Assembly: GCF_009498235.1 (NCBI RefSeq)
Contig: NZ_CP044205.1
Coordinates: 3,907,389-3,971,388 of the forward strand
From: Candidatus Methylospira mobilis
Lineage (GTDB): Bacteria > Pseudomonadota > Gammaproteobacteria > Methylococcales > Methylococcaceae
Reading direction: 5' to 3'
Length of the DNA: 64,000 nt
A program made the position numbers and the translations under genes. This document shows positions 1 to 64,000 of this stretch, piece by piece. Under the pieces are notes generated by a model. It made no database searches, was not told the origin of the DNA, and saw only the letters and a program-made list of their open reading frames with translations. Each line of letters starts with the position of its first letter. Within the stretch, counting starts at the first letter, position 1.

Positions 1-976
1 ACCAATTCGCTCGCGACATCCGGCGTTGCGCCGACACGCAGATACTTCGGAAGCGTCAGGCTGCAATCGTAGCAACTCAAATCATGCTCGCCGAACACGC
101 GAATATACGTCAATAGCGCCGGGCGCATGTTGTCACGTTCCGTTTTGTCCGGCCATGGTACGCTAACCGGCGGCAAATGGGTGGCAGCATTCTCAGGATT
201 GAGTTCCTTCAGCACCGCCTGATTCAGCTCCATCACAGTTCCGAGCTTCAGGCGCCGGCGCTGCAAGGGTGGCATCTCGCCTTGATGATCAGCGGGCAGC
301 ACGGTGAATTCACGGCCGGAATCCAGCAACGCGGCGGTCACCGTAATCTGCTCCGGCACCAGAATGCCGTCCGGCTCAAGGTGCTTTACCAGATTGGCGC
401 TGACCGCCAGTTGCGGTTCCTAGATTCATGGTCTCTGTCACCGCCACGTGAAACGGCTGCTGCCCGGCAAAACCGGCGTTGCAGGCATCGGTCAACAGAT
501 AATCCCGGATAAACTCATCGTAGCCGAAATGCCCGATGGTTTTACGCGCGCCATCCAGCGCCAACGGGTGTATATCGATTAAAGTAAAACGGAAACCGTC
601 GCGCGGCAAATAAGGCAGCAACGGTAAAATTAGCGTGGCGTAAGGGCCGCAGCCGGCATAGAGCGTATGTATGGTTTGCCCGTCGAAACGGCTTTGGGCC
701 TTGAGCAGGGCGGCGTGCAAGCCGCGGATGAAGCGGCTGGTCCGCGCGAACTCTCTGGCGCAGCGCGCAGCCGTCAACGGCGATACCCGCCTTGCCCTGA
801 GGGAGTATCGTATCCGCCGTCTGCGCTGATTCAACGGCTTGCTCGCCGATGCCGGAAACGGCTTCGCCAACAGCAAATAACTCCTCACAGGTTTCACGGA
901 GCAACCCGTAACCTGACTGTTCGTCCAACAGTACAGCGCCAATTTTTTTCAACTGCTCGATAGTGGGTATAGTCAT
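1..976 (-). pseudogene. Frameshifted SAM-dependent methyltransferase-like gene, cut by the window edge
   Basis: Reading leftward from an ATG at 976, the protein begins MTIPTIEQLKKIGAVLL and runs to about 790, where the frame changes. The next frame carries a glycine-rich SAM-binding-like segment (LYAGCGPYATLILPLLP) followed by an acidic turn (TLIDIHPLAL), typical of class I methyltransferases. A second frame change near 425 is needed to continue with LEPDGILVPEQITV and on past position 1. The first lesion looks like one extra G in the run at 786-788; the second looks like a small deletion just after ETMN. Two independent lesions make decay more likely than sequencing error, but the latter is not excluded. 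The substrate is unknown. It is divergent from the DUF4202 gene. Confidence 0.6.
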
Positions 977-1111
977 GATATAAGATCACCGGAGTCAATG
1001 GTTGCCGCTGCTGGTTTTGTGCCGAGTGCATCGAGATGCAGAGCCGAAGACTTGACTTTACGCCCGCCTTATCGAATAACTGTAGCCTTGGACCTAACCG
1101 ACAGACCCTTT

Positions 1112-1717
1112 ATGACTTTACCAAACCAGCGTCTGCAACGCACTCTCGACCTGATCGACGCCGCCAATAGCGAAGATCCCTATCATGAAACAGTAGACGG
1201 CAACAGTTGCCCCAAGGAATTGCTGTATGGGCAACGGATGAGCGCCTGGCTGGCGCGCGTTGAGCCGAACCCGCGCGAAACCTGGCAGATTGCCGCGCGC
1301 GCGCAGCATATCTGCCGCTGGGAAATCCCGCGCGACACTTATCCCATGGACAGAATCGGTTATCTGGAGTGGCGCAAGCGCCTGTACCGTTTCCATGCCG
1401 ACAAGGTTGGCGCGATCATGCGGCAAACCGGTTATGAAGAGCCCGAGATTACCGAAGTTCAGCGCATGCTGCTGAAGAGTGGCATCAAGGCCGATGCATC
1501 GGTGCAACTGCTGGAAGATATGGCTTGCCTGGTCTTCCTGGATCACTACCTGGAGGACTTCATCGCCAAACATGGACATGACGAAGCCAAGCTGATCGAT
1601 ATCGTGCGTAAATCCTGGAAAAAAATGTCGGATCGCGGGCATCGCCATGCTGCGGAAATCGCGCTATCGGCTGAGGCGCAACGTGTGATCGGAAAAGCGT
1701 TGGCCGGCAGTGAATAA
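1112..1717 (+). CDS. DUF4202 domain protein
   Basis: The 201-aa product reads MTLPNQRLQRTLDLIDAANS and continues with DPYHETVDGNSCPKELLYGQRM, then ARAQHICRWEIPRDTYPMDR and a C-terminal helix-rich part with FLDHYLEDF. This layout fits the DUF4202 family, small soluble proteins of unknown function and about 195-200 residues, rich in histidine and acidic residues. The frame is open from 998, but the ATG at 1112 gives the family-like N-terminus and the usual length, so that start is preferred. The ribosome binding site is weak. The gene stands alone, divergent from the broken methyltransferase gene. No function can be assigned beyond the family name. Confidence 0.75.
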   Translation: MTLPNQRLQRTLDLIDAANSEDPYHETVDGNSCPKELLYGQRMSAWLARVEPNPRETWQIAARAQHICRWEIPRDTYPMDRIGYLEWRKRLYRFHADKVGAIMRQTGYEEPEITEVQRMLLKSGIKADASVQLLEDMACLVFLDHYLEDFIAKHGHDEAKLIDIVRKSWKKMSDRGHRHAAEIALSAEAQRVIGKALAGSE

Positions 1718-1745
1718 TGTGCTGCCGCATCTCGCAACATGAATC

Positions 1746-1772
1746 TTCCGGCGTAGCGCTCATGCGCCGGAA
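1746..1772. repeat. Small perfect inverted repeat
   Basis: ttccggcg and cgccggaa flank an 11-nt spacer between the DUF4202 gene and the large oxidoreductase gene. No T run follows, so a terminator is unlikely; it resembles a dispersed extragenic palindrome. The rest of the 206-bp gap shows nothing else. Confidence 0.4.
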
Positions 1773-1923
1773 CCGAAATGACGACAGGGGTCCCATTGGG
1801 TAGCGGTCCCCCGGCCCCACAAACAAAGTGGCTGAATAATTCTTTTTTTTCCAGCATAATCGACCGGTATGGAAATCCGTCCCGCAAACCGCCCTTAATT
1901 CAACGAAACTTAGGGAACAAGTC

Positions 1924-4900
1924 ATGTCGTCAAGCCCAGAATCGACCGCCCGTGCGACACAGCAAGCTGCTTTGCCGGAACTCCCTGAAAACGCGACCCA
2001 GCGCCTGCGCGAAATCCCCTACAATTACACCTCGTTCTCGGATCGCGAAATCGTCATCCGTTTGCTCGGCGAGGAAAGCCGGCAAATTCTGACCGAACTG
2101 CAGAGCGAACGCTCGACCGGACGCTCTGCACACATGCTGTACGAGGTACTGGGCGATATCTGGGCAGTGCAGCGCAATCCCTATCTCGAAGACGATCTGA
2201 TCCAGAATCAGAAACGCCGCAAACTGCTGCTGGACGCGTTGCGCCATCGCTTGCGGCAGATGGAAAACCGGCGCCTGGAGCTAAAACAGACGCAGGCGGA
2301 ACGCGCTGAAAAAATTGCGCGGCTGATCGAAGCCACGCATGTGCTGGTCAACCGCTTCGAGGCCGATTTCCATCATACCTGGGATCTGCGTCAGCGCGCG
2401 CGCCTGCTGCTGTCGCGCCATACCCGCAAGGACAACATCTGCTTCGACGGCTTCGCGCGCGTCGCGCATGTGACCGACGCCACCGACTGGCGCGTGGAAT
2501 ACCCGTTCGTGGTGCTTTACCCGGAAACCGAAGATGAAATCGGCCACCTGGTGCGCGGGTGCATCGCATTGGGATTGACCATCATTCCACGCGGCGGCGG
2601 CACCGGCCTCACCGGCGGCGCGGTGCCGTTGACACGGCTTTCCGCGATCATCAATACCGAAAAACTGCTGGAGATGCGGCCGATCGATCGCGCCACCGTA
2701 ATGCCGGGCGTGGCGGAAGCGCAACCGACGCTGTTTACCGGCGCCGGCGTGGTCACGCGCCGCGCGATGGATAAAGCGGAAGCCGCCGGGCTGGTGTTCG
2801 CCTGCGACCCGACCTCCGCCGACGCCTCCTGCATCGGCGGCAACGTCGCGATGAACGCCGGCGGCAAAAAAGCCGTGCTGTGGGGGACGGCGCTCGACAA
2901 TCTGGTGTCCTGGCGCATGGTCACACCGGACGGCAACTGGCTGGAAGTGGAGCGACTGAACCATAATCTCGGTAAAATTCATGAGCAGACGGAAGTCAGC
3001 TTCCGCCTCAAGCGCTATGAAGCGGACGGACGCACCCCGCTCGGCGAAGAAATCCTGGCGCTGCCCGGCGCAAGTTTTCGCAAGGAAGGTCTGGGCAAGG
3101 ACGTCACCGACAAGTTCCTCGGCGGCCTGCCCGGCATACAGAAGGAAGGCTGCGACGGCATCATCACCTCGGCGCGCTGGCTGCTGCACAAAATGCCGCC
3201 CCACACGCGAACTTTCTGTCTGGAATTTTTCGGTCAGGCGCGCGAAGCGGTCCCGGCCATCGTCGAGGTGCGCGACTACCTGGACAGTTTGCCGAAGGAG
3301 GGTCCGCAACGGGTGATGCTGGCCGGACTCGAACACCTGGACGAGCGCTACGTCAAGGCGGTGGGCTACGGCACCAAGGCGCAGCGTTTCGGACGCCCGA
3401 AGATGGTGCTGTTCGGCGATATCGTCGGCGACGACGAAAACGCGGTGGCGCTGGCGGCTTCCGCGGTGATACGCCTGTGCAATGGGCGCGGCGCCGAAGG
3501 CTTTATCGCCGTCAGCCCGGAAGCGCGCCGCAAATTCTGGCTCGATCGCGCGCGCACCGCCGCGATTGCGCGCCATACCAATGCCTTCAAGCTCAACGAG
3601 GACGTAGTGATTCCGTTGCCGCGCATGGGCGAGTACTGCGACGGCGTCGAGCGTATCAATATCGAACTGGCGCTGCGCAATAAATTGCTGCTGTGCAAAA
3701 CCCTGGCCGAGTTTTTTGCCGGCGAACTGCCGCTGCGCGAATACGAGTCCAACCTCGAAAAGGACGAGGTGATCGGCGATCGCCGCGGCAATGCGCTCGA
3801 GCTGCTGTCGCTGGTGCGCCGGCGCTGGCAATGGCTTTACGAGCATCTCGATACGCCGCTGAGCAAGGCGGAAGGCAAGTTCGCCGAGCTGGGCATAGAA
3901 CCCGCTGAGTTTTCCAATCACACCAACCGGCCTACCCTGTTTCATCGCCTGCAGGATTATTCGGTGCGCGCTTCGTGGAAAAACGAGATACGCGCGCATT
4001 TGCAGGAGATTTTCGAGGGCGACACCTTCCGTCCGGTGCTGGAGCGCGTCGAAGCGCTGCACAGGGGGGTTCTGCGCGGCCGCGTGTTCGTGGCGCTGCA
4101 CATGCACGCCGGCGACGGCAACGTGCATACCAATCTGCCGGTCAATTCGGAAAACTACGCCATGCTGCAGGAGGCCAACGAGGCCGTCGCCCGCATCATG
4201 GCGCTGGCGCGTTCGCTGGGCGGGGTAATCTCCGGCGAGCACGGCATCGGCATCACCAAGCTCCAGTTTCTGGAAGCGGATGAAATAAAACCGTTTATTG
4301 CCTATAAAAACCGCATCGATCCCGAAGGGCGTTTCAATAGCGGCAAGCTGCTGCCGGGCGGCGATCTGCGCCATGCCTACACGCCGTCGTTCAGCCTGAT
4401 GGGTTTCGAATCGCTGATCATGCAGCAAAGCGATATCGGTGCGATTGCCGATGCGGTCAAGGATTGTCTGCGTTGCGGCAAATGCAAGCCGGTATGCACC
4501 ACCCATGTGCCGCATGCCAATCTGCTGTACTCGCCGCGCAACAAGATACTCGCCACCTCGCTGCTGATCGAAGCCTTCCTCTACGAGGAACAGACCCGGC
4601 GCGGGGTTTCCATCACTCACTGGAAAGAGTTCGAGGACGTATCGGACCATTGCACCGTCTGCCATAAGTGCTTCAGTCCCTGTCCGGTCGATATCGATTT
4701 CGGCAAGGTCAGCATGGACATGCGCAATCTGCTGCGCAAGATGGGCAAGCAAAGCTTTAACCCGGTTAAAACCGCGACCATGACCTTCCTGAACGCCACG
4801 CGCCCGGAAACCATCAAGCTGATGCGCACGGTGCTGATCGAGTGGGGTTATAAAGGCCAGCGTCTGGGGCATGCGTTTTTAGCGCCATGGGGCAAGGCGC

Positions 4901-5880
4901 AGACCGCCCACCCGCCGGCCACGCACGGTAAAGCGCCGGTGCTGGAACAAGTCATTCATTTCACCAACCGCAAGATGCCGGGCAAGCTGCCCAGTAAAAC
5001 CGCGCGCGCACTGCTCGATATCGAAGACAATCAGATCGTGCCGGTGATACGCGACCGCCAAAAAACGCAGATCGACTCCGAGGCGGTGTTCTATTTTCCC
5101 GGCTGCGGCTCGGAACGCCTGTTTTCGCAGGTGGGACTGGCGACGCAGGCAATGCTGTACGATCTGGGCGTGCAGACGGTGCTGCCGCCCGGTTATCTGT
5201 GCTGCGGGTTTCCGCAGCGCGCGAGCGGGCAGCTCGACAAGGCCACGCAAATATCCACCGACAACCGCGTGCTGTTCCATCGCGTCGCCACCACGCTGAA
5301 CTATCTCGATATCAAAACGGTGCTGGTCAGCTGCGGCACCTGTCTGGATCAGCTCAGCGAATACGAGTTCGACAGGATCTTCCCCGGCTGCCGCGTGATC
5401 GATATCCATGAATATCTGCTGGAAAAAGGCGTGCGCATCGAAGGCGTCGGCGGCGTGCGCTACCTGTATCACGACCCTTGCCATAGCCCGCTGAAACAGC
5501 AGGACGCGCAAAAGACCGTCAACGGCCTGCTGGCCACCGCCGACGGCGCGCGTATCGGCTTATCGGCGCGCTGCTGCGGCGAAGCGGGTACGCTGGCGGT
5601 GACGCGCCCGGATATTTCCACGCAGGTGCGTTTCCGCAAGCAGGAAGAGCTGCAACTGGACACGGCGAAAATACACGGCGACGGCTATGACGGTCCGGTC
5701 AAGGTGCTGACCAGCTGCCCGTCCTGCCTGCAGGGTCTGCAGCGCTACAAGGAAACCCTGAATGAACTGGATGCCGATTACATCGTCGTCGAGCTGGCCA
5801 GGCATCATCTGGGCGAGGACTGGATGGAGCGTTATATCGCCGGCGCTTCGAACGGCGGCATAGAGCGGATTCTGGTATGA
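1924..5880 (+). CDS. Large FAD-linked oxidase / Fe-S fusion (DUF3683 family)
   Basis: The 1318-aa protein is a three-part redox enzyme. An N-terminal region of about 170 residues corresponds to DUF3683. It is followed by a PCMH-type FAD-binding domain with [14 protein letters not shown] near residue 222 and an FAD oxidase C-terminal part ending near residue 810 with [11 protein letters not shown] and GEHGIG. Two 4Fe-4S motifs follow ([11 protein letters not shown] near 848, [12 protein letters not shown] near 910). The C-terminus has two cysteine-rich CCG domains (CCGFPQ near 1093, CCGEAGT near 1217) like GlpC and heterodisulfide-reductase subunits. By family knowledge it should oxidise a 2-hydroxyacid such as D-lactate or glycolate and pass electrons through the clusters; the actual substrate is not visible. 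The gene is monocistronic. A very long antisense open frame (2281-4872) is a codon-bias shadow. Confidence 0.85.
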
Positions 5881-6196
5881 ACGAAATAGCGGTTTTTATC
5901 CGGTTTGGTATCAAATAATAATTTTTAAAATATTTTTCCCTATAACTCATTTAAGAAGTTATGAGCAAGTTGCTTTAATTCATGATTCGATCGGGTCACC
6001 ATAAATAAAGCCAATATACTGACGTTCATTCCGATATTGTGAAGTAATTATTCAGGACATCCCCGACCGATTAAATCCGTAATTAGAAGCAAAAGCGCCT
6101 GAAAGACACAGATTCTCCGGACAACTCCAGAGAATCTGTATCATTGACGGCGAACGAACGTCTCAACTATGTATAATGAATTGCACAGCCGGAGCC
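5881..6196. other. AT-rich convergent intergenic region with a hairpin
   Basis: Between the convergent oxidoreductase and phoH genes. It is AT-rich and contains a perfect 10-bp inverted repeat, acagattctc at 6108-6117 and gagaatctgt at 6130-6139, with a 12-nt loop. No T run follows on either strand, so it could be a weak terminator or a protein site. No gene is seen. Confidence 0.4.
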
Positions 6197-6991
6197 TCAG
6201 GCCGCCGGCAGCGCCTCTTCACAAGCCGTAATCCATGACTTGACAAAGTTGGAGCGCACAATATCATGCACGGAAAACTGGATCAGATCGAATTCCGGCA
6301 TGCCTTGCGCGACGCTTAAAAACCACGCCATGCCGGAATCGTCGCCTCTTTTCCGGTTCAGGTCGGTCTGGGTCATGTCGCCCATCGCGATAACGCGGGT
6401 ATTTTTGCCGATACGCGTCATGATCGAATTGATTTCCTGGCGTGTCATATTCTGGCATTCGTCGATCAGAACGATGGCGTTGTTCCAGGAAACGCCACGC
6501 ACATAAGAAGTGGTAACGAACTCCACCAGGCCGGCGGCCTTCATATCGTCGTAGGTTGTGGATTTGCCGACCAGATCCGACATGATGTCGCGATAAGGCG
6601 TTTCATAAAACAGGATTTTTTCATCCAGCGTGCCCGGCATGAAGCCTATGTCGCGGGTAGGTACTGCGGAACGAACGATAATGATGCGATTTTGCCGGGA
6701 GTCGTCTCGCAGCAGTTCATTGAGCGCCAGAAACAGGCCGATGTAGGATTTGCCGGTGCCGGCGGAGCCGTAGGCGATAATCTGATAACCTTCGAAAAAG
6801 GCTCTGAAAAAGTCGGATTGGGTAGCTGTGAGGGGTTTGATGGTTCGGAGATCGTGGATAGACCACTTTTTCTTACGGGGACCTTCTTCGATAGCGCGTC
6901 CATTGACTGAAAGCGTATGCTCTAAAAACTCTATTGTCTGCCTCTTCTGCGATTTACATTTAATACGTTGAACAGCAGGGCTTTTTGCCAT
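6197..6991 (-). CDS. PhoH-family ATPase
   Basis: The 264-aa protein starts MAKSPAVQRIKCKSQKRQ at an ATG preceded by a good ribosome binding site (gaggtgag, about 6 nt upstream). A TTG 21 bases further upstream is also in frame but overlaps that site, so it is rejected. The P-loop is GSAGTGKS near residue 80, Walker B is IVLIDECQNM near 175, and a sensor-like GDMTQTD follows. PhoH proteins are cytoplasmic ATPases linked to RNA metabolism; this short, single-domain form with a basic N-terminal tail resembles the phage-like PhoH group. It stands alone, and its target is unknown. Confidence 0.85.
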   Translation of the reverse strand: MAKSPAVQRIKCKSQKRQTIEFLEHTLSVNGRAIEEGPRKKKWSIHDLRTIKPLTATQSDFFRAFFEGYQIIAYGSAGTGKSYIGLFLALNELLRDDSRQNRIIIVRSAVPTRDIGFMPGTLDEKILFYETPYRDIMSDLVGKSTTYDDMKAAGLVEFVTTSYVRGVSWNNAIVLIDECQNMTRQEINSIMTRIGKNTRVIAMGDMTQTDLNRKRGDDSGMAWFLSVAQGMPEFDLIQFSVHDIVRSNFVKSWITACEEALPAA

Positions 6992-7222
6992 ATGGTTCTC
7001 ACCTCGGAACAAAAGTTGACCATGTACACGCCATTAATGGGGCTGTAGCATTTAATTCAAGTTACTTTAGGTTGTTCCCTCCTCAAGACATTAATAAACA
7101 ATTAGTCCGGCCGCATTTCCGAGTATTATACTGTCATATTCATATGACAGCTGCGTGAAAGCTCGCATTAGCCAGTCAGTATTTTGCACTTAAATTCGGA
7201 TTGTTCTCAAGTCTTTTTTCTT

Positions 7223-9649
7223 ATGAAGAATATCAAGCGCGTCTTTTTCTTATTTGCTTTCATGCTCATGGCTGCGAGCGTTTCTACACCTGCATTAGCC
7301 GCTCAAGCGCTGCCTCCCGGCACCATAAAGGATTGGACGGCTACACTGGATCGTATTGAGCGCGCTACCCAGAAAACGGATATCAGCGACGATGCCGTAG
7401 AAGAACTGCGCTCGGAACTGGCGGCTCTGCGCACGCAAGTGCTGGCAGCTATCGCCGCATCCGCTCAGGAAGCGCAGGATATCAAGGATAAGCTGAATGC
7501 GCTTGGACCGTTGCCTGCGGCGGATTCGCCCCCGGAACTGCCTGCCATTACCGCCAAGCGCAAGTCCGTAAACGACGAAATGGCCGCCGCTGACGGCGCA
7601 GGCAAGGAAGCAGGGCTGGTGGTGACGCGCATCGATCACATCCAGCTTGAAATTTCAACGTTGCGACGCACCCGGTTCGCCGAAAGAATCCGTTCGCGCA
7701 ATCAAAGCCCGCTGTCTCCGGCGTTATGGAAAAAAGCCGGCGCCGAATGTGTGGAGGACTGGAACCAGTTCATCGCAAGCCTGCAGAGCTTCAGGGGCAG
7801 TCCGGCAGTGCAAGCCGCCGATTTTTCCGCCATGGCTTACGCGTTTACCGCAGGAGCGCTGCTGATTGTGGTAATTTTCGCCTGGCTGCGGCGCTGGATA
7901 GTCGCTCGCGCCGGCGCGCTGCATGGAGAACCCTCCCAGGGACAGCGACTGGAGTTTGCCTTGGTTATGGGGCTTATCCACGCGCTGGTGCCATCCGCTC
8001 TTCTCCTCGGCCTTTATCTGGCATTGCGCAACTCCGGCATAGTGCCTGATTCCGTCCATGAGCTTGCATGGATCGTCACCGTTTCCTTGCTGAGCGTATT
8101 TCTGATCGCCGCGTTTTGCCGCGCAGTGCTGACGCCGTTCAGCCCGCGCTGGCGTTTGCTGGGTTCCACCGCGCGCGGCAGCCGTTCGATCAGCTTCGCG
8201 ATTATCGCCATTGCCGTGGTTTTTGCGCTGGATAACGTGTTCGACGAACTCAGAACGCTCTATTCAGCGACTCTGGAACTGACCATCATCCAGAAATTCA
8301 TTTCCGGCCTAAGTATCGCCGCGATTCTGCTGCTGTTTCTGAAGCAGCCTTTCTGGCAGCAAAAACCCAGCACCGCTGCGCGTCCGTCGATACTGGGTCC
8401 GCGCGCCTGGGGGGGGGTAAGAGTATTCCTGCATGTGCTGGTGCTGGCGATCCCGCTTTCCGCCGCGCTCGGTTATGTGGCGTTATCGCGCTTGATGGCG
8501 ACGCAAATCGTTCTGACGCTGGGCCTGTTTATCGGCGGCGCCCTGACTCGCGGCGTGCTCGCGGAAACCATACGCCATACACTCACGCCGGAAAGCGGTC
8601 CGGCCGTTCTCAAACAAGCTTCGAACGGCGACGACGACGGCAACGAGATGCTGATTTTCTGGGTCACCGCCTTTGCCAACCTGCTGGTCGCGATTCTGAC
8701 AATTTTTGTGCTGCTGTTTATCTGGGGAGCAGGCGGCCGCGACCTCGGCGCATGGCTTTATCAGGCGTTTTTCGGCGTCAAGATCGGCAGTCTGACCATC
8801 GCCCCGTCGGACATCCTGTTAGCCGTTTTGCTTTTCCTGGCGCTCAGTGTTTTCACACGCTTTCTGCAACGCAGCCTGGAGCAGAGCGTTTTCCCGCGCA
8901 CGCGGCTGGATATCGGTTTACGCAACTCGATACGCGCCACGGTCGGATACGTCGGATTTGTATTGGCGGTAGCGCTGGCAGCATCCGCGGTAGGCATTGA
9001 TCTTTCCAGTCTGGCCATGATCGCCGGCGCATTATCGGTCGGTATCGGATTCGGATTGCAAAACATCATCAGTAATTTCGTGTCGGGGCTGATTCTATTG
9101 GTGGAACGTCCGGTCAAAGTCGGCGACTGGGTGGTGGTAGGTGAACATCAGGGCCATGTGCGTAAAATCAGCGTCAGGGCAACCGAGCTGACCACCTTCG
9201 ACCGCGCATCGGTTTTTATCCCGAATTCGAGCCTGATCGCATCCCCGGTAATGAACAAGACCCATGCCGACCGGGACGGGCGCATTATCCTGCCGGTGGG
9301 CATTGCCTACGGCTCGGACACGCATAAAGTCAGGGAGCTGTTGCTGGGTATCGCACACGAACATCCCGCAGTAAAAGACAATCCTGCGCCCGGCGTTTTA
9401 TTCAGAAGCTTTGGCAGCGACGCGCTGCAGTTCGAGCTGATCGCCTACATCCATGATGTGGACAAACTGCTCGGCGTTACCAGCGACCTTTGCTTCAGCA
9501 TCGACAAGGCGCTAAGGGAAAATTCGATTGCAATCCCGTTCCCGCAACGCGACGTGCATCTGGGGCTGTTGGACAGCCAGCTCGAAGCCATACTCAAGGC
9601 GCTATCGGCGCGACAGGACAGTACGGATTCCCCGGCTCGGACCGATTAA
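7223..9649 (+). CDS. Large MscS-type mechanosensitive channel
   Basis: The 808-aa protein begins MKNIKRVFFLFAFMLMAASV, a signal peptide ending near AALA-AQ. A periplasmic coiled-coil segment of roughly 180 residues (E/A/Q-rich; a DUF3772-like layout) follows, then about ten hydrophobic segments, and finally the MscS core. The core has the glycine/alanine pore helix (GALSVGIGFGLQNIISNF) and the beta domain (VGDWVVVGEHQGHV near residue 633, FIPNSSLI). Family knowledge places it in the inner membrane as a pressure-release channel during osmotic downshock. The frame is open from 7184, but the start at 7223 gives a clean signal peptide. The C-terminal 30 residues look unstructured. Confidence 0.88.
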   Translation: MKNIKRVFFLFAFMLMAASVSTPALAAQALPPGTIKDWTATLDRIERATQKTDISDDAVEELRSELAALRTQVLAAIAASAQEAQDIKDKLNALGPLPAADSPPELPAITAKRKSVNDEMAAADGAGKEAGLVVTRIDHIQLEISTLRRTRFAERIRSRNQSPLSPALWKKAGAECVEDWNQFIASLQSFRGSPAVQAADFSAMAYAFTAGALLIVVIFAWLRRWIVARAGALHGEPSQGQRLEFALVMGLIHALVPSALLLGLYLALRNSGIVPDSVHELAWIVTVSLLSVFLIAAFCRAVLTPFSPRWRLLGSTARGSRSISFAIIAIAVVFALDNVFDELRTLYSATLELTIIQKFISGLSIAAILLLFLKQPFWQQKPSTAARPSILGPRAWGGVRVFLHVLVLAIPLSAALGYVALSRLMATQIVLTLGLFIGGALTRGVLAETIRHTLTPESGPAVLKQASNGDDDGNEMLIFWVTAFANLLVAILTIFVLLFIWGAGGRDLGAWLYQAFFGVKIGSLTIAPSDILLAVLLFLALSVFTRFLQRSLEQSVFPRTRLDIGLRNSIRATVGYVGFVLAVALAASAVGIDLSSLAMIAGALSVGIGFGLQNIISNFVSGLILLVERPVKVGDWVVVGEHQGHVRKISVRATELTTFDRASVFIPNSSLIASPVMNKTHADRDGRIILPVGIAYGSDTHKVRELLLGIAHEHPAVKDNPAPGVLFRSFGSDALQFELIAYIHDVDKLLGVTSDLCFSIDKALRENSIAIPFPQRDVHLGLLDSQLEAILKALSARQDSTDSPARTD

Positions 9650-9677
9650 TTTTTTACCCTTCGGCAGCAGCTCCTAT

Positions 9678-10217
9678 TTATTCATAGAACGCTTCGTTCA
9701 AATCCGGCGCAACGGGCAGGCTCTCCTGCGCGATGCGCCGGCCATAACTCTGTGCAGCGCGTTTAATGGCGTACTCCATCAAACTCTGATGAACTATCCG
9801 GAACGCGCGATCGAAATCGGCGTTGAGGAATCCGCAGACCACACTATCGCATAGATGATAAAGCGCCGAGTAATGAATGCTCTCGCCGGAACTGCAGTCG
9901 TCGATTTTGCCGGACAACTCCCGCATCACCGATAAAACCGAACCCTCATGCCGCCACACCACTGAAGCGGCAGCGAGATCGTCTCCCCTGCAGGCAATCG
10001 CGGCCAGCGCGTGATAGGCCAGGTTAACCAGACCGGCCAGATTTTTAGTCGCATCGCCCGCAACGATGGCTTTAAAAGTTTCGCAGCCGCCCCCCATTAA
10101 CAACGACTGGTGCATAATGATGTCCATATCCGCCAAATGCGCAGTTTGCTGATAGCCCGGCTGCTTTACTCCCGCCTGTTCATGAAAATCTCTGACTAAT
10201 TGCAAATGTGCGTGCAT
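9678..10217 (-). CDS. MazG/HisE-like all-alpha protein, possibly catalytically degenerate
   Basis: The 179-aa product starts MHAHLQLVRDFHEQAGVKQP after gcgaggtatgcc. The pattern (an FHE... opening, an acidic helix, then AGDATKNLAGLVNLAYHALAAIA) matches the layout of MazG-like nucleotide pyrophosphohydrolases such as HisE. The usual metal-binding EExxE motif is not clear: the equivalent place reads MGGGCETF. It may therefore be a non-catalytic relative, or the resemblance may be only structural. The second half (CRGDDLAAASVVWRHEGS, then SALYHLCDSVVCGF) is not recognised. It is convergent with the MscS gene and divergent from ppdK. Confidence 0.5.
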   Translation of the reverse strand: MHAHLQLVRDFHEQAGVKQPGYQQTAHLADMDIIMHQSLLMGGGCETFKAIVAGDATKNLAGLVNLAYHALAAIACRGDDLAAASVVWRHEGSVLSVMRELSGKIDDCSSGESIHYSALYHLCDSVVCGFLNADFDRAFRIVHQSLMEYAIKRAAQSYGRRIAQESLPVAPDLNEAFYE

Positions 10218-10441
10218 GGCATACCTCGCATTGGCAGTCCGGACCTAAGCTGCAATAGATTACAACACATTGCCGCGAAGATCATGCAGGTCGAAAATGG
10301 CGGCCTCCGCAAGGCGGCGTTTATCCTGTGCCGCTGTTGTAGCATCGGGCGCAATAGGCCGGTAACATGCGCTCAATATGCCCGGTTGCGCCCGAAGCTT
10401 GCAGCAAGCTACCCTTAACTTAAACTCCACGGAGATTGGCC

Positions 10442-13159
10442 ATGAGCAAACAATATGTATTTTCTTTCGAAGAAGGCGACGGCAAAAACAAGCATCTGCT
10501 GGGCGGCAAAGGCGCCAACCTGTGCGAAATGACCCAGTTCGGTCTCAATGTGCCGCCGGGCTTTGTCATCAGCACTGAAGCCTGCCTGGAATATCAAGAT
10601 ATACATGCTCTGCCTGCGGGCTTGCTGGACACCGTTCGGCAATACGTTGGCCAACTGGAACAAAAAACAGGCAAAGGCTTCGGCAGCGCCGCCGGCCCCC
10701 TGCTGGTATCCGTGCGCTCCGGCTCCGCGATGTCCATGCCTGGCATGATGGACACCATTCTCAACCTCGGGCTTAACCAGGAAACTCTGCAAGGCTTGAT
10801 CACACAATCCGGCGACGAACGTTTCGGCTACGACGCCTACCGGCGCTTCATCCAGCTGTTCGGTAAAATCGCGCTGGGCGTACCCGACGCGCTGTTCGAT
10901 GCGGCCTTCGAAGACATCAAGCGCCAGGCCGGAGTAAAAGCCGACGTCGGCCTCAACGCCGAACACCTGAAAGAAGCCAGCCGGCGTTTTCTCGATGTCG
11001 TGCGCGAGCACACCGGCAAGCCCTTCCCGGAAGACGTTTACACGCAACTCGAATACGCAGTCAAAGCAGTGTTCGACTCATGGTCAGGCAAGCGCGCAAT
11101 GGACTACCGCCGCGAATTCCGCATTACCCCCGCCATGGCCAACGGCACCGCCGTCAACATTGTCACCATGGTGTTCGGCAACATGGGCAATGATTGCGCC
11201 ACCGGCGTGGGCTTCACCCGCAACCCCGGCACCGGCGAAAACGAAATGTTCGGCGAGTATCTGGTCAACGCCCAGGGCGAAGACGTGGTGGCGGGCATCC
11301 GCACTCCCAAGCCGGTGCTGGAAATGCAGCAGGAAATGCCCGGCCTGTACCGGCAACTGGTGGAGCTGCGCGACAAGCTGGAAGGCCACTATCAGGAAGT
11401 ACAGGATTACGAATACACCATCGAAAAAGGCGTGCTCTACTGCCTGCAAACCCGCAACGGTAAAATGAACGCCGCAGCCATGGTCAGAAGCTCTGTGGAA
11501 ATGTTCAGGGAAGGCCTGATCAGCAAGGAGCAGGCCCTGCTGCGCGTCAACCCGGACCAACTGGAACAACTGCTGCATCCGGGCCTGGACCCCAAACACA
11601 AGCAAACGCCGCTGGCGCAAGGCTTGCCCGCTTCTCCCGGAGCCGCCAGCGGACGCTGTGTATTCGACGCCGATCAGGCCGTGATCCTCGGGCGCTCCGG
11701 CACCAAGGTAATACTGGTGCGCGAAGAAACCAAGCCGGAAGATATCCACGGTTTTTTCGCTTCGGAAGGCGTCCTCACCAGCCGCGGCGGTAAAACCTCC
11801 CATGCCGCCGTGGTGGCGCGCGGCATGGGCAAGGCCTGCGTTGCCGGCGCCGAAGGCATCCAGGTGGACGCGCGCGCGCGCTCCGCCAAAATTGGCGACG
11901 TAGTACTGCGCGAAGGCGACATCATTACCATCGACGGCAGCAGCGGCAACGTCTATCTGGGCGAAATTCCCACCATAAAACCGGAGTTTTCGCAAGAGCT
12001 GAGAACCCTGCTGGACTGGGCCGACGAAACCGCCACCCTCAAGGTCATGGCCAACGCCGATACGCCCGATACCGCCCGCGTCGCCCAGGAATACGGCGCG
12101 ATGGGCATCGGCCTGTGCCGCACCGAACGCATGTTCAACGATGTGGAGCGCCTACCCATCGTCGTGGAAATGATCCTGGCGCACAATCTGGAAGAAAGGC
12201 AGGCGGCCCTGGATAAACTGCTGCCGATCCAGCGCGAAGACTTCAAGGAAATTTTCGCCATCATGGCGCCGCGCCCGGTCACCGTGCGCCTGCTCGATCC
12301 GCCCATGCACGAATTCCTGCCCAGCGAACACCAGCTGGAGGACGAATTGCGCGCGCTGGAGCAATATCTGCTGTCAGTGCGCGGACGCACCGCCGCCTGC
12401 AACGCAATGCGTCTGGACAATCCCGGCGGCATCACCGAAGACCAGGTGGCCGCCATCATTGCCCGCAAAAACCGCATGCTGCGCAAAGTGCGCGAACTCT
12501 ACGAAGTCAACCCGATGCTCGGTCATCGCGGCGTACGCCTCGGAATCACTTACCCTGAAATCTACGACATGCAAATCCGCGCCATACTGGAAGCCGTCGC
12601 CGACTGCCAGCAGCAAGGCATTCCGGTACTGGCGGAAATCATGGTGCCCCAGGTTATCACCTCACAGGAACTGGAATTCATCTACCGCCTGGTCAACAAA
12701 TCCCAGCAAGACATCGAAAGCCGCCTGGGACTGAAACTCTCCTTCAAGTTCGGCAGCATGGTGGAAACCGTCCGCGCATGCACCCGCGCCGGCGAACTGG
12801 CTAAAATCGCCGAATTCTTCTCTTTCGGCACCAACGACCTGACCCAGGCCGCGTTCTCCTTCTCGCGGGAAGACGCGGAAAACAAATTCCTGCCGCTCTA
12901 CACCGATCACGGCATACTCCAGGACAATCCCTTTGAGGTGCTGGACGTCAAAGGCGTCGGCGTGTTGATGCGCATGGCCGTGGAACAGGGCAGGGAAACC
13001 AATCCCGGCCTGAAAGTAGGTATTTGCGGCGAACAGGGGGGACACCCTGCTTCCATAAACTTCTGCCAGAAAATCGGCATCAATTACGTCTCCTGCTCCG
13101 CCCCCCGCGTCCCCATTGCCCGTCTGGCGGCTGCGCAGGCGAAGCTAAAAGAGAAGTAA
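10442..13159 (+). CDS. ppdK: Pyruvate, phosphate dikinase
   Basis: The 905-aa protein interconverts pyruvate, ATP and phosphate with phosphoenolpyruvate, AMP and pyrophosphate in the cytoplasm. The N-terminal ATP-grasp part has GGKGANLCEM and the long VSVRSGSAMSMPGMMDT motif. The central swivelling domain carries the phosphorylated histidine in GGKTSHAAVVARGMGKACV (residue about 454). The C-terminal barrel has GLCRTERMF and CGEQGGHPAS, with the catalytic cysteine near 862. Length matches the bacterial family (about 870-910). The ATG at 10442 is preceded by ggaga, so it is chosen over the in-frame TTG six bases upstream. In methanotrophs this enzyme takes part in a pyrophosphate-linked lower glycolysis. 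The gene is monocistronic. Confidence 0.95.
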   Translation: MSKQYVFSFEEGDGKNKHLLGGKGANLCEMTQFGLNVPPGFVISTEACLEYQDIHALPAGLLDTVRQYVGQLEQKTGKGFGSAAGPLLVSVRSGSAMSMPGMMDTILNLGLNQETLQGLITQSGDERFGYDAYRRFIQLFGKIALGVPDALFDAAFEDIKRQAGVKADVGLNAEHLKEASRRFLDVVREHTGKPFPEDVYTQLEYAVKAVFDSWSGKRAMDYRREFRITPAMANGTAVNIVTMVFGNMGNDCATGVGFTRNPGTGENEMFGEYLVNAQGEDVVAGIRTPKPVLEMQQEMPGLYRQLVELRDKLEGHYQEVQDYEYTIEKGVLYCLQTRNGKMNAAAMVRSSVEMFREGLISKEQALLRVNPDQLEQLLHPGLDPKHKQTPLAQGLPASPGAASGRCVFDADQAVILGRSGTKVILVREETKPEDIHGFFASEGVLTSRGGKTSHAAVVARGMGKACVAGAEGIQVDARARSAKIGDVVLREGDIITIDGSSGNVYLGEIPTIKPEFSQELRTLLDWADETATLKVMANADTPDTARVAQEYGAMGIGLCRTERMFNDVERLPIVVEMILAHNLEERQAALDKLLPIQREDFKEIFAIMAPRPVTVRLLDPPMHEFLPSEHQLEDELRALEQYLLSVRGRTAACNAMRLDNPGGITEDQVAAIIARKNRMLRKVRELYEVNPMLGHRGVRLGITYPEIYDMQIRAILEAVADCQQQGIPVLAEIMVPQVITSQELEFIYRLVNKSQQDIESRLGLKLSFKFGSMVETVRACTRAGELAKIAEFFSFGTNDLTQAAFSFSREDAENKFLPLYTDHGILQDNPFEVLDVKGVGVLMRMAVEQGRETNPGLKVGICGEQGGHPASINFCQKIGINYVSCSAPRVPIARLAAAQAKLKEK

Positions 13160-13232
13160 GGAAGGCTGATCGACGCGGGAAACGATTATTATTTCGTGAT
13201 TGGCAGGATGCTTCAGCTGAACCAACACCACG

Positions 13233-13265
13233 CTCAGGATACCCGCGGGAAGCGGATATCCTGAG
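13233..13265 (+). terminator. Hairpin downstream of ppdK
   Basis: ctcaggata and tatcctgag flank an inner ccgc/gcgg pairing, forming a long, stable stem about 75 bases after the ppdK stop. There is no T tract, so it may act by Rho-dependent stalling or RNA protection. Confidence 0.45.
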
Positions 13266-13303
13266 CCATGAATGGCAAACTCCGAGTCATCCATGAGGAC
13301 TTG

Positions 13304-13349
13304 ATTCCGGCACCCCCCGAATCTAGTCTTGGGCCGGTGCTGCCGGAAT
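13304..13349. repeat. Dispersed-type palindrome (attccggca ... tgccggaat)
   Basis: A 9-bp inverted repeat with an internal gcacc/ggtgc pair lies in the 348-bp gap between ppdK and the next gene. Its form (attccggca...tgccggaatgacg) resembles extragenic palindromes common in many proteobacteria. The remainder of the gap (13160-13507) shows no gene. Confidence 0.4.
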
Positions 13350-13507
13350 GACGACTTTCGACCATCAGATGCGAAGCGTAATTACTTGGATGGATGCGGC
13401 ATAATTTGTCAGCTTTTTCCATAGCAGGCGGAGAGTTTTCTGCATCATTCGGGTAATACATTAACCAAAGCGAGCCATAAGAAATTTCGAGTTGGATGAG
13501 GGTGGGG

Positions 13508-16402
13508 ATGAACAAACTTGATGCTGAACTGGCTCAACTGAACAGCGAACTAAAGAAAAACAATAGCGAGGGCGAGAAGATCAGAGCCGACTTGGTCTTC
13601 TTTGAGACCTTCAATGAGTCTGAAACGCGCAAAAAGATCCTCGTTCTGAGTGACGCACTCAAGCAAAAGCAAGCGGCGTTCGACAAGCCGCCAATCCCAT
13701 CCATTGACATGGCCTCACAAGGATTCTGGCAAAGGCTTTTTCGCTTGGGAGAGCCATTCGAGGCGCAAAAACAAGCTGAGGCCGAAAATAAGCGCTACAA
13801 AGACGAATTGGCGCTTGAGATTGCCAAATTGGACGCACAAATAAAAGCGGACCAAGCGTTGATCGAGCGGCATAAATCGCTCGATGAGTACCAGCTTCGC
13901 GCCGAAATCAAGACGTATGAGTGCCGCGAAGAGATCATTCAGGGCAAGATTCTGTCTGTATCGGCAAAGCGCGAAAAGCTCGAACAGGCCATTGGCCCAT
14001 TGCTTGAAGACTCTGCGCAATATCGCCAGCAAGTGCGGGACTGTGAGGCCGGCCTTAAATCTTGCAATGCTTACTTAGAGCAACTGGCTATTAATCACGA
14101 TGCTCCAGCTAAACGCCGCAAAGTGCATGAGGCTTGTGCCGAGCAGTTCAACGGCAACGGTCGACCTGAGGACGTGAACAAAGATCTGAACAAAAAGCTC
14201 AAAGCCGCACGCAGCTTGCTTATCGAGATCGATAAACGCATCGACGACGAAATCGAAAAGATGGATACCAAATCGACGGTATCAGTGCCGATGCTCAATG
14301 TGGAACTCAATCTTGCACAAAGTCCAACTTTCGTTAGCTACATTCATCCAAAGATTATTGATAATGCTGCATCGCAAGAGTCAAGATTGGCTGAATCAAA
14401 CCCTTTACGGTTCACATTGGAGACCGAATCTAAAGATAAAGCTGAATCTTTGATTAGCCATAAATCAAAAGTAAAAGACGCGCTTGGCCAAGGCATCTCG
14501 CAATTCCAGGGTGCATGGAACCAGGTTCAGGGCGATGCCTTGAATAAGGCATTGAGTGATTACGGAAAAGGGATACGGGAGTCGATCGCCAATAAATCTG
14601 GTGTGATCAATGGTCAATCCATGGATGTGCAGCAGGGCTTCGTTGCTGAGGCACACCACGTTGGTTCGTTCAACATTGAAGCTGCAGCCAAGGGGCAGAA
14701 CAATCACCGGGCGACACTTGATGTTGGAAAGGTAAATGACCCAGTAGCTGACATTCGCGTAACAACGCCTAATGGGAGTAGCGACCACCAGGTCAAGTTC
14801 TACAAGGATGGCGAGAAGACCGCAGCAGCACTGTCACCGGAGAAATACGATGGTGTTGGCAAGATCGTTCCTTCCGATCAGGTTGACTCTGTAAAAGAGT
14901 CAGCTCGCAAGCAGTCAATGCGCAACAAGGACACACGCCCCGGGGTGTCAAAGAGCAACCAGGATACAGCCGACAACGCCACTGACAAGCTCACGTCCGG
15001 TGACGGCAAAGTATCAAGCAAGGGGCTTAACCGTAAAGACAAGGGCAGCGCAGAGGAGCTTGCCAAAGAAGCTGGGAAAAACGAGAACAGCCTTGAGTAC
15101 AAAGATAAGGCTCGGGTGCGCAGTGAGTTCAATAGCATGCAGTACCGCAATGCTGCCAAGGCTGGTGCTGTTGCCGGCGCAGCCTCCGAGTCCGTGTCCA
15201 TCCTGCTGGAGTATATGCGCAGTGATGAGCCCTTAGACATGGATAAGTGTCTTGATGCGGCCCAGCGCGTGGTGCTTAGCTCCGTGAAGGGTGCCGGCAA
15301 TGCTTTGCTGATCACTGGTATTCAGCACGCAGGGCAGTCATTGATTGATGCTGCTGCAGCTCAGACCGGCAAAACGATTGGCGGAACCCTTGGCAAACAG
15401 TTCATCAAGGGCAACGTAGCCGCGGCTGTTGCCCAAATCACGGTCCAGCTGGCACAAAACCTGTGTAAGTTCTCCAACGGCGAGATCGACAGCATCGAGT
15501 TCGCTTCGTACACCATTGGCGGCTCGATGCAGGTCGTGGGTGGTAGCTTGGCATATGGCTTGGGTGCCAGCGCGGGCACGTACTTGGGCACGTTTGTCAG
15601 TGCCTCGGTCTCTGGTTACGCCATTGGCGGCACTACACTTGGCACCTTGGGCGTCATGGCCAGCGGTGCGGTGTTCGCAGTTGGCTTTGCTCTTGCAGCT
15701 GGTGCTTATGTCAATCACTTCTCTGTCAAGGGTGTGACGATCGCCAATGAAGATCTGAAATCTGCACTGGAGCTACTCAACGGCGGCTCGATCAACCTGT
15801 CGCAGTATGTCGGAAAGGTCGGCACCCTGTCCGAGCAGTCGTTCATTTGGAAAGATCTGCTGCCTTTCAGCGGTGCGATCTCGGTCATCTCGGAATACAG
15901 CACGCGCAAGAACCAGCTCAAGGCTGTCCAAAAAAATATCTACGCGCAGCTTGAAGAATTGCCTGAGCAAGAGCAGCAGATGATGCTGGAGCTGGCCAAC
16001 GAGTACAGCAAGGAAATTGCAAACATCGACCGCCAGTACGAAGAGGCGCGGCGCAGCATTACCAATCAGGCCTTCGCTCAGATCGACGCCATGGGCAAAG
16101 AGCTTAACGATCACCTGGAGATGCAATACCTGATGTTCAAGCCTGTGCGCAAGAACTACATCGAGCACTCGGCGCTGATGGACGTGGAGCGACGCAAACA
16201 AGAAGAAAAGTGCGAGCGCTCGCAAGCATTCGCCAAAGAGCTAGAAAACCTGCAAGCGAATCTGAACACCATCGACATCTCAGAGCAGACAGGTTGTGAT
16301 CTCAAACAAAAGATGGAAAAGACGATTCTCGATCGCATGGAATTGATCATTCCAAACAAGACCGGCTGGGACCAGGCCTGTGAATTTCTTGAGCTGCACT
16401 GA
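13508..16402 (+). CDS. Giant coiled-coil protein with hydrophobic, colicin-like central region
   Basis: The 964-aa product is not recognised. An ATG at 13508 follows agggtgggg; an ATG four codons upstream (13496) is also possible. Residues 1-265 are a charged K/E/Q-rich coiled coil. Residues about 375-465 form a compact domain with AEAHHVGSFNIEAAAKG, VADIRV, HQVKFYKDGEKTA and a closing KYDGVGKIVPSDQ. Residues about 480-545 are polar and repeat-like (SGDGKVSSKG). Residues about 548-740 are rich in G, A, V and S with several hydrophobic stretches (GGSLAYGLGASAGTYLG, then GVMASGAVFAVGFALAAGAY), suggesting membrane insertion or a pore. Residues 790-950 are again coiled coil. There is no signal peptide. 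It is the first gene of a same-strand island ending in a helicase, and its GC content is lower than its neighbours. Confidence 0.8.
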   Translation: MNKLDAELAQLNSELKKNNSEGEKIRADLVFFETFNESETRKKILVLSDALKQKQAAFDKPPIPSIDMASQGFWQRLFRLGEPFEAQKQAEAENKRYKDELALEIAKLDAQIKADQALIERHKSLDEYQLRAEIKTYECREEIIQGKILSVSAKREKLEQAIGPLLEDSAQYRQQVRDCEAGLKSCNAYLEQLAINHDAPAKRRKVHEACAEQFNGNGRPEDVNKDLNKKLKAARSLLIEIDKRIDDEIEKMDTKSTVSVPMLNVELNLAQSPTFVSYIHPKIIDNAASQESRLAESNPLRFTLETESKDKAESLISHKSKVKDALGQGISQFQGAWNQVQGDALNKALSDYGKGIRESIANKSGVINGQSMDVQQGFVAEAHHVGSFNIEAAAKGQNNHRATLDVGKVNDPVADIRVTTPNGSSDHQVKFYKDGEKTAAALSPEKYDGVGKIVPSDQVDSVKESARKQSMRNKDTRPGVSKSNQDTADNATDKLTSGDGKVSSKGLNRKDKGSAEELAKEAGKNENSLEYKDKARVRSEFNSMQYRNAAKAGAVAGAASESVSILLEYMRSDEPLDMDKCLDAAQRVVLSSVKGAGNALLITGIQHAGQSLIDAAAAQTGKTIGGTLGKQFIKGNVAAAVAQITVQLAQNLCKFSNGEIDSIEFASYTIGGSMQVVGGSLAYGLGASAGTYLGTFVSASVSGYAIGGTTLGTLGVMASGAVFAVGFALAAGAYVNHFSVKGVTIANEDLKSALELLNGGSINLSQYVGKVGTLSEQSFIWKDLLPFSGAISVISEYSTRKNQLKAVQKNIYAQLEELPEQEQQMMLELANEYSKEIANIDRQYEEARRSITNQAFAQIDAMGKELNDHLEMQYLMFKPVRKNYIEHSALMDVERRKQEEKCERSQAFAKELENLQANLNTIDISEQTGCDLKQKMEKTILDRMELIIPNKTGWDQACEFLELH

Positions 16403-16415
16403 GGATTGAATTTCT

Positions 16416-17188
16416 ATGATCTTAAAAGCAATTGCCAAATGGTGGGCAGGCTCAAAGCTGGAAGAAGAAACCGCCCACACGCAGGCTCTGGTTCGACGTC
16501 TCGAACTGGCTCAAGCTGAAGCCAATCGCCGAGTAAATGCCAAAATGGCTGAATACTCTCGCCAGATTAAAGCGCACCAGGAACAGCGCAACAAAGATCT
16601 CAAGCAGTATCTTGATTTCATGAATGGTCAGTTAGAAATAACTGGCACATATTTAAATGAACTTGCAGAGTTCCAAAGTTTCACATTTATCTGTATTGAT
16701 TCGTGGATGCATCTTGATCTTTGCAATCAAGAAATCAATATCGTCAATGAAAAGCTGAATGCAATTTATTCGACCACATCATTAATTGATGCCTATATCA
16801 ATGAGCTGAATAAGCAGGCTCAGCGGCAAGGTCGTCATGTATGGCGTGAATTTACTTCTGCGCGAGCAATCGGTGTGACCACCGATTTCATTGAGGCAAC
16901 GAAGCGTTCTATTGAGCGCTCGTCGAAAAATAGTAACGACGAATTTAACAATGAGTTGAATCGGCTTAAAAGCCATCGATCACTTCTTTTAAAAGAAGCT
17001 GCTACCCTTAAAGACAAAAAAAAAGTCCTCAACGATAAAAAAGTATCGGTTATGGAGAGACACGAGGACAATAAGAAAACTTTGGCTTTGAAATATGACG
17101 CATGCATTGAATATTGGAATGTAATTGCCAAGAAGTTCGAATCATATTATGCGTTTGAAATGACGCAAAACGATTATGCGAGGCGGTT
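16416..17188 (+). pseudogene. Coiled-coil protein gene, 5' part (split by IS30 element)
   Basis: The reading frame starts MILKAIAKWWAGSKLEEETA 13 bases after the preceding stop, with agga upstream. It encodes about 258 residues of mostly charged helix (TQALVRRLELAQAEANRRV, then LNRLKSHRSLLLKEAATLK) and one more hydrophobic stretch (FQSFTFICIDSWMHLDL). It reaches the IS end at 17188 without a stop. The frame continues 25 codons into the IS to a TAA at 17262-17264, giving a 282-aa truncated product. The matching 3' part lies at 18270-18758 in the same frame. The function is unknown. The short spacing suggests it is co-transcribed and partnered with the large protein upstream. Confidence 0.75.
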
Positions 17189-18232
17189 TCAAATTCCAAG
17201 TGCAACGGTTGTTGATTCGCACATAGCCTCATCCTTTTGGCAATTATGCAGGAATTCGGCATAAACTTCCAAGGGGGTTCTAAACCCGAGAATTTTTCTC
17301 GGTCTCGTGTTCAGTCTGTATGCGATTTCATCCAGTTGCTCCTGCGAGTAGGTCGACAAATCGGTTCCTTTGGGTAAATACTGGCGCAGTAGTCCATTGG
17401 TGTTCTCGTTACTTCCGCGTTGCCAAGGGCTATGAGGGTCGGCAAAGTAGATGGTGATGCCCGCTCGCTCACTGAGCGTTTTATGGCAGCTCATTTCCTT
17501 ACCTTGATCATAGGTCATGGTTTTGCGCATCGGCTCATGGACACGGTTCAATGCGTTACTGAAGCCTTCCAGTGCGGCTTCAGCCGTGCCGGACGTCATA
17601 GCCGCCAGCATCACAAGGCGGCTGCTACGCTCGACCAGCGTGCCTACCGAAGAACGATTGCCTGACCCCTTGATCAGATCACCTTCCCAATGCCCTGGAA
17701 CCAGCCGGTCTTCAATCTCCGGTGGACGTACATGCAAGCTGTTCATATCAGGTATCTGACCACGCCGATCGGTTCCTCTGGCGCGAGGACGTCTGCCCGT
17801 GTGAGATTGCCGCAAACAGCTCAACAGTTCGCTGCGTAATTCACCGCGTGGGAAGGCATACAGTGCGGTGTATATCGTTTCATGTGACACCGTAAGGGCT
17901 CCCTGCTCTGCATACACGCGCTTGAGTGTGCCAGAAATCTGTTCAGGCGACCAACCTTCATGCAGAAAGTAATCGACTACGCCAAAAAGCAGGCTATCCG
18001 GTAATAATTTGCGCGGCTTTCGAGCCATATGGCGTAACTGCCTCGCTCGTATCCCCGCCGTACCTGCGCAATAGCTACCAGACTTGACTGGATTGCGTAA
18101 CAATTCGCGACTGATCGTTGACGGAGATCGCTGTAATCTCAAAGCCATCGCCCTCAGGCTATGTCCATCTGACTTCATCAACATGATCGCGGCACGATCC
18201 TCTGCACTTAAGTGATTATATTTCTTTTCCAT
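17189..18232 (-). CDS. IS30-family transposase
   Basis: The 347-aa protein starts MEKKYNHLSAEDRAAIMLMK after aaggtg. An N-terminal helix-turn-helix (GHSLRAMALRLQRSPSTISREL) is followed by a DDE core with the family signatures HWEGDLIKGSGNRSSVGTL, MTYDQGKEMSCHK and FADPHSPWQRGSNENTNGL, then LNTRPRKILGFRTP. All catalytic acidic residues appear present, so the enzyme is probably active. The stop codon TGA coincides with the outermost bases of the left inverted repeat. Confidence 0.95.
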   Translation of the reverse strand: MEKKYNHLSAEDRAAIMLMKSDGHSLRAMALRLQRSPSTISRELLRNPVKSGSYCAGTAGIRARQLRHMARKPRKLLPDSLLFGVVDYFLHEGWSPEQISGTLKRVYAEQGALTVSHETIYTALYAFPRGELRSELLSCLRQSHTGRRPRARGTDRRGQIPDMNSLHVRPPEIEDRLVPGHWEGDLIKGSGNRSSVGTLVERSSRLVMLAAMTSGTAEAALEGFSNALNRVHEPMRKTMTYDQGKEMSCHKTLSERAGITIYFADPHSPWQRGSNENTNGLLRQYLPKGTDLSTYSQEQLDEIAYRLNTRPRKILGFRTPLEVYAEFLHNCQKDEAMCESTTVALGI

Positions 18233-18269
18233 TGCAACACCTTATCATAGTGTTGCACTTGTATTTTGA
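17189..18269 (-). mobile_element. IS30-family insertion sequence
   Basis: A 1081-bp element with one transposase gene on the minus strand. The imperfect terminal inverted repeats begin tcaaattccaagtgcaac on the left and tcaaaatacaagtgcaac (reverse complement) on the right. The flanks are ggcggtt and gcccgcc, an approximately palindromic target, which IS30-family transposases are known to prefer. No perfect target duplication is recognised. The element interrupts a coiled-coil gene of the island. Confidence 0.85.
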
Positions 18270-18758
18270 GCCCGCCCGAACTATTGGATTAAAAATCTTA
18301 AAGAGGGCGGTACGCTGCAAGAGATTATCAAGGTCATTGGTACGGCTACAGACATTATTGGTTGCGCCAACAAAATATTAAATGAGCTAAACGAGGAATA
18401 TCAGCCGTTCAAACGGCGTGTCCAGACGGCACATGATAGCAAAGTCTATCCAGTCACTTTTGACCATGACAATGCAGAACGAAAGCGACTGGCTCCGATG
18501 GTGACAGAGGCCTTTGAAGACAAGAAGTCATTAATAGAAGCACGCACCATTCTTTATACACGCCGTGATGAGCTTCAAGGATATATCGACCGGATTAAGC
18601 CTCTGCATCCTGATTCAGCTATTGAGAGCATCTGTGAAATGCTTAGTGCTGACCGTGAATTTAATGCTTGGTTTGCATTCGGATTTAACACAAAGAAGCA
18701 GAAGCGCGAGCACTGGGACAAGAAGAACAAGAGCATTGAAAATGCAGCCACAAATTGA
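18270..18758 (+). pseudogene. Coiled-coil protein gene, 3' part (after IS30 element)
   Basis: An open frame begins immediately after the IS right end (a TGA lies just inside the IS) in the same frame as the 5' part at 16416-17188. The 162 residues include NYWIKNLKEGGTLQEIIKVI, ATDIIGCANKILNELNEEYQ and a basic end (FNTKKQKREHWDKKNKS). It has no start codon of its own near the junction; the first ATG is at 18498. Joined, the two parts would give a protein of about 420 residues. Whether bases were lost at the insertion is not known. Its 3' end overlaps the next gene by 17 bases. Confidence 0.7.
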
Positions 18759-19122
18759 AATGTCATTTGACTGGAGAAGGCGCTCGATTAAGGAAAGCAT
18801 TATTGCTGTAACGAAAGCTGTAGGCGCTGGATTTAACACAAAAGAGAAACTGACTGCATCTTTGCCTCAGTTTTCGGCATATAGAATTGCGCTTGCTATT
18901 GACGCATTGATTACCGCTGGCATGGCTGAAAATAATCTTGGCGTATTGAGCATTCATCCAGATATGGAGATTGTTTTTGAACTTGCTGATTCCAAGCTGG
19001 TGTTGCCTTTGACGGTTTATAAAGCAGATGCATCCATGCGCCGCGTGATTATCAACAAGCTGGGCTGCAAAAATCCCGCTGGCGTTGAATCTTTGCTTTA
19101 CGTAAAGATCGTGGAGGCATAA
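18742..19122 (+). CDS. Small island protein, possible winged-helix fold
   Basis: The 126-aa protein starts MQPQIEMSFDWRRRSIKESI. The start lies inside the end of the split coiled-coil gene, so translation was probably coupled to it. The pattern TKEKLTASLPQFSAYRIALAIDALITAGMAENN looks like a winged-helix DNA-binding or MarR-type fold, but no family is recognised. The C-terminal half (MEIVFELADSKLVLPL, then MRRVIINKLG) looks like mixed beta/alpha structure. The helicase ATG follows its stop codon directly, and the helicase ribosome binding site (gtggagg) lies within its last codons. Confidence 0.7.
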   Translation: MQPQIEMSFDWRRRSIKESIIAVTKAVGAGFNTKEKLTASLPQFSAYRIALAIDALITAGMAENNLGVLSIHPDMEIVFELADSKLVLPLTVYKADASMRRVIINKLGCKNPAGVESLLYVKIVEA

Positions 19123-20895
19123 ATGGGTGAACGTCATCCAAACCTGCATCTCGAATCCGAGGTTGTTATCGAATTCGTAGAGCACATCGACCATTGGCTG
19201 GAATACCTGTCCGAGCTGATGCGCAACGCTGACAAGGAAACGATGCCGAAGCTCAAGCGTCAGATCAGCTATCTGCTCGCGTTTCGCACCGGTGCCAACT
19301 GCAACATCAACCACAATCGGTTGCTTCAGTATTACTACAGTAACCGAGCCCAAAAGGGCGGTGACGACATCTCACTGCCGGGAGAACGCCCCAACGCCGA
19401 GGAACGTCCAACCGACAAGGTCAAGCCAGACACGGAGGCCAAGATCAAGGCCTTCATGGATGAGTTCAAGGCTCGTGAAGGCGGAACCTCCATGGCGATC
19501 AAGCCCTTAGCTCCCATCCAATCGAGCTACAAGGAAGGTGATCCCGCGTTCAAGCTAATCTCAAAGGTGCTGGCCACCGAGGATCTGTTCTTCATGCAGG
19601 GGCCTCCCGGCACCGGCAAGACAACAGCTATCGTGGAAATCATCCTGCAAACGATCAAAGCCAAGCCAGGTGCGCGAATCCTGATCAGCTCAGAGACTCA
19701 CGTGGCCGTGGATAACGCCTTTGATCGCCTTGCTGAGCAATGCTCTCCAGAGCTTCTGGACTCGATGCTGCGCTACCCGCAGTTCTCCATCACCGAGTTC
19801 GAGAGCCAAAACACGCCACAAACAGACGCCCTAAGTCGCGCTGATGCTTTATGGCACAAGGCGTACAGTATCGCGCCAGAGCTGACCATGAACCTATGGG
19901 AGACGTTAGAGCAGGGTAAAACCAATGACATCGGCAAGATGGGCCTGCCGCGTTGGCAAGCTCGCAATCTAGCTGAAATGCACCAGATCATCGGCGTCAC
20001 CTGCAATCAGATCGATCACTTGGTCGATGATGAAACCGAGATGTTCGACCTAGCCATTGTTGACGAATGTTCCAAGGCCACCATGCCCGAATGGCTCATG
20101 GCCATGAGCGTAGCCAAAAAATGCATTTTAGTTGGCGACCACAAGCAACTACCGCCCACATTCTGCGCAGAAGAAGTCGAGGTACTGACCACGATGGACG
20201 AGCACAAAGAACGCTTGATCCGTAACGGTGTGATCGAGCGCTTGTTCGAAAACCTGCCGGTAGATATGAAAGGCACACTGGATAAGCAGTTCCGCATGCT
20301 CCCAGACATCGGTCAATTCATCTCGCACCACTTCTACAATGACGACCTACAGCACCACCGCACAACCACGGATCACGAGTTTCAAGACTTCGGCTGGTTC
20401 ACATACAAATCCAATGACTACAGAGTGCCTGCGCAGCAGGGTAACGAAAAGAAGATTCTGGTCAATGAATTAGAAATCCGAATCATCATGGCCCGGCTCG
20501 CTGAGATATTCGAAAGGCTCAAGCGCGCCGGCGGTACCAGAAAGCTCAGTGTTGCACTGATCACGCCATACCGCGCCCAATGTAAAACTTTGCGCGATAC
20601 CCTGAGCCAACGTGACTTCAGCGAGATGCTGGCTGTGGAAGTCGACACCGTCGATGCCTTCCAAGGACGACAGGCCGATATCGTGTTTTTCTCGTTCGTG
20701 CGCAATATCGGTCCTGCGACTTTCTACGCTGACGACCGCCGCATGAACGTGGCCATCTCACGGGCACGAGATGCCGTCTACCTGGTTGGCGACATTGACT
20801 ACATCCGCAGCAAACGCCTGCCGGTGCTTGATGCCTTAGCACGCTTGCCTATATATAAAGCATCGAAAGGAAGATGTTTAATCAATACTTATTAA
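19123..20895 (+). CDS. UPF1/DNA2-like superfamily 1 helicase
   Basis: The 590-aa protein has the complete SF1 motif set: GPPGTGKTT (I, near residue 163), SSETHVAVDNAF (Ia), VDECSKAT (II), VGDHKQLPP (III), DKQFRM (IV), VDTVDAFQGRQADIVFFS (V) and RMNVAISRARDAVYLVGD (VI). About 155 residues precede motif I; they start MGERHPNLHLESEVVIEFVE and include a charged linker, and are not recognised. There is no nuclease domain. UPF1/DNA2-type helicases move 5'-3' on single-stranded RNA or DNA. This one is the last gene of the island operon, so it probably works with the coiled-coil/membrane proteins upstream. A role in anti-phage defence is plausible but unproven. Confidence 0.9.
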   Translation: MGERHPNLHLESEVVIEFVEHIDHWLEYLSELMRNADKETMPKLKRQISYLLAFRTGANCNINHNRLLQYYYSNRAQKGGDDISLPGERPNAEERPTDKVKPDTEAKIKAFMDEFKAREGGTSMAIKPLAPIQSSYKEGDPAFKLISKVLATEDLFFMQGPPGTGKTTAIVEIILQTIKAKPGARILISSETHVAVDNAFDRLAEQCSPELLDSMLRYPQFSITEFESQNTPQTDALSRADALWHKAYSIAPELTMNLWETLEQGKTNDIGKMGLPRWQARNLAEMHQIIGVTCNQIDHLVDDETEMFDLAIVDECSKATMPEWLMAMSVAKKCILVGDHKQLPPTFCAEEVEVLTTMDEHKERLIRNGVIERLFENLPVDMKGTLDKQFRMLPDIGQFISHHFYNDDLQHHRTTTDHEFQDFGWFTYKSNDYRVPAQQGNEKKILVNELEIRIIMARLAEIFERLKRAGGTRKLSVALITPYRAQCKTLRDTLSQRDFSEMLAVEVDTVDAFQGRQADIVFFSFVRNIGPATFYADDRRMNVAISRARDAVYLVGDIDYIRSKRLPVLDALARLPIYKASKGRCLINTY

Positions 20896-20924
20896 AAACT
20901 CGTGTTTTTGCTTTTTTGTGTTAA

Positions 20925-21047
20925 ATGGGTAGACTAAACTCGTTTGCTCCGCAAGCAATCTTTGATGTTATTGAAGGACTTTCACCCCGAAAATCAAACC
21001 GCAATGCAGATGCAGAGGGTAATTTAAAAATCAAGATCAGCAGTTAA
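20925..21047 (+). CDS. 40-aa open frame of unknown status
   Basis: It reads MGRLNSFAPQAIFDVIEGLS and ends KIKISS, 29 bases after the helicase stop. It has no clear ribosome binding site. It may be a short peptide gene or the 3' remnant of a larger gene lost at the island edge. The sequence from here to 21181 shows no other convincing gene. Confidence 0.25.
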   Translation: MGRLNSFAPQAIFDVIEGLSPRKSNRNADAEGNLKIKISS

Positions 21048-21181
21048 TGGATGGACAAGGTCGAAAGGCTGCTTTTGGTGGCAGTAGCCGGTGGGCCGCC
21101 TGTGATTTTCTCGAAATATTGCCAGTTTGAATGTCAGGGATACGGTATTTCAATATTCGACAAGGTAGAATTGAAACTTGG

Positions 21182-21359
21182 TTGTAACTATTCAGCATGC
21201 TTGGGGAGAGGAAGTGAGGTGAGTCAGGCGAGACCTTCTGCGCCCACGGATGGGCGCAGAGAGCTTCCAGGGACGGACTTGCAGCGTGTCTCGACTGGCT
21301 TGCCTCACTTCCGACGGGTTACGGTCAGGGCTCAATAGCACTCCGCTGAATAGTTACAG
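21182..21359. mobile_element. 178-bp miniature inverted-repeat element (MITE)
   Basis: Terminal inverted repeats tgtaactattcagc (21183-21196) and gctgaatagttaca (21345-21358) bound a fold-back sequence. Inside, ggaagtgagg is repeated in inverted form near both ends, and a perfect hairpin ctgcgccca...tgggcgcag sits near the middle. The direct flanks ttgg (21178-21181 and 21360-21363) look like a 4-bp target duplication. It has no coding capacity. A single copy of the same terminal motif occurs at 35403. It lies between the helicase island and the glycosyltransferase operon; 21364-21498 holds nothing recognisable. Confidence 0.7.
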
Positions 21360-21498
21360 TTGGTTTTTCATTGTTTTCAACAATCAATGGATTTTTGACT
21401 CAGCTAAACTTTAACTGTTCAACACCCAACTCCGAATACCCAAAAATAATCGCTTGCGAGGTTGTGCGGATGCCCATGAAGCTACGGAATCGATCCAT

Positions 21499-23682
21499 TC
21501 ACCGGCATTCCTTGCTCTCCGCCTCAGCTGGCGGCCGAGACACGCTACGCGCATCAATCAATGCCTGCCTGCCGATCAGCAATTGAAACAGCTTGCCGTC
21601 GCGCAGACTCGCGCGTATTTCCTGTGACGGCTGGCGGCTGCGCACGATGAAACGCTGACTGATGACTCGACAGCCGCTGCAGTCCGCGTCCGCCATGGCG
21701 GTATCGGCGATAAATAACGGAAAACGCTGCGCCAGCGCCTGCCGCGTCAAAGCGGTGTTTTCCGCGTAGGCCCGCACATTGACGCCCGGTAATTCCAGGC
21801 GGTAGCCCTCATCCTTGGCCCTGAAATTACAGGGTACGCCCAACGGCCCGGCCTGCGCCTGCAGCAAGCGCATGGCCTCGGGGCTGAACTGGCCCAGCGG
21901 GCCGTCGAACGGATGCAGAAACCCGCCCAGAACCAGCAGCGCGGCTATTGCCGCCACCGGAGCCAGATCGCGCGACCAGCCCGGCCGCGCCAGTCCGGCC
22001 AGATTAACGGCGAGTCCGCCGGCGACCAGCACCCAATACCACGGTGCATAAAGCGCCATGTTCTCCGCTTCGCCGTTCAGGCGGATCGACAGACAACCCA
22101 GCCCAGCCAGCGCCAGGGCGGTCAACCCGTGCGCCAGCAGAAAAACGGCGCGCGGAATCCGCTCCCAGCACAGCGCGCACAACACCGCCAGCGCAGGCAT
22201 GGCGGGCAACAGATAACGCCCGGAGCGCTGGCTTGGCAAGCTGAAAACGGCAAACAAAACCAGGAACCATAGCCACAGCAGCTGTTCCTCACGCGTTAAA
22301 GCGTGGCGTTCACGCCATGCCAGCCACATCAGTCCCGCCAGCAGCGGCGCCAGTAAACCGGCATTGATGAAAACGGCCAGGCACAGGCTCCAGATACTAT
22401 GCCCTCCCCAGATCAGGCGGCGCAGATAACTTTGCTCGCCGGCCTCGAATTTACCCAGATTCTCCCCGACGACGAATTCGCGGAATATCGCCGCCGGATC
22501 GGGATCGAGTACGAACCAGAGCGAAAACACCGCCAATGCCACGCTGCCGAGAAGCGCCAGTTTATAAGCATCCTGTCGCAAAAAAAGCGGCCAGTCGTAA
22601 CGACGCTCGTGCAAATACCACCAGCTCAAGCCAAGCCCGACCGGAGCCAGCAGCGCAAACGATTTATAAAGCAGGCCGATACCACAAGCGCCCCCCAGCC
22701 CCAGAGGAACCAGCTGGCGCGAGGCATAGGCGCGCTGCTTCCAGTACAACAGTACAAAAAAAGGCAGGAAAAACCAGAAAACTTCGGCGGCGCTGGTTAA
22801 AAACGGCCGTCCATAGCGGTAGGTATCGAAAAACGCGAGATAAACCAGCGCCGCAAGCAAGCCGGTTCGAGTCGCGCCGCCCAGTTTTTTGCCCAATAGG
22901 AACGCCATCAACGCGGTAGCCAGCGTGTAAAGCACGCTGGGGTAGCGCAACGAAAAACGGTCCCAGTGCCGCCCCCAGCCGGTACTGGCGATGCCCTGCC
23001 AGAACAGCAGAGGCGGTTTGGTGTTGCGCATGTGATCCAGCTGCGACTGAAGCGGCAGCAAATGGCCGCTGGCGGCAGTCAAACGAGTGATATGCGCATA
23101 AACCGCTTCATCGCCGTTGGTCGGCGCATTCTTGCTGTCGAGGGCATAGAAATAGGTGAAAACCGCCAGTATCAGCGCCAATAACAGGTAAGTGTCTATC
23201 ACTTGCCCCTCGGGTCTTGCCTCGCGCTCCATACTTTTTTTCAACGGACTGAAAGTCCAGCGATCGTTGATGAAATAATTGAAAACGCTGGCGGACAGGA
23301 TTGCGATCAGGTTGGCGGCCAGATAATGCAGCTCTGTAGCCAATAATCGCGTGAGCGCAAATTGAATGACGATGCTGACCCAGCACGCCGTCGAATACTG
23401 AATAAACTGCAAAATCAACGGGCGAGTATGATGATGCTTACGATCGTGCCAGGTCCACAACCGGTTCCAGCCGAAGTTGTTAATGGTTGCGACGAATATC
23501 GCCAGCGCCAGGGATAGGTTCAAACGCAAGCCGGCGGAAGCGACTCCGGTGAATAAATACTCCTGCGCCAGATAGAGTACGCCCAGATTGACCACGGTGC
23601 CGGATGCGCCCACGGTGCCGAAGCGGATAAAACGGTAAGCCAGGACGCGGCGACCATGATGCTTAATGAAATGCAGGGGCAT
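21499..23682 (-). CDS. GtrA-like domain fused to ArnT/PMT-type glycosyltransferase
   Basis: The 727-aa membrane protein joins two modules. Residues 1-150 form a GtrA-type four-helix module (YRFIRFGTVGASGTVVNLGV, NYFINDRWTF), a family implicated in flipping polyprenyl-linked sugars. From about 160 onward is a PMT/ArnT-like (GT83) glycosyltransferase with the periplasmic acidic motif NGDEAVYAHI, HMRNTKPPLLFW, about ten membrane segments and a soluble C-terminal domain. Family knowledge predicts transfer of a sugar from undecaprenyl phosphate to lipid A, glycan or protein on the periplasmic face. The fusion would link flipping and transfer in one chain. It follows the GT9 gene by 3 bases and lacks its own ribosome binding site, so translation is probably coupled. 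Confidence 0.85.
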   Translation of the reverse strand: MPLHFIKHHGRRVLAYRFIRFGTVGASGTVVNLGVLYLAQEYLFTGVASAGLRLNLSLALAIFVATINNFGWNRLWTWHDRKHHHTRPLILQFIQYSTACWVSIVIQFALTRLLATELHYLAANLIAILSASVFNYFINDRWTFSPLKKSMEREARPEGQVIDTYLLLALILAVFTYFYALDSKNAPTNGDEAVYAHITRLTAASGHLLPLQSQLDHMRNTKPPLLFWQGIASTGWGRHWDRFSLRYPSVLYTLATALMAFLLGKKLGGATRTGLLAALVYLAFFDTYRYGRPFLTSAAEVFWFFLPFFVLLYWKQRAYASRQLVPLGLGGACGIGLLYKSFALLAPVGLGLSWWYLHERRYDWPLFLRQDAYKLALLGSVALAVFSLWFVLDPDPAAIFREFVVGENLGKFEAGEQSYLRRLIWGGHSIWSLCLAVFINAGLLAPLLAGLMWLAWRERHALTREEQLLWLWFLVLFAVFSLPSQRSGRYLLPAMPALAVLCALCWERIPRAVFLLAHGLTALALAGLGCLSIRLNGEAENMALYAPWYWVLVAGGLAVNLAGLARPGWSRDLAPVAAIAALLVLGGFLHPFDGPLGQFSPEAMRLLQAQAGPLGVPCNFRAKDEGYRLELPGVNVRAYAENTALTRQALAQRFPLFIADTAMADADCSGCRVISQRFIVRSRQPSQEIRASLRDGKLFQLLIGRQALIDARSVSRPPAEAESKECR

Positions 23683-23685
23683 GAA

Positions 23686-24921
23686 TCAGGCGTTTTCCAG
23701 AGAACGAGTGGTTTCGGTCCGGCTGTTCCGTAAAATCTCACGCGCCTTGTTCAGGACGCGCTCAGGGCTGATGCTGCTGATACAGCGATTATCGCCGTCG
23801 CAGGGCGAGTTGCGGTGATTATAGGCCGTCAGACACGGCGAGCACGGATACGACTCGAAGAAATTCCAGGATTTACCCGACAAAGCGCCGTAGAGTTGCG
23901 GCGTCTCCGGCCCGAAAAACACCATGCTGTAAATCGGCGTCAACGCAGAAAACTGGGCAGGACCGCCATCGTTGGTAATCAACAGCTCGGCGCGGAAAAA
24001 CAGCACCAGCAGATGGCGGATGGAAGCAGTGTAACCGGTCAAATCGACGCAGTTTTCATGCCGGCAGTGGGCGACGATTTCGGTAGCCAGCGGCTTGTCC
24101 TCCTTCAAACCGATCAGTCCGACCGCATAGCCTTCCTCGACCAGAGTACGGCACAAAATCTTGTAATATTCGGACGGCCAGGCGCGTATAGGCAGGATTC
24201 CGCCGCCGGGGTAGACCAGAATCAGGCGTCTGCCGCGCACGGTAGGAAAAGCGTCATGCAAGGCGGCCGCCGTTTGCTGCAGTTCCTGTCCGGCAAAGGC
24301 CAGATGCGCTACGCTCAACGGCGGCGCGGATACCGGAGTCTTGCTGCAGGGGCGCTGCCTCGAATCGATCGCTTCAACCAGGGTCAGCAGCTGCTGCGAC
24401 AAATGGCGGTAAGGGTTATAAGGCACCGGCCGGTTGATGTAGCTGCCGCGATACAGGCCCTCCTGGGTATGAGGATGAAAGCCTACCCGCAACGGCGCGC
24501 CGCTGAGCCGGGAAAAAATACTGCTGGTGCGCGCGAACATTTCGCAATCGATCACCACATCGTAGCGTTCGGTGCGAAGACGCTGGATTGCGCGCAGACA
24601 ATCCTGTAAAAATGCCCCCAAACGCCGGTCGTTCAGCGCGATGATATTTTCGGCGGAAACGGCCCCGGTCAGCTCCAGGATTTCACGATTTTTGCCGAAC
24701 ATCAGCATATGTATCGAGACTCCCGGATATTTCTGTGTCAGGCGTGCGAACATCGGCTGCGCCAGCACCAGACTGCCCATTTCCGAAAGCAGTATGATCA
24801 GTATTTTTTTCGGCTGGGCCGGGGATGCCCGACCACTAATGAACCTGCCCCACAATGACAGGAAAAAACACACCGGCACGCCCGCCCAGCGGTCCAGCAT
24901 ACGTTGCAGATTGATATTCAT
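23686..24921 (-). CDS. Glycosyltransferase family 9 (heptosyltransferase-like)
   Basis: The 411-aa protein begins MNINLQRMLDRWAGVPVCFF. It has GT9 features: an N-terminal Rossmann half with KILIILLSEMGSLVLAQPMF, a hinge, and a C-terminal half with YPGGGILPIRAWPSEYYKIL, LIGLKEDKPLA and the nucleotide-sugar loop LLITNDGGPAQFSAL. The family adds heptose or related sugars to lipopolysaccharide core at the inner membrane. A cysteine-rich tail (PCSPCLTAYNHRNSPCDGDN), also known from other GT9 proteins, ends the chain. It is the first gene of a two-gene operon with the GtrA fusion, suggesting surface glycan assembly. The acceptor is unknown. Confidence 0.85.
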   Translation of the reverse strand: MNINLQRMLDRWAGVPVCFFLSLWGRFISGRASPAQPKKILIILLSEMGSLVLAQPMFARLTQKYPGVSIHMLMFGKNREILELTGAVSAENIIALNDRRLGAFLQDCLRAIQRLRTERYDVVIDCEMFARTSSIFSRLSGAPLRVGFHPHTQEGLYRGSYINRPVPYNPYRHLSQQLLTLVEAIDSRQRPCSKTPVSAPPLSVAHLAFAGQELQQTAAALHDAFPTVRGRRLILVYPGGGILPIRAWPSEYYKILCRTLVEEGYAVGLIGLKEDKPLATEIVAHCRHENCVDLTGYTASIRHLLVLFFRAELLITNDGGPAQFSALTPIYSMVFFGPETPQLYGALSGKSWNFFESYPCSPCLTAYNHRNSPCDGDNRCISSISPERVLNKAREILRNSRTETTRSLENA

Positions 24922-25002
24922 TCAGTATCAGTAACGGCAAGAACGCACTAAATAGCAAAACAGGGTATTCTACGCCAACACTCCAGGCTTGTGAGCGGAA
25001 GA

Positions 25003-25647
25003 ATGCTGATCAATACCAGAAAAACTTTTATCGTCAACGCCGAAAACGCCCTGCCGGGGCGTGCCGAACCGCTGACGCGCCTGCCTGAAGCGCATGCCGT
25101 CAACGGTCACCCGCTGCAAGGCCCCTGGCCGCAAGGCATGGAAAGCGTAGTGTTCGGCATGGGCTGTTTCTGGGGAGCGGAGCGCCTGTTCTGGCAAACG
25201 CCGGGCGTATACAGCACTGCCGTCGGCTACAGTGGCGGATATACGCCCAACCCAAGCTATGAAGAGGTATGCAGCGGCCTGACCGGACATTTTGAGGCGG
25301 TGCTGGTCGTTTTCAATCCGGCGCAGCTGGGCTGGGACAGGCTGCTGCGGATGTTCTGGGAAGCGCACGACCCGACCCAGGGCATGCGTCAGGGCAACGA
25401 TACCGGCACGCAATACCGTAGCGCGATACAGGCGTGGAATCCGGGCCTGCTGCCGCTTGCGACAGCTACGCGCGATGCCTATCAGCAACAACTGCTCAGC
25501 GCCGGCCTCGGCGCCATCACCACTGAAATAGCCCTAGCCGGGGATTTTTACTATGCGGAACCCTACCATCAACAATATCTGGCCAAAAACCCCGGTGGGT
25601 ATTGCGGACTGCGTGGGACCGGCGTTTTCGCTTCCCTCCCCGTTTAG
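25003..25647 (+). CDS. msrA: Peptide methionine-S-sulfoxide reductase
   Basis: The 214-aa enzyme reduces methionine-S-sulfoxide in proteins. The catalytic motif [11 protein letters not shown] and the downstream [28 protein letters not shown] and [12 protein letters not shown] are all present, as is the C-terminal resolving region [12 protein letters not shown]. The N-terminus (NAENALPGR...AHAVNGHPL) matches the long enterobacterial MsrA form of about 212 residues. The ATG at 25003 is preferred over the GTG four codons upstream, as it gives the family N-terminus. It is divergent from the GT9 gene. Confidence 0.95.
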
Positions 25648-25795
25648 CCGGTTTTTTTATCCGCCCCCATAAAGTATTTCCCAAAAAATACTTGTTGTGA
25701 TTTTTCTATTCTGTTAGATTTACCCAGCAACAATTTGTTGTCTATTGACAACGATGGTTACCTAGAAAACCGATAAATCAATGGAGATATACCCC

Positions 25796-26743
25796 ATGAA
25801 TATGACCAAGACTGCTTTGACGATTGCGATCGCCGCCGCGATGACCGTCCCTAGCGTAGCATCCGCTGCAAACAAGAAAAAAACCACCCATGCCGCTACC
25901 AGCTATACTAACGCCCGTCAGGTTGAAAGCCGCGTCGAACACGACCTGGACAGCAAGGTCGCCAAACTGGAAGCCGAAATTCAGCAACTGCGCGGCCAGA
26001 TCGCCGCAACCCGCACCGAAGCCAAATCGAATCTGAACGCGGTTGTCGCTCAGACTCAGGCTAAAGAAGCGGCTCAGGACGCAGAAATCGCGAAGGACGA
26101 AGAACCGCATAACCGTTTGTTCTTCCGCGGCAACTACGCGGCGCTGACACATAATGTCTCCTACAACGGTTCTGCTGACGGCGCTGTCAATGCGGTCGCC
26201 GGCAACCCCGCCCCTAATGTTACGGCAAACGGAGCAGGCGCAGGTGTCGGCTGGGGCGTAGGCGTGGGCGTGGAACACGGTTTGACCCAAAACCTCTTCG
26301 GTTTGACCGACGCGCTGTCCCTGAACGGCGAATTGGCCATCAACTACATGCATTACGGCACGCTGTATAATAATGTCGTAGTCGGAAAGACCACTACCGG
26401 CATCGGCACCAACCCGAGCATCGACCAGTTGCAGATCACTGCATCGCCGAAGCTCCGCGTCAACAATCTGGGCGGTTTCAGCCCCTGGGTGATCCCGGTC
26501 GGTCTGGCCATCGGCGTTTCCGGTCTGCCGAGCAGCGCCATTACCGTACTGAGCCCTGGCCTGCTGCTCGGCGCCGGTCTCGATTACGACTTCACCAAGA
26601 ACCTGTTCGCCGGTTTCGACTTCCGTTACCAGTTCTTCGGCAACAACCTGAATCAGCAGACTACCGCGGCTCAGAATGCAGGAATCAAAGGCATATCGCT
26701 GGACGGCTTCCAGACCGGCGTCAACCTCGGCTTCAAGTTCTAA
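25796..26743 (+). CDS. Outer-membrane beta-barrel protein with periplasmic coiled coil
   Basis: The 315-aa protein starts MNMTKTALTIAIAAAMTVPS after ggagatata, with a signal peptide cut near ASA-ANKK. A short coiled coil (residues about 40-85; LDSKVAKLEAEIQQLRGQIA) precedes a barrel-like domain with alternating aromatic and polar strands and a terminal phenylalanine (VNLGFKF). This architecture, coiled coil then barrel, fits a porin-like or surface protein of type I methanotrophs; the exact family is not recognised. A strong terminator follows at 26773. Monocistronic, probably well expressed. Confidence 0.8.
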   Translation: MNMTKTALTIAIAAAMTVPSVASAANKKKTTHAATSYTNARQVESRVEHDLDSKVAKLEAEIQQLRGQIAATRTEAKSNLNAVVAQTQAKEAAQDAEIAKDEEPHNRLFFRGNYAALTHNVSYNGSADGAVNAVAGNPAPNVTANGAGAGVGWGVGVGVEHGLTQNLFGLTDALSLNGELAINYMHYGTLYNNVVVGKTTTGIGTNPSIDQLQITASPKLRVNNLGGFSPWVIPVGLAIGVSGLPSSAITVLSPGLLLGAGLDYDFTKNLFAGFDFRYQFFGNNLNQQTTAAQNAGIKGISLDGFQTGVNLGFKF

Positions 26744-26772
26744 TCCAGCGGTTAGAGTTTGCAGCTAAAGTT

Positions 26773-26798
26773 AAGGGGAGCTTAGGCTCCCCTTTTTT
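26773..26798 (+). terminator. Rho-independent terminator
   Basis: A 9-bp perfect stem, aaggggagc and gctcccctt, with a ttag loop is followed by a T run. It lies 30 bases after the outer-membrane protein gene and may also serve the convergent lipoprotein gene. Confidence 0.9.
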
Positions 26799-26817
26799 CT
26801 GCACCTCATCAAGCACA

Positions 26818-27177
26818 TCAATCGCAACGATAAACCCGGCCCAGCACCAGCATATTGGTAGTGCCGTGCGTATCGCGCAATGGCAACGATGCATGATCGC
26901 GATAGGTTTCGATCACCTGCACGACATTACCGCCCAATGCCGCGGCCTTATTTCTAAGATCGTTTCTCGACCCTATCAGCAGGTTTTCATTCGGCGTATA
27001 GCGTCCGGTGATAAAATTACCCTGGCTGCCGACCGCCTCTCCCAGAAAATTACACGTAGCTGCCGGTTTTTCAGTAATGATCTGCACCTTTTCACCGGTC
27101 GGCGTCGCCTGTATCGCGGCGCAAGCCGGCAACACCGCTGCAATAATCGATAGCACTGCAAAACGTCTCGCTGTCAT
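26818..27177 (-). CDS. DUF4156-like lipoprotein
   Basis: The 119-aa protein starts MTARRFAVLSIIAAVLPACA, with a lipobox-like signal ending at the cysteine. The ATG follows gagg; an upstream in-frame ATG (27234) would bury the signal and is rejected. The mature part (EKPAATCNFLGEAVGSQGNF, then LRNKAAALGGNVVQV and a final C) matches the DUF4156/RcsF-like group of small outer-membrane lipoproteins with paired cysteines. The function is unknown; envelope stress sensing is a family-level guess. It is divergent from the EamA gene. Confidence 0.75.
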   Translation of the reverse strand: MTARRFAVLSIIAAVLPACAAIQATPTGEKVQIITEKPAATCNFLGEAVGSQGNFITGRYTPNENLLIGSRNDLRNKAAALGGNVVQVIETYRDHASLPLRDTHGTTNMLVLGRVYRCD

Positions 27178-27243
27178 AACAACCTCATACTCGCAAATGA
27201 AAATCTCAAGTTTGACCCCAAATTTAGAGAGCAAGACTTACAC

Positions 27244-28161
27244 TTGCAATCGGCTTTGAAAAAAACGCACCGTAGACCGGCGGCGGCGCGGGGACTTGTC
27301 TACATGCTGGGCGCGTGTTTTTTCTTTTCGGTAATGAGCGTCTGTGTATACGCCTCGGCCTACTGCGAGCCCGGATTACCCGTCACCGCGATCAGCTTTA
27401 TCCGCATATTGATCAATCTTGCCGTGCTAGCGGTTCCGGCCATGCTTGTGCGGCAAGCCGGCGCACTATGGGGCGACAGACGTCCGTCGCTGTGGCTGCG
27501 CGGACTTTTCGGCGGAACGGCGATGGTGCTTTCGTTCGCGGTTATCCAGTTGCTAGGTCTGGCTGAAAGCGCATTTTTAGGCGCCAGCAGCGGCGTTATC
27601 ATCGTTGCGCTGGGTCCATGGCTGTTGCGGCAACCCAACTCGCCACTAACCTGGTTTGCCGTTATCGGCGCTTTTTGCGGCATCGGTCTGATATTTGCTC
27701 CATTCGACTTAAACGAAGAATCGACTCCTGGACGCCTCATCGCGATGAGCGCCAGCCTGTTATCGGCCATGGCTTACCTGATGGTCGCGCGCGCCGGTAC
27801 AAGCAATACGCCGGAAACCGTGATTTTTTACTTTTGCATCGTTTCCGCCATGCTGCATCTGGGCTGGTTCGGATACGCGGGCTTGAGCTGGCCGCAAACC
27901 GGCAGCGTCTGGGCGCTCGCCATCCTGGGCGGCTTCGCGGCCAGCGTCGCACAGTCGCTGATGACCCGCGCCTATCAAACCGCTCCCGCAGCCTTGGTCA
28001 GCGCGGTAGGGTATACTACGCCGGTCATGAATCTGTTATGGGGTTTGGCGCTGTTCAACCAGATACCCGGACCCAATGCGCTTGCGGGATGTACGCTGAT
28101 ATTGCTTTGCGGCGTCGCTCTCCCGTTTCTGACCGCGCGCAGCAGAACCTGGAGCGATTAA
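27244..28161 (+). CDS. EamA/DMT-family transporter
   Basis: The 305-aa protein has about ten membrane segments arranged as two EamA repeats (residues about 18-145 and 160-295), for example LVYMLGACFFFSVMSVCVY and LGGFAASVAQSLMTRAYQ. The family exports small metabolites such as amino acids or purines. The start is uncertain: TTG at 27244 gives a short basic N-terminus before the first helix, while the first ATG at 27304 would remove part of that helix, so the TTG is preferred. The phosphoesterase gene follows after 12 bases, so they may be co-transcribed. The substrate is unknown. Confidence 0.8.
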   Translation: MQSALKKTHRRPAAARGLVYMLGACFFFSVMSVCVYASAYCEPGLPVTAISFIRILINLAVLAVPAMLVRQAGALWGDRRPSLWLRGLFGGTAMVLSFAVIQLLGLAESAFLGASSGVIIVALGPWLLRQPNSPLTWFAVIGAFCGIGLIFAPFDLNEESTPGRLIAMSASLLSAMAYLMVARAGTSNTPETVIFYFCIVSAMLHLGWFGYAGLSWPQTGSVWALAILGGFAASVAQSLMTRAYQTAPAALVSAVGYTTPVMNLLWGLALFNQIPGPNALAGCTLILLCGVALPFLTARSRTWSD

Positions 28162-28173
28162 GAAGGAGGTATT

Positions 28174-29541
28174 ATGCGGAAAAAAGGTGGGTATTGGCTG
28201 GGCCTGTTGCTGCTGTGCGCAGCATTTATCGCCTGCAAAAATACGCCAAAAAATATTAACCAGACCTCGTCCAAAACCAGCCAGATTGGCCATATCATCG
28301 TCATTTATCTGGAAAACCACAGTTTCGACAACCTGTACGGCCAGTTTCCGGGAGCCGACGGCATAGCGCAGGCTGAGCCGGCCCGAACCTTGCAGATCGA
28401 CGCCAAGGGTAAAACCTTCGGTTATCTGCCCGAGGTCGGAAACGGTCATGATTCTCCGGCGCATGTGGATACGCGCTTCAGCAATCTGCCGAATGCGCCT
28501 TTCGTCATTAATGACTACATCCCGCCTGATCAACGCACCCCGGATCTGACGCACCGCTTTTATCAGCATCAATTGCAAATCAATGGCGGGCGCATGAACC
28601 GGTTTGCGGACATATCGTCCGCCGGCGCTCTTGCGATGGGCTATTACGATGCCCGCAACTTTCCGCTTTGGCAATATGCGCAGCGCTATACCTTGGCGGA
28701 TCATTTTTTTCAGGCCGCTTACGGCGGCTCCTTTCTGAATCATTTATGGCTGGTTTGCGCCTGTACGCCCAGGCTCGACAGCGCTCCGGCCTCTCTGCGT
28801 GCGCAAATCGGCAATGCAGGCGAGCTGCTGCACGACGGCGCGGTGACACCGGACGGTTACGCCGTCAACACCCTGCAACCGGCCAATAAACCGCACGCCG
28901 ACGGCGTTGCGCCGGAAAAATATCTGCCGCCGCTAACGCAGCCCACCATCGGCGACAGGCTGTCGGACAAGGGCGTCGACTGGGCATGGTACGCGGGCGG
29001 CTGGAATGATGCGCAATCGGGCCGGGCGGACCGGCTGTTTCAGTTTCATCATCAACCTTTCGTGTACTTCCAGCGTTACGCGAAAAATACCGATGAACGA
29101 AAAAAACATCTGAAGGATGAAGAAGACTTCATCAAAAGCATAGAGTCGGGCAATCTGCCCGCTGTATCCTTTTACAAACCGATAGGGAACTTCAACGAGC
29201 ACCCCGGCTATGCCGATGTACTCAGCGGTGAGCAGCATATTACCCAAACCCTGAAACGGATCGAAAGCAGCCCGCTATGGAAAGACAGCGTCGTGATCAT
29301 TACCTACGACGAATACGGCGGATTCTGGGATCATGTGCCGCCGCCCAAGGGTGACCGCTGGGGTCCCGGCAGCCGGGTGCCGGCGCTGATAATTTCTCCG
29401 TTCGCCAAACGCGGGTTTATTGATCATACTGTTTACGACACGACATCCATACTTAAATTAATTGAAACGCGCTTTGGACTGCAGGCTTTGGGTGACCGCG
29501 ATGCGGCAGCCAACAATTTATTGAATACATTACAATTTTGA
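28174..29541 (+). CDS. Phosphoesterase family (phospholipase C / acid phosphatase-like) lipoprotein
   Basis: The 455-aa protein starts [20 protein letters not shown] and has a cysteine at the end of the signal, so it is a predicted lipoprotein or exported enzyme. The ribosome binding site (agaaggaggt) is strong. The phosphoesterase signature [20 protein letters not shown] is near residue 36, with [33 protein letters not shown] and [16 protein letters not shown] later. These are conserved in the bacterial phospholipase C and AcpA-like acid phosphatase family (PF04185). It probably releases phosphate from phosphoesters in the periplasm or outside. It ends just before acs. Confidence 0.85.
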
Positions 29542-29564
29542 GCCATTTTAAAGAGCCGCCCGAC

Positions 29565-31977
<2,413 letters not shown>

Positions 31978-32125
31978 GCCTTACCCATCTCGATCAAACG
32001 CAATAGTTTCACGATCGTTGCGATCGGTTCTGCTTCACAGTTATGCTCGGAACCAGCGCCGGGCATAGCTGCACGACTCTGCCGCGCGATAAAGCCCAAA
32101 AAACGGAGCCTCGTACCCCCGTATA

Positions 32126-32648
32126 TGTAAGGGCTCGCGTTTGAAAACGGTCGGGCTCGCATTTACCCCTGTTTTTCAGCTCACAATAACTGTAAATGAA
32201 AACCGGTTGGGCTCAGATTAATTGCAAATGAGCTTGCATTTATCCGCGCAGGCTCGCAATCTTCCGCCGCCGACTCGCGCTATTTGCAAATGAAATTTGC
32301 GCATATCGGTAGAGCATAAGGGGCATGAGTCCGTCTCATTAGCCTTTAGACCATAGACGCCATCACCACAAAAACAGCAAAACAACCCTATTGAGACGCC
32401 AAAACTGTCTTATTCAGGCCGTATCACAAGGGTATACCCATGTGATGCACATCTTACGGCCAAGGTACAGAGTCTGGATTTCATTTGCAGTTAATGTGAG
32501 CCCGCCGCCATGGAATGCGAGCCGGCGCGGATAAATGCAAGCTCATTTGCAGACAATGTGAGCCGGAGACCCCTTTGAGTTGCAGTTAATCTGAGCCCAA
32601 AATAGCGATAAATGCGAGCCCGACCGTTTTCAAACGCGAGCCGTTACA
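32126..32648. mobile_element. 523-bp non-autonomous element with long compound inverted ends
   Basis: The element starts tgtaag and ends gttaca. Each end spans about 170 bases and holds several copies of a motif of the form ggctcgcattta or ggctcacattaactgcaaat. The outermost arms share ggctcgcgtttgaaaacggt and gggctcgcattta in inverted orientation. The 170 bases between the ends hold no gene. Such arrays of binding sites at both ends are typical of large transposases that assemble on several end repeats, as in Mu and Tn7-like elements. No target duplication is seen. The 148 bases to its left, after glnB, hold nothing recognisable. Confidence 0.65.
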
Positions 32649-32715
32649 GCTTGTAATGGTTTAATGAAGCCGGACACTTCGAAAGGCAGATTTTATACTG
32701 TCAGCAGAGGTGAGC

Positions 32716-33033
32716 ATGAAGACAAACGAGAAAAAACACAAGCGCCCCAAATACAGTCTGGAATTTAAGCAAGATGCCGCCCAGCTGGTTCTTGAAAAAG
32801 GCTACAGCCTGAACCAGGCTGCGGACCATTTGGGCATATCATTAAGTGCCCTCGGGCGCTGGGTTCGTGCGGAACGCAAGCCTTCCGGCAATGACTCCGC
32901 GACGAAAAAGCCAGGCTTGAATCTGGGGGATCACGATGAATTGATTCGCTTGCGCAAGGAAAATGAACAGTTGCGAATGGAGCGCGAGATATTAAAAAAG
33001 GCCGCAGTCTTCTTTGCGAAAGAAGCCGAATAA
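32716..33033 (+). CDS. IS3-family OrfA (IS A)
   Basis: The 105-aa protein has an N-terminal helix-turn-helix (YSLNQAADHLGISLSALGRWV) and a C-terminal leucine-zipper-like helix (LRKENEQLRMEREILKKAA). Near the end, a slippery run attaaaaaagg (about 32991-33001) would allow a -1 shift into orfB, whose frame is open through this region. The usual product is therefore an OrfAB fusion transposase, with OrfA as a regulator. Confidence 0.9.
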   Translation: MKTNEKKHKRPKYSLEFKQDAAQLVLEKGYSLNQAADHLGISLSALGRWVRAERKPSGNDSATKKPGLNLGDHDELIRLRKENEQLRMEREILKKAAVFFAKEAE

Positions 33034-33050
33034 AGTACGGGTTTATTCAG

Positions 33051-33899
33051 GTGCAACAGAAGACGTATCCAGTGACCGTGCTCTGTCGAGTGATGCAGGT
33101 GAGTACCAGTGCGTATTATGAGTGGTTAAAAGCCCGACAGGACAGCGATAAGGATCAACAAGATCAAAAGCTTGCCGAGAAGGCGAGGCAGATTTTCATC
33201 GACAATAAACAGTGCTTTGGTTCGCGTCGTTTAGCGGATCGACTGCAAAAACAAGGTTTTGTCGTTGGGCGTTTTAAAACGCGGCGCATCATGCGAGATT
33301 TAAACTTGAAGGTGCGCTATCCCAGGCGAGTTAAGGTCACCACCGATAGTAACCATAACGAGGCCATTTCGCCCAACCGCTTGGACCGGCAATTCCAGGT
33401 TGGCAAGCCCAATCAAGTATGGACGACAGATATCACCTACGTGTGGACCCTAGAAGGCTGGCTTTATGTCGCGGTGGTCATCGATCTGTTTTCCCGGCAA
33501 GTCGTGGGCTGGGCGATTGATGATCACATGCGGGCCTCGCTGTGCGTCAAGGCCTTGCAAATGGCCTTCTGGCGCCGCAAACCGCCACCCGGTCTGTTGC
33601 ATCACTCGGATCGTGGCAGCCAGTATGCGAGCAGGGAATATCGCCGGCATTTAGACGTGATGAAGATGGAACAGAGTATGAGCCGCAAAGGGAACTGCTG
33701 GGACAACTCGCCGACCGAACGTTTTTTTCGCAGCTTGAAGCATGAGCAGCTCAACTACGAAAAATTCAAGACCCAAGCGGCGGCAAAACTGAGTGTGATC
33801 GATTATTTGGCTTTTTATAATGGCCTTCGACCACACTCAACATTGGGCTACCAGTCCCCACTCGAATTCGAGCGGGAATTTTATAGAAACGCTGCCTGA
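33051..33899 (+). CDS. IS3-family OrfB transposase domain (IS A)
   Basis: The 282-aa frame starts at a GTG but is more likely made as the second part of an OrfAB frameshift fusion. It carries the DDE catalytic core: [34 protein letters not shown] and NCWDNSPTERFFRSLKHE, with the integrase fold ending FYNGLRPHSTLGYQSP. No lesion is visible, so it is probably active. Confidence 0.93.
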   Translation: MQQKTYPVTVLCRVMQVSTSAYYEWLKARQDSDKDQQDQKLAEKARQIFIDNKQCFGSRRLADRLQKQGFVVGRFKTRRIMRDLNLKVRYPRRVKVTTDSNHNEAISPNRLDRQFQVGKPNQVWTTDITYVWTLEGWLYVAVVIDLFSRQVVGWAIDDHMRASLCVKALQMAFWRRKPPPGLLHHSDRGSQYASREYRRHLDVMKMEQSMSRKGNCWDNSPTERFFRSLKHEQLNYEKFKTQAAAKLSVIDYLAFYNGLRPHSTLGYQSPLEFEREFYRNAA

Positions 33900-33995
33900 A
33901 CAGGTGTCCGGTTTTTGTTGACCATTACAAGTGAAGTGGCTACACTAAATCGGACACACAGATAAACTACCTCGAAAAGGGAGAGTGTGTCAGAA

Positions 33996-34292
33996 ATGAG
34001 TCAAGAAAAACCGAAAACCTATACAGCAGAATTTAAGGCCTCGGCAGTTAAGCTGGCGAATGAGTCGGACAAACCGGCTGCGCAGACGGCGAAAGAGTTG
34101 GGTATTAATCCGAATACGCTTTATACCTGGATTCATCAATACAGCCGGCCTCAGGCGAACGATAAGGCAGTCCGAACCGACGAGCATTTGTACGGGGAGC
34201 TAAAGCGCCTAAAGCTGGAAAACAGCCGCTTGAAGGAGGAGCGTGATTTATTAAAAAAGGCGGCAGCGTACTTTGCCAAGGAACAACGGTGA
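33996..34292 (+). CDS. IS3-family OrfA (IS B)
   Basis: The 98-aa protein starts [20 protein letters not shown]; a GTG three codons upstream is an alternative. It has a helix-turn-helix ([20 protein letters not shown]) and a C-terminal zipper helix ([20 protein letters not shown]). A slippery attaaaaaaggc near 34251 can shift translation into the -1 frame of orfB. Confidence 0.9.
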
Positions 34293-35152
34293 AGTACGCC
34301 TGGATCAAACAACACCGCGATGAATTTTCAGCGAAAGCGATGTGCCGTTTTATGAAGGTTTCCCGTAGCGCTTATTATGCGTGGCTACAGGGTCCTGTGT
34401 CGGTCACAGAAAAGTCTGACGCTAAGCTGTCGGATAAAATCTGCACGTTATTTAAAAAAAGCCGCGGGAGCTACGGCACACGACGGCTGAAAATAGAATT
34501 GGGAAAGAGGGATATCCATCTGAGCCGCCGAAGAATTGGGCGCTTGATGCGACAAGCCGATTTACGCTGTAAGACCCGGCGCCGCTTCAAGGCGACCACA
34601 AATTCGCAGCATAACCTGCCGGTTGCAGCCAATCTTCTGGGTCGCCAGTTTAGCGTCCAGCGGCCCAACCAAGCTTACGTGGGTGATATTACCTATATTT
34701 CGACGCAAGAAGGCTGGCTGTACTTAGCGGTGGTAATCGACTTATATTCTCGCCAAGTCGTAGGCTGGTCTATGGCTGAACATATGCGCACTGCGTTGGC
34801 CAACGATGCCTTTTTGATGGCGGTTTGGAAGCGTAAGCCGGAAAAAGGCCTGATCTGGCATACCGACCGCGGCAGTCAATACGCGTCGGAAAGTCATCGG
34901 ATGTTATTGAAGCAACACGGTGTTCGGCAAAGTATGAGTCGTAAGGGGAATTGCTGGGACAATGCCGTTGCGGAAAGTTTTTTTCATACGCTCAAAACAG
35001 AGCTGATTTATCAGGAAAACTACAAAACTCGGGAGCAAGCCAAGCAGAGTATATTTGAATATATTGAAGTCTTTTATAACCGGGAGCGGCTTCATTCGGC
35101 CAACGAGTATATGTCGCCAGTGGACTACGAATTGCAGTTTAAAACTGCTTAA
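34289..35152 (+). CDS. IS3-family OrfB transposase domain (IS B)
   Basis: The 287-aa DDE transposase domain includes [33 protein letters not shown] and [18 protein letters not shown], and ends [15 protein letters not shown]. Its start codon overlaps the orfA stop, but a frameshift fusion is the more likely product. It appears intact. Confidence 0.93.
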
Positions 35153-35179
35153 CTTTGTGTCCGGAAAAGTGTTGACACA

Positions 35180-35353
35180 TCAGGCGATGGCGGGTAAGGT
35201 ATTTGCGACATTCACCAACAGATCCGATGATTGCCGAACGGACAGATACTGGGCAAGCAACCGGTTAATGATTTGGGCCGGCGTCTGTTGCTCCCTGCGA
35301 GCGATTTCCAGCAAACGGGCTTCTAATTGGCGATCCAAGTCCAGTGTCAGCAT
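35180..35353 (-). CDS. Ribbon-helix-helix antitoxin-like protein
   Basis: A 57-aa gene starting MLTLDLDRQLEARLLEIARR and continuing QTPAQIINRLLAQYL, after a good site (aggag, 8 bases upstream). A short beta strand followed by two helices is the classic ribbon-helix-helix DNA-binding fold of type II antitoxins. Its stop codon lies 2 bases from the end of IS element B, so its natural C-terminus and any partner toxin gene on that side may have been cut off. No toxin gene is visible here. It may be a truncated or orphan antitoxin. Confidence 0.6.
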   Translation of the reverse strand: MLTLDLDRQLEARLLEIARREQQTPAQIINRLLAQYLSVRQSSDLLVNVANTLPAIA

Positions 35354-35402
35354 GGCGTAGGCTCCTGATTGCGAGTTAATAATGCATTAAGGCTTGATTG
35401 TG

Positions 35403-35416
35403 TGTAACTATTCAGC
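35403..35416. repeat. Single end of the MITE found at 21182
   Basis: tgtaactattcagc is identical to the terminal repeat of the 178-bp element at 21182. No matching inverted copy is seen nearby, so it looks like a one-ended remnant or a deleted copy. Confidence 0.4.
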
Positions 35417-35433
35417 CAGCGTTGTATATCGCT

Positions 35434-35486
35434 GTAGGAGCAGCTTTAGCCGCGTAGAGACTGATCGCGGCTAAAGCCGCTCCTAC
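35434..35486. repeat. REP-like palindromic repeat, copy 2
   Basis: gtaggagcagctttagccgcg and cgcggctaaagccgctcctac, read inward, make a nearly perfect palindrome with a short spacer. Same family as copies at 31476 and 37150. Confidence 0.7.
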
Positions 35487-35512
35487 GAAGGTTGTTTTAT
35501 AAGAATATTACA

Positions 35513-35659
35513 TTACAGCATTTTTTCATGATGCGTTTTTCGTAGCGGGTTGTCGAGCCGAATACTTACGATTGTATGTGCATCCTGTTGGTTGAAACCG
35601 TCCAGGTGGCCCCCCGTGAACGCCATTGCGGCGTCCCACCAGCCGGCGGATAAAAACAT
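35513..35659 (-). CDS. 48-aa frame resembling a spermidine synthase C-terminus
   Basis: It reads MFLSAGWWDAAMAFTGGHLD and continues GFNQQDAHTIV. Its ATG overlaps the stop of the upstream efflux gene (tgatg), so it could be translationally coupled. The spacing of GWW, MA, L-GF and QDA matches the C-terminal part of SpeE encoded at 43226 in this window (SGWWSGTMASKG, LEGFREQDA). It could be the 3' scrap of an old speE-like gene or a small coupled peptide gene. Low certainty. Confidence 0.3.
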   Translation of the reverse strand: MFLSAGWWDAAMAFTGGHLDGFNQQDAHTIVSIRLDNPLRKTHHEKML

Positions 35660-37119
35660 CAGTCGGTACTCGCGCGGCTGACCAGAACCGCTTCCTCCTG
35701 CCAGCCTCCGCCAAAAGCCCTGTATAGCGAGACCATCGCTACTGCGAGCCCCGTCTCTGCCCTGGCCCGCTCATCGCCGATCTGCAGCTTGGCGTGTTGG
35801 GCATCGAGTACTTGCAAAAGATTCGCCACCCCTCGCCGGAACAAGGCGTCGGCCTCGCGCCGGGATTTTTCCGCCTCGATTTCCGCCCGCAGCAGTTCGT
35901 CGCGCCGGGTAGTGATCGAACGATACTGAACGTAGGCATTCTCCACATCCTCCATCGCCGTCAGAAATGTCTTTTCGTAATTCGCCGCCGCCTGTTCCAG
36001 CCGGGCATCCGCCGCTGTAATTTGCGCCTGGATGCGTCCGGCATTGAAAATGGGAGCCGTGAGCCCCGCCCCCAAACCGTAAACGCCTTCCGCAAGCGCG
36101 GGAAATCCGCCTATCGCCAACGCCCCGAAGCCTCCGCTCACCGACAGTACCAGTTTCGGGTAAAGATCGGTTCGCGCCGCACCCAGGCTTGCCGCCATAG
36201 CCTCCACCTGGGTTTTAGCGACACGGAGATCGGGCCGCTGCTCCAGCAGCGCGGCAGGCATGAGCCTGGGCAGTTTCGGAGCCGCCTCCGGCAAGGATGC
36301 GGCGGATAAGAGGCGATCGCGCAGGCTTGCCGGCGGTTTGCCGGACAATACCCCCAGTCGATGAATCAGGGTATCCGCTTCGGCCGTAAGAGCGGACAGC
36401 CCGGCCTGGGTGACGTGCAGCAGGGTTTCCTGCCGGGCAACATCCCCGTCGCGGGCGAGACCGGCCTTGTGTAGCGCACGAATCACCCGCAACCGCTCCT
36501 GCTCCGAGGCAATAATGTCTTCGAGAATGCGCGTTCTGGTCTGCACGCCCCGGAGTTCGAGATAATTCGTCGCGACCTGGGCCAGCAAACCCACCCGTAC
36601 CGCATGTTCGTTTTCATGGATTCCGGCTGCCTGGGCGTTTGCGGCTTCCGCATCCAGATGCCGGCCGCCGAACAGGTCGATTTCCCAGCGCGCGGCAAGT
36701 CCGCCAGTGAAGGCATTGCCCGCCGGGGCGACCAGGTTGGTGCCATTAGGCCCCGTTATCCCGAAAACCCGGTTGATGGTTTTCTGTCGCCCGCCCTCGA
36801 CATTGAAATCTACCGAGGGATAGAGCGCAGATTCGGTCACCGTGACGATTTGTTGCGCCTCCTGCACCCTGGCTTTGGCGATGCGAAGATCCTGGTTGGC
36901 GGTCATCGCCTCGGCGATCAGTTTATCCAGCACCGGGTCGCGAAAACCCCGCCACCAGGACGCGAGTACGGCTTGACTCGAAATGGCTTCTGCGTCTTGC
37001 CCGTGCTGCCAGTCCTTCACCGAAGGCAGCGGCACAGCCGGATCGACACGGGTTGGCGTGCAGCTTGTCAGCGCAAGCGCCGCAATGACGGGAATAAAGC
37101 CCATAAATTTACCATTCAT
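35659..37119 (-). CDS. NodT/OprM-type outer-membrane efflux lipoprotein
   Basis: The 486-aa TolC-like channel starts MNGKFMGFIPVIAALALTSC, with the lipid-attached cysteine at residue 20, after gaggtg. Two OEP repeats follow with the usual signatures (WWRGFRDPVLDKLIAEAMTA, WEIDLFGG, LLEQRPDLRVAKTQVEA, FRRGVANLLQVLDAQ). It should form the outer-membrane exit duct of the RND pump encoded divergently at 37976-42144. A 24-bp operator-like site lies in the shared promoter region, so it is probably repressed by the adjacent TetR protein. Confidence 0.92.
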   Translation of the reverse strand: MNGKFMGFIPVIAALALTSCTPTRVDPAVPLPSVKDWQHGQDAEAISSQAVLASWWRGFRDPVLDKLIAEAMTANQDLRIAKARVQEAQQIVTVTESALYPSVDFNVEGGRQKTINRVFGITGPNGTNLVAPAGNAFTGGLAARWEIDLFGGRHLDAEAANAQAAGIHENEHAVRVGLLAQVATNYLELRGVQTRTRILEDIIASEQERLRVIRALHKAGLARDGDVARQETLLHVTQAGLSALTAEADTLIHRLGVLSGKPPASLRDRLLSAASLPEAAPKLPRLMPAALLEQRPDLRVAKTQVEAMAASLGAARTDLYPKLVLSVSGGFGALAIGGFPALAEGVYGLGAGLTAPIFNAGRIQAQITAADARLEQAAANYEKTFLTAMEDVENAYVQYRSITTRRDELLRAEIEAEKSRREADALFRRGVANLLQVLDAQHAKLQIGDERARAETGLAVAMVSLYRAFGGGWQEEAVLVSRASTD

Positions 37120-37149
37120 TCAGACACCTCGGAACGTGTGAAACAAATC

Positions 37150-37204
37150 GTAGGAGCGGCTTTAGCCGCGATCGGCCTCTACGCGGCTAAAGCCGCTCCT
37201 ACAG
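37150..37204. repeat. REP-like palindromic repeat, copy 3
   Basis: gtaggagcggctttagccgcg and its inverted copy are separated by about 13 bases. It sits between the efflux channel start and the tetR operator, so it would be in the 5' leader or promoter of the channel gene. Confidence 0.75.
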
Positions 37205-37218
37205 TCTAATCGCCATTA

Positions 37219-37242
37219 GTGACTATTATCCATGTTGGTCAC
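37219..37242. promoter_or_regulatory. TetR operator-like site 1
   Basis: A 24-bp site beginning gtgactatta and ending gttggtcac. It matches site 2 at 37914 in at least 18 of 24 positions, and its ends form an imperfect inverted repeat (gtgac...gtcac). It lies just upstream of the tetR promoter, between tetR and the divergent efflux channel gene. Confidence 0.65.
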
Positions 37243-37245
37243 ACG

Positions 37246-37274
37246 TTGTCAATCATGAATTATCGATGTATGCT
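37246..37274 (+). promoter_or_regulatory. Predicted sigma-70 promoter of tetR, apparently leaderless
   Basis: ttgtca and tatgct are separated by 17 bases. Transcription would start about at 37281, the first base of the ATG, so the mRNA may have no leader. No ribosome binding site is present. Confidence 0.5.
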
Positions 37275-37280
37275 GACAGC

Positions 37281-37898
37281 ATGAATGACAAGACACCCAA
37301 CACCCAACATGCGCGCGGCCCAGCCGATCACAGCGTTCGCGACCGTATCGTCGAAGCGGCCAGAGAACACTTCAGCCACTACGGCTACGAAAAGACCACC
37401 GTATCCGACCTGGCCAAGGCGATAGGTTTTTCAAAGGCTTATATATACAAATTCTTCGATTCGAAGCAGGCCATAGGTCAGGCTATCTGTTCCAGGTGCC
37501 TGAGCGCCATTACGGATGCCGTCAGCGAATCGATAAGCCAGGGAACTACGCCGACGGACAGATTTCGCAGGATGTTCGAGACCACCGTGGCGACCTCTGT
37601 GCATATGTTTTTCAACGATCGCAAGCTATACGACATCGCCGCTTACTCAGTTGCCGAGAAATGGCCGTCGGCTCAGGCCTACGAGGATCACATCAGAAAA
37701 ACCCTGATGCAAATCATCCGTGAAGGACGGGAGGCAGGCGAGTTCGAACGTAAAACGCCGCTGGACGACACAGTGCATGCGATCTTTCTCGTCATGGAAC
37801 CTTACGTGAACCCGTTGCTTCTGCAGCATAACCTGGACCAGGTGGATGAAGCTCCCAGACAAATCACCAACCTGGTATTGCGCAGTCTGGCTCCGTAG
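37281..37898 (+). CDS. TetR-family regulator of the RND efflux set
   Basis: The 205-aa protein starts MNDKTPNTQHARGPADHSVR. The N-terminal helix-turn-helix (TTVSDLAKAIGFSKAYIYKFF) is typical TetR, followed by an all-helical ligand domain with FERKTPLDDTVHAIFLVMEP. An in-frame ATG at 37266 lies upstream, but the predicted promoter -10 box covers it, so 37281 is chosen. Matching operator-like sites flank the gene at 37219 and 37914. It therefore probably represses itself, the divergent channel gene and the adaptor-permease operon, and responds to a pump substrate. The ligand is unknown. Confidence 0.88.
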   Translation: MNDKTPNTQHARGPADHSVRDRIVEAAREHFSHYGYEKTTVSDLAKAIGFSKAYIYKFFDSKQAIGQAICSRCLSAITDAVSESISQGTTPTDRFRRMFETTVATSVHMFFNDRKLYDIAAYSVAEKWPSAQAYEDHIRKTLMQIIREGREAGEFERKTPLDDTVHAIFLVMEPYVNPLLLQHNLDQVDEAPRQITNLVLRSLAP

Positions 37899-37913
37899 TG
37901 AAATTGTCCGTAA

Positions 37914-37949
37914 GTGACTATTGACAATATTGGTCACAAGGAAAATAAT
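37914..37949 (+). promoter_or_regulatory. TetR operator-like site 2 over the adaptor-gene promoter
   Basis: The 24-bp site 37914-37937 (gtgactattg...attggtcac) resembles site 1. It overlaps a near-consensus promoter: ttgaca at 37921-37926, 17 bases, aataat at 37944-37949. A bound repressor would cover the -35 box and spacer, the classic position for repression. Confidence 0.7.
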
Positions 37950-37975
37950 AATGCCTTCGCTTTCCGGAGGTATTT

Positions 37976-39088
37976 ATGTTTCGTCGCCGCAATGCTTCAT
38001 TTATTGCTTTAACCATCCCGTTATCGTTCGTACTGGCAGGCTGCGGTCACTCGATACCGTCGGATGAGCCGCGTACACAGCCGCCGCTTGTGCGTACCGA
38101 AATCGTCAAGGATGTTGTCAGCGCAGAGCGTTCTTTTACCGGCATCGTAGCCGCCCGCATTCAAAGCGATTTGGGATTTCGCGTTCCAGGCAAGATTCTG
38201 GAACGCCTCGTCGATACCGGTCAGAAAGTCAGGCGCGGGCAAGCGCTGATGCGTATCGACCCGGATGATCTGAAGCTGGCGATGCAGCAGTTGGACGAAG
38301 CCGTCGCGGCGGCAAAGGCCCATGCACGCCAGGCCGCGAACGACGAGGCAAGATACCGCGATCTGGTATCGGAAGGCGCGGTCTCCGCTTCCGAATACGA
38401 TCAAATCAAGGCGGTGGCCGACTCGGCCGAAGCGCAGCTGAGTGCGGCAAAGGCGCAAGCGGATATAGCCCGCAACGCGGTCGGTTATGCCGTGCTGGTT
38501 GCCGATGCGGACGGCATCGTCGTCGAGACGCTGGCGGAACCCGGTCAAGTCGTTGCCGCAGGCCAGGTCGTAGCACGCGTAGCGCATGCCGGTCAGCGGG
38601 AGGCGGTCATCGATCTCCCCGAGACCTTGCGTCCCCAAATCGGATCGATCGCTCAGGCAACGGCATACGGAGCCAATAGCCTGTCCGGCTCTGCAAAATT
38701 GCGGCAGCTATCCGATGCGGCCAACCGGTTGACGCGAACCTTCGAAGCGCGCTACGTGCTGGATGGCAATCTGGCGAACGCGCCGCTGGGCTCGACAATT
38801 TCCATTCAAATCCCGGACGCGCGACCCAGCGCCAGGCTGCAAGTGCCGATCGCTTCCCTCTTCGATCCCGGGGCAGGCCCAGGCGTTTGGGTCGTCGATG
38901 GCAATGGCGCGCCTCATGTGACCTGGCGCGCGGTACAGCTCGCCGCTCTGAACGACGAAACGGCGTCGATAGCCGGAGGACTCAAGCCGGGCGATCGCTT
39001 CGTTACGCTCGGCGCGCATCTTATGTATGAAGGCGAGCGCGTGCGCTTGATGGAAAATTCGACGGATAAACACGGAGAGCAGCCATGA
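37976..39088 (+). CDS. RND efflux periplasmic adaptor (membrane fusion protein)
   Basis: The 370-aa protein starts MFRRRNASFIALTIPLSFVL with lipobox LAGC, so it is a periplasmic lipoprotein anchored in the inner membrane. It follows a strong site (ggagg). The barrel-sandwich and hairpin layout is visible: SDLGFRVPGKILERLVDTGQ, a long alpha-helical hairpin (residues about 100-165), then ADADGIVVETLAEPGQVVAA. It links the permease to the outer-membrane channel. Its last four bases overlap the permease start (atga). Confidence 0.92.
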   Translation: MFRRRNASFIALTIPLSFVLAGCGHSIPSDEPRTQPPLVRTEIVKDVVSAERSFTGIVAARIQSDLGFRVPGKILERLVDTGQKVRRGQALMRIDPDDLKLAMQQLDEAVAAAKAHARQAANDEARYRDLVSEGAVSASEYDQIKAVADSAEAQLSAAKAQADIARNAVGYAVLVADADGIVVETLAEPGQVVAAGQVVARVAHAGQREAVIDLPETLRPQIGSIAQATAYGANSLSGSAKLRQLSDAANRLTRTFEARYVLDGNLANAPLGSTISIQIPDARPSARLQVPIASLFDPGAGPGVWVVDGNGAPHVTWRAVQLAALNDETASIAGGLKPGDRFVTLGAHLMYEGERVRLMENSTDKHGEQP

Positions 39089-42000
39089 GCGCCTTTAATC
39101 TCTCGGCGCTCGCGGTGCGCGAACGCTCCGTTACCTTGTTTCTGCTCATCATGATTTCCATCGCCGGCGTAGTCTCATTTCTGCAACTCGGCCGCGCGGA
39201 AGACCCGTCGTTCACCATCAAGCAAATGACCGTCATCACCGCCTGGCCGGGCGCTACGGCAAAAGAGATGGAGGAACTGGTCGCGGAACGGCTGGAAAAG
39301 CGCATGCAGGAACTGCGCTGGTATGACCGCACCGAAACCTTCACACGCCCCGGCCTCGCGCTGACGACGGTGGTTCTGCTCGACGGCACGCCGCCTGCCG
39401 ATGTTCCCGAGCAATTCTATCAGGCAAGAAAGAAAATCGGCGACGAAGCGCATAACCTGCCAGGCGGCGTCATCGGTCCAATGGTGAATGATGAGTATTC
39501 GGATGTGACGTTTGCGCTCTACGCCTTGAAAGCCAAAGGCCTGCCGCAGCGGCAGCTCGTACGCGAAGCCGAAACATTGCGGCAACGTCTGCTGCATGTG
39601 CAGGGCATCAAAAAGGTCAACATCATTGGCGAACAGGCGGAACGGATTTTCGTCGAATTTTCTTACGAGCGCATAGCGACGCTGGGCATATCCGCTCGCG
39701 ATATTTTTGCCGCGCTCAACAGTCAGAATGCCGTAACCCCCGCCGGATCAATCGAAGCCCAAGGGCCGCAGGTCTTCATCCGACTGGACGGCGCTTTCGA
39801 CGATTTACAGAAGATTCGGGATACGCCTATCGTTTCGAATAGCCGCACGCTCAAGTTATCCGACATCGCCGAGGTGAAACGCGGTTACGAAGACCCGGCC
39901 AGCTTTATGATACGCAGCAACGGCGAACCGGCGCTGGTACTCGGCGTCGTTATGCGCGACCGCTGGAACGGTCTGGCGCTCGGCAAAGCGCTGGAATCGG
40001 AAACCGCAGCCATCAATGCCGATATGCCGCTGGGGATTGCGTTTTCCAAAATCACCGATCAATCCGTCAACATTCAGTCATCCGTCGACGAATTCATGAT
40101 CAAATTCTTCGTTGCGCTCGGCGTAGTGATGGCGGTCAGCCTGATCAGCCTCGGCTGGCGGGTAGGGATCGTCGTGGCGGCGGCGGTTCCGCTGACGCTG
40201 GCTGCGGTCTTTGTCATCATGGCGGCTACGGGCCGCGATTTCGATAGAATCACGCTGGGCTCCCTGATATTGGCATTGGGGCTGCTGGTAGACGATGCGA
40301 TCATCGCCATCGAAATGATGGTCGTGAAAATGGAGGCAGGCTACGAACGCATCGCGGCGGCGGCCTATGCCTGGAGTCACACCGCAGCGCCCATGCTTGC
40401 CGGAACGCTGGTGACGGCGATCGGCTTCATGCCGAACGGCTACGCCAAATCGACGGCGGGCGAATATACCGCCAATATGTTCTGGATAGTCGGCTTCGCG
40501 CTGATCACGTCGTGGATCGTCGCCGTTGTATTTACGCCTTATCTGGGGGTGAAGCTGCTTCCGGATATCAAGGCCTTCGAAGGCGGACACGAAGCCATTT
40601 ACGATACGCCGCGATACAACCGTTTTCGCCGCTTGCTCGAAACGGTCATTCGCCGCAAATGGATGGTCGCAGGCGCCGTAGCGGCTGCCTTCATCGTCGC
40701 CATAGTCGGCTTGGGCGCGGTTAACAAGCAGTTCTTTCCGACATCCGATCGTCCGGAAGTGCTGGTCGAAGTGCAAATGCCCTACGGCACCGCCATAGAG
40801 CAGACCAGCATAGCGGCCGCTACGGTCGAAGCCTGGCTGGCCAAACAGCCGGAATCCAAAGTCGTTACCGCTTACATCGGACAAGGATCGCCGCGCTTCT
40901 ATCTCGCCATGTCGCCGGAACTGCCCGATCCATCGTTCGCGAAGATCGTCATCCTGACGGAACACGAAAAAGCACGCGAGGCGCTCAAGCTGAGATTGCG
41001 GCAGGCGGTGGCGGACGGACTGGCGCCGGAAGCCCGTGTACGGGTTACTCAACTCGTATTCGGCCCGTACTCGCCTTACCCGGTCGCCTTCCGGGTTACA
41101 GGCCCTGACCCGGACAAGCTGCGCGACATCGCTGCCCAGGTACGTACTGCGATGCAGGCCAACCCCGATATGAACACAGTTAATACGGACTGGGGTAACC
41201 GGGTTCCCTCGCTGCATTTCGTCCTCGATCAGGACAGGCTGCAAAGTATTGGATTAACGTCCAGCGATGCCGCCGCACAACTCCAGTTTCTGCTGAGCGG
41301 CGTGCCGGTGACCCAGGTTCGCGAGGATATTCGCTTTGTTGATGTCGTCGCCCGTTCTGCCGGAAATACGCGGCTCGACCCCGGCAGGATCGGTGATTTC
41401 ACGTTGATCGGACAAGCCGGACAACGCGTTCCCTTGTCCCAGATCGGAACGGTGGAGGTTCGTATGGAAGACCCCATTCTTCGCCGTCGCGATCGCACTC
41501 CGACCATAACCGTCCGAGGAGATATTGCCGAAGGCCTACAACCGCCCGAGGTTTCCACTGAGGTGAAAAAAGCGCTTCGGCCCATCATCGCCACACTGCC
41601 GGCGGGTTATCGAATCGAGGAGGGCGGTTCCATAGAGGAATCCGGGAAGGCCAACCGGGCGTTGGCGCCGCTGTTCCCGATCATGATCGCGCTCACGCTG
41701 ATTACCATCATTCTCCAGGTGCGATCGATGTCAGCAATGACAATGGTCTTCATGACAGCGCCGTTAGGACTCATCGGTGTCGTTCCCACGCTGTTGCTGT
41801 TTCAGCAGCCGTTCGGCATCAACGCACTGGTCGGATTGATTGCGCTGTCCGGGATATTGATGCGCAACACGCTCATACTGATCGGCCAGATTCGCAGCAA
41901 CGAGCAGGATGGACTGCCGCCGTTCGATGCCGTGGTGGAAGCCACGGTGCAACGCGCCCGCCCGGTCATACTGACGGCGCTGGCCGCCATGCTGGCATTT

Positions 42001-42144
42001 ATTCCGCTCACGCATTCCGTTTTTTGGGGAACGCTGGCTTATACCTTGATCGGCGGCACGTTTGGCGGAACGGTTGTCACCCTGGTTTTATTGCCGGCAA
42101 TGTATGCCATCTGGTTCAGGATCGAGCCTTTGGCGTCAAGGTAG
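39085..42144 (+). CDS. RND efflux permease
   Basis: The 1019-aa inner-membrane pump has the usual 12 membrane segments and two large periplasmic loops. The proton relay appears in TM4 (LGLLVDDAIIAIEMMVVKME), and FGINALVGLIALSGILMRNT lies in TM10-11. Its start overlaps the adaptor stop, so the two are translated together. It uses the proton gradient to expel hydrophobic compounds through the channel encoded at 35659. Family subtype cannot be decided by eye, so no gene name is given. Confidence 0.93.
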   Translation: MSAFNLSALAVRERSVTLFLLIMISIAGVVSFLQLGRAEDPSFTIKQMTVITAWPGATAKEMEELVAERLEKRMQELRWYDRTETFTRPGLALTTVVLLDGTPPADVPEQFYQARKKIGDEAHNLPGGVIGPMVNDEYSDVTFALYALKAKGLPQRQLVREAETLRQRLLHVQGIKKVNIIGEQAERIFVEFSYERIATLGISARDIFAALNSQNAVTPAGSIEAQGPQVFIRLDGAFDDLQKIRDTPIVSNSRTLKLSDIAEVKRGYEDPASFMIRSNGEPALVLGVVMRDRWNGLALGKALESETAAINADMPLGIAFSKITDQSVNIQSSVDEFMIKFFVALGVVMAVSLISLGWRVGIVVAAAVPLTLAAVFVIMAATGRDFDRITLGSLILALGLLVDDAIIAIEMMVVKMEAGYERIAAAAYAWSHTAAPMLAGTLVTAIGFMPNGYAKSTAGEYTANMFWIVGFALITSWIVAVVFTPYLGVKLLPDIKAFEGGHEAIYDTPRYNRFRRLLETVIRRKWMVAGAVAAAFIVAIVGLGAVNKQFFPTSDRPEVLVEVQMPYGTAIEQTSIAAATVEAWLAKQPESKVVTAYIGQGSPRFYLAMSPELPDPSFAKIVILTEHEKAREALKLRLRQAVADGLAPEARVRVTQLVFGPYSPYPVAFRVTGPDPDKLRDIAAQVRTAMQANPDMNTVNTDWGNRVPSLHFVLDQDRLQSIGLTSSDAAAQLQFLLSGVPVTQVREDIRFVDVVARSAGNTRLDPGRIGDFTLIGQAGQRVPLSQIGTVEVRMEDPILRRRDRTPTITVRGDIAEGLQPPEVSTEVKKALRPIIATLPAGYRIEEGGSIEESGKANRALAPLFPIMIALTLITIILQVRSMSAMTMVFMTAPLGLIGVVPTLLLFQQPFGINALVGLIALSGILMRNTLILIGQIRSNEQDGLPPFDAVVEATVQRARPVILTALAAMLAFIPLTHSVFWGTLAYTLIGGTFGGTVVTLVLLPAMYAIWFRIEPLASR

Positions 42145-42226
42145 GAGAAAGTTGTAACGATTCGGCCTATATGTTTCTCGTCGCAAAAACCAGTCATCAC
42201 TCACATTCCAATAAAAGGACAACATC

Positions 42227-42316
42227 ATGATATTCAGCGGCAATACCTTCTTTATTATCGGCGGCGCTTCCGGCATCGGGCTCGGCATTGCCGAAGCTTT
42301 CCACCAGCCAGGTTGA
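42227..42316 (+). pseudogene. N-terminal stub of a short-chain dehydrogenase
   Basis: A start with a ribosome binding site (aaaaggac) encodes MIFSGNTFFIIGGASGIGLG and stops after 29 residues (EAFHQPG). GGASGIG is the NAD(P)-binding motif of the SDR family. The rest of the gene is missing; an intact SDR of different sequence starts 43 bases downstream, so a deletion between two SDR genes is likely. Confidence 0.65.
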
Positions 42317-42359
42317 ATCCAGGCATTCTCAAAACACACAATCGCATTAAGGAGTTTTT

Positions 42360-43166
42360 ATGTCCAACCCTTCAGTTGTAATCGTAACCGGCGTGTCGTC
42401 GGGTATTGGCCGTGCAGCCGCAGAAAAATTTGCCCAGCAGGGATGCCAGGTGTTCGGTACGGTGCGCAGCATAGCCAAGGCGCAGGCTATCCCTGAAGTA
42501 ACTCTCGTCGAAATGGATGTGCGCGACGATGCTTCTGTTCAAAAGGGCATTCAATCCGTCATCGACCAAAGCAAACAAATCGATGTGCTGGTCAATAATG
42601 CCGGTATTTTGCTTTCCGGTTCAGTCGAAGAAACATCGATTACGGAAGCGGCATCTCTCTTTGATACCAATGTGCTGGGCTTACTCAGAGTAACCAAGGC
42701 AGTACTACCGCATATGCGCGCCCAGCGCTCGGGAAGAATCGTCAATGTCAGCTCGGTGTTGGGCTTTTTGCCTGCGCCTTACGCAGGACTTTATGCTGCA
42801 TCCAAGCATGCGGTTGAAGGTTTATCAGAATCGCTGGATCATGAGGTTCGTCAGTTTGGCATCCGCGTGGTACTCGTTGAACCTGGTTTCACCAAAACCA
42901 ATCTGGATGCGAACTCGCCACAGGCCGCGTCATTAATCTCTGCATACGACAAGGAACGCATTAGCGTATTGCAGGCCATTCACAAGAAATTGAGTAACGC
43001 CCCGGAGCCCGAGGGGGTTGCCAATACGATCATCGATGCTGTTTTTGGACCCTGGAGAATGCGACGCCCACCCAAAGGCAAGGCGTCATTATTGAGCAAA
43101 TTAAGGCGTTTCATGCCTGTCGGCGTCGTGGATTCATCGCTAAGGAAGGATTTTGGTTTAGGCTGA
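42360..43166 (+). CDS. Short-chain dehydrogenase/reductase
   Basis: The 268-aa Rossmann enzyme starts MSNPSVVIVTGVSSGIGRAA after aaggag. It has the cofactor motif TGVSSGIG, the structural NNAG (VLVNNAGILL), the catalytic Ser in NVSSVLGF and the YAASK Tyr-Lys pair. A classical SDR, probably using NADP(H), because a basic residue (R) follows the second strand. The substrate is unknown. The stub of another SDR gene lies just upstream. Confidence 0.88.
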   Translation: MSNPSVVIVTGVSSGIGRAAAEKFAQQGCQVFGTVRSIAKAQAIPEVTLVEMDVRDDASVQKGIQSVIDQSKQIDVLVNNAGILLSGSVEETSITEAASLFDTNVLGLLRVTKAVLPHMRAQRSGRIVNVSSVLGFLPAPYAGLYAASKHAVEGLSESLDHEVRQFGIRVVLVEPGFTKTNLDANSPQAASLISAYDKERISVLQAIHKKLSNAPEPEGVANTIIDAVFGPWRMRRPPKGKASLLSKLRRFMPVGVVDSSLRKDFGLG

Positions 43167-43225
43167 GACTCTTTTTCGGGCGGCGTTGACGTTCATGTCC
43201 AGAGCGCATCATTGGGTTTCTATTT

Positions 43226-44080
43226 TCAGCTTGCAATAGCCTTGCGGAAAAACTCGGGGGCGACCAGCGCGGCCTTGTGGATGTCCGCATTGTAATAACG
43301 CGTCTCGAACGGTTTGCTGCGCGCATCCTGTTCGCGGAAGCCTTCCAGGCTACCCTTGGACGCCATGGTGCCGCTCCACCAACCCGACGGATAAATGAAT
43401 TGCGGGAAAAAGAAAGTGCGCGTTGCGGTGAAACCCGCCGCGCGCATGGTCTGATGCATCGCGCCGATCAAATCCAGATGGAACAGCGGCGATTCGCTCT
43501 GCTGCACCAGGATGCCGTCCGGTGCAAGGCAGCGCAGGCACTGCGCATAAAACGCCTGATTGAACAGCCCCTCCGCCGGGCCAACCGGGTCGGTGCTGTC
43601 GACGATGATCACATCGACGCTGCCGTCGGCGGCGTCTCTGACCCACTGTATGCCGTCGATGAACAGCAGTTCGGCGCGCGGATCGTTGTTCGACGAGCAC
43701 AGATCCGGGAAGTATTGCTCGGCCAGACGGGTGACGCGTTCGTCGATTTCTATCTGGGTGGCGCGCTCGACGCCGGGGTGTCTGAGCACTTCCTTCAGGC
43801 TGCCGCAATCGCCGCCGCCGATGATCCACACCCGCTTCGGATCGGGATGGGTGAACAGCGTCTGATGCGTCATCATTTCGTGATAGAGGAAGTTATCGCG
43901 GTCGCTCACCATCGTGCAGCCGTCGATCACCATCAGCTTGCCGAGCCACGGCGTATCGAAAATCTGCAGATGCTGGAACGCGGATTGCTCCTCGTGCAGT
44001 TTCGCGCTGACTTCCATCGACAGCGCGCTGCCGTGTTTGGGGTAAACTTCGGTAAACCAGTTTTTTTCGTTGGGTATCAT
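43226..44080 (-). CDS. speE: Spermidine synthase (polyamine aminopropyltransferase)
   Basis: The 284-aa enzyme transfers an aminopropyl group from decarboxylated SAM to putrescine. It begins MIPNEKNWFTEVYPKHGSAL. The family motifs GKLMVIDGCTMVSDRDNFLYHEMM, IIGGGDCGSLKEVLRH, IEIDERVTRLAEQYFP and VIIVDSTDPVGPAEGLF are all present, as is the C-terminal SGWWSGTMASKG. It is divergent from speA, with 69 bases between the starts, so the two polyamine genes may share regulation. No speB (agmatinase) or speD is in the window. Confidence 0.95.
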   Translation of the reverse strand: MIPNEKNWFTEVYPKHGSALSMEVSAKLHEEQSAFQHLQIFDTPWLGKLMVIDGCTMVSDRDNFLYHEMMTHQTLFTHPDPKRVWIIGGGDCGSLKEVLRHPGVERATQIEIDERVTRLAEQYFPDLCSSNNDPRAELLFIDGIQWVRDAADGSVDVIIVDSTDPVGPAEGLFNQAFYAQCLRCLAPDGILVQQSESPLFHLDLIGAMHQTMRAAGFTATRTFFFPQFIYPSGWWSGTMASKGSLEGFREQDARSKPFETRYYNADIHKAALVAPEFFRKAIAS

Positions 44081-44149
44081 GGGCGGAGTGCGAGTATTTA
44101 GATTATTGGCTGAAGCTGAGGCATACTAACACTTTTGAACGATATTTCT

Positions 44150-46030
44150 ATGACATCGTGGAATCTGCAACAGGCGCGCGAAACCTACGCCATCGACCAT
44201 TGGGGCGCGGATTATTTCGACATCAACGCGCAGGGGCGTGTGGCCGTACACCCGAAAGGCACGCGCGACGATGCGGGCATCGACCTGACCCGCGTGATTG
44301 CACGCATACGCGAAGAGGGGCTGTCCTTGCCGGTGCTGCTGCGTTTTACCGACATATTGCGCCACCGCGTCGCGCTGCTGCACGAAGCGTTTGCGCATGC
44401 GCGCGAAGATACCGAATACCAGGGAAGCTATACCCCGGTCTACCCGATCAAGGTCAATCAGCAACGCGCGGTAATCAAGAGCATACTCGACCAGGGCAAT
44501 TCCGTCGTCGGTCTGGAAGCCGGCAGCAAGCCGGAGTTGCTGGCGGTGCTGGCCATGGCCGGCACCGCCAGCATCGTGATCTGCAACGGGTATAAGGATC
44601 GCGCCTATATCCGGCTGGCGCTGATCGGACGGCGGCTGGGCCTGAAAGTTTTTATCGTAATCGAAAAACTGTCCGAACTCGCCACCGTCATTGCCGAATC
44701 GCGCGACCTCGGCATTACCCCGCAACTGGGCGTGCGCGTGCGCCTGTCCTCGATCAGCTCGGGCAAATGGCAGAACAGCGGCGGCGAGAAATCCAAGTTC
44801 GGACTGCATGCTTCGGAAATTCTGAAACTGATTCAGCAGCTGGAAGCCGTCAACGGTCTGGAGTGGCTGAAACTGATGCACTTCCACATGGGCTCGCAAG
44901 TCGCCAATATCAGCGACATTAAAACCGCCCTGCGCGAAGCCGGACGTTATTACGCCGAACTCCACCAACTGGGCGCAACCATCGAATATGCCGATGTCGG
45001 CGGGGGGCTCGGCATCGATTACGAAGGCACGCACTCGATCAGCGACTGCTCCATCAATTACAGCATCCGCGAGTATGCCGCCTGCATCGTGCGCGCCTTC
45101 GAGGATATCTGCAGCGTGCATGAACTGCCGCATCCGAACCTGCTGACCGAATCGGGCCGCGCGATGAGCGCGCATCATGCGGTGCTGGTCACCCATGTGG
45201 TCGATATCGAACGCGTCGTGGATCACGAACCGCCCCCCACCCAATCGGAAAAACAGCCGCTGCAGAATCTGAGCGACATACTCGAACGCATCGGACGGGA
45301 ACCGGTATTACCGCTGTATCACGACGCCCAGTTCGATTTAAAAGAAGCGCGCGCGATGTACGTTGCAGGCCATTTGAGTCTGGCCGAGCTGGCGGAAGCG
45401 GAAAGTTTGAACGCCGCCATCAGCCATCGTATCAAACAGCGGCTGGATGTGCGCCTGCGCGCGCATCGGGACGCCCTGGACGAATTGAACGACAAACTGG
45501 CCGACAAGTTTTTTTGCAACTTCTCGGTATTCCAGTCGATGCCGGACGCCTGGGCCATCGACCAGATTTTTCCGGTGATGCCGCTGCAGCGGCTGGATCA
45601 GAAACCGGAGCGGCGCGCCATTCTGCAGGACTTGACCTGCGATTCCGACGGACAGTTAAAGGCCTACCTGGACCAGCAGAGCATAGAAACCACGCTGGCG
45701 GTGCATGACGTCAAGCCGGACGAGGAATACCTGCTCGGCATGTTTCTGGTAGGGGCTTACCAGGAAATTCTCGGCGACATGCACAACCTGTTCGGCGATA
45801 CTCATTCCGTGAACGTCAAACAGCTGGACGACGGCGATTTTCATCTGTACGGCTCGACGCGCGGCGAAAGCACCGACGATTTGCTGCGCTATGTACACAT
45901 CAAGCGCGACGCGCTGGAAATCGCCTTTCATAGAAAGCTGATGGAAGCCGGCATCGCGCCGGAACAGCGCAAGCAGTTCGAGAACGAACTGGTGGCGGGG
46001 CTGAGCGCTTATACCTATCTGGAGAACTGA
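44150..46030 (+). CDS. speA: Biosynthetic arginine decarboxylase
   Basis: The 626-aa PLP enzyme converts arginine to agmatine, the first step toward putrescine. It starts MTSWNLQQARETYAIDHWGA; an in-frame TTG five codons upstream is less likely. The PLP lysine lies in YPIKVNQQRAVIKSI (residue about 101). The alanine-racemase-like barrel carries MHFHMGSQV, YADVGGGLGIDYEG and LLTESGRAMSAHHAVLV, and the C-terminal part has the catalytic-cysteine-type motif. Length matches the family (about 630-660). It is the first gene of a probable three-gene operon: the next ATG follows its stop codon directly. Confidence 0.95.
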   Translation: MTSWNLQQARETYAIDHWGADYFDINAQGRVAVHPKGTRDDAGIDLTRVIARIREEGLSLPVLLRFTDILRHRVALLHEAFAHAREDTEYQGSYTPVYPIKVNQQRAVIKSILDQGNSVVGLEAGSKPELLAVLAMAGTASIVICNGYKDRAYIRLALIGRRLGLKVFIVIEKLSELATVIAESRDLGITPQLGVRVRLSSISSGKWQNSGGEKSKFGLHASEILKLIQQLEAVNGLEWLKLMHFHMGSQVANISDIKTALREAGRYYAELHQLGATIEYADVGGGLGIDYEGTHSISDCSINYSIREYAACIVRAFEDICSVHELPHPNLLTESGRAMSAHHAVLVTHVVDIERVVDHEPPPTQSEKQPLQNLSDILERIGREPVLPLYHDAQFDLKEARAMYVAGHLSLAELAEAESLNAAISHRIKQRLDVRLRAHRDALDELNDKLADKFFCNFSVFQSMPDAWAIDQIFPVMPLQRLDQKPERRAILQDLTCDSDGQLKAYLDQQSIETTLAVHDVKPDEEYLLGMFLVGAYQEILGDMHNLFGDTHSVNVKQLDDGDFHLYGSTRGESTDDLLRYVHIKRDALEIAFHRKLMEAGIAPEQRKQFENELVAGLSAYTYLEN

Positions 46031-46903
46031 ATGACGATACAAGCCGGATTTATCGGGCTGGGCGCGATGGGACGGCACATGGCGCGCAATCTGGCCACCC
46101 AGGGCCTGCTGAAAACATTGTGGAACCGCACTACGGCGACAGCCGAAGCGCTTGCGCAGGAACTGGGCGTCGCAGCCGCGCCCAATCCTTCCTCGCTGGC
46201 CGCTTCAGTCGATGCGGTAATGATCTGCGTTTCCGCCGACGACGACGTGCGCAGCGTGATCGAACAACTGTTGCCGGGACTGAAACCCGGCACGTTGGTA
46301 ATCGATCACTCCACGGTCAGCCGCGAAACCGAACTGGAAATGACGGCAAAAGTCGCTGCCGCCGGCGGCAGCTACCTGGACGCACCGGTTTCGGGCGGTA
46401 TGGAGGGCGCGCGCCACCGCACCTTGTCGATCATGGCCGGAGGGCGCGCCGAAGACCTGCAGCGAGCGCGTCCGTTGCTGCAGGCAATGGCCGCGCGCAT
46501 CGTGCATATGGGCGGAATCGGCAGCGGTCAGGCCGCCAAAGCGGTCAATCAGATCATGTGCGCGGGCATCAATCAGGCCGTAACCGAAGCATTGTCCTTC
46601 GCACAGGCGCAAGGTCTGGCCATGGATAAGGTCATCGAAGCGGTGGCCGGAGGCGCTGCCGGGAACTGGTTCCTCGACAAGCGCGGCCTGACCATGACCC
46701 AGGGCAGCTACGAACCGGGCTTCAAGCTGGCGCTGCATCACAAGGATCTGGCTATCTGCCTGGCGATGGCGGAACGCGCCGGCATGAAGCTGCCGGTCGC
46801 CGAAACCACCTTGCATCACTATAAGCAGTTGATGCAACAAGGCCATGGCGAAGAAGATATTTCAGCGCTTTACCGTTTAAAAAACAGGCAACGGCAACCA
46901 TGA
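46031..46903 (+). CDS. Beta-hydroxyacid dehydrogenase (3-hydroxyisobutyrate dehydrogenase family)
   Basis: The 290-aa protein begins MTIQAGFIGLGAMGRHMARN, the NAD(P)-binding GLGAMG motif. The substrate motif DAPVSGGMEGA, the catalytic-lysine segment GSGQAAKAVNQIMCAG and the C-terminal GFKLALHHKDLAICLA are all present. Family members include 3-hydroxyisobutyrate, tartronate semialdehyde and succinic semialdehyde reductases; which one this is cannot be decided. Its location after speA without a gap hints at disposal of an aldehyde made in arginine or polyamine breakdown. Confidence 0.88.
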   Translation: MTIQAGFIGLGAMGRHMARNLATQGLLKTLWNRTTATAEALAQELGVAAAPNPSSLAASVDAVMICVSADDDVRSVIEQLLPGLKPGTLVIDHSTVSRETELEMTAKVAAAGGSYLDAPVSGGMEGARHRTLSIMAGGRAEDLQRARPLLQAMAARIVHMGGIGSGQAAKAVNQIMCAGINQAVTEALSFAQAQGLAMDKVIEAVAGGAAGNWFLDKRGLTMTQGSYEPGFKLALHHKDLAICLAMAERAGMKLPVAETTLHHYKQLMQQGHGEEDISALYRLKNRQRQP

Positions 46904-47310
46904 CCGAACAACCACAGACAGAACAGCCCCAACCGACGCCTTACCAACTCCTCGGCGGCGAAACCGAGCTGCATCGTCTGGTCGATCGATTCTACGAATA
47001 CATGAACGAGCTGCCGGAAGCGCGCCCGATACGCAAGATGCACGCAGCCGATTTAAGCGGCGCCAACAGCAAACTGTTCATGTTTCTGTCCGGCTGGCTC
47101 GGCGGCCCCAATCTGTTTTGGGAAGCCTACGGTCATCCGCGCCTGCGCAGCCGTCACTTCCCGTTCGCCATCGGCATCGACGAGCGCGATCAATGGGTGC
47201 TGTGCATGAGAAAAGCGCTGGACGACACGGTAACGGACGAGAGACTGCGCGAACCGCTGTACCAGGCGCTGGCGCAAATCGCCACACATATGATTAACCA
47301 GGCCGAGTAA
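46900..47310 (+). CDS. Group II truncated haemoglobin
   Basis: The 136-aa protein starts MTEQPQTEQPQPTPYQLLGG and overlaps the previous stop by four bases (atga). It has trHb2 features: YQLLGGETELHRLVDRFYEYM at helix A-B, KLFMFLSGWLGGPNLFWEAYGHP, then the proximal-histidine region RLRSRHFPFAIG and the conserved tryptophan in DQWVLCM. These globins bind O2 or NO in the cytoplasm and act in redox or NO detoxification. It is the last gene of the speA operon. Confidence 0.9.
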   Translation: MTEQPQTEQPQPTPYQLLGGETELHRLVDRFYEYMNELPEARPIRKMHAADLSGANSKLFMFLSGWLGGPNLFWEAYGHPRLRSRHFPFAIGIDERDQWVLCMRKALDDTVTDERLREPLYQALAQIATHMINQAE

Positions 47311-47370
47311 CGGATTTCGAAATCCCCGTAAAGTAAAGATGAGCCCGGCGGTCCGCACAGGCGTTAATTG

Positions 47371-48693
47371 ATGAGAATGCCGCTGATCAAAAACAGCCTT
47401 CTGCCGCACATCGTATTTCTGCTGATCGGACTGTTGGGCGCACGAACCAGTCATGCGGAAGTAGATAATATCGAAGACTTCTTCGAGCAGACCGTCATAC
47501 AAGGTCATCTGCGCACTTACTTTTTCACCCGCGACTACCTTAATCCGACTCCGTACCGGATAGACCAGCAAGCGGTATCGGCAGGCGGCTACCTGGGAAT
47601 ACTTACTCCGTCAGTCTACGGATTCCAAAGCGGCCTTACCCTGTATGGAGCCAACAGTCTCGGCCTGAATCCCGTCAACCCCGATCAGGTCGACACCACC
47701 CTGCCGGGCAATACGCTTTATGCGCTGGGCGAAGCGTTTCTGCGCTATAAAGACGGTATTATCACCCTGCAAGGCCCGGAGCAGGTCATCGATACGCCCT
47801 GGGTGGGACCTGCGGACGGACGCATGCTGCAATCGACCTTTCGCGGGTTTTACGGCACGCTGACGCCGCTCGAGCATGTCACCCTGGCGGGATTCCGACT
47901 GACCGATTTCAAAGGGCGCGACGAGGGCGTTTTTACACCCAGCAACCTATACTATCCGGGCTACGCCGGCGGCAGCCCGGTACAAGGACTGCAGAACCAT
48001 GCAACTTCAGGCGCGCAAGGCGTCTCGCTGCAATATGGAATGGATAAAAAGGACAATCCGATCAGAGCCCAGTTCTGGTGGAACCATTTTTTCAATTTTT
48101 CCAATCTGCTATGGCTGGACGGCCGCTACACCTGTAAAACCGGCGACGGCCTGAACCCTTTCATCGGCTTTCAATTCGCGAACCAGTCCGGCGACGGCGA
48201 AAACTATCTGCAACTTTACGGCAACCAGGGCAAAGCCGGAAATGTGCAGGCCTATGGCGTAATCGCCGGTTGGGATATGCTGCCATGGCTGAGCTTGCAA
48301 GCCGCCTATAACGCAGTAGGCGCGCAAACAGGCGCATTCGCGAATGGCGATCTGCTGTCGCCGTACTCCACCGGTTACGCAACAGATCCCCTTTACACTA
48401 CCTCCATGATCGGCGGCATGATCGAAAAACAGGCGCCGGGCCAGGCATACAAAGTGAGCGCGACGGCATGGCTTTACGATAGACAGCTCAAGGCCCTGGC
48501 CAGTTTCGCCGAATATTATGTCTCGCCATATACCCGAAATCAGTCGGAATTCGATCTGGACATTACCTATACCTTTCCCAAAGGCCATACGCTGAATGGG
48601 CTGTCTATCCGCGACCGTCTGGGACTACTGAGCGGAAACCCCGATTATTCGCAGTTTTACTATAACCGCGTGATGATTGAATATGTTTTTTAG
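47371..48693 (+). CDS. OprD-like outer-membrane porin
   Basis: The 440-aa protein starts MRMPLIKNSLLPHIVFLLIG, with a signal peptide cut near SHA-EVD. It contains alternating hydrophobic strands, QGHLRTYFFTRDYLNPTPY near the N-terminus and a terminal aromatic (IEYVF) as expected of an outer-membrane barrel. The overall pattern fits the OprD family, substrate-specific porins for small acids or amino acids. The substrate is unknown. It is 60 bases after the haemoglobin gene and may be in the same transcript. Confidence 0.8.
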   Translation: MRMPLIKNSLLPHIVFLLIGLLGARTSHAEVDNIEDFFEQTVIQGHLRTYFFTRDYLNPTPYRIDQQAVSAGGYLGILTPSVYGFQSGLTLYGANSLGLNPVNPDQVDTTLPGNTLYALGEAFLRYKDGIITLQGPEQVIDTPWVGPADGRMLQSTFRGFYGTLTPLEHVTLAGFRLTDFKGRDEGVFTPSNLYYPGYAGGSPVQGLQNHATSGAQGVSLQYGMDKKDNPIRAQFWWNHFFNFSNLLWLDGRYTCKTGDGLNPFIGFQFANQSGDGENYLQLYGNQGKAGNVQAYGVIAGWDMLPWLSLQAAYNAVGAQTGAFANGDLLSPYSTGYATDPLYTTSMIGGMIEKQAPGQAYKVSATAWLYDRQLKALASFAEYYVSPYTRNQSEFDLDITYTFPKGHTLNGLSIRDRLGLLSGNPDYSQFYYNRVMIEYVF

Positions 48694-48776
48694 GCGCTTC
48701 AATCCACTCAACGACGTGCTGCATGGATATTTTCAGTTCCGTCAGCCGCTGGTAAGCGCTGTTTAAAATTGCACTA

Positions 48777-48806
48777 TTGCAATTTCAAGACGGTCGGTCG
48801 TATCAT
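48777..48806 (+). promoter_or_regulatory. Predicted promoter and operator of the second tetR gene, apparently leaderless
   Basis: ttgcaa at 48777-48782 and tatcat at 48801-48806 are 18 bases apart. The start of transcription would fall on or next to the ATG at 48813, and no ribosome binding site is present. The spacer holds gacggtcggtcgtat, which shares cggtcgtat with a site before mtoX (49434). Confidence 0.45.
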
Positions 48807-48812
48807 ATCTGC

Positions 48813-49406
48813 ATGAAAAATATCGCCACCAGACAACTGACGCGGGAAAAGCTGCTTGATGAAGGCGTGGCGCGCATTATCGAGCACGGCTATCACGGCA
48901 GCGGGCTGCAGGAAATCCTGCAAAGCGTCGGTGTGCCCAAAGGTTCGTTCTACAATTATTTCGCCAGCAAGGAAACCTTCGGAGCCGAGGTCATCCGGCA
49001 TTACATCGAACCTTTTATCCGGCAACTCGATTATTGGCTCAAATGCGAACCAAACGGCGCGGCAGCCTTGCGGGCTTATTTTCGCGAATTGATAGACGAA
49101 TCTGCGCGCCGGCAATTCAAGGGCGGCTGCCTGTTGGGGAACCTTATGGGAGAAATCGGAGACACCAGCGAAATCTGCCGCATTTCGTTGTCGGAGGCCG
49201 TGCAATGCTACCGCGACAAGCTGCGGGAAGGCATCGCGCGCGCGCAGCAGCAAGGCTGTTTTCGCCAGGATCTCGGTGCAGCCGAAATGGCGGATTTGCT
49301 GGTCAATGCCTGGCAGGGCGCTTTATTGCGCATGAAAATCGAGCAGTCGGTACAGCCGCTGGAAGACTGTTGCAGTCACTTACTGGAGGGATATTTCAAG
49401 AACTAG
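48813..49406 (+). CDS. TetR-family regulator next to mtoX
   Basis: The 197-aa protein starts MKNIATRQLTREKLLDEGVA; an open frame reaches back to 48777, but that would place the start upstream of the predicted promoter -10 box. The helix-turn-helix is GSGLQEILQSVGVPKGSFYNYF, typical of TetR. The ligand domain has cysteines (FKGGCLLGNLMGE, CFRQDLG, EDCCSHL), like NemR/AcuR-type repressors that sense reactive or sulfur compounds. It is followed after 63 bases by mtoX, in the same direction. Operator-like motifs lie before both genes, so it probably represses itself and mtoX. Confidence 0.85.
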   Translation: MKNIATRQLTREKLLDEGVARIIEHGYHGSGLQEILQSVGVPKGSFYNYFASKETFGAEVIRHYIEPFIRQLDYWLKCEPNGAAALRAYFRELIDESARRQFKGGCLLGNLMGEIGDTSEICRISLSEAVQCYRDKLREGIARAQQQGCFRQDLGAAEMADLLVNAWQGALLRMKIEQSVQPLEDCCSHLLEGYFKN

Positions 49407-49433
49407 ACAAAAAATTTTCAGCGATTTAAAACT

Positions 49434-49445
49434 GACCGGTCGTAT
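49434..49445. promoter_or_regulatory. Operator-like site before mtoX
   Basis: gaccggtcgtat contains the palindrome gaccggtc and shares cggtcgtat with the tetR promoter site at 48788. It lies 24 bases upstream of the mtoX ATG, which has its own ribosome binding site (gagagg). Confidence 0.4.
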
Positions 49446-49469
49446 TTAAAATAATAAAGAGAGGTTCAT

Positions 49470-50846
49470 ATGCGTATATCAAGCAGTTACAGGAAAACCC
49501 CGTCCCAAGCCATACAGGCTGCAATAATCGGCTTTAGCCTGGGCGCGATGCTGAGCGGCGCGGCGCAGGCCGATGAAACCTGCGCATCACCTTACATGAA
49601 AAAAATTACCGGGCAGGAAGATTACGTCTATATCTGGACCCTGGGTGAGCAAGGCGTAGGCGATGAACAGGACAAGCTGGTAACCGTGGACGTCAACCCG
49701 AAATCCGGTAAATACGGCAAGGTCGTCGACGCCTTGTCGGTTGGCGGGCGAAACGAGGCCCATCATTCCGATTTTACCGACGATCGCCAGTATCTTTGGG
49801 CGGGCGGGCTCGATACCAGCAAGATATTTGTCTTCGACGTTCACAGCAATCCGGGCAAACCCACGCTATCGAAAACGATTACCGACTTTGTGGAAAAAAG
49901 CGGCGGCGTGGTAGGCCCGCATACCCTCTATGCGCTGCCGGGACGCATGCTGATCACCGCCTTGTCCAACAATAAGGATCACGGCGGGCGCACGGCACTG
50001 GTGGAATACACCAATGGCGGCGACTATGTCGCTACGCACTGGATGCCGACCGACGGCAATTTGCAAGGCGCCATCAAGAGCGGTAAATATGCCGACGGCT
50101 ATAACTATGACGTTCGCGCACTGCCGCGCAAAAATCTGCTGCTGACTTCATCCTTCACCGGCTGGAACAATTACATGATGGACTTCGGCAAAATGCTGAC
50201 CGACGCGGAAGCGATGAAGCATTTCGGCAATACCGTGGTCGCCTGGGATCTGCATACCAAACAGCCGAAGAAAGTGTTCGACGTACCCGGCGCGCCGCTG
50301 GAAATCCGTTGCGCCTGGGGTGAAAACCACAATTACTGCTTTACCAGCACCGCGCTGACCTCGCAAATCTGGCTGATTTACGAGGACGCCAAAGGCGAAT
50401 GGCAGGCCAAAGCGGTAGCCGATATCGGCGAGCCGTCGAAAGTGCCGCTGCCGGTGGATATTTCCATTTCCAGCGACGACAAACTATTGTGGGTCAACAC
50501 TTTCATGGACGGCAATACCCGCGCTTTCGATATCAGCAACCCGGAAAAACCGGTGCAGGTTTATGAAAAGCATATCGGCGCGCAGGTGAATATGGTGTCG
50601 TCGAGCTGGGACGGCAAACGCCTGTATTACACCACTTCGCTGCTGGCGAACTGGGATAAGAAGGGCAAGGACAACGAACAGTTTTTCAAACTGTATCATT
50701 GGGAAGGCAAGGAGTTGAAGGAACAATTCGCGATTGACTTCCATACCGAAAAACTGGGACGTCCGCACCAGATGCGTTTCGGCGCGCGCGCGCTGTACTC
50801 GGCTCAAACCCTTCCTCAAACGCAGCTGCAAGCGAATGCCAAATAA
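49470..50846 (+). CDS. mtoX: Methanethiol oxidase (selenium-binding protein SBP56 family)
   Basis: The 458-aa protein starts MRISSSYRKTPSQAIQAAII, with a signal peptide cut near AQA-DETC. The beta-propeller family motifs are present: SVGGRNEAHHSDFTDDRQYLW, GPHTLYALPGRMLITALSN, YDVRALPRKNLLLTSSFTGW and GRPHQMRFG, with histidines that bind copper in MtoX. By family knowledge it oxidises methanethiol to formaldehyde, sulfide and peroxide in the periplasm. It is followed directly by a SCO1/MauG protein, the same neighbourhood described for methylotrophic mtoX operons. It supports sulfur-linked C1 metabolism. Confidence 0.9.
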   Translation: MRISSSYRKTPSQAIQAAIIGFSLGAMLSGAAQADETCASPYMKKITGQEDYVYIWTLGEQGVGDEQDKLVTVDVNPKSGKYGKVVDALSVGGRNEAHHSDFTDDRQYLWAGGLDTSKIFVFDVHSNPGKPTLSKTITDFVEKSGGVVGPHTLYALPGRMLITALSNNKDHGGRTALVEYTNGGDYVATHWMPTDGNLQGAIKSGKYADGYNYDVRALPRKNLLLTSSFTGWNNYMMDFGKMLTDAEAMKHFGNTVVAWDLHTKQPKKVFDVPGAPLEIRCAWGENHNYCFTSTALTSQIWLIYEDAKGEWQAKAVADIGEPSKVPLPVDISISSDDKLLWVNTFMDGNTRAFDISNPEKPVQVYEKHIGAQVNMVSSSWDGKRLYYTTSLLANWDKKGKDNEQFFKLYHWEGKELKEQFAIDFHTEKLGRPHQMRFGARALYSAQTLPQTQLQANAK

Positions 50847-52725
50847 CCTTCTGTTTGCGCTGCTCGCCGTATTCGCCATTTCACCGGCGGCGGCTCACGA
50901 AGCCGCATCGGCCACATTGGCGCCCGGGTATCGCGCGCTACCGTTCACGGCGCCTCAGCCCGGCAGTTACATACTGCCGGTGCTGGGCAGCGCCGCTGAC
51001 GGCTCGGTAGTGGACAGCAGCGGCAAACCGGTCAGCCTGCACGCGCTTTACGATGGAAAAATCGTGCTGTTGAGCTTTATTTACGCCACCTGCAACGACG
51101 TCAACGGCTGCCCGCTGGCAACCGGGGTATTGCAGCAAATCAAAACCCGGCTCAAAAACAAACCTCAATTGAGCGGGAAGCTGAGGCTGATTACCATCAG
51201 CTTCGACCCGGAACACGACACACCGGAAGTCATGCGCCATTACGGGCAAGGTTTCCAGAACGCAGGCAGCGATTGGCGGTTCCTTACCACGAAATCGGAA
51301 ATGGAAATCCTGCCGATACTGCAAAATTACCAGCAGTCGATCGATAAAGAATATGACGCGCAAGGCCGTCTAACCGGTAAATTTTCTCATCTACTGCGCG
51401 TATTCCTGATCGACAGTCACCAGCGGATACGCAATATTTATACGATATCGGTGTTGCATCCCGACATGATCCTGGCCGATATCGAGACCTTGCTGCGTGA
51501 ATCATCGCCTGCCGTTGTCGGCAATCACGCCCCGGAATCTGCGGACGCCACGGATCCATTGCGTCCCGGCGACGACAAATCCGGCTATGCCGACAGCGCT
51601 TACCAAACCCATACGCAGGCGCTTAACGCGCGCAGGGAAAAACCAGCCGATCTGTTCCGGCGTGCGCGGCAGCCTATGCTCGGCCTGCCCCAGCTCCCCA
51701 CCCCTAAAGACAACCCGCTCACTCCCGCGAAAATCGCGCTAGGGCGCAAGTTGTTCCATGATCGCCGCCTGTCGCTCAATCAAACCATTTCCTGTGCGAT
51801 GTGCCATATCCCGGAACAAGGCTACACCAGCAGGGAGCAGGCTACCGCGACCGGCATCGAAGGCCGTAGCGTGCGGCGCAATGCGCCGACGCTATACAAC
51901 GCCGCTTACCTGACGCGTCTGTTTCACGACGGCCGCGAATCGACTTTGGAAAATCAGGCATGGGGGCCGCTGCTGGCCGCCAATGAAATGGGAAACCCGT
52001 CGATAGGCTACGTAGTGGACAGGCTCGCAATGCTTGCGGATTACACGGGACTGTTCCAAAAAGCTTTCGGCCGTGAAGCCGGTATGGAAACAGTCGGACA
52101 AGCGCTGGCGGCGTATCAGCGCACGCTGGTTTCGGGCAACTCGGCCTTCGACCGCTGGTATTTCGGCAAGGAGCACAAGGCGTTATCGCCGTCGGCGCAA
52201 GCCGGCTTTGCATTGTTTACCGGCAAGGGCGGCTGCTCATCCTGCCACCTCGTCTCCGGCGAATATGCGCTGTTTACCGACAACGATCTGCACAATACCG
52301 GCGTCGGCTATCTCGACAGCATGAAAATACAGCCCACGCGTCAACCGGTACAGGTCGCTCCGGGCATTGCCCTCGACGTCGATGGCGCAAGCATCGCCCA
52401 GGTCGCGGAAATCAAGGCCGGCGACCTCGGACGCTACGAAATAACGCAACGACCGGAGGACCGCTGGAAGTACCGAACGCCAACGCTGCGCAATATCGCC
52501 CTGACTGCGCCCTATATGCACAACGGCTCGGTTGGCGAGCTCAAATCGGTGGTGCAGTTTTACAATCGAGGAGGAATAGCCAATGAAACGCTCGATCCGC
52601 GCATCCATGCGCTGGGTTTGTCGGAGCAGGAAATCGACGCTTTGGTGGATTTTCTGAGCGCGCTCACCGGCTCGGACAACGAAACCCTGGTAGCGGACGC
52701 TTTTGCCGCGCCAATAGGGAATTGA
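50836..52725 (+). CDS. Fused SCO1-like and MauG-like di-haem protein
   Basis: The 629-aa protein starts MPNNLLFALLAVFAISPAAA, a signal peptide, at an ATG inside the end of mtoX (11-base overlap). Residues about 50-225 are a SCO1/SenC thioredoxin fold. The copper site reads TCNDVNGCP (cysteines near 86 and 92, five residues apart instead of the usual three), and a conserved histidine lies in FSHLLRVFLID. Residues about 290-610 are a MauG/di-haem cytochrome c peroxidase domain with CAMCH near 320 and CSSCH near 467. In other methylotrophs SCO1 and MauG proteins next to mtoX are separate chains. It probably loads copper into, or matures, methanethiol oxidase in the periplasm. Confidence 0.85.
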   Translation: MPNNLLFALLAVFAISPAAAHEAASATLAPGYRALPFTAPQPGSYILPVLGSAADGSVVDSSGKPVSLHALYDGKIVLLSFIYATCNDVNGCPLATGVLQQIKTRLKNKPQLSGKLRLITISFDPEHDTPEVMRHYGQGFQNAGSDWRFLTTKSEMEILPILQNYQQSIDKEYDAQGRLTGKFSHLLRVFLIDSHQRIRNIYTISVLHPDMILADIETLLRESSPAVVGNHAPESADATDPLRPGDDKSGYADSAYQTHTQALNARREKPADLFRRARQPMLGLPQLPTPKDNPLTPAKIALGRKLFHDRRLSLNQTISCAMCHIPEQGYTSREQATATGIEGRSVRRNAPTLYNAAYLTRLFHDGRESTLENQAWGPLLAANEMGNPSIGYVVDRLAMLADYTGLFQKAFGREAGMETVGQALAAYQRTLVSGNSAFDRWYFGKEHKALSPSAQAGFALFTGKGGCSSCHLVSGEYALFTDNDLHNTGVGYLDSMKIQPTRQPVQVAPGIALDVDGASIAQVAEIKAGDLGRYEITQRPEDRWKYRTPTLRNIALTAPYMHNGSVGELKSVVQFYNRGGIANETLDPRIHALGLSEQEIDALVDFLSALTGSDNETLVADAFAAPIGN

Positions 52726-52962
52726 TGATCCCACAAAGATCGATAAGGTCGAATCTACAAATTACGTTTTTTAGCGATCGAAGGCGACTAGATCTGTGCG
52801 CAACAACACCGTGCAGATCCGCCTTCCGCCATTTACTAACAACGCTGCGGGACGGATACGAGTTCAATGAGCCGGTACGAGAACATATGCCCGGCTTTAT
52901 CCGCACTGTTAACGCCGACGCGTTATAATGGCAGACTGAATTTAAATCATGAGTAAGTCCAT

Positions 52963-54369
52963 ATGTCACCCCGTCACCCTCTCATCAGTATTCGTTATTT
53001 CCACTTTTTAATAGCGGTATTTCTTTTGCCTTCGTTGAGTTTTGCAGAAGAAGCAACAGCCGCGGCGCAATTGGACTTAAAACATCATTTCGTCGGCTAT
53101 CTTGCGATTGCATTAACGGCCGTTGCCTACATCATAGCAATGACCGAAGATGTTCATGAAATGAAAAAATCGAAACCGATGATATTGGGGTCGGCGTTAA
53201 TCTGGTTCGCGATCTGTATTTATTATACGCTGCACGGACAGGCCAGAGTCGCCGCCACGGCGTTTGAGGTCAACCTGACGGCTTACGTCGAATTGATGCT
53301 GTTTATCGTGGTGTCGATGACTTATCTGAATACCTTGAGCGAACGCGGCATTTTTAACGGCTTGCGAATTTACCTGCTCAACAAGCAATATTCTTATCGG
53401 CAGCTATTCTGGATTATCGGCGCGCTGGCCTTTTTCTTTTCCACGTTCGTCAGCAGCTTGACGGTCGGTTTGTTGATGGGAGCAATCGTATTGGCGGTAG
53501 GGAAAAACCAGCCTAAATTTATCGCGCTGACCTGCGTCAATATTGTAGTCGGCGCCAATGCCGGCGGCACCATGAGTCCGTTGGGCGGTATTTCAACCTT
53601 GTTCGTCTGGCAGAAAAACATACTGCATTTCACCGAGTTTTTTGCCTTGACCGTTCCCTGCCTGATCAACTTTATTATACCTGCCGCCATCATGCACTTT
53701 GCCGTCCCCAGGGAAACGCCTCACGCAGCCCAGGAGACGATCATATTAAAACGGGGCAGCAAGCGCATTATTTTTCTGTTTGGCGTCACGCTCCTAATGA
53801 CAGTCCTGGCAAATATACTGCTCGAAATGCAGCCGGTATCCGGCATGATAGCGGGTTTGGGACTATTGCAGTTTTTCGCCTATTATTTGATGGTATCCGA
53901 AAAAGAAGGGTGCGACGAATCGCAAAAGGGTTTCGACATTTACAAGTGCATTGCCGGCGTCGATTGGGATACGCTGCTGTTTTTCTACGGCGCCATGCTG
54001 ATAGTCGGCGCGCTCGATTTCATCGGTTATCTGGGCCAGATCGCACATTATTTATTTATTGAAATCAACGTCACGCTGGCCAACGTGTTGATCGGTTTGT
54101 CATCCGCGTTTGTCGATAACGGAACCCTGATGTTTGCGGTTTTGAGCATGCACCCCGATATTCCGAAGGGACAATGGCTGTTATTGACGCTGACCCTGGG
54201 CGTGGGCGGCAGCCTGCTGGCGATAGGCTCCGCGCCCGCGCTGCATTTGCTGGGGCTGGTTAAGGAGGGCTACAACTTTACCTTCCATTTACGCTGGATG
54301 CCCGCCATTTTACTGGGTTTCTTTTTAAGCGTCGGCGCGCTGTTTTTGTTAAATCCGGGCAGTTTTTGA
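52963..54369 (+). CDS. nhaD: Na+/H+ antiporter NhaD family
   Basis: The 468-aa protein starts MSPRHPLISIRYFHFLIAVF and has a signal-like first segment, then about 11-12 hydrophobic helices. NhaD-type signatures are visible: YIIAMTEDVHEMKKSKPMI, FFFSTFVSSLTVGLLMGAIV, VGANAGGTMSPLGGISTLFVW and SSAFVDNGTLMFAVLSM. It should expel sodium in exchange for protons at the inner membrane. The region upstream to the MauG gene (52726-52962) holds nothing convincing. Confidence 0.9.
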   Translation: MSPRHPLISIRYFHFLIAVFLLPSLSFAEEATAAAQLDLKHHFVGYLAIALTAVAYIIAMTEDVHEMKKSKPMILGSALIWFAICIYYTLHGQARVAATAFEVNLTAYVELMLFIVVSMTYLNTLSERGIFNGLRIYLLNKQYSYRQLFWIIGALAFFFSTFVSSLTVGLLMGAIVLAVGKNQPKFIALTCVNIVVGANAGGTMSPLGGISTLFVWQKNILHFTEFFALTVPCLINFIIPAAIMHFAVPRETPHAAQETIILKRGSKRIIFLFGVTLLMTVLANILLEMQPVSGMIAGLGLLQFFAYYLMVSEKEGCDESQKGFDIYKCIAGVDWDTLLFFYGAMLIVGALDFIGYLGQIAHYLFIEINVTLANVLIGLSSAFVDNGTLMFAVLSMHPDIPKGQWLLLTLTLGVGGSLLAIGSAPALHLLGLVKEGYNFTFHLRWMPAILLGFFLSVGALFLLNPGSF

Positions 54370-54377
54370 CCGGTGTC

Positions 54378-54432
54378 AGGGAGGCCTGAACCCATGCCGT
54401 AAATAAGTCACGTCCTCCCTTTGGGCATGGGT
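54378..54432. other. Interleaved inverted repeats (possible pseudoknot or IS end)
   Basis: agggagg at 54378-54384 can pair with cctccct at 54414-54420, while acccatgcc at 54390-54398 pairs with ggcatgggt at 54424-54432. The arms interleave (A B A' B'), which would form an H-type pseudoknot in RNA nine bases after the nhaD stop. It may instead be an end of the adjacent transposase remnant. Confidence 0.4.
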
Positions 54433-54434
54433 AT

Positions 54435-54957
54435 CTACACATCTCCCATCGCCTTTCCTGGAATTTCAAACCTTCGAGGAAAGGCAAAGTCGGCGAAGGC
54501 TTGCAATTCCTCAATGGAATATTCATTCAAGACGCCCCATAGGCTGAAGCGCTTGAACAGACCATCCAGCAAAGCGGGTGCGGTGACCGGGCGCGTTCGC
54601 TTCATTTGCCGTCCCGATAAACGCACCAAAACCTCTCGCGTGCGCACCGTCTGTTCACCGGTTTCCCGCATCGGCCGCCAAGCCAGTACGCACGCCTGCG
54701 TGGCAATGAGGACGCGCCTGAATAACGCCGGTCCGGTTTCCTGTTCCCAGCATTCCAACTGATGCCCCGCTGCCTTGAGCAGTTTGAAGAACGATTCTAT
54801 CTGCCGGCGATAGTTGTACCACAAGGCAATCCGCGCTGCCGGAACAGATAACTCCACGTCGGTCGGCAGATACCATTCCGCTAGGCGTCGCATTCTGTCT
54901 CCACGTTTTGCTGAGACAACGCCGGCAACGGCCTCGCCAAACTCAAGGGTGTTACTT
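54435..54957 (-). pseudogene. IS4-like transposase, C-terminal remnant
   Basis: An open frame of up to about 170 residues, with one ATG at 54893 giving 152 residues. It contains YRRQIESFFKLLKAAGHQLE and FRRVLIATQACVLAW, the C-terminal catalytic helix region (Y..R..IE.FFK.LK) of IS4-type DDE transposases. The N-terminal DDE acidic residues are missing. A truncated, non-functional insertion sequence. Confidence 0.75.
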
Positions 54958-56056
54958 GTTTATTTGACGGAAACCGCCACAATGCCTGCGCATGCGAAGC
55001 ACGGCGCGTACCAGCAAACAGCGTTTTCATGCCCGCTGCCGGCTCGCGCGTGCAATTGCCATGCGCGCTGACCAGGTTTTCGAACCGCCTCTTCAGCCGT
55101 GGTTCAAGCTTTAAAAAATCTGATGCATACTACATATCATCGCAATTTATCCGGCTTGTGCAGATACCCATGCTTTGGGAGAGGGATGTTATACCTGCTG
55201 TAACATCCCTCCACCAATACGCTGCGCACCTGCTGCCGATTCGAGATACATCGATCGAAAACCGTCAACACTCTCCGCGCCCCTTCTTAATACAGGTATA
55301 TCCGGAATCGTGAACAGCTTCTTTCTAACTAAGGAAAAACATCCGGGGCAACCTTCCCACCACAGGATTCACTCACGGGCCATTTGATGGCCTATGCCAC
55401 GCACAGTCATTGCACGGCAGCGTCCCCCGGACAATTGGCCGAGCTTATCGGACACTGTTCGTGTGCAGTCGGTACTGCGATCGAAACGGGCCAACGGCCG
55501 TCCCACGCCTTGCCCCGAAAACTCGTTGTTGCCGACCATCCGTTCCGTATTGCGTACCCGTTCTTCAGGCTGGTTGAGCCAGGCACTCAATTCCAGTGTA
55601 CGGCTACCCCATTCCGCTCTGCGTTTTGCGGGACCGACTGACAAACACCAAAGTCGCTCAAGCGTTCGGACAAATCAGCGCTGGCGGACGCGCCAACCAA
55701 GGCTTGCGCGCGTGCCTGAGAATGCCGCGTATAAGCGCGCCAGTCCCCACGTAGTAAATGACTTGAGTCATCATCGCCCGCATCCGCTTCCAGGCCGATG
55801 ATACTATCGGCATCGTCCCCTTTACTCATGAGCATCAATACCGTCGACGCCCGGCACCATATAACGATCATAGCGAAGCTGCGGCAATAAAAAACTTCAT
55901 TGTCTGACTTTACCCATTTTTACACTTCGCACACACACATTTACAGCGCATTTTCCTAAACTGCCCGTCAATGCAACCACGGAGAGATATCGTGTTGATA
56001 ACGACACTGCCGGCAAACACGGACAACTCAGACCATAATCGCACGCGGGGGCGGCC
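54958..56056. other. About 1.1 kb without a convincing gene
   Basis: Several frames of 80-135 codons overlap here on both strands, but none has a recognisable motif, a good ribosome binding site or consistent codon use. A perfect 11-bp hairpin, gagggatgtta at 55181-55191 and taacatccctc at 55201-55211, with a 9-base loop, has no T run. The region may be old, decayed accessory DNA attached to the IS remnant. Just before 56057 lies the promoter region of the ABC exporter operon. Confidence 0.4.
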
Positions 56057-57226
56057 ATGAAGGAAATAGCGCTCAAGATGCTGCTGGGCGACCGAGGCAA
56101 ATACATTGGCATCATTACCGGTATCGCGCTGGCTTCGCTCATCATGATCCAGCAGCCCGGCATCATGATTTCGATACTTTCCCGCACCTACAGCTTTATT
56201 ACCGACGTCGGTTTACCCGACATATGGGTAATGGACCCTAAAGTGCAGCACATCGACGATTCCAAACCGATGCGCGACACGGAGCTGTATCGCGTCCGCA
56301 GCGTTCCGGGCGTCGAATGGGCAGTGCCGCTCTACAAAGGCAATCAGAAAGTGCGCCTGAGCAACGGGGAAACGGTCAACTCCAATCTGCTGGGTTTCGA
56401 CGACGCGACCTTGATCGGCGGACCGGCCGAGATGCTGGAAGGCAAGCTCGAGGACTTGCGCCTGACCGACGCCGTGATTGTTGATCAAGCGGGAGCGACC
56501 GGGCGTCTGGCGACGCCGCCCGTGCAAAAAGGCGCGCCGGCAACGCCGTTAAAAGTGGGCGATATTCTGGAAATCAACGACAAACGCGCGCGCGTGGTCG
56601 GCATTGCGCTGTCCACACCGTCGTTTCAGTCCATGCCCATTATTTACACTACTTTCAGCCGAGCCAAACACTTTTCGCTGAACGAGCGCAAACTGCTATC
56701 GTTTATCGTGGCCAAAAGCAAACCCGGAGAATCGCCGCAGCACGTCGCAGAACGCATCATGGGCAGCACCGGACTGCTAGCCTGGACGTCGGATACGTTC
56801 AAAGAAAAGTCGCTGGACTACTTCATGAAGAACACGGGCATACTGATGGACTTCGGTTTCATGGTCGTCATCGGCTTCATTGTCGGCGCGGCGGTGACCG
56901 GCCAGATTTTCTATAACTTCACGCTCGACAACCTGCGCTATTTCGCCGTGTTCAAGGCCATGGGCGCAACCGATCGCATGCTGCTCGGCATGATTATGCT
57001 TCAAGCCTTGCTGGTCGGTTTCATCGGCTACGGGATAGGCGCAGGAATTTCCGCAGTCTTCGCCGTCGCCAAGAAACAAAACAACAGTCCGGGGCCGGGG
57101 CTTGACCTTAGTTGGCAATTATTGCTGGGCAGCGGTAGCGCTGTGCTGGCGATTTGCCTGCTGGCGGCATTTATCAGCGTGCGCAAGGTATTCAAACTGG
57201 AAGCGGCCCAGGTATTCAAGGGATAA
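56057..57226 (+). CDS. ABC exporter permease (FtsX/DevC-like)
   Basis: The 389-aa membrane protein starts MKEIALKMLLGDRGKYIGII. It has one N-terminal membrane segment, a large extracytoplasmic domain (residues about 40-255) and three C-terminal segments with FTLDNLRYFAVFKAMGATDR, the FtsX-family coupling helix. This is the MacB/FtsX-like layout of DevC permeases. It is the first gene of a four-gene operon with ATPase, adaptor and outer-membrane channel: a tripartite exporter, perhaps for a lipid, peptide or drug. The substrate is unknown. Confidence 0.88.
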   Translation: MKEIALKMLLGDRGKYIGIITGIALASLIMIQQPGIMISILSRTYSFITDVGLPDIWVMDPKVQHIDDSKPMRDTELYRVRSVPGVEWAVPLYKGNQKVRLSNGETVNSNLLGFDDATLIGGPAEMLEGKLEDLRLTDAVIVDQAGATGRLATPPVQKGAPATPLKVGDILEINDKRARVVGIALSTPSFQSMPIIYTTFSRAKHFSLNERKLLSFIVAKSKPGESPQHVAERIMGSTGLLAWTSDTFKEKSLDYFMKNTGILMDFGFMVVIGFIVGAAVTGQIFYNFTLDNLRYFAVFKAMGATDRMLLGMIMLQALLVGFIGYGIGAGISAVFAVAKKQNNSPGPGLDLSWQLLLGSGSAVLAICLLAAFISVRKVFKLEAAQVFKG

Positions 57227-57228
57227 GC

Positions 57229-57948
57229 ATGAAAAACGAAACACTTCGGCCGCTTGCCGTGCGTTGTAATTCGCTAACCAAGCGATACGGCAGCGGCGAA
57301 ACCGCAGTGCAGGCCTTGCGCGGCATTGACCTCGACGTTCATACCGGAGAACTGTTAATGCTGGTCGGTCCGTCGGGCTGTGGAAAAACCACGCTGATTT
57401 CCGTGCTTGCCGGCATTCTCGACCCGGACGCAGGCTCCTGCGCGCTGTTCGGCCGCAATTTGATGTCCATGCGGACGCACGAACGCGCTGCGTTCAGAGG
57501 ACTCAACATCGGCTTCGTGTTTCAATCCTTTAATCTGATTCCGGCATTGACCGCAGCCGAAAACGTATCGATACCGCTACGTATCAACGGCGTAAATAGA
57601 CAGGACGCACAGGCGCGCTCGGAGGCCGTGCTGCGCGAGGTAGAACTGAGCGGAAAGGAAAACGCATTGCCGTCGCAACTCTCCGGGGGACAACAACAAC
57701 GCGTTGCCATCGCCCGCGCGCTGATACACAACCCGCGTCTGGTGGTGTGCGACGAACCGACCAGCGCGCTCGATCACGGCACCGGCCAACGCGTTATGGA
57801 AATGCTTAAACGGATTGCAGTAAGCCGCGAACGCGCGCTGGTCATCGTCACCCACGATGCCCGCATCTTCGAATTTGCCGACCGCATCGCGCATATGGAC
57901 GACGGACGTATCCTGCGTATCGAACACGTAACAGCACGAAATCAATAA
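57229..57948 (+). CDS. ABC exporter ATPase (LolD/DevA-like)
   Basis: The 239-aa ATPase starts MKNETLRPLAVRCNSLTKRY two bases after the permease stop. Walker A is VGPSGCGKTTLISVL, the Q-loop VFQSFNLIP, the signature LSGGQQQRVAIARAL, Walker B LVVCDEPTSALDHGT and the H-loop IVTHDARI. It energises the permease encoded just upstream. Its last base overlaps the next start codon (taatg). Confidence 0.94.
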   Translation: MKNETLRPLAVRCNSLTKRYGSGETAVQALRGIDLDVHTGELLMLVGPSGCGKTTLISVLAGILDPDAGSCALFGRNLMSMRTHERAAFRGLNIGFVFQSFNLIPALTAAENVSIPLRINGVNRQDAQARSEAVLREVELSGKENALPSQLSGGQQQRVAIARALIHNPRLVVCDEPTSALDHGTGQRVMEMLKRIAVSRERALVIVTHDARIFEFADRIAHMDDGRILRIEHVTARNQ

Positions 57949-58922
57949 TGAAACTGAAAAACAGCATCCTCCCCACGGTCGCCGTCCTGGGCTTCCTGTT
58001 CGCCTGTATTGTCGCAGCGCGTTCGCAACGCGCAGCCCCGGTAGCGCAACCGCTGACGCTGCCGGCGCAAGCGCCCTACACGGCCTATCTGGGCGGCTCC
58101 GGCATCATCGAGGCCAGCACCGACAATATCGGCATCGGCACATCGCTGCCGGGAATCGTTAGAAAGGTCCATGTCCGTGTCGGAGACCGGGTAAAAACCG
58201 GCTCGGTGCTATTCGAGCTCGACGGACGCGAGTACCGTTCGGCGCTCGATGTCAAACGCGCAAAATTACTGCAAGCCCAGGCTGCCGTCAGCGAAGCCAA
58301 AGCCAGCCTTCAAGACTATCGCACTCAATTTGCACTGATGCAGAATGTAAAGGATAACCGGGCTATCAGCATGGACGAGTTTGAGAAACGGCGTAACGCC
58401 GAGCGGCTGGCAACGGCCAAACTGGAAAGCGCAATAGCAGCGGTGACTGCCGCAGATGCCGATGTAAAAGCCGCAGAAACCGACGTCGAACGGCTTTCCG
58501 TCCGTGCAACGTCCGACGGTGAAATTCTGCAAGTCAACGTACATCCCGGCGAGTATGCCGCGACAGGGACACTTGCCACGCCGCTGGTGCGTTTGGGAAA
58601 TCTGGACGACTTGCACATCCGCGCCGACATTGATGAAAACGATGCATGGCGGTTTCGGCCCGGCTCCAAAGCGACCGCCTACTTGCGCGGCAACCGCGAT
58701 ATAAAAATAGACCTCGAATTCGTTCGTGTCGAGCCGTACATCACGCCCAAGACATCGCTGACCGGTTCCAGTTCGGAGCGCGTCGATACACGGGTTCTGC
58801 AAGTTATTTTCAAGTTCGAACGTTCACGTCTACCGGTTTACGTAGGGCAACAGGTGGATGTTTTCATCGAAACCACGGAAACGGCCGGCGCATCGTTATC
58901 TCAGGAAAGGCTTCGTCAGTGA
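57948..58922 (+). CDS. ABC exporter periplasmic adaptor (HlyD/DevB-like)
   Basis: The 324-aa protein starts MKLKNSILPTVAVLGFLFAC, a signal or anchor helix. It has a lipoyl-type half (GIVRKVHVRVGDRVKTGSVLF), a long coiled-coil hairpin (residues about 95-180; AKLESAIAAVTAADADV) and the matching half (VRATSDGEILQVNVHPGEYA). It connects the inner-membrane ABC permease with the outer-membrane channel. Start and stop overlap the genes on both sides, so the operon is tightly coupled. Confidence 0.9.
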   Translation: MKLKNSILPTVAVLGFLFACIVAARSQRAAPVAQPLTLPAQAPYTAYLGGSGIIEASTDNIGIGTSLPGIVRKVHVRVGDRVKTGSVLFELDGREYRSALDVKRAKLLQAQAAVSEAKASLQDYRTQFALMQNVKDNRAISMDEFEKRRNAERLATAKLESAIAAVTAADADVKAAETDVERLSVRATSDGEILQVNVHPGEYAATGTLATPLVRLGNLDDLHIRADIDENDAWRFRPGSKATAYLRGNRDIKIDLEFVRVEPYITPKTSLTGSSSERVDTRVLQVIFKFERSRLPVYVGQQVDVFIETTETAGASLSQERLRQ

Positions 58923-60400
58923 ATACGAAACTCGCCACTCTACTGCTGACGGCGCTATTATCGGGATGCACCGTCGGCCCCGACTATACGCCGCCGACAT
59001 CGCAACTTCCCGAACACTGGATTGAAAGCGCGGGGTTTCGTAAAACGCCGGGGAGTTCGTCCGAATGGTGGAAAAAATTCAACGACCCCACGCTGAACCG
59101 CCTGATCCGGGAGGCGATACTCAATAATCTCGATCTGAAACAGACCTATACACGTATCGTCGAAGCACGCGAACAACGCACGGTAGCAATAGCGGCAGGT
59201 CTGCCTATCGTATCGACGAAAACAAGCGTCAGCAGACGCTTGAACAATGCCGGTCAAAGCGGCTCCGGAGGACTTCCCGGCGGTTACGGCTTCGGGGGCT
59301 ACACCGATATCCTGCAACTCGGCTTCGATGTATCATGGGAAATCGATCTGTTCGGCTCGATCCGGCGTTCGGTGGAGGCGGCGCAGGCATCGCTCGAAGC
59401 CGAGGTCGAAAACAGCCGGGACATCCTGATAACGCTGTTGGGGGATGTCGCCAGATATTACATAGAAATGCGCCGCGACCAGCGGCTGCTGGAAGTCACC
59501 CGGGAAAACCTCAGGCTCCAAAGCGAAACCGCCCGTTTGACTAGAATCAGCGTCGAAGCCGGATTGTCGCACACACTGGAAGCGGCGCAAGCAGACGCCC
59601 TCGTCGCTCAAACCCAGGCTACGCTGCCGCAGTATGAAACGCAGCGCAAACAGGCGATGTACCAGATCGAACTGCTGCTGGGAAAACAACCGGGCGCGCT
59701 GAAAAACCTGCTCGAAAGCGAGCAACCCATGCCGGTCACGCCGGAATATATTGCGGCCAGCCTGCCATCCGAACTGCTAAGGCGGCGGCCCGACATCCGT
59801 AAAGCGGAGCGTGAGCTCGCGCAGACAAATGCAAATGTCGGCGTGGCCGTGGCCGATATGTACCCCAAATTCAATATTGCCGCGTTTTTAGGTCTGCAGA
59901 ATACGCAGCTCACCGATATAACCGCGTTGGGAAAATCATGGTCCGCGGCCGGCACGTTGACCACGCCGGTGTTCAATTGGGGAAAAATACAAGCCAATAT
60001 CACCGCCAAGGAAGCCCAGCATGATCAGGCCTTGCTTTCCTATCAATCCACCGTGCTTGGCGCGCTGAAAGAAGTGGAAAGCAACCTCGTGGCCTACGCC
60101 CAGGAAAAACAGCGCTGCGCGTCCCTGGCGCAGGCGGTAGCATCCAATCGGCTGGCGCTGGCGCTTTCGCAGGAGCGTTACCGCTCGGGACTTACCTCGT
60201 TTTTGAACGTACTGGACTCGGAAAGAACGTTGTTCAGCGCCGAAAGCGACTGGGTAGCCAGCCAGGCCCAGGTTTCTTCCGACATGATCGCCATATACAA
60301 GGCACTGGGTGGAGGATGGGAAACCGCACTCGCCGACAGCGGCGACATAGCGCGTTCAAACGACACCGTTAACCCGCTCATGATTGCGCCATTGCGCTGA
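58919..60400 (+). CDS. Outer-membrane efflux lipoprotein (OprM/NodT type)
   Basis: The 493-aa channel starts at a GTG that overlaps the adaptor stop (gtga). It reads NTKLATLLLTALLSGCTVGP, with a lipobox (LLSGC). The two OEP repeats show EWWKKFNDPTLNRLIREAI, WEIDLFGSIRRSVEAAQASL, LRRRPDIRKAERELAQTNAN and ERYRSGLTSFLNVLDSER. A longer open frame back to 58646 is overlap with the adaptor and is not used. It completes a MacAB-TolC-like or DevBCA-TolC-like exporter. Confidence 0.9.
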   Translation: MNTKLATLLLTALLSGCTVGPDYTPPTSQLPEHWIESAGFRKTPGSSSEWWKKFNDPTLNRLIREAILNNLDLKQTYTRIVEAREQRTVAIAAGLPIVSTKTSVSRRLNNAGQSGSGGLPGGYGFGGYTDILQLGFDVSWEIDLFGSIRRSVEAAQASLEAEVENSRDILITLLGDVARYYIEMRRDQRLLEVTRENLRLQSETARLTRISVEAGLSHTLEAAQADALVAQTQATLPQYETQRKQAMYQIELLLGKQPGALKNLLESEQPMPVTPEYIAASLPSELLRRRPDIRKAERELAQTNANVGVAVADMYPKFNIAAFLGLQNTQLTDITALGKSWSAAGTLTTPVFNWGKIQANITAKEAQHDQALLSYQSTVLGALKEVESNLVAYAQEKQRCASLAQAVASNRLALALSQERYRSGLTSFLNVLDSERTLFSAESDWVASQAQVSSDMIAIYKALGGGWETALADSGDIARSNDTVNPLMIAPLR

Positions 60401-60973
60401 TTTTGAGCACGGTCCGTCAGTTGCGAACCGTCATCGGCGACCGCCATTGATACTTCCGAACGGAGGAGCGCAGAAGTTTGCGACAGTATTGTAATTAGAA
60501 TACCTTAAGCAGCGCTTATAGGGGTAGAAAAGCGCCAATGTGCCAACTCAAAACGAAAATCGTGCGTCAATATTAACGTGCGATTAATTTAGTAGGCGCC
60601 TTCACGGAATATCTCCATTGTGGGAAGAATTATCCCTGGAAAACCATCTGCCGGCCGCCAATGGCTACGGAACCGCTGCCCGTTGACTACATTCCACAGC
60701 GACATTCGAGGCCGGCCTGCGCACGCCCAATTCATCCAAACATTCCGGCAATTGCCGATCTACCGCAATAAAACGCTAAAGTCCTGTCAAATCTGACAGC
60801 TTACTTCGAGAAACCGCACGCCTATAATCCAAAAGCCAGGAGCTATAAAAAACGTCTTTCGTAATTTTAGCTCCGTTCAAAGCGTTACTCGTCTCTTGCG
60901 CGAGTGAAAGAAAGAAACCGGTTTCAATCAGCGATTCATCGATTGCGTTTTCATCCAACCTTACGGAGACAGC
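60401..60973. other. 573-bp intergenic region before the multicopper oxidase gene
   Basis: No gene is supported. It holds a small palindrome, ctgtca and tgacag around aatc near 60785, and a short hairpin actcg...cgagt near 60891. A 70-codon antisense frame (60776-60988) overlaps the oxidase start and has no family motif. The promoter of the oxidase gene must lie here. Confidence 0.4.
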
Positions 60974-63061
60974 ATGTTTCAGAACCACTTACCGATCGGC
61001 GAGTTTGATATTTATAACGCTAAAAAAGACGAAACTGTCGACATTCACATACATGTCCGAAAAGCCAAACTTTCGGACAACCCCAACAACGATCCGCCGA
61101 TGGACAATGTCTGGCGCTACATTCGCAAGGGCTCCAAAGAAGACGGACACGGCTTGTTGCCTGTCAACCTCGGCCCGATTCTCAATGTGAACCGTAACGC
61201 GCCGTTAAATGTACACTGGAACAACGACCTGTCCAGCGGCAGCATGCAGGGTATGCCGGACATGGGAAATCCGGGTTATTTACAGTCTCCGCCGATCAAC
61301 CCGGTGCCAATGGATTATATGATGCCGGGCATGAACGGTTCCGTCGGCACGGTCGCCCACTTGCACGGCGCCAAGGTGCTGCCTGGTGCGGACGGTTGGC
61401 CGCTGACGCCGCTAAGCTTCCCCTGCAACCCCTACGGCTTTCCAACCTCAGCCACGTACCATTACCCCAACGATCAGCGCGCCTGCATGTTGTGGTTCCA
61501 TGACCACGGCATGGACAACACCGGGCCGCAGGTCTATGCAGGCTTGGCCGGGCTGTATTTTGTTCGCGACGAATCCGACGCCTCCCTCTTCGATCTGATC
61601 GGCGGCGCTGCCCAGGAAATACCGCTGGTGATACAGGATCGCATGGTGGATTGCGACTACTGCTGCGTGGACTATCTGACCGGCAGGCCGGTAAACCCTG
61701 CGGACAAGACGTTCGATCGTCCGGAATTTCTCGGCGAAACCATCTTCGTTAACGGCCGCGCCTGGCCGCATCACGAACTGAGCCGGAAAGTCTATCGCCT
61801 GAGAGTGCTGAACGGCTCCAATGCCCGCACCTATGCGCTGGCGCTGATCGATCCCAATCCCTGGGCTTCCACCCCGATACCGTCGCAACCCGAAGTCTGG
61901 CACAGCGATTTACTAACGGTCATCGGCAACGACGGCGGTCTGCTCCCCGTCAGCAAAACGCTGGCGGCCACCGACTATATCCTGCTTGCGCCCGGCGAAA
62001 GACTGGACCTGCTGCTGGATTTGACCGGCGTCGACCCTGCCGTGACCGGCAAACTGCGGCTGGTGAATCTGGCGGTAAACAGCCTGCACAACGGCGACTG
62101 GCCGGAAGCGATCTTTCAAACCGAAAACGATATCAATACCTCGGCCAGCCCTGCCTACGTTGCGGCTTCGATTTTAAAACCCGTTCCCTCCGACGCGTAC
62201 GACCGCACCCCGCTCGCATCGATAACCGGCATCAAACAAGCCAATATCCTGCAATTCTGTCTGAAAGACGACCCGAAGGTTAAGGCCGCCGCGCTGGACC
62301 GGGCCAAACTCGATCAAATTCTTCATGCGCATGCCGACGAGGACGGTTTTTTCTGGGACGGCAAGCTCCTGACCTTGCCGGCAGGCAAAACAGTCGCCCG
62401 CAACCGTCTGGTGCTGCTGATGAACAACACTTCGCAGCTAAACGGCGCCAGTCCCTACAGCGGAGTGGACTGGCAGGATACGCAGATATGGGAAATGCAG
62501 GCGACCGGCGGCGGCGCGCCCTTCGCCATACCTTTCTATGTGGATCTGACCAGCGCCAACCCGGCGCCCGGCAATCCGGTAGCCGGCCAGAATTACAAAG
62601 TGGCGCGCGCGACGTTTTTCGACCCGAAAACTGAAAACCAGACCATATCGCCGCAAAATCCGCATTATCCTGCATTGCAGCCCTCCTCTATCAAACCCGC
62701 CGCGGGCAGTTACGAACGCTGGTATGTCGCCAATATCGGCAACCAGCAACCGCTGAGCGCGGCAATCATTACCCAAGGCGGCCCGGCCGTACCGGATATG
62801 CATCCGTTTCATATGCATCTGGTCAACTTCGTAGTGCAACGGCGTTTTGTACTCAATCCGACCAGCAACGGCTTTGTGCCGGTCAGCCATGCCAACACCT
62901 TCGACAACGAAGCGCGGCACGACACGGTACGCATCCAGTCCAACGAGCTGCTTGAGCTGCTGGTGTACTTCCCGCCCGGTTATAGCGGCCGTTACCCTTA
63001 TCACTGCCATCTGGTGGAGCATGAGGATATGGGCATGATGCTGCATTTCGAAGTGTCTTGA
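60974..63061 (+). CDS. Multicopper oxidase (CotA/bilirubin oxidase-like)
   Basis: The 695-aa enzyme starts MFQNHLPIGEFDIYNAKKDE. All four copper-binding motifs are present: HLHG near residue 129, WFHDHGM near 176, HPFHMHLVNF near 610 and YHCHLVEHEDMGMM near 678, the last with the Cys-His pair and axial Met of the type 1 site. This set fits laccase, CotA or bilirubin oxidase-like enzymes that couple oxidation of a phenol, pigment or metal ion (Mn, Cu) to O2 reduction. There is no signal peptide, unusual for a bacterial oxidase of this type and shared with CotA. It is downstream of the ABC exporter but separated by 573 bases. Confidence 0.9.
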   Translation: MFQNHLPIGEFDIYNAKKDETVDIHIHVRKAKLSDNPNNDPPMDNVWRYIRKGSKEDGHGLLPVNLGPILNVNRNAPLNVHWNNDLSSGSMQGMPDMGNPGYLQSPPINPVPMDYMMPGMNGSVGTVAHLHGAKVLPGADGWPLTPLSFPCNPYGFPTSATYHYPNDQRACMLWFHDHGMDNTGPQVYAGLAGLYFVRDESDASLFDLIGGAAQEIPLVIQDRMVDCDYCCVDYLTGRPVNPADKTFDRPEFLGETIFVNGRAWPHHELSRKVYRLRVLNGSNARTYALALIDPNPWASTPIPSQPEVWHSDLLTVIGNDGGLLPVSKTLAATDYILLAPGERLDLLLDLTGVDPAVTGKLRLVNLAVNSLHNGDWPEAIFQTENDINTSASPAYVAASILKPVPSDAYDRTPLASITGIKQANILQFCLKDDPKVKAAALDRAKLDQILHAHADEDGFFWDGKLLTLPAGKTVARNRLVLLMNNTSQLNGASPYSGVDWQDTQIWEMQATGGGAPFAIPFYVDLTSANPAPGNPVAGQNYKVARATFFDPKTENQTISPQNPHYPALQPSSIKPAAGSYERWYVANIGNQQPLSAAIITQGGPAVPDMHPFHMHLVNFVVQRRFVLNPTSNGFVPVSHANTFDNEARHDTVRIQSNELLELLVYFPPGYSGRYPYHCHLVEHEDMGMMLHFEVS

Positions 63062-63132
63062 ACCTGAGTGCGGTATTTTCGAAGCATGACGCGTTCTGTC
63101 GATCATTACCGTTTCTACTGACGACCCACAAA

Positions 63133-63170
63133 GCAAAAACGTACGTTATTATTGACGTACGTTGTTTTTG
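63133..63170. terminator. Symmetrical A/T-flanked hairpin after the oxidase gene
   Basis: gcaaaaacgtacgt and acgtacgttgtttttg are arranged so that gtacgt and acgtac pair around tattattg, with an A run before and a T run after. It could be a bidirectional terminator. acgtacgt is also repeated directly, so a protein-binding site is an alternative. Confidence 0.5.
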
Positions 63171-63338
63171 TCGTACCGTTAAATTACTCAAAGGAAAGTA
63201 AGGGTTATTTCATTGAGTTACGTGCTCCATTCAAGCCATTTCAGCCCAAAAGCGGTCGCCATGACACGCCCTGCCATTTCTTCTATAATGTATGTATATA
63301 TTGAATAGCAAGGGTGGGCAACCCTGCACCGCACCCCG

Positions 63339-63578
63339 ATGTATCTGCGGGACGGCCTGTATGAAAAGCTCAAGACGCGGTCGCGCAATGTCGGCGTGAG
63401 CATTTCCGGGCTCATACGCCGCTCCCAGGAAAAAGACATCCAGCAAGATGCTGTCGCGCTGACGCCAGAGCGTTTTTCGAACGCATCAATCCGCTGGAAA
63501 GCTTTGCCGGCATCGAACCGGAAAATTTCATTCGAGAACTGCGTAAAAACAGCCGACTACTCAGATCCGACAGCGATG
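63339..63578 (+). pseudogene. vapB-like antitoxin gene with a frameshift
   Basis: The ATG frame encodes MYLRDGLYEKLKTRSRNVGV and ISGLIRRSQEKDIQQDAV, a ribbon-helix-helix antitoxin N-terminus. Near 63449-63465 the frame must change to continue with RAFFERINPLESFAGIEPEN and LRKNSRLLRSDSDDA, the expected C-terminus, ending at TGA 63584-63586. The original frame reads on instead into the toxin gene. The antitoxin is therefore truncated or altered. It overlaps the toxin start (atgatg). Confidence 0.7.
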
Positions 63579-63684
63579 ATGCCTGAGCGGCTGATACTGG
63601 ATACCGATATCGTTATCCATCTGCTAAAAAACAGCAGGAAACCGTTGCCCGTTGTGGACAAACAACCGTAAACACTACCCGATG
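63579..63684 (+). pseudogene. vapC-like PIN toxin, truncated remnant
   Basis: The start reads MPERLILDTDIVIHLLKNSR, the N-terminal acidic motif (LDTDIVI) of PIN-domain ribonuclease toxins. The frame ends in a stop at 63669-63671. A shift in the A run near 63630 would continue KQQETVARCGQTT for a few residues to a stop at 63683-63685. The rest of the PIN domain is absent. Together with the frameshifted vapB it is a decayed toxin-antitoxin module. Confidence 0.65.
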
Positions 63685-63754
63685 GTAGATATTGCCTTAT
63701 TCGAACCCGCATAACCGCCCCGCTAGACTCCGCCCGTAAATTGAGCCTCATACT

Positions 63755-64000
63755 TTGGACAAATCCGCATTAAACGAACTGGAACAGCAGCTAACCCACT
63801 GCATGCGCCGCGAGCAGCTTCGGCTGCGCAAAACCCTGGAAAGATTCAGCGTCGACCTCCGCAAAGGCAACAGCCTGGACGAAGCGCAATGGACATCGTT
63901 GCAAACGCGCGTTTCTGCCTCCGTCGAGCAATACGAAGCCCGCAAGCTCAGCATCCCGGCGCTGAACTACGCCGAAGAACTGCCGGTCAGCGAGCGCAAG
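63755..64000 (+). CDS. hrpA: ATP-dependent RNA helicase HrpA, 5' end only
   Basis: The frame begins at TTG 63755 (no ATG lies between the upstream in-frame stop and the conserved region) and runs to the window edge, giving 82 residues. It reads LDKSALNELEQQLTHCMRRE, then LRLRKTLERFSVDLRKGNSL and finally IPALNYAEELPVSERK. The arrangement, including the closing LPVSERK just before the helicase core, matches the N-terminus of HrpA, a large DEAH RNA helicase of gammaproteobacteria. The DEAH core itself lies beyond the window. Confidence 0.75.
   Translation, partial: MDKSALNELEQQLTHCMRREQLRLRKTLERFSVDLRKGNSLDEAQWTSLQTRVSASVEQYEARKLSIPALNYAEELPVSERK

Follow-up and report, generated by a model that had tools for sequence, protein, structure and literature searches.

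A UPF1-type helicase operon interrupted by IS30 in Candidatus Methylospira mobilis, a candidate for an undescribed defence system with a nuclease-like protein

The described systems that come closest to the locus reported here each contain a helicase. In Mokosh (MkoA/MkoB, MkoC) the helicase also occurs with a kinase part, as plasmid annotation indicates. The Mokosh helicase, MkoA or MkoC, is found with NERD or PLD parts (PMC10952713). In CoCoNuT systems of types II and III, coiled coils, wHTH parts and nucleases accompany a UPF1-like helicase, and a cooperation between these components has been proposed (PMC11090510). In Hachiman (HamA/HamB), a helicase sensor controls a nuclease effector (PMC12278908). 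Here we report on a four-gene operon, A to D, from the gammaproteobacterium Candidatus Methylospira mobilis, which lies in a stretch of 64,000 nucleotides of contig NZ_CP044205.1 that is called the window below. From the sequences of its proteins and their relatives we propose, with moderate confidence, that the operon represents an undescribed defence system, spread by horizontal transfer and directed against phages or other invading DNA, of which this copy has been inactivated. Its features are as follows.

13496..16402, plus strand: gene A, 968 aa in the list of open reading frames (964 aa if the start is 13508)
13496..14437, plus strand: A0 module, a coiled-coil region covering roughly the first 310-314 residues of A
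14438..16402, plus strand: core of A, with a nuclease-like E...D...QxK domain, a glycine-zipper helix and a C-terminal helical region
Opening at 16416, plus strand: gene B, its reading frame split by an insertion
16416..17181, plus strand: 5' part of B, helical and probably coiled-coil, 93% identical to the intact B of Methylobacter
17182..18276, minus strand: IS30-family insertion in B, with its transposase at 17189-18232 on the minus strand
18280..18758, plus strand: 3' part of B, which aligns with the C-terminal part of the intact B of relatives
18742..19122, plus strand: gene C, 126 aa, between B and D
19123..20895, plus strand: gene D, a UPF1/IGHMBP2-type SF1 helicase of 590 aa

The spacing is 13 bp between A and B and 0 bp between C and D, and B and C overlap by 17 bp; these reading frames and spacings bear out the preliminary description, which had taken the four same-strand genes as one operon. 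Its statement that the operon is lower in GC than its surroundings also stands (about 0.50, the flanks being at about 0.57), as does its designation of D as a complete SF1 helicase, in which we found every SF1 motif (GPPGTGKTT, DECSKA, GDHKQLPP, QFRM, VDTVDAFQG and VAISRAR). Mobile elements had been placed both inside the operon and at its right edge. The first proved to be the IS30 element within B, whereas the right edge (21182-21360) is formed by a short dispersed repeat of about 175 bp, which has no transposase gene and is present in about 45 copies across the genome. For A we prefer the start at 13496 over that at 13508, since MRVG also opens the Rahnella protein that is homologous to the N-terminus of A. 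Elsewhere in the window, positions 33051-35152 hold two consecutive ORFs for transposases of the rve/HTH_21 (IS3) type. The synteny on the 3' side of PPDK, which we sought for an empty-site comparison, is not kept in the relatives.

The nearest solved relatives of D are SMUBP-2 and UPF1, and its two RecA domains, together with matches to Pfam AAA_11/AAA_12, TIGR00376 and SMUBP-2 (1e-51), identify it as an SF1 helicase of the UPF1/IGHMBP2 type. All copies conserve its short, system-specific N-terminal region. In PADLOC, D matches MkoA best (1e-98), over the helicase core only. This UPF1-type core and the defence-island context are what the operon has in common with Mokosh, but D lacks a kinase, PLD or NERD part, these domains are equally absent from A, B and C, and the latter three proteins have no Mokosh counterpart; membership of that system was therefore rejected, the helicase core being all that matches. 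Like CoCoNuTs of types II and III (CnuH, CnuE, CnuB and CnuC), the operon encodes a UPF1-like helicase alongside coiled-coil proteins. Unlike them, it has no McrB-type GTPase, McrC, HEPN or PLD effector, and an A-type effector is not described there; membership was rejected on the absence of a GTPase (NxD) or McrC domain from the proteins of the operon. It could still be argued, from the MkoA match and from the CoCoNuT pairing of UPF1-like helicases with coiled coils and nucleases, that the operon is a diverged member of one of these two families; we regard this as very improbable, given that kinase, PLD, NERD, McrB GTPase and McrC are all missing and that D is a plain helicase.

Other named systems fit no better. 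The helicase region of D resembles the PLuB helicase-like protein (NF040671), but its 148.4 bits fall far under the curated cut-off of 999 bits for this model of 1256 positions. For Zorya (MotA/MotB-like ZorA and ZorB with the ZorD helicase) the only match is that of the B coiled coil to ZorA, at E 0.09. Hachiman offers an analogy in the way the system would work, namely the logic of a helicase sensor and a nuclease effector, and no HamA or HamB match is present among the operon proteins. The preliminary description had been able to name no system for this combination of genes, and our defence-family search with A to D leads to the same view: the operon fits none by its defining features. Nor did we find a description of it in the literature, supplements and most subscription papers lying outside the search.

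Neither B nor C has a family match in Pfam, NCBIfam or PADLOC. B displays a heptad-like periodicity, and the intact Methylobacter protein is 413 aa long. Against PDB profiles, C gave a weak match to the winged-helix protein RPC6 (E 0.22), and on this basis it is possibly a winged helix.

A is likewise without a family match in Pfam, NCBIfam and PADLOC, and profile searches against the PDB returned matches at chance level only (uL3, E 0.006) and no solved relative. Its A0 module is encoded in Rahnella by a separate gene of 277 aa, which shares 4 bp with the start of A, and is missing from the Polaromonas, Achromobacter and metagenome-assembled genome (MAG) copies. The arrangement E/D...D...(E/D/Q)xK is the catalytic arrangement of PD-(D/E)XK nucleases. 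The core of A contains this arrangement at E381, D415, Q428 and K430 (964-aa numbering), a motif match that is no proof of fold. Across 13 diverse relatives of A the E...D...QxK residues are invariant or nearly so, with Q replaced by L in two distant relatives, and the invariant or near-invariant residues of these 13 members include G, E, A, D, K and Y, then A, F, N, Q and S. Structure prediction from the single sequence and by AlphaFold from five sequences reached pLDDT values of 41 and 40, respectively; with predictions at about 40 and no solved relative, the nuclease fold of A rests on the motif. We infer from this motif that the core of A is a PD-(D/E)XK-like nuclease.

This reading departs from the preliminary description, which had cast A as a colicin-like membrane effector: A has just one clearly hydrophobic segment, the glycine-zipper helix at residues 718-736 (968-aa numbering), and the nuclease-like E...D...QxK motif that precedes it had been missed. 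The chief rival to the nuclease reading keeps the operon as a defence system but has A permeabilise the membrane through its glycine zipper, with E...D...QxK in a binding or regulatory role and no nuclease involved. The helix is rich in G and A with GxxxG-like spacing, its hydrophobic peak (KD19 1.9-2.3) falls at the homologous place in every copy of A, and one relative has weak Gly-zipper Pfam matches. Bacteriocin-like glycine zippers are also found in some CoCoNuT-associated genes (PMC11090510), and the two relatives with L in place of Q leave some room for this rival. Against it stand the single strongly hydrophobic segment, with no signal peptide seen, and the fact that E, D and QxK are the most conserved residues of A, and we consider a membrane-permeabilising A unlikely.

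Taking A as a putative nuclease, we infer a defence function for the operon, a nuclease fold and activity for A, roles for B and C and a direction of signalling, and these suggest a model. D, with C as a small adaptor, would bind nucleic acid exposed by the invader, either RNA or single-stranded DNA. The ATP-driven translocation of D would then be relayed to A by way of B and A0, the coiled-coil proteins. A would act as the effector and cut nucleic acid with its E...D...QxK domain; the glycine-zipper helix of A may serve for self-association or as a membrane tether. If the operon is protective against phage, the helicase-sensor class would gain a system of four proteins, and the operon would test the coupling of a UPF1-type helicase through separate small proteins against the domain fusion seen in Mokosh. 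It would also define a new effector family that combines E...D...QxK with a glycine zipper and could be used as bait for further systems. The putative effector family of A is the main new element of the operon.

The preliminary description had proposed that the conservation of the four-gene order be checked in other genomes, and the same order is present in eight other independent loci. With D as bait, a search of 84,980 species genomes yielded four loci, in Methylobacter favarea, a proteobacterial MAG, Rahnella rivi and Achromobacter xylosoxidans, all with A-B-C-D in the same order and on the same strand, the Methylobacter A being cut near a contig edge. Among 72,556 plasmids the set was found on pPNAP01 of Polaromonas and on three Acinetobacter soli plasmids that are nearly identical to one another; in this collection B and C are restricted to these four whole-set records, as is D at an identity of at least 60%. 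The order A-B-C-D is thus seen in seven independent proteobacterial loci, the window included, and in two very diverged loci, and C is kept between B and D in every copy of the first clade. Single homologues in unrelated contexts had been named as an observation that would speak against a system. Neither B nor C turned up on its own, away from the rest of the set, and the A-like and D-like domains found elsewhere are diverged relatives only, in other contexts. The other observation named there, a match to a named defence or conjugation system, did not emerge either.

For all four proteins the resemblance to the window drops in a nearly identical order of loci, and this near-parallel fall in similarity points to joint descent as one inherited unit. 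A chance neighbourhood of unrelated genes put together by mobile elements, which the low GC and the IS inside B might have brought to mind, is refuted by the shared gene order and the parallel divergence at nine independent loci, and we assign it practically no probability. The set is scarce: of 311 genomes of the order, 3 have A, once as a fragment, and the counts for the other genes are similar, with C in 1 of 369 genomes of the class, and full-length D in 1 of 398 genomes of the phylum sample, where the other match is a helicase of 1126 aa. No DNA relative of A or of the Rahnella D was found in 5,426 complete E. coli genomes. The operon is a conserved, sporadic, rare and mobile unit.

The two diverged loci form a second clade and are located on a Streptococcus salivarius plasmid and on an IMG/VR contig. 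Their layout consists of an A-like protein of 640-670 aa, a coiled-coil protein (split in Streptococcus), a protein of 148-155 aa and a helicase of 498 aa. Between the clades, the homology of A extends over about 515 columns (hhalign E 4e-17) and D aligns from end to end, the D comparison not being independent, since the profile included one row from the second clade. Profile comparison of B and C was not significant, and their equivalents are assigned by position only. The IMG/VR cassette is flanked by a portal gene (6e-79) on one side and by a scaffold and major head gene (7e-69) on the other, and adjoins a C5 methylase and an HNH gene; it is cargo of a high-GC prophage. Directly upstream of the prophage A, and overlapping it, is a gene for a 560-aa protein with no Pfam or PHROG match (L032:2991-4673), which is possibly a fifth component there.

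In the window, the transposase of the insertion in B belongs to the IS30 family (NCBIfam, 4.5e-93), and the element has inverted ends of about 25 bp and is bordered by a 3-bp duplication, CGA at 17179-17181 and 18277-18279, with the uninterrupted Methylobacter B as the reference. The genome holds nine identical full-length copies of the element, which indicates that its insertion into B is recent. The window copy of the operon is probably inactive through this insertion; its other reading frames are still open. Relative to the Methylobacter copy, dN/dS is 0.29 for the last 400 residues of A, 0.26 and 0.35 for the two parts of B, 0.44 for C and 0.19 for D. Values of 0.19-0.44 for the compared parts indicate protein-coding genes that were under purifying selection until lately and, like the recurrence of the gene order, speak against chance. 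Decay is seen in the window, in Acinetobacter, in the Streptococcus B and in one fragment in another genome of the same order.

Known defence genes surround several of the other copies. The Acinetobacter copy adjoins genes of the DpdE/DISARM, NsnB (Menshen) and DUF262 types, and the Polaromonas copy a gene for an LmuB-like ATPase. Beside the MAG copy are genes for a C5 methylase, for a type II restriction enzyme and for Vsr. In the MAG and in Methylobacter a tyrosine recombinase next to mutS is found close to the cassette, which suggests that defence-carrying elements share mutS as an insertion site. An accessory unit of mobile elements with a housekeeping-like role in DNA or RNA repair, replication or maintenance, and not in defence, would agree with the occurrence of the cassette on plasmids and integrated elements and with the activity of UPF1-type helicases in RNA and DNA metabolism in general. 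Such a role appears improbable to us, as the cassette is very rare and sporadic, is repeatedly placed within defence islands, is carried by the prophage beside genes of the R-M type, and has decayed in several copies, as happens with accessory or costly genes.

Beyond the defence operon proposed here, the core of A is common to a wider family of roughly 370-540 aa that has no annotation. We give an even chance to the broader proposition that the undescribed defence system extends across Proteobacteria, a Firmicute plasmid and a high-GC prophage, and that its unrecognised effector family, with E...D...QxK and a glycine zipper, is reused in other undescribed systems of two or three genes. Viral scans with A of the first clade and with four other A subfamilies or alignments revealed nothing new. 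The members of the family, in two- or three-gene contexts, are L004-L013, L018:5866-7278, L019:5845-6951 and L027:5770-7275. They occur in genomes of the same order, on one plasmid each of Cronobacter and Deinococcus, and in a gut phage. In Cronobacter the context comprises a WYL regulator and a protein of 1068 aa without a Pfam match, the Deinococcus relative adjoins the DISARM gene drmD, and the gut phage relative adjoins a restriction endonuclease.
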